From: Ignavibacteriota bacterium
GTDB lineage: Bacteria; Bacteroidota; Ignavibacteria; UBA10030; UBA6906
Reading direction: 5' to 3'
Length of the DNA stretch: 35,668 nucleotides
NCBI GenBank assembly: GCA_003162635.1
Contig: PMNE01000070.1
Coordinates: forward strand, 1 to 35,668
The translations under genes and the position numbers were made by a program. Shown piece by piece: positions 1 through 35,668 of this stretch; the stretch's first letter is position 1, and the number at the start of each line of letters is the position of its first letter. Under the pieces are notes generated by a model. It made no database searches and had not been told where the DNA came from. It saw only the letters and a list, made by a program, of their open reading frames with translations.

Positions 1-780
1 GACCGCAAGCGCGTTGCGCTGATCGGCGATGCGGTGAAGGACCTGTTGTTCGGCGAAGGAGAGGCGATCGGGAAGTTGATCACGGTGGGAGGGATCCCCT
101 TTACCGTGGTGGGCGTCATGCAGAAGAAGACCCAGCCGTCCTCGTACAATCGCAGGGACATGGACCGCGTGTTCATCCCGGCCTCGACATTTGCCTCCGT
201 CTTTGGAGAAGCGCATTTGCGGAACATCGTCTACACGCATAAGGATCCGTCGCAATCCGAGGCGGTGAACGACCAGGTCCGAAGCGTTCTGGGGAAGCGG
301 TACCGGTTCGATCCCGCCGACCACGATGCGATTTGGATCTGGGATACGTCGGAATTTGACAAGTTCAGCTTCAATCTCTTCCTTGGCATCAACATCTTCA
401 TGGGCCTGATCGGGAGCTTCACCCTCGCGGTCGGGGGGATTGGCGTCGCCAATATCATGTACATCGTCGTCCAGGAGCGGATCAGGGAGATCGGCATCAA
501 GCGCGCCGTGGGGGCGACAAAAGGGGGTATTCTCTTCCAGTTTTTCCTTGAGACATTTTTCATCGTCGCTCTCGGTTCCACCATCGGTTTTCTGATCGCG
601 CTTGGCATCACCCAGGTGATGCAGTATCTTCCGATCAAGGAGTACGTGGGAACGCCCGAAATCTCCATCGGCGTCGCCTTGGCGACGGTGGGCGTTCTCT
701 CCGTGGTGGCCCTTGCGGCAGGATTCTTTCCCGCCCGCCGGGCGGCAAACCTGAACGTTGTCGATTGCCTGAGGACCTGA
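1..780 (+). CDS. ABC transporter permease, MacB/FtsX type (C-terminal part, 5' end outside window)
   Basis: The frame is open from base 1, so this is the C-terminal 259 residues of a longer protein; an internal GTG at 34 is not the true start. The first half is the end of a periplasmic MacB-type domain (GKLITVGGIPFTVVGVMQKK). The second half is an FtsX permease domain: a hydrophobic segment around residues 125-155, the cytoplasmic coupling motif ERIREIGIKRAVGATK typical of MacB permeases, then two more hydrophobic segments. It ends with the usual FPARRAANLNVVDCLRT tail. Such permeases pair with a separate ATPase (MacB/LolD-like) and often a membrane-fusion protein; neither is visible here and they probably lie upstream. 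Substrate unknown. It lies 33 bases before a paralogous permease, so the two are probably co-transcribed and may form a heterodimer. Confidence 0.9.
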   Translation, partial: DRKRVALIGDAVKDLLFGEGEAIGKLITVGGIPFTVVGVMQKKTQPSSYNRRDMDRVFIPASTFASVFGEAHLRNIVYTHKDPSQSEAVNDQVRSVLGKRYRFDPADHDAIWIWDTSEFDKFSFNLFLGINIFMGLIGSFTLAVGGIGVANIMYIVVQERIREIGIKRAVGATKGGILFQFFLETFFIVALGSTIGFLIALGITQVMQYLPIKEYVGTPEISIGVALATVGVLSVVALAAGFFPARRAANLNVVDCLRT

Positions 781-813
781 ACAGGCTCGAGACTCTTTAT
801 TGCCGGATGTCCC

Positions 814-2055
814 ATGTGGTTTGAACTCTTCCGTGATTTTTTTCTGGACCTGAAGGCGCAGAGAACCCGCGCCTTCCTGACCATTCTCGCCATGACGTGG
901 GGGACAGTCGCCGTGGTCATCCTCATGTCCTTCGGCGAAGGACTCTCAACCCAGCTCCGCAGCGGACTGATGAATGCCGGGGACAGAATCATGATCCTCT
1001 ACGGCGGGGAGACCGGAAAGCCGTTCGAGGGGATTGCCAAAGGACGGAAGATCGGGCTGGAAGAAGAGGATGCGCTCATGCTCCAGCGGGCCATCCCGAT
1101 GATCGAAATGATCAGTCCGCAATACAGCCGGGGAGTCTCTCTTGCGTACAAAAAGGTGGTGACAAACACGGAGTGTGAGGGAGTGAACCCTCTCTTCGAG
1201 GAGATGCGCAGGATGTATCCCGCCTCCGGCGGGCGGTTTCTCAATGCCTTGGATGTGACGCAGGAAAGGCGATCCCTGGTATTAGGGTCGAGGATCGCTC
1301 ACGATATCTTTGGAGAGGAAGATCCCATAGGCAAGACGGTCATGGTCGACGGAGTTCCCTACACGCTTGTCGGACTTCTCCAGAAGAAACTGCAGACGTC
1401 GATGAACAACGGTCCGGATGACCAGAGGGCGATCATTCCGTACACGACCTTTCGGACGACATATGGCTACGATCACGTCGGTTCTCTCGTGGTCCGCCCG
1501 GGCGATCCCTCGCGACAGGAAGAGCTGAAAAAGGAAATCTTTCGCGTGCTTGCCCGTAAATACAAGTTCGATCCGACGGATGAGCGTACCCTCTTCATTT
1601 GGGATTTCATTGAAGCGGAAAAAATGCAGAATAAGGTCCTGCTCGGGATATCAATCTTCCTCGGGGCGGTTGGCACCCTGACGCTTCTGATTGCGGGGGT
1701 CGGCGTTGCCAATGTCATGTATGTTGTGGTAAAAGAACGGACCCGGGAGATTGGCATCAAAATGGCCCTGGGCGCCCGCAAGAGTTATATCCAACTGCAA
1801 TTTGTCTTTGAAGCGCTCCTCCTTGCCGGCATTGGCGGGACGATCGGCCTCCTCTTCTCCGCTCTCATGGTATGGGCCGTTCGATTGATCCCGTCGGACA
1901 GCGGGGCCATGGAGTTCCTTGGGAAACCTGTCCTCTCTCCCCCGATCATGATCATGACGGCCGTAGTCCTCGGCACCATCGGATTGCTGGCCGGGTTCTT
2001 TCCGGCCCGGAGGGCGGCGGGGGTGGATCCTGTGGAATCGCTCCGCTACGAGTGA
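814..2055 (+). CDS. ABC transporter permease, MacB/FtsX type (complete)
   Basis: Complete 413-residue permease. An N-terminal membrane helix (about residues 18-42, RAFLTILAMTWGTVAVVILM) is followed by a large MacB-type periplasmic domain with EDPIGKTVMVDGVPYTLVG. Three C-terminal membrane helices enclose the coupling helix KERTREIGIKMALGARKS. It closes with GFFPARRAAGVDPVESLRYE, the standard end of the family. The protein has no ATPase domain, so an ABC ATPase must come from elsewhere. It matches the preceding truncated permease along its length, so the two look like a tandem duplication. MacB-type systems act in efflux, lipoprotein handling or cell-envelope stress, and nothing here decides between these. 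A promoter-like sequence begins just after the stop, so this gene probably ends the transporter operon. Confidence 0.93.
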   Translation: MWFELFRDFFLDLKAQRTRAFLTILAMTWGTVAVVILMSFGEGLSTQLRSGLMNAGDRIMILYGGETGKPFEGIAKGRKIGLEEEDALMLQRAIPMIEMISPQYSRGVSLAYKKVVTNTECEGVNPLFEEMRRMYPASGGRFLNALDVTQERRSLVLGSRIAHDIFGEEDPIGKTVMVDGVPYTLVGLLQKKLQTSMNNGPDDQRAIIPYTTFRTTYGYDHVGSLVVRPGDPSRQEELKKEIFRVLARKYKFDPTDERTLFIWDFIEAEKMQNKVLLGISIFLGAVGTLTLLIAGVGVANVMYVVVKERTREIGIKMALGARKSYIQLQFVFEALLLAGIGGTIGLLFSALMVWAVRLIPSDSGAMEFLGKPVLSPPIMIMTAVVLGTIGLLAGFFPARRAAGVDPVESLRYE

Positions 2056-2075
2056 ACGGCCTCTTTTTCCTTTGC

Positions 2076-2104
2076 TTGACTACCTTCCGAATTGTGTTTA
2101 TCTT
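2076..2104 (+). promoter_or_regulatory. sigma70-like promoter for the thioredoxin-fold gene at 2148
   Basis: TTGACT (2076-2081), a 17-bp spacer, then TATCTT (2099-2104). It lies in the 92-base gap between the permease gene and the next start codon and would give a leader of about 37 bases. The spacer length matches the other promoters seen in this window. Confidence 0.6.
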
Positions 2105-2147
2105 CGCATCATATCCGTTTGTCATTCGCTCTTAGCGCCGGTGCAAC

Positions 2148-2639
2148 ATGCTCCGTTCTTTGTTCCTTTCCCTGACTCTTCTCGTGATCATGGGTGCGCC
2201 CGATCTCCCGGCGCAGACTCTGTCATCCCCCCATCCTGCATATATTCCGGTTGAGCGATTTGATCCGGCGCGAGACGCGGAAAAGGATATCCGCGATGCC
2301 GTTGCGGAGGCGCAGAGATCCTCCCGCCGCGTGCTCCTTGATGTCGGCGGGGACTGGTGCATTTGGTGCAGGCGGCTGGATTCCCTCTTTGCGAGCCGCG
2401 ACGACCTCCGGAAACTCCGCGATGCGGGCTTTGTGACCGTCAAAGTGAACTGGAGCAAGGAAAACAAGAACGAACGCCTGCTCTCGCACTACCCCCCCGT
2501 TCCGGGATACCCTCATCTCTTCGTGCTCAATCAGGAAGGGAAGCTCCTCCATTCCCAGGACACCAGCGAGTTGGAGAAAGGAAAGGGGCATGACCCTGAC
2601 AAGGTAATGGCTTTCCTGAAGAGGTGGGGCGGTCGATAG
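2148..2639 (+). CDS. exported thioredoxin-fold protein with CIWC active site
   Basis: 163 residues with an N-terminal signal peptide (about 1-23, hydrophobic core LFLSLTLLVIMGA, likely cleaved after PAQ). The mature part is a thioredoxin fold with redox motif GGDWCIWCRRL (C71 and C74) and a proline at the expected cis-Pro site (VPGYPHLFVL). CxWC motifs with this surrounding belong to the DsbD-gamma/thioredoxin_7-like group, which keep periplasmic thiols reduced or act as thiol-disulfide oxidoreductases. The partner is unknown. The ATG at 2148 is chosen because the signal peptide starts there; no good Shine-Dalgarno is visible. It opens a three-gene run that ends with a second exported thioredoxin-like protein at 4169. 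Confidence 0.82.
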   Translation: MLRSLFLSLTLLVIMGAPDLPAQTLSSPHPAYIPVERFDPARDAEKDIRDAVAEAQRSSRRVLLDVGGDWCIWCRRLDSLFASRDDLRKLRDAGFVTVKVNWSKENKNERLLSHYPPVPGYPHLFVLNQEGKLLHSQDTSELEKGKGHDPDKVMAFLKRWGGR

Positions 2640-2705
2640 CCGTACGACCGTACGCCCACGAGTGAGATCAACCGTGACAACCACCAACAATGGAGAACCG
2701 CGAGC

Positions 2706-4127
2706 ATGGCTCTTTCGCATGCCTTGATGTGCGGGTGTCTGGCAGCCGTCGTTGTCGTCGGCCCCGTCCATGCCCAATCCGTCGTTACTGCTGATGTCTC
2801 TGAGGTGCAACTCAGTCCCACGCGTGACGATGTCAAAGCGATCGGGATGGGGAACACGCAGGTGGCGAATGGGAAGACGTTTAATGCGATGCAATACAAC
2901 CCTGCATTGCTGGCGAGGACCCGCACGGCCATCGATGTTGTGAGCGTACAGGCGAATCTCCCCCTCAACAGCTTCGATGCCTTTGCGTTCCTCCGTGATA
3001 ATGCCGATCAGTTTCGCTCGGCGTCGTTCATCACGACTATTGATGCCGGCGTTCGCGCTCTTGGTGCAGCCCAAACGCCCGACCAGGAGGCTGCGGCGAT
3101 CCGCCAGATCAACGGCGGGCTCTCGTTCCTGAGCGGGCTGGGGGACAAAGTCATTGGCTCCGCCGACAACCCGAAAGTCCATGGATTTGTCGTGATTCCC
3201 GCAGTGCAAGTGCAGGTGGGGAACCTCGGATTTTCTCTTCACAGTACGCTCCGTTCCGCTTTTGTCACCTATCCCGGGGATGTCCTGGGCGCGTTGTATG
3301 CCCTGCGCCTTCCGACTGATCTCACGAGCCTGTCGCAAAGTGAGTTGATCGACCTTTCGACGAAGCTTTATAATATCATCAATCCCCTCCTCGATCCGAC
3401 TACTCATGAACTGAGGTACCCCCAGCAGGTGATCCCTAAGACAGTTGCCTTGTCGTATATGGATGTTGTGGGGACCGTGGGATATGGTTTCCAGGTGTTT
3501 CCGGATCTCAGCGTAGGGGCGAACCTGAAGCTCGTGAACCGGCGGGTCTCCACACGTGTTATAAACTCAGACAACTACAAGGACATACTGAGTGAGTTGC
3601 GGAAGGATTTCGAATCCTCGGCAACGGGGGTTACCCTCGACCTTGGCGGGCTCTACCGGCTTGCGTCCACCGGGACTGAATTCGGGATTTCCCTGCAGAA
3701 CATGATCCCCCTCCCCAGGATTTCGCCGACGGCAACGTTTAATTCCGTTGCCTATGATGAAAATCATACTCTTCAGGTGGTGGAGGTGCACGCGCCATTT
3801 GAATTTACGTCGCCGTTCCTTGTCAATATCGGCGTCACTCACCCGATCCTGTCGAATTGGGATGCCTCCTTCGACTGGGTGGACATGGCGCAGCAGGATG
3901 ACCAGTACCCTTCCACCATGGCCCGGCTCCGCCTGGGGACTGAATTCCGGCTTGATGCGATTCCGCAGATGCTGGGACTTGCCCTCCGCGGGGGCGTGGA
4001 GAATCGAAAACTCGCGGGAGGGGTGGGAGTGAATCTCTTCCGGGTAGTTCAGATCGATGGCGCGTACGCCTGGGATAACATTGTGGAAGATTATGCAGTC
4101 TACGCCCAGGTGCGCGTCGGTTGGTAG
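2706..4127 (+). CDS. outer-membrane beta-barrel protein, FadL/PorV/TraF-like
   Basis: 473 residues with a signal peptide (about 1-24, ending VHAQS). Near the mature N-terminus is AIGMGNTQVANG followed by QYNPALLA, a glycine-rich then NPA arrangement characteristic of FadL, PorV and the TraF_2-type outer-membrane proteins common in Bacteroidota and Chlorobiota. The rest is rich in alternating polar and hydrophobic beta-strand patterns, and the protein ends in YAQVRVGW, with a terminal aromatic residue as expected for a BAM substrate. No enzyme motif is visible. The family is variously linked to uptake of hydrophobic compounds or to envelope biogenesis; the specific role here is unknown. It sits between two exported thioredoxin-like genes, 66 bases after the first. 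Confidence 0.65.
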   Translation: MALSHALMCGCLAAVVVVGPVHAQSVVTADVSEVQLSPTRDDVKAIGMGNTQVANGKTFNAMQYNPALLARTRTAIDVVSVQANLPLNSFDAFAFLRDNADQFRSASFITTIDAGVRALGAAQTPDQEAAAIRQINGGLSFLSGLGDKVIGSADNPKVHGFVVIPAVQVQVGNLGFSLHSTLRSAFVTYPGDVLGALYALRLPTDLTSLSQSELIDLSTKLYNIINPLLDPTTHELRYPQQVIPKTVALSYMDVVGTVGYGFQVFPDLSVGANLKLVNRRVSTRVINSDNYKDILSELRKDFESSATGVTLDLGGLYRLASTGTEFGISLQNMIPLPRISPTATFNSVAYDENHTLQVVEVHAPFEFTSPFLVNIGVTHPILSNWDASFDWVDMAQQDDQYPSTMARLRLGTEFRLDAIPQMLGLALRGGVENRKLAGGVGVNLFRVVQIDGAYAWDNIVEDYAVYAQVRVGW

Positions 4128-4168
4128 GGAAGTGACAGGAGTTCTCACACAAACACGAAGGGAGAGAC

Positions 4169-4648
4169 ATGAGGATCATGCGGTTGGCGTTGGCCTCTGC
4201 AGCGTTGACGGTTTCGGCCGTTTCGCTGGTTCTGGCACAGCAAGCGGCACCGGACTTTTCCCTGAAAACAGCGACGGGAGAAGATGTTGTCCTGAGCAAA
4301 CTGCGGGGGAAAGCGGTTGTGGTCAATTTCTGGGCCACCTGGTGCGGCCCCTGTCGCGCAGAGATCCCGGGAATGCTGGAAGTGTACAAGGCGTACAAGA
4401 AGCGGGGGGTGGAGATCGTCGGTGTGTCGCTTGATCAGGACGGTTGGAAGTTTGTGACGCCGTTCGTGAAGAAGATGAACATCACATACCCTGTCGTCAT
4501 CGGTGACGAATCACTTGCAAACGCCTACGGGGGTATCAGCGGTATTCCCACATCGGTCTTTATTACCAAGCAGGGGACCATTGCAAAGAAGCACGTCGGA
4601 TACATGTCGAAGGAAGAATTCGAGAAGAACATCCAATCGATTCTGTAG
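4169..4648 (+). CDS. TlpA/ResA-like exported thioredoxin (redoxin)
   Basis: 159 residues. Signal peptide about 1-24 (LALASAALTVSAVSLVLAQQ), then an AhpC/TSA-Redoxin fold. The active site NFWATWCGPCRAEIPGM has C59 and C62, and the cis-Pro loop is GGISGIPTSVFI. This is the classic TlpA/ResA form, which reduces disulfides in exported proteins, often the haem-binding CxxCH of apocytochrome c. A cytochrome c is encoded at 24967, but no cytochrome maturation genes lie nearby, so that substrate is only an inference. A Shine-Dalgarno AGGGAGAG lies just upstream of ATG 4169. The gene converges with the minus-strand glycosyltransferase, with only 15 bases between their stop codons. Confidence 0.88.
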   Translation: MRIMRLALASAALTVSAVSLVLAQQAAPDFSLKTATGEDVVLSKLRGKAVVVNFWATWCGPCRAEIPGMLEVYKAYKKRGVEIVGVSLDQDGWKFVTPFVKKMNITYPVVIGDESLANAYGGISGIPTSVFITKQGTIAKKHVGYMSKEEFEKNIQSIL

Positions 4649-4663
4649 AATGGAGGGCGCCCG

Positions 4664-7141
4664 TCAGCGTGTCAGGAGGCGGATCCGTTCCTGCACTCCC
4701 TGATCCTGCGGCTCGATGAGTGCCAGTCGGCGCAGCGCGGCAAGGGCCGGGGCGTTTCGGCCGTTCCGTTCATACAGTTCCGCAAGCATCTGCAATGCCT
4801 CTTTGTTCCGGGGATCGTCCGCGAGCACGTCTTGTGCCTGGTCGATCCCCATCTCATACAGCCGCATCGCAACCTCGGCCTTTCCCAGCGCCAGCTTCCC
4901 CTTGAGCGGTTGCAACGAGCGATCGATCGAATCCAGAGCGGTGATGATTGCTCCGAGCGATTGGGCAAGAGAATCTCCCGGCCGTTCCTTGATCGCGGCG
5001 ACAAGCGATGACCGCGCGCGCCTCGCATCCCCTTCTGCCAGCGCGTACAATCCCTCAAACGTGTGCCCCAGGAAGGAATGCGGGTCCGCCCTGAGTGATT
5101 GCAGGAGCATCGCCTCCGCCTGCGGACGAAGACCGAGGATCCAATAGCTCAGGGAGAGGGTGTGGTACAGGGAGGCCCGATCTTCTCCGTCGGGTTGGGA
5201 CGCCGCCTGCCGCAAAAGGGCGATCATCCCCTCGTGGTATTGTGCTTTCTGGATGTATGCAGCGGCCTGGGGCATGGATCGGAACTGATGCAGTTCCTCC
5301 TCCGCCTCGTCCAGGTGCGACGCCGATTCTTCGGCGATTGCGTGGTAATACAGTGCGATCCAGTTCAGTTCGCGCGTGCGCAGAAGTTCACCGAACGCAT
5401 CCCCTGCTTCATCGTACTTCCCCGCTTTCAGTGCCTGGATGCCGCGGACGAAAAGGATGTGCCGATCAGTCAAAGCGGAACGGGGAAGAATCAGGGAAGC
5501 GTCTGTGGTCTGTTTCTTCCTCGACACGGAGAAGACGGTGATATCGCCGAACCGGAAGACCGGCGTGAATTGAAACCGCCGCGCGAGGATCATCTGCGCT
5601 TCGAAATCCGGAATTTCGTGTGCGAGCATCCCCGACACGACATACGAAGTTCCATAGTCCCGAAGGTGGTTTTCAAATTCTTCCGGTGAGATGAGTTTAT
5701 TGAGGCGGTCCACCTTCCTGCCATCCAGGCCCATCCCCACATCGTTGTAGTACGAAACGGCGGAGGCATTCTCAGGACTATGGGCGGTGATCCATGAGGC
5801 GGCGGGACGTGTGATCAGTGCCAGGGGGTGGGTGGAGGGGTCATTTGCCCGAAGGGCATCAAGGCACTTCTCCGGATCTCTTCTGTACGAAGCGTTGAGT
5901 GCTCCGAGATTCCCAACCCACGCGAGGTTCGGGATGAGGCTCCCGGCCACGAGAAGGACAACGGCGGCTCCCGCCGCTCTGCGGGCCCGGAGGGAGAGTC
6001 TGCCAAGCACGTCCTGCACGCCCGCAGCCGCACAATACAGGAGTATTGGCAGCAAGGGGAGGAGGAAACGGATATCGACGACGGGGTAGAGCGCGATCAG
6101 AATCGCATAGCAAGCGACAAGCAGCAGGAGAGGAACCGCCAGCGTTGACCGCCGCAGGGGTCCGGCTGCCCCCCAGCCGCAGGCGAGGACCGTCAGGAGG
6201 ACTAGGGGAATGCCGACGGCGTCCAAAGCAACGTGCAACGCGGCGAGCAAAGCGTCCGGTGCTGCCTCAAGACCATAGGTGGACACGGGGACCAGTGGTG
6301 CCAGAATGAGCCGGCCGAGGAACGGACCGTAGAAGCGTCCTGCCGCTCCCCACCGCGCAAGAACTTCCTCTGTCATCGGACTGTCCGGTGGGGTCAGCAC
6401 GTTCGAAAAGAGGAGATGTGTATTCCTCAGGTCGGGATGCTCCGCCGCGGCGACGATAAGTTCATTCCGGACGTACCAGAGTCCGGAGGTGACGAGAACC
6501 GCGAGAAGCACCCACAACAGGGGGGTGGTCCGTCGCCGCAGAAGGAGGGATACCATGACAGCCGCAACCACGGTGAAACCGACTTCGCGCAGGAGGATCG
6601 CTGCACACGAGACAAGAGCCAGGAGGACGACATCCCGGGTACATGGGGCACTCTGTTCCATGATCCGTTCGCACAGCCAGAACGATCCGATGATGCAAAA
6701 GAGGAAGGGAACGTCGGACAGGATCTGCGTCGAAAACAAGAGGAGGAGCGGGTTCAGGGCCAGCATGGCTGCTGCCACGAGTGCAGTTCCCTTCCCCAAG
6801 TGGTTGCGGAAGAAGAAAAAGACGATGAGCACGACGGCCCCGCCGCACATGAGCGTTGCGGCCTTTGCTGCCGGAACGCTCCACGGCCACAATGCCGCGA
6901 CGGGGGAGAGAAGGAGCGGGTACAGGGGGGCATTGAAGACATAGCGCGACGGTTCCGAACCGAGATCGATTCTGAATCCCTGAAGGGAAGCGAGGGATCG
7001 CGCCCACGCAAGGTAATGGACGCTGTCGGGCGTGTACACCATCGTCTCGTTCACAAGAAGCGCCCCCGCCGCGAGAAAGCAGGCGCAGAGGACGCAGGCA
7101 GGGAGGAAACGGCGGAATCGATCGGGAGCGAGAGGTGCCAT
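4664..7141 (-). CDS. GT-C (GT39-like) membrane glycosyltransferase with C-terminal TPR region
   Basis: 825 residues in two parts. Residues 1-430 hold about 11-12 hydrophobic helices. After the first helix comes a loop with acidic residues (NETMVYTPDSVHYLAWARS) typical of GT-C enzymes, which use polyprenyl-phosphate-linked sugars on the outer face of the membrane; later helices contain VVDIRFLLPLLPILLYCAAA. Residues about 430-550 form a soluble domain, and about 560-825 carry repeated TPR-like helix pairs (for example AGKYDEAGDAFGELL and PRNKEALQMLAELYERNG). Acceptor and sugar are unknown: protein O-glycosylation, lipid modification and polysaccharide work are all possible. It has no glycan neighbours. 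It is read in the same direction as the reductase gene, past that gene's terminator; no separate promoter was recognised. Confidence 0.78.
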   Translation of the reverse strand: MAPLAPDRFRRFLPACVLCACFLAAGALLVNETMVYTPDSVHYLAWARSLASLQGFRIDLGSEPSRYVFNAPLYPLLLSPVAALWPWSVPAAKAATLMCGGAVVLIVFFFFRNHLGKGTALVAAAMLALNPLLLLFSTQILSDVPFLFCIIGSFWLCERIMEQSAPCTRDVVLLALVSCAAILLREVGFTVVAAVMVSLLLRRRTTPLLWVLLAVLVTSGLWYVRNELIVAAAEHPDLRNTHLLFSNVLTPPDSPMTEEVLARWGAAGRFYGPFLGRLILAPLVPVSTYGLEAAPDALLAALHVALDAVGIPLVLLTVLACGWGAAGPLRRSTLAVPLLLLVACYAILIALYPVVDIRFLLPLLPILLYCAAAGVQDVLGRLSLRARRAAGAAVVLLVAGSLIPNLAWVGNLGALNASYRRDPEKCLDALRANDPSTHPLALITRPAASWITAHSPENASAVSYYNDVGMGLDGRKVDRLNKLISPEEFENHLRDYGTSYVVSGMLAHEIPDFEAQMILARRFQFTPVFRFGDITVFSVSRKKQTTDASLILPRSALTDRHILFVRGIQALKAGKYDEAGDAFGELLRTRELNWIALYYHAIAEESASHLDEAEEELHQFRSMPQAAAYIQKAQYHEGMIALLRQAASQPDGEDRASLYHTLSLSYWILGLRPQAEAMLLQSLRADPHSFLGHTFEGLYALAEGDARRARSSLVAAIKERPGDSLAQSLGAIITALDSIDRSLQPLKGKLALGKAEVAMRLYEMGIDQAQDVLADDPRNKEALQMLAELYERNGRNAPALAALRRLALIEPQDQGVQERIRLLTR

Positions 7142-7156
7142 CGGAAGGTGTCTGAA

Positions 7157-7190
7157 ATGAAAAGCCAGTCCCGGTTTCCCGGGACTGGCT
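7157..7190 (-). terminator. rho-independent terminator of the ribonucleotide reductase gene
   Basis: On the minus strand, a perfect 12-bp stem (AGCCAGTCCCGG at 7163-7174 pairing with 7179-7190) with a 4-base loop, followed by TTTTC. It lies 33 bases after the reductase stop codon, between that gene and the glycosyltransferase gene. Confidence 0.9.
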
Positions 7191-7222
7191 CGTTCTAGTG
7201 TGAAGAATCGATGCCGGTCACG

Positions 7223-9583
7223 TCAGCATTTGCTCCAGCCGCAATTGTAACAGACGACGCATCCGCTGACATGTTCAACATTGGTGCCGCATTCCGGGCA
7301 GGTCATCATTGATTTCTGTTTTCCTTCCCCCTCGGCGGACACGCCCGTCGTCTTTGCCGGCCTTGCAGCAGCGTGGTGTTCCCGGCGTCCCTTCAGCTCT
7401 TCACGGTTTTCAATATAGTGTTCAAGGACCTTGCCGATGCCATCGGGCGTCGAAAGAATCTGTCCTCCCTGCCCGTCCCACACGGGCGTCGGCCCGGAGA
7501 TACCCTTGAGCTGCTTGACGATCTCCCGCGGCTCAATGCCGGACCGGAGCGCCAGGGAGGTGAGCCGGCTGATCGCTTCCGATTGCGCTGCGGCATTTCC
7601 TCCGGCCTTCCCGATTGTCGTGAAAATTTCGCACAGACCGTTGTCGTCTTCATTGATCGTCACGTACAGATATCCCTCGCCGGTCTTGATCCTTTCTGTG
7701 ACGCCTCGGGTCACCTGCGGCCGATGCCGCGGTCCCTTGGTCTTCTTCTCCTCACCCTTGGAGGCCTTCGCGTTCTCCTGTTTCTTCGCATACTCCTCCG
7801 TCTGGAGGATCCCTTCGCGGCTTCCCTCGCGGTACACCGTGATTCCCTTCAGGCCGGCCTTATAGGCAGTCATGTAGATATCTGCCACCGTCTCGACACT
7901 GACGTCCTCGGCCAGGTTCACCGTGGAGGAGATGCTGCTGTCGACGTATTTCTGGATTGTTCCCTGCATCTTCACGCGGAAGTAAGGATCGATCTGATGG
8001 GCGGTCACCACGTACGAGGGGAGGCTCTCGTCATCGCCGAACATCTGCTTGATCAGCGGATGATAGACCTTGTATTCCGAGTATGTCTCGCCGTCATGGT
8101 TCTTCACCTTTCTCCTGTAGCTGGTGCAGAAGATCGGCTCGATGCCGGAGCTTGTCTGGGCGACGATCGAACCCGTGCCCACGGGGGGAACGGTGATGAC
8201 GGTGCTGTTGCGGATCCCGTGCACCTTGATCTCCTCCTGGATGTCCCGGGGAAGAGACTGGACAAACTTGCTGCGCGAATAGCCTTCCCAGGAGAAGAGG
8301 GGGAAGGGACCTTTTTCCTTTGCCAGGGCGATCGACGTACGGTATGCCTCATCCCTGATGAGCTGCATCATATGATCGGTTTCATCAAGGGCTTCCTGCG
8401 AGTCGTATTTGATCTTCATCATGACCAGGGCGTCTGCAAGCCCTGTGATGCCAAGCCCGATCCGGCGATCGGAGGCCACTGCCTTCTTGATCTTGTCGAG
8501 GGCATGGTTCTCCATATTATAGTCGATGATGTTGTCCATGAACCGCGTCGCCGTCCGGGTCACTTCCGCCAGCTCGTCATACCGGAACTTCCCGTCCTCG
8601 CTGACGAACTTGCTGAGGTTGATGTTCCCCAGGTTGCATGCCGTATACGCTGCGAGCGGCTGCTCACCGCAGGGGTTGGTGCTGCTGAGCGGGTTTGCGT
8701 ATTCGACGTTATGGTAATCCCTCATCGTATCCCAGAAAATGATTCCCGGTTCAGCAGATGCATGGGCGTTCTTGATGATCTTGAACCAGAGTTCCTTCGC
8801 TTTCACCTTCCGGTAGGACTTCCCGTTCCAGCGCAGCTCGAAATCCGTATCGTTGATCACCGCGTGCATGAACTCGTGCGTGATCAGAACGCTGATGTTC
8901 GCGTGCTCCACCTTGATGCGGCGGGGATCATTCTTGATCGTGATGAAGTGCTCAATATCGGGATGATCGACGCGCATGGTGAGCATCAGGGCGCCGCGCC
9001 GGCCTGCCTGCGACACCGTATTGGTGCTCTCGCTGAAGAGGTTCATGAATGCCGTCGCACCCGGTGAATGATCGATCGTCGCATTGACGGCCGCCCCTTC
9101 CGGACGGAGCGTGGAGAGATCGGTCCCCACACCTCCGCCAGTTCGGTACACCATTGCCGATTCCGTGATGCACCGGTAGATCCCTTCCAAACTGTCCTCC
9201 TCGATCGGTATGACGTAGCAGTTGGAGAGGGTGGGCCGGCGCCGTGCATCCTCCCGACCCGCTCCATGCATCACACGCCCGCCCGGGACAAAACGAAAAT
9301 CGAACAACAGGCCCAGGAAACGATTGTACCAGAGATCCTGGTCCTTCTCGACCGACGCCAGCGCCTTGGCAATCCGGTTCCACAGGTGCATCGGCCCCTG
9401 CTCGTGGGGCGCAAGGTATTTCGAATGGAGCACATCAGCCGCCAGCTCGTTATCGCCATAATAATCGCGACAATCCAGCGCCAAATCCATGATTGCTTCA
9501 TTCAAGGACTTGCCGCTGGCGGCGGCATTGCTGGCCGCACGGGCTTCCAATGACGTAGCGGGGGATGTTTGCTTGTGAGCCAT
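7223..9583 (-). CDS. nrdJ: adenosylcobalamin-dependent (class II) ribonucleotide reductase
   Basis: 786 residues from the ATG at 9583; an in-frame GTG five codons upstream (9598) is less likely. It converts ribonucleotides to deoxyribonucleotides using a radical from adenosylcobalamin and works without oxygen. Core motifs from the ATG: LSNCYVIP (redox Cys about 122), NPCGEQPL (N303, radical Cys305, Glu307), and CNLGNINL (redox partner Cys316). The glycine-rich GTDLSTLRPEGA loop and VPPVGTGSIV are also family marks. The C-terminus is a zinc-ribbon-like tail (CPECGTN then CYNCGWSKC) whose last cysteines probably relay electrons from thioredoxin; a thioredoxin reductase is encoded at 23632. No nrdR, class I or class III gene is visible here. 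The gene has its own promoter and terminator. Confidence 0.96.
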   Translation of the reverse strand: MAHKQTSPATSLEARAASNAAASGKSLNEAIMDLALDCRDYYGDNELAADVLHSKYLAPHEQGPMHLWNRIAKALASVEKDQDLWYNRFLGLLFDFRFVPGGRVMHGAGREDARRRPTLSNCYVIPIEEDSLEGIYRCITESAMVYRTGGGVGTDLSTLRPEGAAVNATIDHSPGATAFMNLFSESTNTVSQAGRRGALMLTMRVDHPDIEHFITIKNDPRRIKVEHANISVLITHEFMHAVINDTDFELRWNGKSYRKVKAKELWFKIIKNAHASAEPGIIFWDTMRDYHNVEYANPLSSTNPCGEQPLAAYTACNLGNINLSKFVSEDGKFRYDELAEVTRTATRFMDNIIDYNMENHALDKIKKAVASDRRIGLGITGLADALVMMKIKYDSQEALDETDHMMQLIRDEAYRTSIALAKEKGPFPLFSWEGYSRSKFVQSLPRDIQEEIKVHGIRNSTVITVPPVGTGSIVAQTSSGIEPIFCTSYRRKVKNHDGETYSEYKVYHPLIKQMFGDDESLPSYVVTAHQIDPYFRVKMQGTIQKYVDSSISSTVNLAEDVSVETVADIYMTAYKAGLKGITVYREGSREGILQTEEYAKKQENAKASKGEEKKTKGPRHRPQVTRGVTERIKTGEGYLYVTINEDDNGLCEIFTTIGKAGGNAAAQSEAISRLTSLALRSGIEPREIVKQLKGISGPTPVWDGQGGQILSTPDGIGKVLEHYIENREELKGRREHHAAARPAKTTGVSAEGEGKQKSMMTCPECGTNVEHVSGCVVCYNCGWSKC

Positions 9584-9820
9584 GAGATTAACCTTCACCT
9601 GAAATTGGATGGGATGCCAATCGCAAATATCAAAAGAATCCCCTCCCCCGATTCAAAACCGACTATTTGCCGCGGGAGTGGAAGAACCTACGGAGTGCTG
9701 CAGGAACTCTGCGTGGTATCGACGCAATGAAACAACTGAACGGCCTGTGTCTTGCCTGGCTTCATTGTCTTTCTCTCACAGACGGAAAAGCGCAAACGGC
9801 AGGTAAGAGTAACGGCGAAA

Positions 9821-9849
9821 AATATACTACCTACCCAAGGGGAAGTCAA
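9821..9849 (-). promoter_or_regulatory. sigma70-like promoter of nrdJ
   Basis: Read on the minus strand: TTGACT (9844-9849), a 17-bp spacer, then TATATT (9821-9826). The predicted transcript would start near 9814 and carry a leader of about 230 bases before the ATG. I saw no NrdR box pair and no convincing cobalamin riboswitch core in that leader. Confidence 0.75.
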
Positions 9850-10292
9850 GTTAATTTTTTTGCAATGATGACTTACGATTGATGCACCAACGACTTAGCA
9901 TCGAAGAAAAAAATATTCTCTTGCTCCTTCCACAGAATCTCTGCACGGCAAAATGCCAACGCGTTGATAATCATGTACTTACGCTCGCAGGACATGCCTT
10001 CTTTCCAGGATCTGGGAATATGCTCTCTCCTTTGTCGATGCTTGATGGGCGGCGACTCTGCGTGTCTTACGATTACATCACCCGCATGACGTCGTTGCGA
10101 CTCTCCGCCTGCGGTGATCCGTCCTGCGGCGCCACTACACAGTTCTTCTCTCGCGCACATCTATGATGAGAGATGTCTCCTCTGTCGTTCGGGTTCGAGC
10201 GCAGTCTCCGCGCTGAGCGGCACGGCGCCGGAAGTTCAGATGGAATCCAGATGCTCCCGTTCTATCGTGGCGAGTCGTGCGGATAGCTTTCG
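9850..10292 (+). other. 443-base stretch without a recognised gene
   Basis: This lies between the divergent nrdJ and nuoA promoters. Two mirror-image open frames of about 95 codons (plus 9879-10166, minus 9873-10160) read through most of it, but neither has a recognisable motif, a convincing ribosome-binding site or the codon pattern of neighbouring genes. Short imperfect hairpins are present (for example ACATCT/AGATGT around 10158-10177). No tRNA or riboswitch core was recognised. Base composition is mixed: T/A-rich at the left end, GC-rich after about 10080. Confidence 0.5.
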
Positions 10293-10321
10293 TTGACTTT
10301 CAGCCCTTTTTTGAGTAAATT
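10293..10321 (+). promoter_or_regulatory. sigma70-like promoter of the nuo operon
   Basis: TTGACT (10293-10298), a 17-bp spacer, then TAAATT (10316-10321). It lies 60 bases upstream of the nuoA start, giving a leader of about 53 bases. Confidence 0.65.
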
Positions 10322-10380
10322 TTTCGATAACCTGCAATCAAAACTCTTTCTTCCCATCCATTGTTGTCTTTAACGAGGGC

Positions 10381-10734
10381 ATGGAACAGTATATTCCCAT
10401 AGTGATCATGATCGGGGTGGGGGCTGCGGCGGGGATCGTTTTCACCAACATCAACCGGTGGATCGGCCCGAAACGTCCTTCGGAAGAGAAGCTCTCGACC
10501 TACGAAAGCGGGATGGAGCCGGTGCGTAGCGCGCGCGAGCGCTTTTCCGTCAAATTCTACCTGGTCGCGATGCTCTTCATCGTCTTCGATGTTGAAATTG
10601 TGTTTATGTATCCCTGGGCGGTTCTCTTTCGTCAACTGGGCATGTTCGGATTTGTTGAAATGGTGGTCTTTATCGCTATTCTCCTCGTTGGGTACATTTA
10701 TATTCTGAAGAAGGGGGCGCTCCAGTGGCATTAG
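10381..10734 (+). CDS. nuoA: NADH-quinone oxidoreductase subunit A
   Basis: 117 residues, a small membrane subunit of complex I at the junction of the peripheral and membrane arms. Three hydrophobic helices are visible: about 5-23, 59-80 and 87-110. The loop after helix 1 has YESGMEP, matching the conserved YECG-type loop of the family but with Ser in place of Cys. Helix 2 carries [20 protein letters not shown], with the acidic residues expected in NuoA/ND3. The length is normal. ATG 10381 follows GAGGG. The stop overlaps the nuoB start, so translation of the two is coupled. Confidence 0.95.
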
Positions 10735-11258
10735 GGGACATGCAGTCGGACGGGTTTTTCACGACGCAACTTGACTTCCTCATCAACTGGTCGCGCAAGA
10801 ACTCTCTCTGGCCTATGCCGATGGGGATCTCCTGCTGCGCCATCGAGATGATGGCGACGGCATCGCCCCGTTTCGACATCTCCCGGTTCGGGTCCGAGGT
10901 TATGCGATTCACTCCCCGTCAGTGCGATGTGATGATCGTCGCGGGGACCGTCACGTACAAGATGGCGAAGGTGGTTCGCAAGATCTATGACCAGATGCCG
11001 GATCCGAAGTGGGTGATCTCCATGGGAGCATGCGCTTCGTCAGGGGGAATGTTCCGTTCGTACTCCGTCGTGCAGGGGATCGACCAGTTCGTTCCTGTTG
11101 ATGTGTTTGTTGCCGGATGTCCTCCGCGGCCCGAGGCGCTTCTCCATGCCCTTATCGAGCTGCAGAAGAAAATAGGAAAGGAACGAACCATAGGCAATCT
11201 TGTCGGCGGCGGGAAGACCCCTCCGGCGGAAACTCCCCGCGTGACAACCCCCGCATGA
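10725..11258 (+). CDS. nuoB: NADH-quinone oxidoreductase subunit B (N2 cluster)
   Basis: 177 residues from GTG 10725, which overlaps the end of nuoA by 10 bases and has AAGGGGG at a good distance; a later ATG at 10740 is possible. It binds cluster N2, the final electron donor to quinone. Ligands are visible: adjacent C37-C38 in [12 protein letters not shown]103 in [12 protein letters not shown], and C132 in [12 protein letters not shown]. The opening [20 protein letters not shown] is typical of the family. The C-terminal tail after the core is short and proline/threonine-rich. Its stop shares bases with the nuoC start (ATGA), again suggesting coupling. Confidence 0.97.
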
Positions 11259-11737
11259 ATCAGATCATTCTTGATAAGCTGAAGGCATTTGCCCCCGAGA
11301 GTATCAGGTCGACGAGCGAGTTCCGCGGCGATCTGACGGTCACGGTTGCCAAAGACGCCATCCTCCGGATCGGGGAATTCCTGAAGTCGGATCCCGCTCT
11401 TGCGTTCGACCAGCTGATCGACGTTGTGGGCATCGACATGTACCGGAGCGAGGAACGCTTCGAGGTTCTGTATAATCTCTATTCACTGACGAACAAAGCG
11501 TATGTCCGGTTGAAGGTTGCGGTCGAGGAAGCGGACCCTTTCGTTCCGAGCATGGTGAGTGTATGGCCTGGCGCGAACTGGCATGAACGCGAGACGTATG
11601 ACATGTTCGGCATCAAGTTTACGGGCCACCCCGATCTGAGGCGCCTCTTCATGCCCGAAGAGTTTGAATACTTCCCTCTGCGGAAGGATTTCCCGACCAT
11701 GGGAATTCCCGATTCACTTCCTCTTCCCCGGCGATAA
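11255..11737 (+). CDS. nuoC: NADH-quinone oxidoreductase subunit C
   Basis: 160 residues. The start is set by the ATGA overlap with nuoB; the frame is open further upstream, but that part overlaps nuoB and has no family match. It is the 30-kDa-type subunit of the complex I connecting module. The family signature [17 protein letters not shown] is present, followed by [24 protein letters not shown], the standard NuoC C-terminus. It is a separate protein here, not fused to NuoD as in some bacteria. nuoD begins 2 bases after its stop. Confidence 0.96.
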
Positions 11738-11739
11738 GC

Positions 11740-13002
11740 ATGCCCCTCCGCTCCACAGAAGACCTGACGCACAAAAGCAAAATCCTGGCCGCATTGGAAG
11801 ATCAGGACACATCGGTCATCCTGGATGATCCGCTCGATAATGAGATGATCCTCAACATGGGGCCGCAGCATCCAGCGACGCATGGCGTGCTCCGCCTCCT
11901 TGTCCGCCTCGACGGCGAAACGGTCCTTGCCGCGGTTCCGGAGCTTGGCTACCTGCACCGGGGATACGAGAAGATTGCGGAGGCGTCCACCTACCACGAA
12001 TTTATACCGCACACCGACCGTCTCGATTATCTCTCGCCGATCTCCAATAACGTTGCCTATGTGCTTGCGGTGGAGAAGCTGTCCGGCATCGAGGTGCCGG
12101 AGCGTGCGAAGTACATCAGGGTTCTCGTGTCCGAAATGTCCAGGATCGCGTCCCACCTGGTCGCCCTGGGGAGCATGGCAATGGACGTCGGCGCTCTTAC
12201 CGTGCTCTTGTGGACGTTCCGCGAGCGTGAAAAGATCGTCGACATCTACGATGTGCTGTGCGGCGCACGGTTCACAACCAGCTATGCCCGGATCGGCGGC
12301 TTGCAGCAGGACTGGACCGATCAGTGCACCTCCATGCTTCGCCGCTTCCTTCAGGAGTTCGGCGAGAATCTTGCCGATGTCGAGAAACTCCTCTCCACCA
12401 ATCGCATCTTTATCGATCGCTGCGAGGATGTCGGGCATATTGGGCGGGACGAGTTGATCGGACTGGGTGTCACGGGCCCGATCCTTCGTGCGTCGGGGGT
12501 GCCGCGCGATCTGCGCCGCGACAAGCCGTATCTCGTGTATGACCGGTTCGACTTCAACGTCGTGACCCTCACCGAGAGCGATGCGCTCGCCCGCTTCTAC
12601 GTCCGCCTGGGAGAATTGAAAGAGAGCGCGAAGATCCTCCGCCAGGCGCTTGATCAGCTTCCTGCGGGTGCGTACCGCGCTGACCAGGAAACCAAGAAGG
12701 TTCTTCCGAAGAAGGAACGGATCTACACGAAAATGGAGGAGCTCATCAACGATTTCATGCTCATCAACATCGGGATCGACCCCCCGGTCGGCGAGGTGTA
12801 CCATGCGGTGGAATCGTCGAAGGGCGAATTGGGCTTCACCATCATCAGCGATGGCACGGGGCGCCCCTGGCGGATGAAGATCCGATCCCCTTCAACGAAC
12901 AACCTGTCGGCCCTTGCGCCGATGCTCAGGGGGGCGATGATCTCCGATATCGTGGCCATTATCGGATCGATCGATCCCGTGATGGGAGAGGCCGACAAGT
13001 AA
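11740..13002 (+). CDS. nuoD: NADH-quinone oxidoreductase subunit D
   Basis: 420 residues, the 49-kDa-type subunit that, with NuoB, forms the quinone site. Visible family motifs include MGPQHPATHGVLRLLVRLDGE (about residues 37-57), ELGYLHRGYEK, and the C-terminal GRPWRMKIRSPSTNNLSAL followed by DIVAIIGSIDPVMGEADK. The histidine of the GPQHPATHG loop and the tyrosine of TDRLDYLSP are where quinone-contacting residues are expected. About 35 extra N-terminal residues precede the core. A 75-base spacer of unremarkable sequence separates it from nuoE. Confidence 0.97.
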   Translation: MPLRSTEDLTHKSKILAALEDQDTSVILDDPLDNEMILNMGPQHPATHGVLRLLVRLDGETVLAAVPELGYLHRGYEKIAEASTYHEFIPHTDRLDYLSPISNNVAYVLAVEKLSGIEVPERAKYIRVLVSEMSRIASHLVALGSMAMDVGALTVLLWTFREREKIVDIYDVLCGARFTTSYARIGGLQQDWTDQCTSMLRRFLQEFGENLADVEKLLSTNRIFIDRCEDVGHIGRDELIGLGVTGPILRASGVPRDLRRDKPYLVYDRFDFNVVTLTESDALARFYVRLGELKESAKILRQALDQLPAGAYRADQETKKVLPKKERIYTKMEELINDFMLINIGIDPPVGEVYHAVESSKGELGFTIISDGTGRPWRMKIRSPSTNNLSALAPMLRGAMISDIVAIIGSIDPVMGEADK

Positions 13003-13077
13003 CTGCGAAGGAGAGGGAGAGGCGAAGGGACAACGCGCAGAGAAGAGCGCGGACGACACATCATCGATGGAAGAGCA

Positions 13078-13542
13078 ATGCTTTCCGAGAAAAGTCTGAA
13101 CGCGATCGAGGAGCTGAAGAAGAAGTACCGGCATCCGCAGTCGGTGGTTCTCCCCGCCCTCTGGATGTGGCAGGAGGAACACGGGTGGATCTCCGAAGAG
13201 GGAATGAAGCAGGTTGCGGAAGTCCTGGGGATACCCGTCCACCACGTCTTCGGCGTCGTAAGCTTCTATACGATGTTCAACCAAAAGCCGGTGGGGAAGT
13301 ATAAGATCGAAGTGTGCACGAACGTCTCGTGCATGCTGAAGAACAGCGATCGGATTCTCAAACACATCGAAGACCGGCTGCAGATCAAGCCGGGTGAAAC
13401 CACGTCCGAAGGGAAGTTCACCCTCGTGGAGGCGGAGTGCCTTGGCTCCTGCGGCACGGCGCCGATGATGCAGATCGGCGACAGGTATTATGAAGACCTT
13501 GATGAGGCCAAGCTGGACAGGATTCTTTCATCGCTTGAATGA
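13078..13542 (+). CDS. nuoE: NADH-quinone oxidoreductase subunit E ([2Fe-2S] N1a)
   Basis: 154 residues with a thioredoxin-like [2Fe-2S] ferredoxin fold. Ligands are C80 and C85 (EVCTNVSCML) and C121 and C125 (ECLGSCGTAPMM), the CxxxxC...CxxxC arrangement of NuoE. It is preceded by the helical domain with VLGIPVHHVFGVVSFYTMF. It forms the NADH-dehydrogenase module with NuoF. The stop overlaps the nuoF start by 4 bases (ATGA). NuoE-like subunits also occur in hydrogenases and formate dehydrogenases, but the nuoA-D neighbours make complex I the clear reading. Confidence 0.96.
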   Translation: MLSEKSLNAIEELKKKYRHPQSVVLPALWMWQEEHGWISEEGMKQVAEVLGIPVHHVFGVVSFYTMFNQKPVGKYKIEVCTNVSCMLKNSDRILKHIEDRLQIKPGETTSEGKFTLVEAECLGSCGTAPMMQIGDRYYEDLDEAKLDRILSSLE

Positions 13543-14822
13543 GCATGGAACGTCTGATTCTTCCCGACATACCGGAGTATCATCTCCTCGACGTGTACGA
13601 GTCGCGCGGCGGCTATCAGATGCTGCGCAAAGCGCTGGGGATGAAACCGGAAGAGGTCACCGAGGAGGTCAAGAAGTCGGGACTGCGCGGCCGGGGTGGG
13701 GCCTGCTTTCCGACGGGGCTGAAGTGGACGTTCATGCCGAAGCAGTCCGACAAGCCGAAGTTTCTCTGTGTGAACGGGGACGAAAGTGAACCGGGCACAT
13801 TTAAGGATCGGCAGATCTTTGAGTTCAATCCCCATCAGATGATCGAGGGGATCCTCATCGCCGCCTATGCGATGGGGATCGCGACGGCCTATCTTTACAT
13901 TCGCGGCGAGTATGCGACATGGATCCGCATGGTCCGGAAGGCGGTGGACGATGCGTACGCGAAAGGGTACGTCGGACGGGACATCATGGGGTCCGGCTTC
14001 AGCACCGAGCTTGTCATCCACCGGGGTGCGGGCGCCTATATCTGCGGAGAGGAATCTTCGCTGATGAATTCACTGGAAGGTCAGCGCGGTTATCCCCGCG
14101 TGAAGCCCCCGTTCCCGGCGCAGAACGGCGTCTGGGGATGTCCGACGACCATCAACAATGTGGAGACCATTGCGAACGTTCCGGTGATCCTCCGTCTCGG
14201 CTGGGAAGCGTACAGCAAGATCGGGCATCCGCGTCATCCGGGCCCGATCCTTGTCGGCGTCAGCGGCCATGTGAACAAGCCCGGAGTCTTCGAGCTTCCC
14301 ACGGGACTCTTGCTGACGGAAATCATCGGGAACTATGCGGGCGGAGTGCCGGGGAACAAGAGGATCAAAGCGGTGATTCCGGGCGGATCATCCACGATGA
14401 TCCTGCGCGGCGACCAGATCGCGGGAGTCACCATGGATGCCGATGGACTGAAGGCCGCCGGTTCCTCCGTGGGGACGGCGGGAATGATCGTCATGGACGA
14501 GGACACGGACTTGATACGCGTCATCACGAGAATTACGGCGTTCTATCACCATGAATCGTGTGGCCAGTGCACGCCTTGCCGCGAGGGGACGGGTTGGATG
14601 CACAAAATCCTGCAACGGTTCGAACAAGGGCATGCGGCCGCGTCCGATATCGATCTCCTCCTGAATGTGGCGAACAACATCGAGGGGAATACGATCTGCG
14701 CGCTCGGTGATGCCGCCGCCTGGCCGGTGCAGAGCATGATCAAGCGGTTTCGGGAAGAATTTGAAAAACGGGTTGCGCCGGCTCCGGCAATGGGGCCGCC
14801 GCTCGCGGAAGCGGTGCACTGA
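13539..14822 (+). CDS. nuoF: NADH-quinone oxidoreductase subunit F (NADH/FMN/N3)
   Basis: 427 residues, the NADH-oxidising subunit. The Rossmann-like NADH/FMN site is seen as [16 protein letters not shown] (about residues 48-63) and [15 protein letters not shown]. The SLBB domain follows in the middle ([16 protein letters not shown]). The C-terminal [4Fe-4S] N3 cluster is bound by [15 protein letters not shown] and a fourth Cys in [13 protein letters not shown]. Length and order are normal. A terminator follows directly, so the operon stops here and nuoG-N must be encoded elsewhere or replaced. Confidence 0.97.
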
Positions 14823-14834
14823 TTTTCCTTTGTC

Positions 14835-14866
14835 AGCAAAGCCCCGCGTCCGGGGCTTTGCTTTTT
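14835..14866 (+). terminator. rho-independent terminator after nuoF
   Basis: Perfect 12-bp stem, AGCAAAGCCCCG (14835-14846) with CGGGGCTTTGCT (14851-14862), a 4-base loop and a run of T. It starts 12 bases after the nuoF stop and ends the nuo operon before dut. Confidence 0.95.
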
Positions 14867-14896
14867 CACGGCGTCACAACAACGATTCCACAAGAC

Positions 14897-15349
14897 ATGA
14901 CACCACTCTCTATCGGCATTCTTCGACTGTCGGAAGCCACCTCTGATATCCCCCTCCCGTCGTACGCGACGGACGGCTCGGCAGGGTTGGACATCTGCGC
15001 CGCAGTGGAGGAAGACGTCGTGCTGCATCCGGGGGAAACCGCTCTCATCCCGACCGGATTTGCGATCGCACTCCCGCAGGGATATGAAGCGCAGGTGAGG
15101 CCGCGCTCCGGTCTGGCGGTGAAACACCAGGTGGGTATCCTGAATTCGCCGGGGACGATCGATTCCGACTACAGAGGGGAAGTGAAGGTCATACTGACGA
15201 ACTTCGGACGGAAGGATTTCCACCTGAAGCGCGGCGAGCGGATCGCGCAAATGGTGGTCGCGGAGTACACGCGCATCGCCTGGGAGGAGCGGAAAAACCT
15301 GGACGAAACGACGCGAGGCGCGGGCGGGTTCGGCCATACCGGCCTCTGA
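14897..15349 (+). CDS. dut: dUTP diphosphatase (trimeric dUTPase)
   Basis: 150 residues from ATG 14897; the upstream in-frame ATG at 14858 lies inside the terminator and is rejected. It hydrolyses dUTP to dUMP, keeping uracil out of DNA and supplying thymidylate synthesis. All five trimeric dUTPase motifs are present: [38 protein letters not shown] and the C-terminal [10 protein letters not shown]. In the last motif the usual GFGSTG is GFGHTG, a common variant. The Shine-Dalgarno is weak. It is followed after 33 bases by the RsmI-type gene, with which it may be co-transcribed. Confidence 0.96.
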
Positions 15350-15382
15350 TTTCCTCTCACCTCGGTCCATCAAGAGAACCTC

Positions 15383-16084
15383 ATGACTGCCATGCCGGGC
15401 ACACTCTCTCTCGTCGCAACGCCGATCGGCAACTACGACGATATCACCCTTCGGGCCTTGCGTGTCCTGAAGGAAGCCGACCTGCTGGTCACGGAGGAAC
15501 GGCGCGAAGGGGAACGCCTCATGCGCCACTTCGATATCGTGAAGCCGTTTGAAACGCTGAATGAACATAATGAAGCCGCTGCGTCGCACGCCATTCTGGA
15601 GCAGCTCGAAGCGGGAAAGAATGTCGCTCTCGTGTCCGATTGCGGGACGCCTGTTTTCTCCGATCCCGGACAAACCCTCGTGCGAAAAGCAATCGAACGG
15701 AGGATTCGGATCGTCCCGGTTCCGGGTGCCTCCTCCCTGATGCCGGCGCTGACAGTTTCTGGATTCTCCATCGATCAATTCCTCTTTTATGGCTGGCTCT
15801 CCCCGAAGAAGGACCGGCGGCGGGCCGAACTCCGGCAGCTCCGGCAGGAACGTCGCACCATCGTCCTCATGGATACGCCCTATCGCCTCGTCGCTTTGCT
15901 CGGCGATCTTGCCGAAACATTCGGAGATACGCGGAGGATCTGTATCGCGCTGGATCTGACCATGCCGGGGGAAACCATGCTGTACGGAACTGCGGTGGAG
16001 CTCTACCAGCATTGCCGTGCGCGGGAGGTGAAGGGAGAATTCGTCCTCGTCGTCGAGGACCGCCCGGCCCCGAAACATCCATAG
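15383..16084 (+). CDS. rsmI: RsmI-type SAM-dependent methyltransferase (tetrapyrrole methylase fold)
   Basis: 233 residues. The family methylates the 2'-O of C1402 in 16S rRNA. Motifs: LVATPIGNYDDITLRALRVL at the N-terminus, LNEHNE, the SAM-site loop VSDCGTPVFSDPG, VPVPGASSLMPALTVSG, and FLFYGWLSPKK. The usual EDTRHT after the first helix is EERREG here, and DAGTPGISDPG is DCGTPVFSDPG. The protein is about 40-50 residues shorter than typical RsmI and lacks most of the C-terminal extension. It may therefore be a divergent RsmI or a paralogue with another target; family membership is much surer than the exact substrate. Confidence 0.8.
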   Translation: MTAMPGTLSLVATPIGNYDDITLRALRVLKEADLLVTEERREGERLMRHFDIVKPFETLNEHNEAAASHAILEQLEAGKNVALVSDCGTPVFSDPGQTLVRKAIERRIRIVPVPGASSLMPALTVSGFSIDQFLFYGWLSPKKDRRRAELRQLRQERRTIVLMDTPYRLVALLGDLAETFGDTRRICIALDLTMPGETMLYGTAVELYQHCRAREVKGEFVLVVEDRPAPKHP

Positions 16085-16094
16085 CGCGGGTTTC

Positions 16095-16123
16095 TTGAAA
16101 TTCAGCACTCCTATAGGTATATT
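16095..16123 (+). promoter_or_regulatory. sigma70-like promoter upstream of the DipZ-like gene
   Basis: TTGAAA (16095-16100), a 17-bp spacer, then TATATT (16118-16123). It gives a leader of about 38 bases before ATG 16168. The same transcript could continue into metH, since no terminator with a T-run was seen between them. Confidence 0.65.
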
Positions 16124-16167
16124 CTCATGAGTAATAATGCGGTTTTTTCTATCATTCAGGCCCATCG

Positions 16168-17196
16168 ATGGCATTCCGGGCGTTAGTCCCCCATTCTGAG
16201 CGGGCCCGCGAGCTGTACGGAGACGACTGGTTGAATTCCGGGCCGGTCCTTCTGTCGGCCCTCCGCGGCCAGGTCATTCTGCTGGAGTTCTGGGACTACT
16301 GCAGCGCGGAGTGCCTGCGTACCATGCCGTACCTCAAGGAATGGCAGCGCCGCTATGAGTCGCTCGGTCTCGTCATCGTGGGTGTCCATACGCCCAGGTT
16401 TCCGTTCGGGAAGGATCCTGCTGCCGTCAAGGACGCCATCGACCGGCTGGGGTTGACATTCCCCGTTGTCCTGGACAATCAAGAGCTCATCCTGCAACAT
16501 TACGAATGCCGCTCGCTCCCCGAGATGATCGCCATCGACCGGGATGGATTTCTCCGCTTCAGAAACATCGGCGAAGGTTCCTATGGCGCCGTCGAGCAAG
16601 CATTGCAGGCGATGTTCTATGATGCCGGAATTTCGGGAGATCTTCCGCTCGTCATGGATCCGGTGAGGGAGAGCGATCGCGCGGGGGCGGTCTGTTATCG
16701 CCCGACGGCGGAGCTTTTTGCGGGGTATCTCCGGGGAAGCATCGGCAACGTCGAGGGATATGCCCCGGAATCGGTGATCCGCTATGCCGACCCCGGCCTG
16801 TATCTTGACGGGAGGTTTTATGCGGAGGGGGATTGGATGATCGGGCGCGACTTCGTCCGTCTTGACCGGAGCATGGGAACGGGGGGGCAGGTGATCGTGC
16901 ATTACCATGGTCTTGAGACGGAGGGCGTCCTGGCCGGCGACGGGAGCGGTCGTGCGGAGATCACGGTCAGGCAGGACGAGGCCTTCCTCGTGGAGGAGAA
17001 CAGGGGGAGAGATGTGCGCATTGACAGGCAGGGAAGAAGCTGCCTGCTCGTGGACAAACCTCGACTCTACCAGATTGTGCGCAACCCTGAATATGGTGAA
17101 CACGTCCTCCGACTCAGTGCGGGCGAGGGCGGCCTTCTCCTCTACACTCTTTCCTTTTCGACGGCGGTCATTCCGGAACTCGTCTCCGACAATTGA
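16168..17196 (+). CDS. DipZ-like redoxin: thioredoxin fold plus C-terminal beta domain, CxxxC motif
   Basis: 342 residues without a signal peptide or membrane helix. Residues about 20-165 are a TlpA/redoxin fold (VILLEFWDY, then LKEWQRRYESLGLVIVGVH, the form seen in the soluble half of DipZ and related proteins). Residues about 185-335 match the beta-rich DipZ C-terminal domain (TAELFAGYLRG, then GDWMIGRDFVRLDRSMGTGG and KPRLYQIVRNPEYGEH). The expected WDYTCxNC active site is WDYCSAEC here: the first catalytic cysteine is displaced by one position (C45 and C49, CxxxC). Another member or a non-redox role is possible. It is followed by metH after 119 bases. Confidence 0.78.
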   Translation: MAFRALVPHSERARELYGDDWLNSGPVLLSALRGQVILLEFWDYCSAECLRTMPYLKEWQRRYESLGLVIVGVHTPRFPFGKDPAAVKDAIDRLGLTFPVVLDNQELILQHYECRSLPEMIAIDRDGFLRFRNIGEGSYGAVEQALQAMFYDAGISGDLPLVMDPVRESDRAGAVCYRPTAELFAGYLRGSIGNVEGYAPESVIRYADPGLYLDGRFYAEGDWMIGRDFVRLDRSMGTGGQVIVHYHGLETEGVLAGDGSGRAEITVRQDEAFLVEENRGRDVRIDRQGRSCLLVDKPRLYQIVRNPEYGEHVLRLSAGEGGLLLYTLSFSTAVIPELVSDN

Positions 17197-17315
17197 CCCC
17201 CCTCCGCCGGTCAGAAGGCGGGAGGCGGTGACCGCCGTGTCCCGCGTTTGGTTGAACGAAAGCAACAGTGCTCTGCCTGCGGCATGGGCCGCACATTCAC
17301 TCCTGAGGATCCTTG

Positions 17316-20300
17316 ATGCCGAAGTCCTTTCTCGATGTCCTGCAAGAAAAAATCGTTGTCTTTGACGGTGCCACCGGGACTCATCTCCAGGGACAGCACC
17401 TGAGTGCGGACGATTTCGGCGGGGAGAATCTCAACGGCTGCAATGAGTACCTCGTCTTTTCCTGTCCCTCCGCTGTTGAGCGCGTCCACCGCGACTATCT
17501 CGAGGCGGGGGCGGATGTCATCGAGACCGATTCGTTCGGATCGACTTCCATCGTTCTGAACGAATATGGACTAGGCGACCGTGCCTATGAACTGAACTTC
17601 ACTGCGGCCGCTCTTGCCCGCCGCCTCGCTGCGGAATTCTCCACTCCGGACCGCCCCCGTTTTGTCGCGGGCTCCATGGGGCCGACGACAAAGCTCCCTT
17701 CACTCGGACATATACGGTTCAAGGAGATGGCGGCTGCCTATCAGGAGCAGGCACGGGGACTTCTTGAGGGGGGAGCCGACCTCCTCTGCGTGGAAACCTG
17801 CCAGGATCTTCTCCAGGCAAAGGCGGCCCTCTACGGCATCTTCAGCTGTTTCGAGGACTTGCGCCGCCGGATTCCCATCATTACGTCCGTCACGATTGAG
17901 TCCATGGGGACCATGCTCCTTGGGACGGAGGTCTCCGCGGCTCTCGTGTCGCTCGAACCGTTCGATGTCGATGTCATCGGCATAAACTGCGCCACCGGCC
18001 CGAAAGAAATGTCCGACCACATCCGGACCCTTGCAGGCGCCAGCCCCAAACCGGTCTTTGTCATGCCGAACGCCGGGATGCCCGAGAATGTCGGGGGGCA
18101 TGCGCACTATACGCTGAAGCCGGAGGAATTCGTCCGGTACCTTTCCCACTTCGTGAAGGATTTGGGCGTCAGCGTTGTGGGAGGATGCTGCGGCACCACC
18201 CCCGAGCATATCCGGCAGCTTGCAGATGCGGTTGGAGGGTTGGCCCCGCTGCCGAGGACGGTGGAGTTCATCCCCAGCGCGTCGAGTCTCTACCAGGCCG
18301 TTCCCCTGCACATCGATCCACCCCCCGTGCTGGTGGGAGAGCGGACCAATGCGAATGGAAGCAAGCAGTTCCGCGATCTTCTCGCAAAGGAGGATTGGGA
18401 AGCGATCGTCGCCATGGGAAAGGAGGCGTCAAAAGAAGGGGCGCACATGGTCGATGTGTGCGCCGCGTACGTCGGCCGCGATGAGGCGAAGGACATGCGG
18501 GAGATCATCACGCGGTTCAACACGCAGGTCACACTCCCGATCGTGGTCGACTCCACGGAGGCGCCGGTTATCGAAGACGCCCTGCAGCTCATCGGCGGCA
18601 AGGCGGTCATCAATTCGATCAACCTGGAGGATGGGGAGGAACGGATCAAGCGGGTGATCCCGCTGTGCCGGAGGTACGGTGCGGCAGTCATCGCCCTCAC
18701 CATCGATGAGCAGGGAATGGCAAAAACGGCGGAGAAGAAGCTCGCCGTTGCAAAGAGGATCTACGACCTGGTCGTGGGCAGGTACGGGATGCAGCCGCAT
18801 GATCTCATCTTCGATGCCCTCACCTTTACACTCGGATCGGGTGATGAAGAATTTCGCCGCGCAGGCATCGAGACGATCGAGGCGATCCGTCTGATCAAGA
18901 AGGAACTCCCCGGGGTGAAGACACTCCTCGGAGTCAGCAATATCTCGTTCGGCCTTTCTCCGGCCATGCGCCATCCGCTCAACAGCGTCTTCCTCCACTA
19001 CGCCATCGAGGCGGGTCTCGATATGGCGATCGTCCATGCTGCGAGAATCATGCCCCTCTACAAAATCGACGAAAAGGGGCGGGAGCTCTGCCGGCAGGTC
19101 GTGTTCGACGAACGGACATTTGAAGACATCCTGGAGGGGGGGAAACCACAAAAGAGGACGGTGACCGATCCGTTGAAGGACCTGATGGCGTACTATGCGA
19201 CACAGAGCGGGGAGAAAAAGGAGAAAATTGTCGAGGGGCTGACAGTTGAGGAACGGCTCAAGAACCGCATCGTCGACGGAGATAAGGTGGGGCTTCAGGC
19301 CGATCTTGAGGAAGCCCGCAAGACCCATGCGCCGCTCGAGATCATCAATACGATCCTTCTCGACGGCATGAAGGTGGTCGGCGAACTCTTCGGGAGCGGA
19401 CAAATGCAGTTGCCTTTCGTGCTCCAATCGGCGGAAGTGATGAAGACCGCAGTGGCCCACCTGGAACAGTATATGGACAAAGTGGATTCCGCCTCGAAAG
19501 GAATCATGGTCCTCGCGACGGTCAAGGGAGACGTCCATGACATCGGCAAGAACCTGGTCGATATCATCCTGACCAATAACGGATACCGTGTCATCAACCT
19601 CGGGATCAAAGTGCCGGTTGAGTCGATGATCCACGCGGCACAGGAGCATGGGGCGGACGCCATCGGAATGAGCGGACTCCTCGTGAAATCCACCCTCATT
19701 ATGAAGCAGAATCTCGAGGTTTTGAACGAGCAGGGCATCACCATTCCGGTGATTCTCGGAGGGGCTGCATTGACGCGACGCTATGTCGAGGACGACCTCC
19801 GGCAGGTGTACAAGGGGAGTGTCTTCTATGCCAACGATGCGTTCGACGGTCTTGCCTTCATGGGGAAGATTGGTGCGGGCGATCTTGCGACGACCACAGG
19901 CGGCGGAGACGATGGAGGGGAGGAAGAGTCGCTCACGGGAACCGAAGCGAAGATAGCCCTTGCCGTGAGCGAGGACCAACGGTACAAAGAGCGGCAATCC
20001 CCTGCAACAGGCGACGCACGACGGTCGAAAGTGCGGCGGGATGCTCCCATCCCGAAACCACCGTTTTGGGGAACCAAGATCCTCGATTCGCTTTCCCTGG
20101 GGGAGGTCTTCCACTTCGTGAATGAGGTCGCCCTCATCCGCGGCCAGTGGCAAGTCCGCAAAGGGAAGCTTGCCGATGCTGCATACCAGGAAATGCTCCG
20201 GGAAAAAGTGTATCCCGAATATGAGGCGCTGAAAGCAAAGGCCGCCCGCGAGAAACTGCTCCAGCCGAAGGCGGTCTATGGCTACTTCCCGTGCCAGGCC

Positions 20301-20843
20301 GAGGGAGACGATTTGATCGTCTACGAGAGCGACGGAGCGACCGTCAGAACCCGTTTCACATTTCCGCGGCAGAAAAACGACAGGTATCTCTGTCTGGCGG
20401 ATTATTTTGCGCCGGTCGATTCGGGACGGATGGATGTGGCCGCATTCCACCTCGTCACGATGGGCAGTGTCGCATCAGAACACTCGGCAAAACTCTTCTC
20501 CGGCGGTAACTACAAGGATTATCTTTACTTCCATGGGCTCAGCGTGGAAAGCGCAGAAGCCCTTGCAGAACTGATACACAAGCGGATACGGGAAGAACTC
20601 GGCATCGCAGGGAAGGATGCCCCCGATGTGCGCCGCCTCTTCTCTCAGGGATACCAGGGGGCCCGGTACAGCTTTGGCTATCCTGCGTGTCCCAATCTGG
20701 AGGATCAGACCAAGCTCTTTGACCTTCTTGAAGGAGAAAGGATTGGAGTGCATCTGACGGATGAGTACTCACTCGAACCCGAGCAGAGCACCAATGCGAT
20801 CATCGTGCACCATCCGGAGGCCCGATACTTCAATATTTCGTGA
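17316..20843 (+). CDS. metH: cobalamin-dependent methionine synthase
   Basis: 1175 residues from ATG 17316 with GAGG upstream; a TTG one codon earlier is less likely. It transfers the methyl group of 5-methyltetrahydrofolate through cobalamin to homocysteine. Domains in order: homocysteine/Zn barrel (about 1-315; Cys in GINCATGP about 225 and the CC of GGCCGTTPEHI about 290), pterin barrel (about 335-610, VGERTNANGSKQF), cap and B12-binding domain (about 640-860; DVHDIGK with the cobalt-ligand His741), an acidic Gly/Glu linker (about 865-880), and the SAM-dependent reactivation domain (about 905-1175; ARYSFGYPACPN). All four modules are in one chain, as in E. coli MetH. No cobalamin riboswitch was recognised upstream. 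Confidence 0.97.
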   Translation: MPKSFLDVLQEKIVVFDGATGTHLQGQHLSADDFGGENLNGCNEYLVFSCPSAVERVHRDYLEAGADVIETDSFGSTSIVLNEYGLGDRAYELNFTAAALARRLAAEFSTPDRPRFVAGSMGPTTKLPSLGHIRFKEMAAAYQEQARGLLEGGADLLCVETCQDLLQAKAALYGIFSCFEDLRRRIPIITSVTIESMGTMLLGTEVSAALVSLEPFDVDVIGINCATGPKEMSDHIRTLAGASPKPVFVMPNAGMPENVGGHAHYTLKPEEFVRYLSHFVKDLGVSVVGGCCGTTPEHIRQLADAVGGLAPLPRTVEFIPSASSLYQAVPLHIDPPPVLVGERTNANGSKQFRDLLAKEDWEAIVAMGKEASKEGAHMVDVCAAYVGRDEAKDMREIITRFNTQVTLPIVVDSTEAPVIEDALQLIGGKAVINSINLEDGEERIKRVIPLCRRYGAAVIALTIDEQGMAKTAEKKLAVAKRIYDLVVGRYGMQPHDLIFDALTFTLGSGDEEFRRAGIETIEAIRLIKKELPGVKTLLGVSNISFGLSPAMRHPLNSVFLHYAIEAGLDMAIVHAARIMPLYKIDEKGRELCRQVVFDERTFEDILEGGKPQKRTVTDPLKDLMAYYATQSGEKKEKIVEGLTVEERLKNRIVDGDKVGLQADLEEARKTHAPLEIINTILLDGMKVVGELFGSGQMQLPFVLQSAEVMKTAVAHLEQYMDKVDSASKGIMVLATVKGDVHDIGKNLVDIILTNNGYRVINLGIKVPVESMIHAAQEHGADAIGMSGLLVKSTLIMKQNLEVLNEQGITIPVILGGAALTRRYVEDDLRQVYKGSVFYANDAFDGLAFMGKIGAGDLATTTGGGDDGGEEESLTGTEAKIALAVSEDQRYKERQSPATGDARRSKVRRDAPIPKPPFWGTKILDSLSLGEVFHFVNEVALIRGQWQVRKGKLADAAYQEMLREKVYPEYEALKAKAAREKLLQPKAVYGYFPCQAEGDDLIVYESDGATVRTRFTFPRQKNDRYLCLADYFAPVDSGRMDVAAFHLVTMGSVASEHSAKLFSGGNYKDYLYFHGLSVESAEALAELIHKRIREELGIAGKDAPDVRRLFSQGYQGARYSFGYPACPNLEDQTKLFDLLEGERIGVHLTDEYSLEPEQSTNAIIVHHPEARYFNIS

Positions 20844-20844
20844 T

Positions 20845-20873
20845 TTGCAATTTTGTACGTTTCTGATTATATT
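20845..20873 (+). promoter_or_regulatory. promoter upstream of the ferredoxin gene
   Basis: TTGCAA (20845-20850), a 17-bp spacer, then TATATT (20868-20873). The same bases also fit the Bacteroidota form: TTTG at 20844-20847, a 20-base gap, then TATATTTG (20868-20875, matching TAnnTTTG). It would give a leader of about 95 bases. Confidence 0.6.
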
Positions 20874-20973
20874 TGACACAGTGGGAAGTTTATTTGTTGG
20901 AAGGTATTGAGAATTTCAACACTTGCTACCTGCTCGGTACTGCGATGGGACCAAATAACGGAGGAAGATTCTC

Positions 20974-21312
20974 ATGTCAACGATGATCACTGAGGAATGT
21001 ATCAACTGCGGCGCGTGTGAGCCGGAATGCCCGAACACGGCGATCTACGCGGGTGGCGTGCAGTATGAGCTGGACGGAAAGATGTCGGACGCTCTCTCCA
21101 ATGATTTCTACTACATCGTGCCGGAGAAGTGCACGGAATGCGTTGGCCACTTCGATCAGGAACAATGTGCAGCGGTCTGCCCGGTCGATTGCTGCGTGGC
21201 GGACCCGAACCACGTGGAGACGGAGGAAGTCCTCTCCGTGCGCGCAAAAAAGATCCATCCGGAGAAGGAGTTTGCCGAGCTTTCGGCATCGACCTCTCAC
21301 TTCCGTAAGTGA
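20974..21312 (+). CDS. 2[4Fe-4S] ferredoxin, Chlorobium/Allochromatium-like
   Basis: 112 residues, a small soluble low-potential electron carrier. The first cluster site is CINCGACEPECP (C9, C12, C15, C19). The second is C53, C56, C65 and C69 in CTECVGHFDQEQCAAVCP, so there are 8 residues between the second and third cysteines, the insertion that marks the Alvin-type ferredoxins of purple and green sulfur bacteria. The 33 residues between the two sites are longer than in Chlorobium ferredoxins, and there is a 42-residue C-terminal tail with an extra CC (C73-C74). GGAGG precedes the ATG at a good distance. It is monocistronic, with its own promoter and terminator. Likely partners are pyruvate/2-oxoacid oxidoreductases, which are not in this window. 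Confidence 0.93.
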   Translation: MSTMITEECINCGACEPECPNTAIYAGGVQYELDGKMSDALSNDFYYIVPEKCTECVGHFDQEQCAAVCPVDCCVADPNHVETEEVLSVRAKKIHPEKEFAELSASTSHFRK

Positions 21313-21346
21313 AAGCGAAGAGGGGACGGTGGAACTGAAGCACCAG

Positions 21347-21379
21347 AGGTCGGCGTTCTCTTGGGAATGCCGGCCTTTT
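21347..21379 (+). terminator. rho-independent terminator after the ferredoxin gene
   Basis: A 12-bp stem with two G-U pairs, AGGTCGGCGTTC (21347-21358) with GAATGCCGGCCT (21365-21376), a 6-base loop and a T-run. It lies 34 bases after the stop codon. Confidence 0.85.
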
Positions 21380-21447
21380 GTGTTTTAGAGAAGCGGGCGG
21401 GAGAGAGGGTAACGGCAGAATAGGCCACCATGGGGATCTCTGCAGCT

Positions 21448-22293
21448 ATGAAAATCGGAGCATACGATCTTTACGCGATTGAAACGGGACGTTTCCGGCT
21501 GGACGGGGGGGCGATGTTTGGGGTCGTGCCGAGATCCCTCTGGGAAAAGACAAATCCCCCCGATGAAAGGAACCGGATCACGCTTGCCGCGAGGGCGCTC
21601 CTGGTGGTCGGGAGCGGGAAAGTCATCCTGATCGATGTCGGGAACGGAGACAAGTTCGACGAGAAATTCCGATCGATCTATGCCATCGAATCGACATCCT
21701 CGGGCCTTCTCCCATCCCTCGCCCGCCATGGATTCCAACCGGCGGACGTCACCGACGTCATCCTGACGCACCTTCATTTCGACCACGCGGGAGGGTGTAC
21801 ACGGATTGTGAGCGGCGAAATTGTGCCGGCATTCCCCAATGCAAAATATCATGTGCAGCGTGAACACTGGGAGGCCGCACTGCATCCGACGGAAAAGGAT
21901 AGGGCGAGTTTTGTGGCCGATGACTTTGTCCCCCTCGAACGCCACGGTGTCGTGTCGTTCCTGGAGGGGGATGGGGAGATCTTCCCGGGGATCAACGTCC
22001 GGACGTTCCACGGGCATACATCGGCGATGCAATGTCCCGTCATCGGCGATGGTTCATCGACCCTCCTCTATGGCGCCGACCTTCTCCCCACCGCGTCCCA
22101 CCTTCACCTGCCATGGATCATGGGATTCGACGTGCGGCCGCTCGTGACGCTGGAGGAGAAACGGCAGGCTCTTGCGGAAGCGGCGGATGAGGACTGGCTG
22201 CTCTTCTTCGAGCATGATCCCTCGTGTGCGGCGACCCGCCTGGTCCGGACGGACAAGGGGATTGTGCAAGGTGAGGGCGTCACTTTCGAGTAA
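21448..22293 (+). CDS. metallo-beta-lactamase-fold hydrolase
   Basis: 281 residues from ATG 21448; an in-frame ATG at 21430 would add six residues. It is an MBL-fold enzyme of the lactonase/general metallohydrolase type. The two-metal site appears as LTHLHFDHAGG (HxHxDH, about residues 113-118), with a later His in FHGHTSAMQ and an Asp in LLYGADLLP. It has no signal peptide. Substrate unknown; quorum-lactone, glyoxalase-like and phosphodiester substrates all occur in this superfamily. Its stop is 13 bases before the Rieske gene, followed at once by queG, so the three are probably one operon. Confidence 0.88.
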   Translation: MKIGAYDLYAIETGRFRLDGGAMFGVVPRSLWEKTNPPDERNRITLAARALLVVGSGKVILIDVGNGDKFDEKFRSIYAIESTSSGLLPSLARHGFQPADVTDVILTHLHFDHAGGCTRIVSGEIVPAFPNAKYHVQREHWEAALHPTEKDRASFVADDFVPLERHGVVSFLEGDGEIFPGINVRTFHGHTSAMQCPVIGDGSSTLLYGADLLPTASHLHLPWIMGFDVRPLVTLEEKRQALAEAADEDWLLFFEHDPSCAATRLVRTDKGIVQGEGVTFE

Positions 22294-22306
22294 GCAGAGG
22301 GATACT

Positions 22307-22630
22307 GTGGAAACGGTCTTCGTGCGTGTCGCTCGACTTGCGGATCTTACAGAACAACGGGGGGTGCGCGTCGTTGCCCGTGAATGCGAGATCGCCCTCT
22401 GGTATGTACAGGGACGAGTTTTTGCCGTCGGCGATGTTTGCGCGCACCAGCATGTTCCGACGATTCATGAGGGGATTCTGAACGGTCTCACCGTCACCTG
22501 CCCGAGGCATGGATGGACATATTCGCTGGAAAGCGGAAAGGCATTGGAGGGGGACGGCCGCTTGCCCGTGTACCCTGTCAAGGTGGAAAAGGGGGAGGTA
22601 TTCGTGGCGGTGCCGGCGGAGGATGTGTGA
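22307..22630 (+). CDS. small Rieske [2Fe-2S] protein (NirD/ferredoxin type)
   Basis: 107 residues. GTG 22307 is chosen because GAGGG lies 6-7 bases upstream and it follows the previous stop; the frame is open further upstream but that overlaps the hydrolase gene. The Rieske ligands are clear: CAH at the first loop and CPRHGW at the second, with 17 residues between, exactly the CxH...CxxH pattern. The short, membrane-free form is the ferredoxin/NirD-like type that passes electrons to oxygenases or reductases. No oxygenase partner is here; the neighbours are an MBL hydrolase and queG. Confidence 0.93.
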   Translation: METVFVRVARLADLTEQRGVRVVARECEIALWYVQGRVFAVGDVCAHQHVPTIHEGILNGLTVTCPRHGWTYSLESGKALEGDGRLPVYPVKVEKGEVFVAVPAEDV

Positions 22631-22634
22631 TCCT

Positions 22635-23576
22635 ATGGAGACGCTGACTGCAAGGGTCAAAGCGAGGGCGCTCGCGCTCGGCTTCACCAAAGTGGGCATT
22701 GCAGAGGCCGCCCCGCTGGAAGACCACGCCCTCCGCCTCCACGAGTGGCTTTCCCGGGGATATCAGGGATCGATGCAATGGATGGGCCGGAACGAAGAGA
22801 AGAGGGGGGACCCCCGTCGCGTCCTGCCTGGCTGCCGTTCCGTGATCGTCGTTGCGATGAACTATTACACCGATATCGCACATCGGGAGGAGGCGGGGAA
22901 AGGACGAATTTCAAGGTACGCCTGGGGGGACGACTACCACGATCTCCTCTCCAACCGACTGCGACTCCTGGTGCAGTGGCTCCTTGAAGAGAATCCCGGC
23001 AGCGAGGCAAAGCTCTACGTGGATACCGGCCCCGTCATGGAGAAGGTCTGGGCGGAACGGGCGGGGATCGGCTGGGAAGGAAAACACACGAACGTGATCA
23101 CGCCGGAAGTCGGCTCCTGGGTATTTCTGGGCGAGATACTAACAACGCTCTCTCTCGAACGGGATGAGCCAGCCGCCGATCATTGCGGGGATTGTGCCTT
23201 GTGCATCGACGCCTGCCCGACCGGAGCTCTTGTGGAGCCGTATGTCCTTGATTCGCGGCGATGCATATCGTATCTGACGATCGAGCACAAAGGCCCGATT
23301 GACCCGGAGATCGGACGGAATTTCGATGGGTGGGTGTATGGTTGCGATACATGCCAGGATGTCTGTCCTTGGAACGGTAAATTCGCAAGACCGACGGTGG
23401 AGGAGGCATTCATGCCTCGCGACGGCAACATCGCACCGGACCTCCAGACATGGCGTAATATGGGGCCGGAGGAATTCCGCGCTCGATTCAAAGGGAGCCC
23501 TGTCACCCGAACCCGGCTCGAGGGTTTGAAAAGGAATGTCCGGGAAGTTGTGCAGGAAGGTGACACCGCAAGCTGA
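22635..23576 (+). CDS. queG: epoxyqueuosine reductase, cobalamin and iron-sulfur dependent
   Basis: 313 residues from ATG 22635 (an ATG at 22623 is possible but overlaps the Rieske stop). It performs the last step of queuosine synthesis, reducing epoxyqueuosine in tRNA. Family features: GFTKVGIAEA near the N-terminus, KLYVDTGPVMEK with the likely catalytic Asp130, AGIGWEGKHTN, and two [4Fe-4S] sites: C184, C187, C190, C194 (CGDCALCIDACPTGA) and C237, C240, C244 (CDTCQDVCPWN) with C210 (RRCISYLTIE). It lacks the C-terminal HEAT-like extension of longer QueG proteins. The other queuosine genes are not in this window. Confidence 0.95.
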   Translation: METLTARVKARALALGFTKVGIAEAAPLEDHALRLHEWLSRGYQGSMQWMGRNEEKRGDPRRVLPGCRSVIVVAMNYYTDIAHREEAGKGRISRYAWGDDYHDLLSNRLRLLVQWLLEENPGSEAKLYVDTGPVMEKVWAERAGIGWEGKHTNVITPEVGSWVFLGEILTTLSLERDEPAADHCGDCALCIDACPTGALVEPYVLDSRRCISYLTIEHKGPIDPEIGRNFDGWVYGCDTCQDVCPWNGKFARPTVEEAFMPRDGNIAPDLQTWRNMGPEEFRARFKGSPVTRTRLEGLKRNVREVVQEGDTAS

Positions 23577-23631
23577 TGGATTGCATCTCATAAGAGAGGG
23601 ATCAACGAGACAGGTCTGAGAAGGACACAAC

Positions 23632-24582
23632 ATGCCAGCAATGCATCATAAGGTTGTCATTATCGGTTCAGGTCCGGCGGGGCTCACGGCGGCCCTTTAT
23701 GCGGCACGTGCCAATCTTACGCCGGTGGTGTTCGAAGGGATCCAGCCGGGCGGGCAATTGACGATCACCACCGAGGTGGAGAATTTCCCCGGGTTTCCCC
23801 AGGGAATTATGGGACCGGATCTCATGGATGTGATCCGCCAGCAGGCCCAGCGATTTGGCGCCCAGCCGCTCTTTGCGCCGGTGACGCGCGTGGATTTCCG
23901 GACGCGCCCGTTCCGCGTATGGAGCGATGAGGAAGAGCATACCGCAGATGCGGTCATTGTTGCAACCGGCGCCTCGGCGAAGCTGCTTGGTTTGCCGTCG
24001 GAAAGGGAGTACTTGGGTTTCGGCGTCTCGGCGTGTGCGACGTGCGACGGGTTCTTCTTCAAGGGTCTCGAGGTTGTCGTCGTCGGAGGCGGAGACACCG
24101 CAATCGAAGAGGCAACGTACCTGACAAGGTTTGCCACGAAAGTGACGATTGTCCACAGGCGTGACTCGCTCCGCGCGTCCAAGATCATGCAGGAGAAGGC
24201 GGGGCGCAATCCGAAGATCTCCTTCGCCTGGAATTCGGTCGTCGAGGAAATTCTCGGCAGAAACGATAGTGGAAAACGGGCTGTCACCGCCGTGAGGTTA
24301 AGGAACGTCAAGACGGGCGCTGTCAGCGAGCTGCGGACTGATGGGGTCTTTATGGGCATCGGGCATCGACCCAACACCGATCTCTTCGTCGGCCAACTGG
24401 AAATGGATTCTCTAGGGTATCTTGTTGCCCAGGGGCGAACCACACGGACAAATATTCCCGGCGTCTTTGTTGCGGGAGATGTGGCAGACAGCGTCTATCG
24501 GCAGGCCGTCAGCGCTGCGGGGACTGGATGCATGGCAGCATTGGATGCCGAGCGGTGGCTCCAGGAACAGGGGGAGGAGTAG
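23632..24582 (+). CDS. trxB: thioredoxin reductase (NADPH)
   Basis: 316 residues, a low-molecular-weight flavoprotein that reduces thioredoxin. The FAD site is VVIIGSGPAGLTAALYAARA (residues 8-27), the redox pair is CATC (C135, C138), the NADPH site is VVVVGGGDTAIEEATYL followed by VTIVHRRDSLRAS, and the C-terminal FAD motif is GVFVAGDVAD. AAGGA precedes ATG 23632. It probably feeds the reductase NrdJ and the redoxins in this window, though no classical cytosolic thioredoxin gene is present here. It follows queG after 55 bases and may belong to the same transcript. Confidence 0.97.
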   Translation: MPAMHHKVVIIGSGPAGLTAALYAARANLTPVVFEGIQPGGQLTITTEVENFPGFPQGIMGPDLMDVIRQQAQRFGAQPLFAPVTRVDFRTRPFRVWSDEEEHTADAVIVATGASAKLLGLPSEREYLGFGVSACATCDGFFFKGLEVVVVGGGDTAIEEATYLTRFATKVTIVHRRDSLRASKIMQEKAGRNPKISFAWNSVVEEILGRNDSGKRAVTAVRLRNVKTGAVSELRTDGVFMGIGHRPNTDLFVGQLEMDSLGYLVAQGRTTRTNIPGVFVAGDVADSVYRQAVSAAGTGCMAALDAERWLQEQGEE

Positions 24583-24699
24583 AGCAACCCTCTCCCCTCA
24601 AAAGCCTTCGGAAATGCCGGTTTTTGGCTTGTTTTTGCCAATTGAGCCGGCTGGAATCTCTGCAACCCCCTCTGGACGAGCGAAAGTGGGAGGGGCGAA

Positions 24700-24720
24700 C
24701 CAGGAACTTGCTGTTCCTGG
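24700..24720 (+). repeat. perfect inverted repeat over a -35 element (possible operator)
   Basis: CCAGGAAC (24700-24707), a 5-base centre TTGCT, then GTTCCTGG (24713-24720). The dyad covers the -35 hexamer of the promoter at 24708-24736 and has no T-run after it, so it looks more like a protein-binding site than a terminator. Confidence 0.6.
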
Positions 24721-24736
24721 AGAACTTTCATATACT
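24708..24736 (+). promoter_or_regulatory. sigma70-like promoter upstream of the cytochrome c gene
   Basis: TTGCTG (24708-24713), a 17-bp spacer, then TATACT (24731-24736). The expected start point is about 24743, which leaves a leader of about 224 bases before the cytochrome start codon. Confidence 0.5.
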
Positions 24737-24966
24737 TGTTCGATGATCACTGTTCTTTTGGATGCCGTACTTTCTTGTTGTCCGACTTCTTCCCCATCCT
24801 CTTCGTCCCGAAAAGGTTGCACACCGCTTTATACCCTTGCTGTTCGCAGCCCCGCTGCTTCCCATCGTGGAGCTTTTAACCACCGACAAAGTCTTTCTGG
24901 ATTCCAGAAACGAAGCCAGCGCGACCGACTGCTGGAACTGTTGACTAATCACAAGGAGGTGTTCTC

Positions 24967-25566
24967 ATGAGGGATGCCGGAACAGTGCGGATGTTTTCGA
25001 CGGCGTTGCTGGTCTTGCTGTTGATGCAGGGCGGGCGGGCGGACGAGAAAGGAGGGATCAGCAAGATCGTGGAACGCGGCAAATGGTTGGTCATGCTCGG
25101 CGGGTGCGCTGATTGCCATGCGCCCAAAGTGTTTGGTCCCGAAGGACCGGTGCCCGACACGACACGTTTCCTCTCCGGCTCTCCCGCCGGCACAAAGGTT
25201 CCTGACATTCCGTTCGACGCCATGGGTCCCGACAAATGGGGGGCGTTGACAACGCCCGATCTGACCATGTGGGCGGGACCATGGGGAGTGAGTTTCGCGA
25301 TGAACCTCACGCCCGACGTCGCCACGGGACTCGGGAGTTGGACTCCGGAGATGTTCATGAAAGCGCTGCGTACAGGGAAGCACATGGGCGAGGGGAGACC
25401 AATTCTTCCGCCGATGCCATGGCCCGCGATCGGACAATTGAAGGAGAGCGATCTCAGGGCAATCTTTGCGTACCTGCGAACGCTGAAACCTATTGCCAAC
25501 GCTATTCATGAGCCCATCGCGCCTCCTGCCATGCATGCGCCGGGCGACGGCAAAGGGAAAAAATAA
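24967..25566 (+). CDS. exported monohaem cytochrome c
   Basis: 199 residues. AAGGAGG lies 8 bases before ATG 24967. There is a hydrophobic N-terminal signal segment (about 9-24, MFSTALLVLLLMQGG). One haem-binding site, GGCADCHAP (C47, C50, H51), follows the helix RGKWLVMLGG; the likely axial Met is M150 in ILPPMPWPA. The C-terminal helix KESDLRAIFAYLRTL is typical of class I cytochromes c. A 90-residue insertion separates the haem site from the Met loop. It probably carries electrons in the periplasm. It is followed after 17 bases by the cupredoxin-like gene, so the two are likely one operon and possibly redox partners. Confidence 0.92.
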   Translation: MRDAGTVRMFSTALLVLLLMQGGRADEKGGISKIVERGKWLVMLGGCADCHAPKVFGPEGPVPDTTRFLSGSPAGTKVPDIPFDAMGPDKWGALTTPDLTMWAGPWGVSFAMNLTPDVATGLGSWTPEMFMKALRTGKHMGEGRPILPPMPWPAIGQLKESDLRAIFAYLRTLKPIANAIHEPIAPPAMHAPGDGKGKK

Positions 25567-25583
25567 GACGGGAGAGAGACGAC

Positions 25584-26426
25584 GTGAGAGAAATGTCCTT
25601 TCGAAATCTTTTTGCTGTTCCCGGTTCGATACTTCTTTCCCTGCTCCTCGGAGGAGGAGCAGGGAGGAATGTGCACGGGCAGACGCCGCAAGAATGCGGG
25701 AGCGTATCAGGCGTTGTGAAGATTGCAGCGCGGGCTCTGTCCCCTCCCCTCTTTCCCGTCACCAAGGATGAAAAGTACTGCGGGAAGGAGAAAAGCTCCC
25801 ACCGGTTGCTGGTGGGACGGGGGGGCGGCGTGCAGAGCGCAGTCGTCTATCTGGAATCTGTTCGGCAGGAGAAGATGCCCGACATAAGCTCCCGTACCGT
25901 CCTCGAGCAAAAAGGGTGCGAATATGTTCCCCATATTCTCCTCGTGCCGGTCGGCGGCGAGCTGACGATCGTGAACGGCGATCCGATCCTGCACAACGTC
26001 CATGCGTATCAATCGGCGGAACCGGAGCAAACGAAGTTCAACATCGCCCAACCGGTCAAGGGGCAGCGGACTATCGTGGGACGGGAGAACTTCACGCACG
26101 CAGGCATTTTCATGGTGACATGCGATGCGGGGCATCCATGGATGAACGCCTATGTCTTCGTGACGCCGCACCGGTGCTATGCCCTGACGGACAAGGATGG
26201 TCGTTTTACTTTGCGCGACGTGCCGCCCGGGAAGTACCGATTGTCCATGTGGCATGAAGGTGTTGCCGTCGCGGGAGCCGAGATGGATGGAGGAAAAGTG
26301 CGCTCGTACCGGTATGAGTCCCCTTACGAATATCAACAAGCGATTGTCGTCCACGAAGGAAAGGAAACGAAATCTGATTTCTCTTTTGCATTGAGAAATC
26401 AGGGCATTGTCAGCCGGGCCCGCTGA
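25584..26426 (+). CDS. exported cupredoxin-like protein with carboxypeptidase-regulatory-like domain
   Basis: 280 residues from GTG 25584 (ATG 25593 is the alternative). A signal peptide (about 8-33) is followed by two parts. The central part resembles a plastocyanin-like cupredoxin: LTIVNGDPILHNVHA (H137) and VTCDAGHPWMNAYV (C180, H184, M187), the His...CxxxHxxM order of a type 1 copper site. Residues about 195-275 form a carboxypeptidase-regulatory-like beta domain (TDKDGRFTLRDVPPGKYRLSMWHEG). Extra cysteines occur at 66 and 112. Copper binding is an inference from the motif. It follows the cytochrome c gene, suggesting electron transfer between the two; a terminator overlaps its stop codon. 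Confidence 0.78.
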   Translation: MREMSFRNLFAVPGSILLSLLLGGGAGRNVHGQTPQECGSVSGVVKIAARALSPPLFPVTKDEKYCGKEKSSHRLLVGRGGGVQSAVVYLESVRQEKMPDISSRTVLEQKGCEYVPHILLVPVGGELTIVNGDPILHNVHAYQSAEPEQTKFNIAQPVKGQRTIVGRENFTHAGIFMVTCDAGHPWMNAYVFVTPHRCYALTDKDGRFTLRDVPPGKYRLSMWHEGVAVAGAEMDGGKVRSYRYESPYEYQQAIVVHEGKETKSDFSFALRNQGIVSRAR

Positions 26427-26440
26427 CGCTTTCTTTGTTT
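26409..26440 (+). terminator. terminator overlapping the cupredoxin stop codon
   Basis: Stem GTCAGC (26409-26414) with GCTGAC (26422-26427), a 7-base GC-rich loop, then a T-rich tail (CTTTCTTTGTTT). A second short palindrome, GCCCCGGGGC, followed by TTTCTTTT, begins at about 26450 and may help. Confidence 0.6.
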
Positions 26441-26810
26441 GCTCGATTCGCCCCGGGGCTTTCTTTTGATGTCAATCGCTCCCCTTCTTCACTCATTCCT
26501 TGTGAATCCTCCCATGTCTGTCTGCTGCGGTTAGTCTTCAAGTCGGTTTATCTCCGCCTCAAGCCCCTGCCACAATGACATTCCGCCTGTATTGTATGTC
26601 AGAGAATTCTGCCAATCTTGCAATATTTTCGCACTGGAGCTGCCATGTTGACAACGGGGCGCGGGCGTAAGAGTAACTCATTTTTCCCGCAATCTATTGA
26701 TTCGTAGAGCGTTACAGACTTCAGCGGTTGGCTGGCACGGCGATTGAAATTCATTCGGTCAACAAATCAAATCTGAAACCAGAAGAAACATATAATCTAA
26801 GGAGGATCTC
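26441..26810 (+). other. intergenic region upstream of the heat-shock genes
   Basis: This holds no recognisable gene. It contains an imperfect inverted repeat TGTCAGA-GAAT-TCTGCCA (26597-26614) and a sigma54-like site (26733-26748). A weaker sigma70-like pair, TTGAAA (26744-26749) with TCAAAT (26767-26772), overlaps the latter. I saw no CIRCE element (TTAGCACTC/GAGTGCTAA). Confidence 0.5.
26733..26748 (+). promoter_or_regulatory. sigma54-like promoter upstream of the first hsp20 gene
   Basis: TGGCACG-GCGA-TTGAA. The -24 element TGGCACG matches the sigma54 consensus and the spacing to the -12 element is exact, but the -12 dinucleotide is GA instead of GC. It would start transcription near 26760, 51 bases before the ATG. 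Confidence 0.4.
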
Positions 26811-27257
26811 ATGTTTGTCCGATTTCAACCATTGAGAGTCGAAGTGCCATCGTTGCGACCCCTGTTCGATGTCGAGAGAAGTCTTGAAGACGTTTTTGGC
26901 GGAATTCTCGACACACCTGCTTTGAAGACTGCAAGCGGCGGACCCGCGCTCGAGATCAGGGAGAATGAAAAAGAAACGGTGGTCGTTGCAGAAATTCCCG
27001 GGGTGGCAAAGGAAGACGTGAAGATTTCCGTCCACACCGGCTTGCTGACAATCAGCGGCACACGGAAGCGTCCCGGCGCAGCGGAGGGTGCGAAAGTGCT
27101 TCGGAACGAGATCGCCGTCGGCACGTTCTCGCGCACGTTTGAACTTCCGCAGTCGATCGACGCGGAAAAAGTGGAAGCAACTCTTGTGAACGGCCTGCTC
27201 ACGATCACTCTTCCGCATTCCGAATCAGCGCGGCCGCGTTCCATCCAGATCACGTGA
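26811..27257 (+). CDS. small heat-shock protein, Hsp20/alpha-crystallin family (first copy)
   Basis: 148 residues, an ATP-independent chaperone that holds unfolding proteins. The alpha-crystallin domain spans about residues 45-135, with VVVAEIPGVAKEDVKISVH, GLLTISGTRK and the family mark VNGLLTITLP. The C-terminus carries the IxI motif (SIQI) used for oligomer assembly. The N-terminal arm is short. A strong Shine-Dalgarno, AAGGAGG, lies 5 bases before ATG 26811. It is followed after 15 bases by a second, more divergent hsp20 and then lon, forming a heat-shock unit. Confidence 0.96.
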   Translation: MFVRFQPLRVEVPSLRPLFDVERSLEDVFGGILDTPALKTASGGPALEIRENEKETVVVAEIPGVAKEDVKISVHTGLLTISGTRKRPGAAEGAKVLRNEIAVGTFSRTFELPQSIDAEKVEATLVNGLLTITLPHSESARPRSIQIT

Positions 27258-27272
27258 GGGAGGTGAAACACG

Positions 27273-27653
27273 ATGATGAACACGACAGAGCCTCTGGCTC
27301 AGCGAACGGAGGATCAGGTTCCCGCATGTGTTACTATGCCGGCAGCCGAGATCCTGGAGACGCCGGAGGCGTATCTGCTTCTCCTTGACATGCCGGGTGC
27401 ACCAAAGGAATCGATCACACTTGCCGTGACAGAGGACGGTCTGGTCGTTGAGGCGATGGTTGCGCCACGTCCGGCGGAGAACGCCCGGATGCTACTGCAG
27501 GAGATCAGGACAACAGCATACCGGCGGGCGTTCGCACTGGGGAAAGGCATTGATGCCAATGCGATCGAAGCAGGATGTGCTGAGGGGGTGCTGACAGTGA
27601 CGCTTCGAAAAAGCGCGAAGGTCCAACCCCGGGAAATCACAATCACCTCATGA
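27273..27653 (+). CDS. small heat-shock protein, Hsp20/alpha-crystallin family (second, divergent copy)
   Basis: 126 residues. The alpha-crystallin core runs from about residue 25 to 118, with YLLLLDMPGAPKESITLAV and the family mark EGVLTVTLRK, and the C-terminal IxI motif is present (EITI). It is only moderately similar to the upstream copy and has a shorter N-terminal arm, so it may form mixed oligomers with it or act as a modulator. GGGAGG lies upstream of the start; ATG ATG (27273/27276) gives two neighbouring start choices. lon follows after a 156-base spacer with a terminator-like structure. Confidence 0.93.
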   Translation: MMNTTEPLAQRTEDQVPACVTMPAAEILETPEAYLLLLDMPGAPKESITLAVTEDGLVVEAMVAPRPAENARMLLQEIRTTAYRRAFALGKGIDANAIEAGCAEGVLTVTLRKSAKVQPREITITS

Positions 27654-27693
27654 GAGTCGGAGTCCCGGCCGACTGCCGGGATTCTGTGGACGG

Positions 27694-27743
27694 GGCGGGT
27701 GCCCGGCGGCCGGTGGGAGCCGCTCTTGGGTATCCCGCCTTTT
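27694..27743 (+). terminator. terminator-like nested hairpin between hsp20 and lon
   Basis: GGCGGG (27694-27699) pairs with CCCGCC (27734-27739), CCC (27702-27704) with GGG (27728-27730), and GCGGC (27706-27710) with GCCGC (27719-27723). Small internal loops separate them, and TTTT follows at 27740. A smaller 7-bp hairpin lies just before it (27663-27681). It may cause partial termination before lon. Confidence 0.55.
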
Positions 27744-27809
27744 CGTCCATTGAAGCTCTCAATCCCGGGAGAGAAGCAAGAACCAATCAGAAGAGAGAAA
27801 GTGAGAATC

Positions 27810-30215
27810 ATGGCAAAGAACCGTGGCGAGGCGAACCAACTTCCTTCTTCCGTACCCCAGGCGCTGCCTGTGTTGCCCTTGCGCAATTCGGTCTTTTTCC
27901 CCCATCAGGTGACGCAGCTCTCTATCGGGAGGGAGGGAAGCATCAAAGTGATCGAGGAAGCCCTCCGCGATGAGGGATTCGTGGTGATCGTTGCGCAGAT
28001 CGACGGCGGCATCGAAGGGCCGACCGAGAAAGACATCTACTGGGTTGGTACGCTGGCAAAGGTTCTAAAGATGTTCACCCTTGCCGACGGCACGCGAAGC
28101 GTCCTTATGCAGGGTTTGCGACGTGTGCAGCTCCTCTCGGTGCTCCACGCAGAACCCTATCTCCGCGCCGTGGTCCGTGACATGGACGTCAAGAAGGAGA
28201 CCGGCCTGGAAATCGATGCCATGACTGCGAATCTGAAAAACCAGTTCCGGAAAGCGGTCGAACTGTCGCCCAATCTTTCGGATGAACAACTGTCCGTCGT
28301 CCTCTCGATGGAGGAGCCGGAATCTGTCATCGACATGATTGCCTCAATGATTCCCGTGACAGTCGCGGAAAAAGAGGAAGTGCTGGAAACGGCGAACGTC
28401 CGGAGCCGCATGGAACATCTTACCGTCACGCTGACAAAACTGCTGCAGAAGCTCGAGCTCGGAAGCAAGATCCAGTCGGAAGTGCAGGACGGGATCAACA
28501 AGTCGCAGCGGGAATACTACCTGCGTGAGCAATTAAGGGCGATCAAGAAGGAACTTGGGGAGGGGGATGGCAATGTCGAGCTTGGCGACCTGCGGAAACG
28601 GCTTGATGAAGCAAAGCTTTCCGATGAGGCGCGGAAAGTCGCTGAGAAGGAATACAGCCGCCTCGAACAGATGAACCAGGCGTCGGCCGAGTACACGGTG
28701 AGCCGCACCTATCTCGACTGGATTCTTGACCTTCCGTGGGGGACGGGGACGGAGGATACTCTGGACATCGGCCGTGCCCGCGAGGCGCTTGCAAGGGACC
28801 ACTACGGCCTCGAGAAGGTAAAGAACAGGATACTGGAGTATCTTGCAGTGCGCAAGCTCAAAGCTGACATGCGCGGGCCGATCCTCGTGTTCGTCGGACC
28901 CCCGGGCGTCGGAAAGACCTCCCTCGGGCGTTCAATCGCGGCGGCGCTGGGAAGGAAATTCGTACGCATCTCTCTTGGCGGCATCCATGACGAAGCGGAA
29001 ATCCGCGGTCACCGCCGCACGTATATCGGTGCACTCCCTGGGCGGATCATCCAGGGATTGAAGAAGGCGGGATCGAACAACCCGGTTTTCATGCTCGACG
29101 AAATTGACAAGACGGGGGCGGATTTCCATGGCGACCCGTCGTCGGCGCTGCTCGAGGTGCTGGACCCCGAACAGAATTTCTCGTTCAGCGATCACTACCT
29201 CGAGATCCCATTCGATCTCTCGAAGGTGATGTTCATCGCAACGGCGAACATGATCGAAACGGTGCCCCCGGCGCTGCGCGATCGGATGGAGATCATTGAG
29301 ATACCGAGTTACATCGAAGACGAAAAGCTTCACATCGCGACATCGTTCCTCATCCCGAAACAGGTGGCCGAACACGGATTGCGGGATGACCAGATCGAGT
29401 TCAATGACGACGCCCTGCGGGGAATCATCGCCGGGTACACGCGCGAAGCAGGCGTCAGGAATCTCGAGCGGAGGATTGCGGCCGTTACCCGCGGCGTTGC
29501 CCGCGAGGTTGCGGAGGGGCGGACGGAAAAGGCGGCAGTCACGAAAGATGCGTTGACGAAGTATCTGGGCCAGCAGAAATTCTTTGCTGATGCTGCGGAA
29601 CGTATCAACTGTCCCGGCATTGCCATAGGTCTGGCCTGGACGCCGGTCGGCGGCGAGATTCTCTTCGTCGAGGCGACAAAGATGGAGGGGAAAGGAAACC
29701 TCATCCTGACGGGGCAGCTCGGTGATGTGATGAAGGAATCGGCGCAGGCGGCTCTAAGCTACATCGCGGCGAACGCCCAATCTCTTGGGGTTCCTCCCGA
29801 TTTCCGCTCCAAATTCGACATTCATATTCACGTTCCAGCCGGCGGGATTCCAAAAGACGGCCCTTCGGCGGGTGTCACCATGCTCACAGCGCTGACATCG
29901 CTGTTGACAGGGCGGCGTGTGCGTAACGACCTTGCCATGACGGGTGAGATTACACTGCGCGGGGCGGTACTCCCGATTGGTGGGGTGAAGGAGAAGGTGC
30001 TCGCCGCGCACAGGGCGGGGGTTTCCACGATCCTGCTTCCCGAAAGAAACCGGATGGATCTCGAAGAGGTCCCCCACGGAGCCATGACGGGCGCACATCC
30101 GCTTCAATTCCAGTTTGTGAAGGAGATGCGTGAAGTGATCGATCTTGCACTTCTTTCGCGCGAGGAATCTGAAGAGGGGAAAGCACTCGCTTGGGAGCCG
30201 GCTCACACGAACTAG
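27810..30215 (+). CDS. lon: ATP-dependent protease Lon
   Basis: 801 residues from ATG 27810. The frame is open upstream to 27699, but that part runs through the hairpin region and lacks Lon sequence, whereas MAKN fits the family start. Lon degrades misfolded and regulatory proteins in the cytoplasm. Domains: N-terminal LON substrate domain (about 15-215; [13 protein letters not shown]), coiled middle ([16 protein letters not shown]), AAA+ ATPase (Walker [10 protein letters not shown] about 364-372; Walker [10 protein letters not shown]), and the protease domain with catalytic Ser686 ([11 protein letters not shown]) and Lys729 ([11 protein letters not shown]). It sits downstream of two hsp20 genes and is closed by a strong terminator. 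Confidence 0.97.
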
Positions 30216-30279
30216 CGCCCCGCCAGCTTCAAAGCAGAGTCATTCGTATAGTGGCACAAAGCGACGAGGGCGCCTGCGC

Positions 30280-30314
30280 AAGGCCCCGGGAGGCAAGTCC
30301 CCCCGGGGCCTTTT
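30280..30314 (+). terminator. rho-independent terminator after lon
   Basis: An 11-bp stem, AAGGCCCCGGG (30280-30290) with CCCGGGGCCTT (30302-30312), extended inward by further G-C pairs, followed by TTTT. It lies 65 bases after the lon stop and only 15 bases before the next promoter. Confidence 0.9.
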
Positions 30315-30328
30315 GATTTCTCCGGGGG

Positions 30329-30357
30329 TTGACACTGAACTGTTTGTTTAGTATAAT
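30329..30357 (+). promoter_or_regulatory. consensus sigma70 promoter of the sppA-HU operon
   Basis: TTGACA (30329-30334), a 17-bp spacer, then TATAAT (30352-30357): all twelve consensus bases at the optimal spacing. It lies 46 bases upstream of the sppA start codon. Confidence 0.92.
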
Positions 30358-30402
30358 CATTATGTAAATCAATAACTTACAGCGGTCCTTCCGCACGATA
30401 TC

Positions 30403-31308
30403 ATGACAAAGTCAACGAAGTGGTTCCTTGGCATCCTCGGAGTTTTGGCGTTGCTTGCGATCGGATTCACGGTCGTCATTATTGCCCTTGTGAGCGGCTC
30501 TTCGGATAAAACCGAAACTGTCACGGTCGGTTCAGGCGACAAAGTGGCCGTGGTTGACCTGAAGGGAGTCATCTCCTCGTCTGAGGACGTCGTCAGGCAA
30601 ATGAAGAAATACAAGAACAACTCATCGGTACGGGCCATCGTGCTCCACATTGATTCTCCCGGGGGCGGCGTTGTCGCAAGCCAGGAAATGTACGAAGAGG
30701 TGCGGGCGGTGCGCGATGGAGGGAAGCCGGTGATCGTGTCGATGGGCTCACTGGCGGCGAGCGGCGGGTATTACGTTGCAGTCGGGGGAAGCTACCTCGT
30801 GGCAAACAGGGGTACCCTCACGGGGAGCGTGGGCGTGATATCGGAGTTCCTTCAGGTCAAGGATGCGTTGGATAAGCTCGGGATCGGGGTAAAGACGATT
30901 AAGGCCGGCAAGCTCAAGGACGCCGGTTCACCGATGCGGGCGATGAACGAGGATGATCAGAAGTACTTCCAGGCGTTGATGGACGATGTCCACCGGCAGT
31001 TCATCGACGTGGTCGTCCGCGAGCGGAAGATGGACGTGGAGAAGGTGCGGGAGCTTGCCGACGGTCGGGTGTTCACGGGAGAGCAGGCGTTGCAGCTCGG
31101 GCTCGTGGATACGCTCGGGACGTTTGAGGATGCCGTCCGCATTGCCGCTGTGAAGGTCGGGATCAAGGGGGAACCCGCCATTGTCAGGGAGCGGAAGAGG
31201 CAAATGTGGTACGAATCGTTCTTTGGCGATGCCGGGGAAACACTGAAGGATCTGAAACAGGAGCTCATTGATCGGCCCGTCTTGTCGTACAGGTTTGCCG
31301 CGCCATGA
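30403..31308 (+). CDS. sppA: signal peptide peptidase SppA
   Basis: 301 residues with one N-terminal membrane helix (about 7-30). It is a membrane-anchored serine protease that digests leftover signal peptides. The single-domain form (about 300 residues) is that of Gram-positive and many other bacteria, not the double-length E. coli form. VLHIDSPGGGVVAS forms the oxyanion region. The catalytic Ser is S120 in SLAASGGYY, and the general-base Lys is in IKAGKLKDAGSP (K172 by spacing from the Ser). GRVFTGEQALQLGLVD is the usual C-terminal motif. No clear Shine-Dalgarno is seen. It is the first gene of a four-gene operon. Confidence 0.94.
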   Translation: MTKSTKWFLGILGVLALLAIGFTVVIIALVSGSSDKTETVTVGSGDKVAVVDLKGVISSSEDVVRQMKKYKNNSSVRAIVLHIDSPGGGVVASQEMYEEVRAVRDGGKPVIVSMGSLAASGGYYVAVGGSYLVANRGTLTGSVGVISEFLQVKDALDKLGIGVKTIKAGKLKDAGSPMRAMNEDDQKYFQALMDDVHRQFIDVVVRERKMDVEKVRELADGRVFTGEQALQLGLVDTLGTFEDAVRIAAVKVGIKGEPAIVRERKRQMWYESFFGDAGETLKDLKQELIDRPVLSYRFAAP

Positions 31309-31369
31309 CTTTCGGATCCGGGTTCTTCGTTCCGACAGGGTCTTTTTCACAACGAAAGGAGATGCAGCG

Positions 31370-31666
31370 TTGACGAAGGCAGATATCGTGGACACGATTG
31401 CCACCGCGACGGGGCTGACGAAGGTAGAGACGGAGGCCGTGGTTGACGGGTTCATTTCCACCGTCATCAGTGCTCTGAAGGATGGGAAGAACATCGAGAT
31501 CAGGGGATTCGGGAGCTTCAAGGTCAAGAAGCGGAAGGGGAGAGTTGCCAGGAATCCCCGGACCGGCGAGCAGGTTATGGTGGGAGAACATTGGGTGCCG
31601 TTGTTCAAGGTGTCCAAGGAGGTGAAGCTCCTGGTGAACGAGAACCTGCAAAAGGGTCAGGCCTGA
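31370..31666 (+). CDS. HU/IHF-family DNA-binding protein (TTG start)
   Basis: 98 residues. The frame is open upstream into sppA, but HU homology begins at TKADIVDTIA, and TTG 31370 has AAAGGAG 8 bases upstream, so TTG is taken as the start. The protein is a histone-like DNA-bending dimer. The hallmark beta-arm region is GFGSFKVKKRKGRVARNPRTGE, and the N-terminal helices carry the dimer interface (TKVETEAVVDGFISTVISAL). The usual C-terminal PAFKPGK-type segment is WVPLFKVSKEVKLLVNE here. HU and IHF cannot be told apart from this. Its stop overlaps the ATG of the next gene by one base. Confidence 0.93.
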   Translation: MTKADIVDTIATATGLTKVETEAVVDGFISTVISALKDGKNIEIRGFGSFKVKKRKGRVARNPRTGEQVMVGEHWVPLFKVSKEVKLLVNENLQKGQA

Positions 31667-32550
31667 TGGCGCTTGCCAAGCTGGTCTGCGGGGACTGCGG
31701 GGCGACGATCTCACCGGCAGATGCGTTCTGTCCATCCTGTGGTGCGCGCATTGACCGGGAGGCCGGCGTGGTTGCCGATCGCGTCTGCAAGGAATGTGGC
31801 AGTCGGAACGCCCCCCGGAGTGAGTTCTGCGCTTCCTGCGGGGCGGCTTTTGCGGAGGCGGTTTCTTCGCGCGGAGCGTCTCCCCGTCCGGAAAAGCCCC
31901 CGGTGCGGCGAGGAGAAGAAAGGCGGAACGACAAACGGAGCCCGGTCCGCCACAGATTTGAACCATGGCAGTACATCGCCGCGGCCGCCGTCCTTGCGCT
32001 TGCGGCATACTTCATCTACGGTGAAATCTCAGCGGATCGGAGCCGCCTTTCGGGTTCCTCTCCCTCCGCCGCGATACCGCAGAATGCTCCCCTGATGGGA
32101 GGAGGACCTTCCGGCAGCGAGATCCGCTCACTGCGCGAGACGGTGAATGCCGAGCCGAAGAACCCCGCGGCTCTCCTTAAACTGGCCAATGCGCTCCACG
32201 ATGCGAGGGATTTCGCGGGGGCTGCTGAGACGTATGGCCGCTACCTTGCCCTCCGCCCGAAGGATCCCGACGCGCTGACCGATATGGGGATCTGCTATTT
32301 TCAGATTGCGCAGACCGATACGGTGAACGCCGTGTCGCTCATGCAGCAGGCGGTCCGCGCAATGCAAACCGCCCAATCGATCGCTCCTTCCCACCAGCAG
32401 TCCGCGTATAATCTCGGAGTCGTGTACCTCCACATGGGCGCTGTGGATGAATCCACCAAATGGTTTACGAGGGCGGTCGCACTGAACAAGAATTCCGATC
32501 TGGGCGTGCGCGCTCAGAACATTCTTGCACAGCGTGGCCTCCAACAATAA
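31666..32550 (+). CDS. zinc-ribbon membrane protein with TPR domain
   Basis: 294 residues from ATG 31666, which shares one base with the HU stop. The N-terminus has two zinc ribbons: C8, C11, C22, C25 and C41, C44, C55, C58. A basic linker (about 75-100) leads to one membrane helix (about 103-122, YIAAAAVLALAAYFIY). The outer part, about 155-294, contains three TPR-like repeats (for example NPAALLKLANALHDARDFAG and QSAYNLGVVYLHMGAVDES). This suggests a cytoplasmic zinc-ribbon and a periplasmic TPR scaffold for protein interactions; the partners are unknown. It follows HU directly and precedes the 31-residue basic protein. Confidence 0.85.
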   Translation: MALAKLVCGDCGATISPADAFCPSCGARIDREAGVVADRVCKECGSRNAPRSEFCASCGAAFAEAVSSRGASPRPEKPPVRRGEERRNDKRSPVRHRFEPWQYIAAAAVLALAAYFIYGEISADRSRLSGSSPSAAIPQNAPLMGGGPSGSEIRSLRETVNAEPKNPAALLKLANALHDARDFAGAAETYGRYLALRPKDPDALTDMGICYFQIAQTDTVNAVSLMQQAVRAMQTAQSIAPSHQQSAYNLGVVYLHMGAVDESTKWFTRAVALNKNSDLGVRAQNILAQRGLQQ

Positions 32551-32565
32551 CAGAAAGGAGGGACC

Positions 32566-32661
32566 ATGCCAAGCGGTAAGAAACGCAAGAGGCACAAAAT
32601 GGCGACGCACAAGAGAAAAAAGCGCTTGAGAAAGATGCGTCACAAGAAGAAAAACCGGTAA
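32566..32661 (+). CDS. 31-residue basic protein, COX24/AURKAIP1-like (putative ribosomal protein)
   Basis: Too short for most gene finders. ATG 32566 is preceded by the strong site AAAGGAGG. The protein has 31 residues, 18 of them Lys or Arg plus 3 His, starting MPSGKKRKRHKMATHKRKKR and ending KKKNR. This composition and the PSGKKRKRHKMATHKRKKR core match the small COX24/AURKAIP1-domain proteins annotated in Bacteroidota and Chlorobiota, which are related to mitochondrial ribosomal protein mS38. A role in the ribosome is inferred from that relation. It ends the sppA operon, 8 bases before a strong terminator. Confidence 0.85.
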   Translation: MPSGKKRKRHKMATHKRKKRLRKMRHKKKNR

Positions 32662-32669
32662 GAGACACT

Positions 32670-32700
32670 GCATCCCGCGCTATGGCGGGATGCGCTTTTT
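32670..32700 (+). terminator. rho-independent terminator ending the sppA operon
   Basis: Perfect 9-bp stem, GCATCCCGC (32670-32678) with GCGGGATGC (32685-32693), a 6-base loop, then GCTTTTT. It lies 8 bases after the stop codon of the 31-residue protein. Confidence 0.92.
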
Positions 32701-32735
32701 GCGGGATACCCGTTCCCGCGGAGCGTCGCCGTTGG

Positions 32736-32764
32736 TTGATTTTCTGGCCCGAAATTCATACTAT
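32736..32764 (+). promoter_or_regulatory. sigma70-like promoter of the YtxH gene
   Basis: TTGATT (32736-32741), a 17-bp spacer, then TACTAT (32759-32764). The expected leader before ATG 32813 is about 40 bases. Confidence 0.65.
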
Positions 32765-32812
32765 AGTCATGAAGACGGAAGCCATTCATTCAATGAACGG
32801 ACGAGGTATCCC

Positions 32813-33211
32813 ATGGCACAGAACAACGGGCTATTGAAAGGACTTGTCATCGGCGTGCTGGCGGGAGGGGCGGTGGGAGCGTTGATCGCCCTGCTGTATG
32901 CACCCAAGAGCGGCCGCGAGCTGCGGGCGGACATCAAGGAGAAGACAGACGACTTTATGGAGGGAGCAGGGGAATATGCGGCCGCCGCCAAGACGCGGGC
33001 GGTGGAAATCATGTCGGAGGCGAAGAAACGTTCCGAGCAATTGATTACTGACGCAAAACGGAAGGCCGACACGCTGATCGAAGATGCCGACAAGATTCTG
33101 ACGGACGCCCGGGCGAAAGCCGGACCGGTCGTTGAGGAAGGCACGCGGCTGAAGAGCGCCGTGAAAGCCGGCATCGATGCGTACAAAGAAGAACGCCGCA
33201 AGTCCTCCTGA
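32813..33211 (+). CDS. YtxH-domain protein
   Basis: 132 residues from ATG 32813 (GAGG upstream); the upstream in-frame ATG at 32690 lies inside the terminator and is rejected. The N-terminus has one membrane helix (about 7-29, LLKGLVIGVLAGGAVGALIA) followed at once by LLYAPKSGRELR, the hallmark of the YtxH family. The rest is a long amphipathic, Ala/Lys/Glu-rich helix (about 35-125) that looks like a coiled coil. YtxH proteins are linked to general stress and the cell envelope, but their biochemical role is unknown. The DUF948 gene follows after 30 bases, a pairing seen often in other bacteria. Confidence 0.9.
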   Translation: MAQNNGLLKGLVIGVLAGGAVGALIALLYAPKSGRELRADIKEKTDDFMEGAGEYAAAAKTRAVEIMSEAKKRSEQLITDAKRKADTLIEDADKILTDARAKAGPVVEEGTRLKSAVKAGIDAYKEERRKSS

Positions 33212-33241
33212 CGAGTTGCCAAATCCTGAGAGGAGATTTCC

Positions 33242-33628
33242 GTGGAATCCGTTCTCATTATCAGTCAGATACTGCTGTTCCTGTGTCTTTCCGCTCTCTG
33301 CATCTACCTTGTCGTCGTGCTGCTCCGAGTCAGGGACATACTCGCCAATGTCGAGAAAGATCTTAAAGAGGTCACCTCGCGCACCCTCCCCGTCCTGGAG
33401 AACATGGAATACATCACAGCCCGCGTGAAGAGCATCGCCGAGAATATTGACGATCAGGTGATGATGGTCCGTGATTCGATCACCTCGATGAAGCAGATCA
33501 CCGACAACGTGGTTGCCATGGAGCGCAAGGTCCAGGACCGGCTCGAGGGTCCCATCCTTGACACGGTAGCATTTGTTGCATCCGTCTTCAATGGTGTCCG
33601 AACGTTTCTCGAGCGCGTCCGTCTCTGA
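33242..33628 (+). CDS. DUF948-like membrane protein
   Basis: 128 residues from GTG 33242 with GAGGAG upstream. There is one N-terminal membrane helix (about 5-27), then a long heptad-like helix (about 30-105, including DILANVEKDLKEVTSRTLPV and IAENIDDQVMMVRDSI), and a short hydrophobic tail. This is the layout of DUF948 proteins, which resemble the membrane-proximal part of chemoreceptors. No enzyme motif is present. It is paired with the YtxH gene, so the two probably act together at the membrane, perhaps in stress or cell-envelope stability; function unknown. Confidence 0.82.
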   Translation: MESVLIISQILLFLCLSALCIYLVVVLLRVRDILANVEKDLKEVTSRTLPVLENMEYITARVKSIAENIDDQVMMVRDSITSMKQITDNVVAMERKVQDRLEGPILDTVAFVASVFNGVRTFLERVRL

Positions 33629-33827
33629 ATTCCGCGCTTTCCAGCGCACAACTGTTCTCTCACGCCGTTCCGACGGGGTGCATGCCGACTGTGAGCATCC
33701 GCGTTGTCACAGGAACGCACGCTGTGCCCTTTCCCATCTCCACGCGATGGACGTCGCCGGGGATCCGCCGCGATTTTCGATCGGAAGTCGCCCATACCGG
33801 TAATTCAATGGAGGAAACACGACCTGT

Positions 33828-35668
33828 ATGAAAGACTATACATCTGAACACCTTCGGAACGTGGCCCTCATCGGCCACGGAGGCGCTGGGAAGACATCGC
33901 TGGCTGAGGCCATGCTCTTCTCCGCCGGGAGCACGACACGCCTCGGCAGAGTAGAAGAGGGGAACACCCTCTCTGACTACCACCCCGACGAAATTGAACG
34001 TCAGATCTCCATTAACGCGTCCCTCCTCTTTACTGACTGGAAAAACAACAAGATCAATCTTATCGACACTCCCGGGTACATGGACTTTACCGGCGAGGTG
34101 AAGGCAGCCCTGCGCGTTGCCGATACAGCTCTCCTGGTTGTGAAAGCGGTGGAAGGAGTGGAGGTGGGGACGGAGATCGTCGCGCGCTATACCGAAGAAT
34201 TGGCCAATGGCATGCTCGTGGTTGTGAATAAGCTCGACCAGGAAAACGCCGACTTTGAAAGAGCTGTGACGCAGTGCAAAGAAACGATCAGTCACGACAT
34301 CGTGCCTGTGCAATTTCCGTTGAAGCAGGGGCTCGGATTCGACAGCATCGTGGACGTGGTCCGGATGAAAGTATTGAAGTATGCGGCTGGAGGGAATGGA
34401 AAATACACCGAGCAGGATATCCCGGCCGAAGTCAAAGAGAGAGCGCAGGGCCTGCGCCAGCAACTTCTTGAGTTGATCGCGGAGACGGATGAAAAACTTC
34501 TCAACAAGTATCTGGAAGAAGGGGGGCTTTCCGATGATGAGGTCGCGCAGGGACTGAGGAAGGGAATCCGTGAGCGGAAGGTGTACCCTCTTCTCTGCGC
34601 ATCATCGACAGAGAACGTCGGCGTCTCGGCCCTCCTCGACTTTATCGTGGAGTATGCTCCTTCGCCCCTCGACATGGGCGTGCTTCATGGAGTGGTGACG
34701 GGCAATCCGCCGAAACAGTTGGACGTCAAGCAGGATCCTGCAGCACCTCCCTCCCTCTTCATCTTTAAGACCGTCTCCGAATCCCACGTCGGAGAGCTCT
34801 CCTACTTCCGCGTGTGTACGGGTGTTGTGAGCCCCGGCCTCGACCTCGTCAACGGCAAAAACGGGAGAGGGGAACGCCTCGCGCAGCTCTTCGTCATGAA
34901 CGGGAAGGAACGCAAGGAAGCCGCGAAGCTCTTTGCGGGCGACATCGGGGCAGTGGTGAAACTGAAGGATACGCACACGAACGACACCCTCAGCGACAAA
35001 ACCTTGTCAGTGGTCTTCCCGCCGATTGTCTTCCCCGAACCGGTGTTCCATGCCGCCATTCTTGCCAAGGCAAAGGGGGATGAGGATAAGATCGCCACCG
35101 GCCTCCACGCGCTGCACCAGGAAGACCCGACGTTCATGTTTCGTGTCGAGGGCGAATTGCACCAAACGATCATCAGCGGACAGGGTGAGCTCCATCTCGG
35201 TATCTTTGTCAAACGGCTGAAGCAGCGGTACAATGTGGAGGTGGACCTGGGGGAACCCAAGGTCCCGTACCGCGAGACCATCAAAGGGGTGGTGAAAGAC
35301 TCCGAGTACAAACACAAGAAACAGACCGGCGGGCACGGACAATATGGGCATGTCCATCTGCGCCTTGAACCGCTGAAGCGGGGACAGGGATTTGAATTCC
35401 TGGACGAAATCGTCGGCGGTGTTGTGCCCGGGAAGTTCATCCCGGCCGTGGAGAAAGGGGTGGTGGAGTCGATGAAAGAGGGTGTCCTTGCGGGATACCC
35501 CGTGGTTGATGTGCGGGTGGCGCTGCATTACGGCTCCTACCACGACGTCGATTCATCGGAAATGGCCTTCAAGATCGCGGGGTCGATGGCGTTCCGGAAG
35601 GGGTTCATGGAAGCGAAGCCGATCCTCCTGGAGCCGATCTGCAATATCGAAGTGAAGGTGCCGGAGGA
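33828..35668 (+). CDS. EF-G-like translational GTPase (FusA2 type), 3' end outside window
   Basis: 613 codons are present and the frame is still open at the window edge. The domain order is that of EF-G: GTPase domain, domain II, then domain IV (KHKKQTGGHGQYGHVHL, VVGGVVPGKFIPAVEKGV) and the start of domain V (EPICNIEVKVPE). The GTPase motifs differ from housekeeping EF-G: G1 is GHGGAGKTS, G3 is DTPGYMDF instead of DTPGHVDF (so the usual His is Tyr), G4 is NKLD, and the switch I Thr is Ser (QISINAS). This matches the second EF-G group found in Thermus, Chlorobi and Bacteroidota, whose role in translation is less clear. GGAGG lies 13 bases before ATG 33828. Confidence 0.88.
   Translation, partial: MKDYTSEHLRNVALIGHGGAGKTSLAEAMLFSAGSTTRLGRVEEGNTLSDYHPDEIERQISINASLLFTDWKNNKINLIDTPGYMDFTGEVKAALRVADTALLVVKAVEGVEVGTEIVARYTEELANGMLVVVNKLDQENADFERAVTQCKETISHDIVPVQFPLKQGLGFDSIVDVVRMKVLKYAAGGNGKYTEQDIPAEVKERAQGLRQQLLELIAETDEKLLNKYLEEGGLSDDEVAQGLRKGIRERKVYPLLCASSTENVGVSALLDFIVEYAPSPLDMGVLHGVVTGNPPKQLDVKQDPAAPPSLFIFKTVSESHVGELSYFRVCTGVVSPGLDLVNGKNGRGERLAQLFVMNGKERKEAAKLFAGDIGAVVKLKDTHTNDTLSDKTLSVVFPPIVFPEPVFHAAILAKAKGDEDKIATGLHALHQEDPTFMFRVEGELHQTIISGQGELHLGIFVKRLKQRYNVEVDLGEPKVPYRETIKGVVKDSEYKHKKQTGGHGQYGHVHLRLEPLKRGQGFEFLDEIVGGVVPGKFIPAVEKGVVESMKEGVLAGYPVVDVRVALHYGSYHDVDSSEMAFKIAGSMAFRKGFMEAKPILLEPICNIEVKVPE

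Follow-up and report, generated by a model that had tools for sequence, protein, structure and literature searches.

DipZ (Rv2874) of Mycobacterium tuberculosis, whose ectodomain is represented by PDB entries 2hyx and 5cyy, carries the active site SCINC and is described in excerpts of PMC6107167 and PMC7479077 as an electron transporter for the disulfide bonds of secreted and surface proteins; a passage of PMC7479077 also supplies the name carbohydrate-binding-module-like for its C-terminal domain. Human NHLRC2 has CCINC, the first cysteine of which corresponds to position 45 of the protein treated here. According to the excerpted text of PMC6107167, this cysteine protrudes from the surface, and the thioredoxin-like domain of NHLRC2 had no oxidoreductase activity in an insulin assay. 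For E. coli CnoX, a section of PMC6282202 reports an SXXC site, no oxidoreductase activity, and a second cysteine that forms mixed disulfides. Finally, three GH126 proteins of Clostridium butyricum bear DipZ-type thioredoxin-like extensions without CxxC, as stated in an excerpt of PMC7479077.

Here, we analyzed a protein encoded in a 35,668-nucleotide stretch of DNA from an Ignavibacteriota bacterium (contig PMNE01000070.1; the whole stretch is referred to as the window), for which the first-pass annotation had proposed a DipZ-like redoxin with a displaced active-site cysteine. The DipZ-like identity was borne out, as both domain matches exceed the curated Pfam cut-offs (PF08534 with 42.9 bits, cut-off 26.6; PF17991 with 48.8 bits, cut-off 27.1) and the best sequence match in PDB is the C-terminal domain of DipZ (E 3.6e-27). 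An AlphaFold model of the protein (pLDDT 91, pTM 0.89) superposes with residues 1-331 on DipZ 2hyx (Z 34.1, TM 0.78, 298 residues, rmsd 1.9); a two-domain fold like that of the DipZ ectodomain is predicted with confidence. A single full-length copy was found in the genome to which the window belongs (G000). Features of the locus are listed in Table 1.

Table 1. Features of the redoxin-like gene, its product and its neighbors (window positions).
Feature	Position	Strand	Basis or conservation
dut, dUTPase, upstream neighbor	14858..15349	+	PF00692
TP_methylase family gene, upstream neighbor	15383..16084	+	PF00590
DipZ-ectodomain-like protein, no evident leader, 342 aa	16168..17196	+	intact ORF; Pfam Redoxin and Thioredoxin_10
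Thioredoxin-like (Redoxin) domain, residues 26-138	16243..16581	+	PF08534, E 5.5e-11
Active-site segment WDYCSAEC, W42-C49	16291..16314	+	family type WDYTCxNC
C45, additional Cys, aligned with the leading Cys of CCINC in SOQ1 and NHLRC2	16300..16302	+	alignment; Cys in 1/80 orthologues
S46 (AGC), replacing the first catalytic Cys	16303..16305	+	Cys in 34/80 orthologues
C49, second catalytic Cys, kept	16312..16314	+	Cys in 39/80 orthologues
C114, 4 residues N-terminal to P118	16507..16509	+	Cys in 7/80 orthologues
P118	16519..16521	+	invariant, 80/80 orthologues
C176	16693..16695	+	Cys in 47/80 orthologues and 29/36 sequences outside the clade
Thioredoxin_10 domain, C-terminal, residues 180-330 (counterpart of the DipZ carbohydrate-binding-module-like domain)	16705..17157	+	PF17991, E 1.4e-12
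Clade-specific motif of the C-terminal domain: G190, G193, N194, E196, G197, P200, D208	16735..16791	+	conservation comparison
metH, cobalamin-dependent methionine synthase, usual downstream neighbor	17313..20843	+	Pfam

The codons of the active-site segment are TGG GAC TAC TGC AGC GCG GAG TGC (W42 D43 Y44 C45 S46 A47 E48 C49), and residues 41-49 of the protein read FWDYCSAEC. Alignments to DipZ, SOQ1 and the orthologues place S46 opposite the first catalytic cysteine and C49 opposite the second, which confirms the earlier reading of a serine at the first catalytic position with a cysteine one residue before it. Two adjacent codons differ from the nearest relatives at this site and the reading frame is undisturbed. 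The remaining cysteines of the protein are C114, C176 and C292; the orthologues with a cysteine at 114 include the window protein and its four g6 relatives. P118 occupies what we take to be the cis-proline position of the thioredoxin-like fold.

In order to place this active site among its relatives, we searched 98 genomes of the window's order, 84 of which gave a match at E <= 1e-40; in a further genome (G010), an apparent absence turned out to be a fragment at a contig edge adjoining metH. Four loci were dropped, namely one with a broken frame (L083), two cut by contig ends (L072, TCINC; L071, ASAGS) and one with a short C-terminus (L055, TCMRC), leaving a set of 80 full-length orthologues; L071 and L055 are outside the counts given for this set but were used in the dN/dS pairs below. 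Both catalytic cysteines are present in 28 orthologues, only the first in 6, only the second in 11 and neither in 35. By conservation, the two positions rank 224th and 186th among 342. In the clade of seven sequences that includes the window protein, five of the other six have CxxC (CAGC four times, CASC once) and one is without active-site cysteines. How recently the site can change is seen from L102 (CGSS) and L103 (CGSC), which are 93% identical. The loss of the cysteine at position 46 from an otherwise preserved protein is a genuine one, and relatives show it repeatedly. The first-pass annotation had held that CxxC in all close homologues, together with a sequencing or assembly error, would speak against its finding; as to the homologues, nearly all close ones do have CxxC, yet similar losses arose independently elsewhere.

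In a scan of genome contigs, the window protein alone yielded 13 pattern matches, none of them a relative, while a profile from a 20-row alignment led to 43 loci, mostly in records of uncultured Ignavibacteriae, Ignavibacteria, Ignavibacteriales or Bacteroidetes, with one Anaerolineae and one Uhrbacteria record. For a wider tree, 49 sequences of other groups were added to the 80 orthologues (129 rows), comprising every listed place of groups f58 and f61 and part of the listed matches in the others; three short single-domain sequences, all with CxxC (L148-L150), were left out. Active-site columns were excluded from the trees. The 80 orthologues group with f58 (6 sequences) and f61cyt (7 sequences), which are of the same class, in a 93-member clade with an SH-aLRT of 99, although the placement of f58 and f61cyt is weakened by their long branches. 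Within this clade, 28 members have both cysteines (including 10/12 of the f3 sequences), 10 only the first, 11 only the second and 44 neither, so that one or both are lost in 65/93; single-cysteine forms make up 21 of the 93. No such loss was seen in the 36 sequences sampled outside the clade, every one of which has CxxC.

The tree of the 80 orthologues largely matches the genome families, which is the pattern that vertical inheritance would give. It requires 10 changes between intact and broken CxxC by parsimony (8-11 over 200 bootstrap trees) or, with irreversible loss and a root at f5, 18-22 losses (100 bootstrap trees). The corresponding numbers for the 129-row tree are 11 changes and 18 irreversible losses. 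By themselves, parsimony counts cannot distinguish losses from gains. However, since all 36 sequences outside the clade have CxxC, loss is the simpler reading, and we infer that the direction of change was loss rather than gain. Relating losses to exposure, i.e., to the branch length along which CxxC was still present, gives 18 losses on 11.7 changes per site in the clade and 0 on 15.5 outside. If loss rates were equal inside and outside, such a distribution would have a P of about 2e-7, a value taken from a single quick tree in which the long f58 and f61cyt branches meet.

As a control, we used the TlpA-like gene of the window (4169-4648), which has a match at E <= 1e-25 in 88/98 genomes. Its WCxPC motif is kept in 30/30 TlpA-like loci among the matches listed, the window's own included. 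This control bears on the lineage and on data quality, not on cytosolic redoxins. A further thioredoxin-like protein, matching Thioredoxin_7 (PF13899) and containing WCIWC, is encoded nearby at 2148-2639.

Selection was assessed from dN/dS in pairs of orthologues. The nearest relatives of the window protein are 59% identical to it, and the estimate accordingly rests on pairs of other orthologues. Values for pairs with neither cysteine range from 0.06 to 0.19 (9/10 with usable dS) and those for pairs with both from 0.04 to 0.14 (14/19 with usable dS), the pairs being more than 72% identical and dS being near saturation in many. In 8/10 Cys-less pairs, dN is lower in the thioredoxin half than in the C-terminal half. 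The values for Cys-less pairs resemble those for pairs with both cysteines and show the Cys-less members to be under purifying selection.

Residues invariant in all 80 orthologues are W21, F41, Y63, D103, P118, E143, G186, G193, G197 and G221. When clade members with CxxC and Cys-less members are compared with sequences outside the clade, 11 positions are conserved at 0.93 or above in both clade classes and below 0.7 outside, namely W21, F41, G154 and Y218 together with the seven residues of the motif in Table 1, which thus account for 7/11 and lie within residues 190-208. The motif residues fall to 0.17-0.64 outside the clade and are invariant or more than 90% conserved across the 80 orthologues. 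As this motif is kept with or without the cysteines, it is the main clue that the retained function may sit in the C-terminal domain. Conversely, residues invariant outside the clade and relaxed in Cys-less members include N48, P54, W117, E136 and Y139, which we presume, from thioredoxin structures, to lie around the old active site; N48 is relaxed in clade members with CxxC as well.

Neither a membrane domain nor an export leader is evident in the window protein when judged by eye: its frame has 10 codons upstream of the start methionine, and the protein begins with a hydrophilic stretch. The orthologues of the order likewise begin near the conserved W21 region without a clear leader (by eye). 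Because no leader was seen, the window protein is probably cytosolic. Some f58 sequences have a hydrophobic in-frame stretch ahead of the likely start methionine. Outside the clade, hydrophobic leaders are present in 27 sequences of groups f10, f15, f61ex and f14, with a lipobox-like motif in 10 cases; in f27 sequences, a membrane part is seen upstream, where 258-288 residues include long hydrophobic stretches. In 6/7 f61 genomes two paralogues occur, one with a leader and TCVNC, the other leaderless and without active-site cysteines (YASxxW); the pairs are L202/L204, L205/L209, L207/L200, L210/L211, L212/L201 and L208/L206. Two leaderless sequences outside the clade, L189 and L193, nevertheless keep CxxC intact. 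Consequently, loss does not strictly follow location and cannot be predicted from the absence of export by itself.

Taken together, we consider it probable that the window protein is a DipZ-derived binding protein in which thiol chemistry is dispensable, belonging to a family with recurrent loss of the catalytic cysteines and representing one independent loss. In this explanation, a DipZ-ectodomain-like two-domain protein, probably cytosolic, would have been inherited in an Ignavibacteria-type lineage where thiol-disulfide chemistry became dispensable. The change of Cys46 to Ser would be one of many independent losses of CxxC, and C45 a substitution in a single lineage. The thioredoxin domain would serve as a folded frame, and the conserved job would fall to residues that persist whether or not the cysteines are present, above all G190/G193-N194/E196-G197/P200/D208. 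Most likely, the window protein would then act as a non-catalytic binding or scaffold protein; we infer from the sequence that its redox activity was lost, and a binding role is what the kept residues suggest. Redox use may persist in some lineages of the clade that keep CxxC, and monothiol chemistry could still occur in single-cysteine forms. A more far-reaching version, which we offer tentatively and hold to be doubtful, is that a DipZ-type oxidoreductase entered the cytosol and gained a new conserved site in the carbohydrate-binding-module-like domain, becoming a metabolite- or protein-binding factor tied to methionine metabolism, after which the active site eroded freely. If it were true, the family would offer a graded natural series, with intact CxxC at one end, both single-cysteine forms in between and no cysteine at the other.

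By analogy with E. coli CnoX, the protein might instead have kept a single-thiol role, forming mixed disulfides through C49, C114 or C176. The precedent combines SXXC with a distant cysteine, as described in the excerpt of PMC6282202, and the window protein does have C49, C114 and C176 besides C45 and C292. At position 176, cysteine is found in 25/28 clade members with both catalytic cysteines, in 9/10 with the first only and in 7/11 with the second only. However, it is found in only 10/44 Cys-less members, which is the opposite of the CnoX pattern, and it is either catalytic cysteine that is lost in the family rather than one consistently. We therefore regard such a role as unlikely.

The genomic neighborhood suggests another possibility, namely that the protein assists the neighboring MetH, e.g., by protection or reactivation. 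Where 2,500 bases or more of downstream sequence were available, metH follows on the same strand in 51/67 loci of the order; when two shorter metH loci are included, the count is 53/69 (f1 17/17, f2 5/5, f3 7/11, f5 10/13, f6 14/23), with 15 of the 84 loci set aside. It also follows in 6/6 f58 loci. In the order, this adjacency persists despite three different sets of upstream neighbors: dut with an rsmI-like gene, peptidase- and transglycosylase-like genes, or rny-, coaE- and aminotransferase-like genes. In the window, the rsmI-like gene is the one at 15383..16084. On the other hand, no metH was found in the DNA read beside the gene in 7/7 f61cyt loci, whose neighbors, read by eye, gave no functional lead, and in a few genomes (e.g., G046 and G085) metH lies further downstream on the same contig, not close by. 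Moreover, G047 has the redoxin-like gene without a MetH match at E <= 1e-60, in G022, G053 and G041 it is accompanied by no MetH other than a divergent one (36% identity), and conversely G042, G057, G065 and G023 have metH without a match to the redoxin-like gene at E <= 1e-40. A strict dependence on MetH is weakened by these genomes with one gene but not the other. Adjacency to metH is usual but not obligate, and a shared operon position alone would suffice to explain it, so that we judge assistance to MetH to be distinctly unlikely.

Some further observations concern these loci. In G022, G053, G041 and G062, where only a divergent MetH is present (about 34-36% identity to that of the window), the place after the redoxin-like gene is taken not by metH but by homologues of two window genes, the ferredoxin-like one and the one at 21430-22293. 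An extra gene often stands between the redoxin-like gene and metH (L094, L096, L097 and others); presumably it is nitronate-monooxygenase-like, and in f6 often alcohol-dehydrogenase-like. A single ORF of 1176 aa encodes MetH in the window. In several genomes of the same family (e.g., G015, G018, G009, G011, G007, G001, G002, G010), however, the MetH match is in two pieces with a break near residue 610, and in the f4 genomes G023, G028 and G033 the two pieces are on separate contigs, as though the methyl-transfer and cobalamin halves of the enzyme had come apart.

One outcome that the first-pass annotation had itself raised is a working CxxxC pair, made up of C45 and C49, whose redox potential is changed. 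Both cysteines are present in the window protein, and SOQ1 and NHLRC2 have a cysteine at the C45 position, which in NHLRC2 is exposed (excerpt of PMC6107167). Nevertheless, the alignment gives no sign of a conserved CxxxC subfamily, since none of the other orthologues has a cysteine at 45; other broken members nearly always have Thr, Ser or Ala there. Stray cysteines at the flanking positions 44, 45, 47, 48 and 50 were counted in 65 sequences with broken sites, with the expectation taken from the cysteine frequency elsewhere in the same sequences. Two were observed (C45 of the window protein and C47 of L101) against 2.5 expected, with P(>=2) = 0.71. As this is no more than chance would give, the displaced C45 calls for no explanation of its own. 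Nor does a tuned new redox pair agree with the relatives, many of which lost either or both cysteines recurrently and without compensation. Thus, a functional CxxxC pair is very unlikely, and of the two outcomes that the annotation had allowed, abolished normal disulfide exchange appears likelier than an altered redox potential. That the gene is decaying and was caught early in pseudogenisation is hardly credible, for although a catalytic residue is lost and the end branch of the window protein measures 0.49 against a median of 0.18, the 342-aa frame is intact, residues invariant in the other orthologues are retained, so that the protein shows no signs of decay, as had been noted before, and Cys-less relatives are under purifying selection.

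Annotation as an oxidoreductase often rests on nothing more than a thioredoxin fold. In the present case, some 10 to 20 changes of state of the catalytic pair took place within one orthologous set while the remainder stayed under selection. This natural series lends itself to the question of what function a redoxin performs after redox chemistry has ceased to be its task. A further lesson is that a single odd active site should be compared with all of its relatives before it is put forward as a new motif.

How the window protein relates to known systems can be summarized as follows. With the DipZ ectodomain it has the whole two-domain fold in common; it differs in having CSAEC, no membrane domain and no evident leader, and with S46 in place of the first cysteine it lacks the CxxC of a DipZ oxidoreductase. 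ResA is similar in its thioredoxin-like domain, but the NCBIfam ResA model matches the window protein with 61.4 bits, far below its cut-off of 170 bits, and the window protein has an extra C-terminal domain and no CxxC. NHLRC2 and SOQ1 have a related thioredoxin-like domain, including the cysteine at the C45 position, but in them it is accompanied by an NHL beta-propeller and has CCINC with its three cysteines complete. The window protein has neither; an NHL domain is absent from its Pfam matches up to E 1, and the whole model fits DipZ. The CnoX (YbbN) chaperedoxins have SXXC for CXXC in part of the family, like SAEC here, and CnoX is cytosolic, as the window protein probably is. CnoX has a C-terminal TPR domain, whereas the second domain of the window protein is Thioredoxin_10 and no TPR domain is among its Pfam matches up to E 1. 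Furthermore, SXXC members of CnoX keep a second conserved cysteine, unlike most Cys-less members of the window family with respect to C176, and the window family has losses at both cysteines, many times. The C. butyricum GH126 extensions, three cases in the excerpt of PMC7479077, are joined to a glycoside hydrolase, which the window protein is not. Apart from CnoX, none of the papers listed in a literature search names a family whose CxxC has eroded as in the window family. Loss of redox chemistry in a thioredoxin fold is thus already known from CnoX, NHLRC2 and the GH126 extensions; what is unusual here is the number of losses within one orthologous set.
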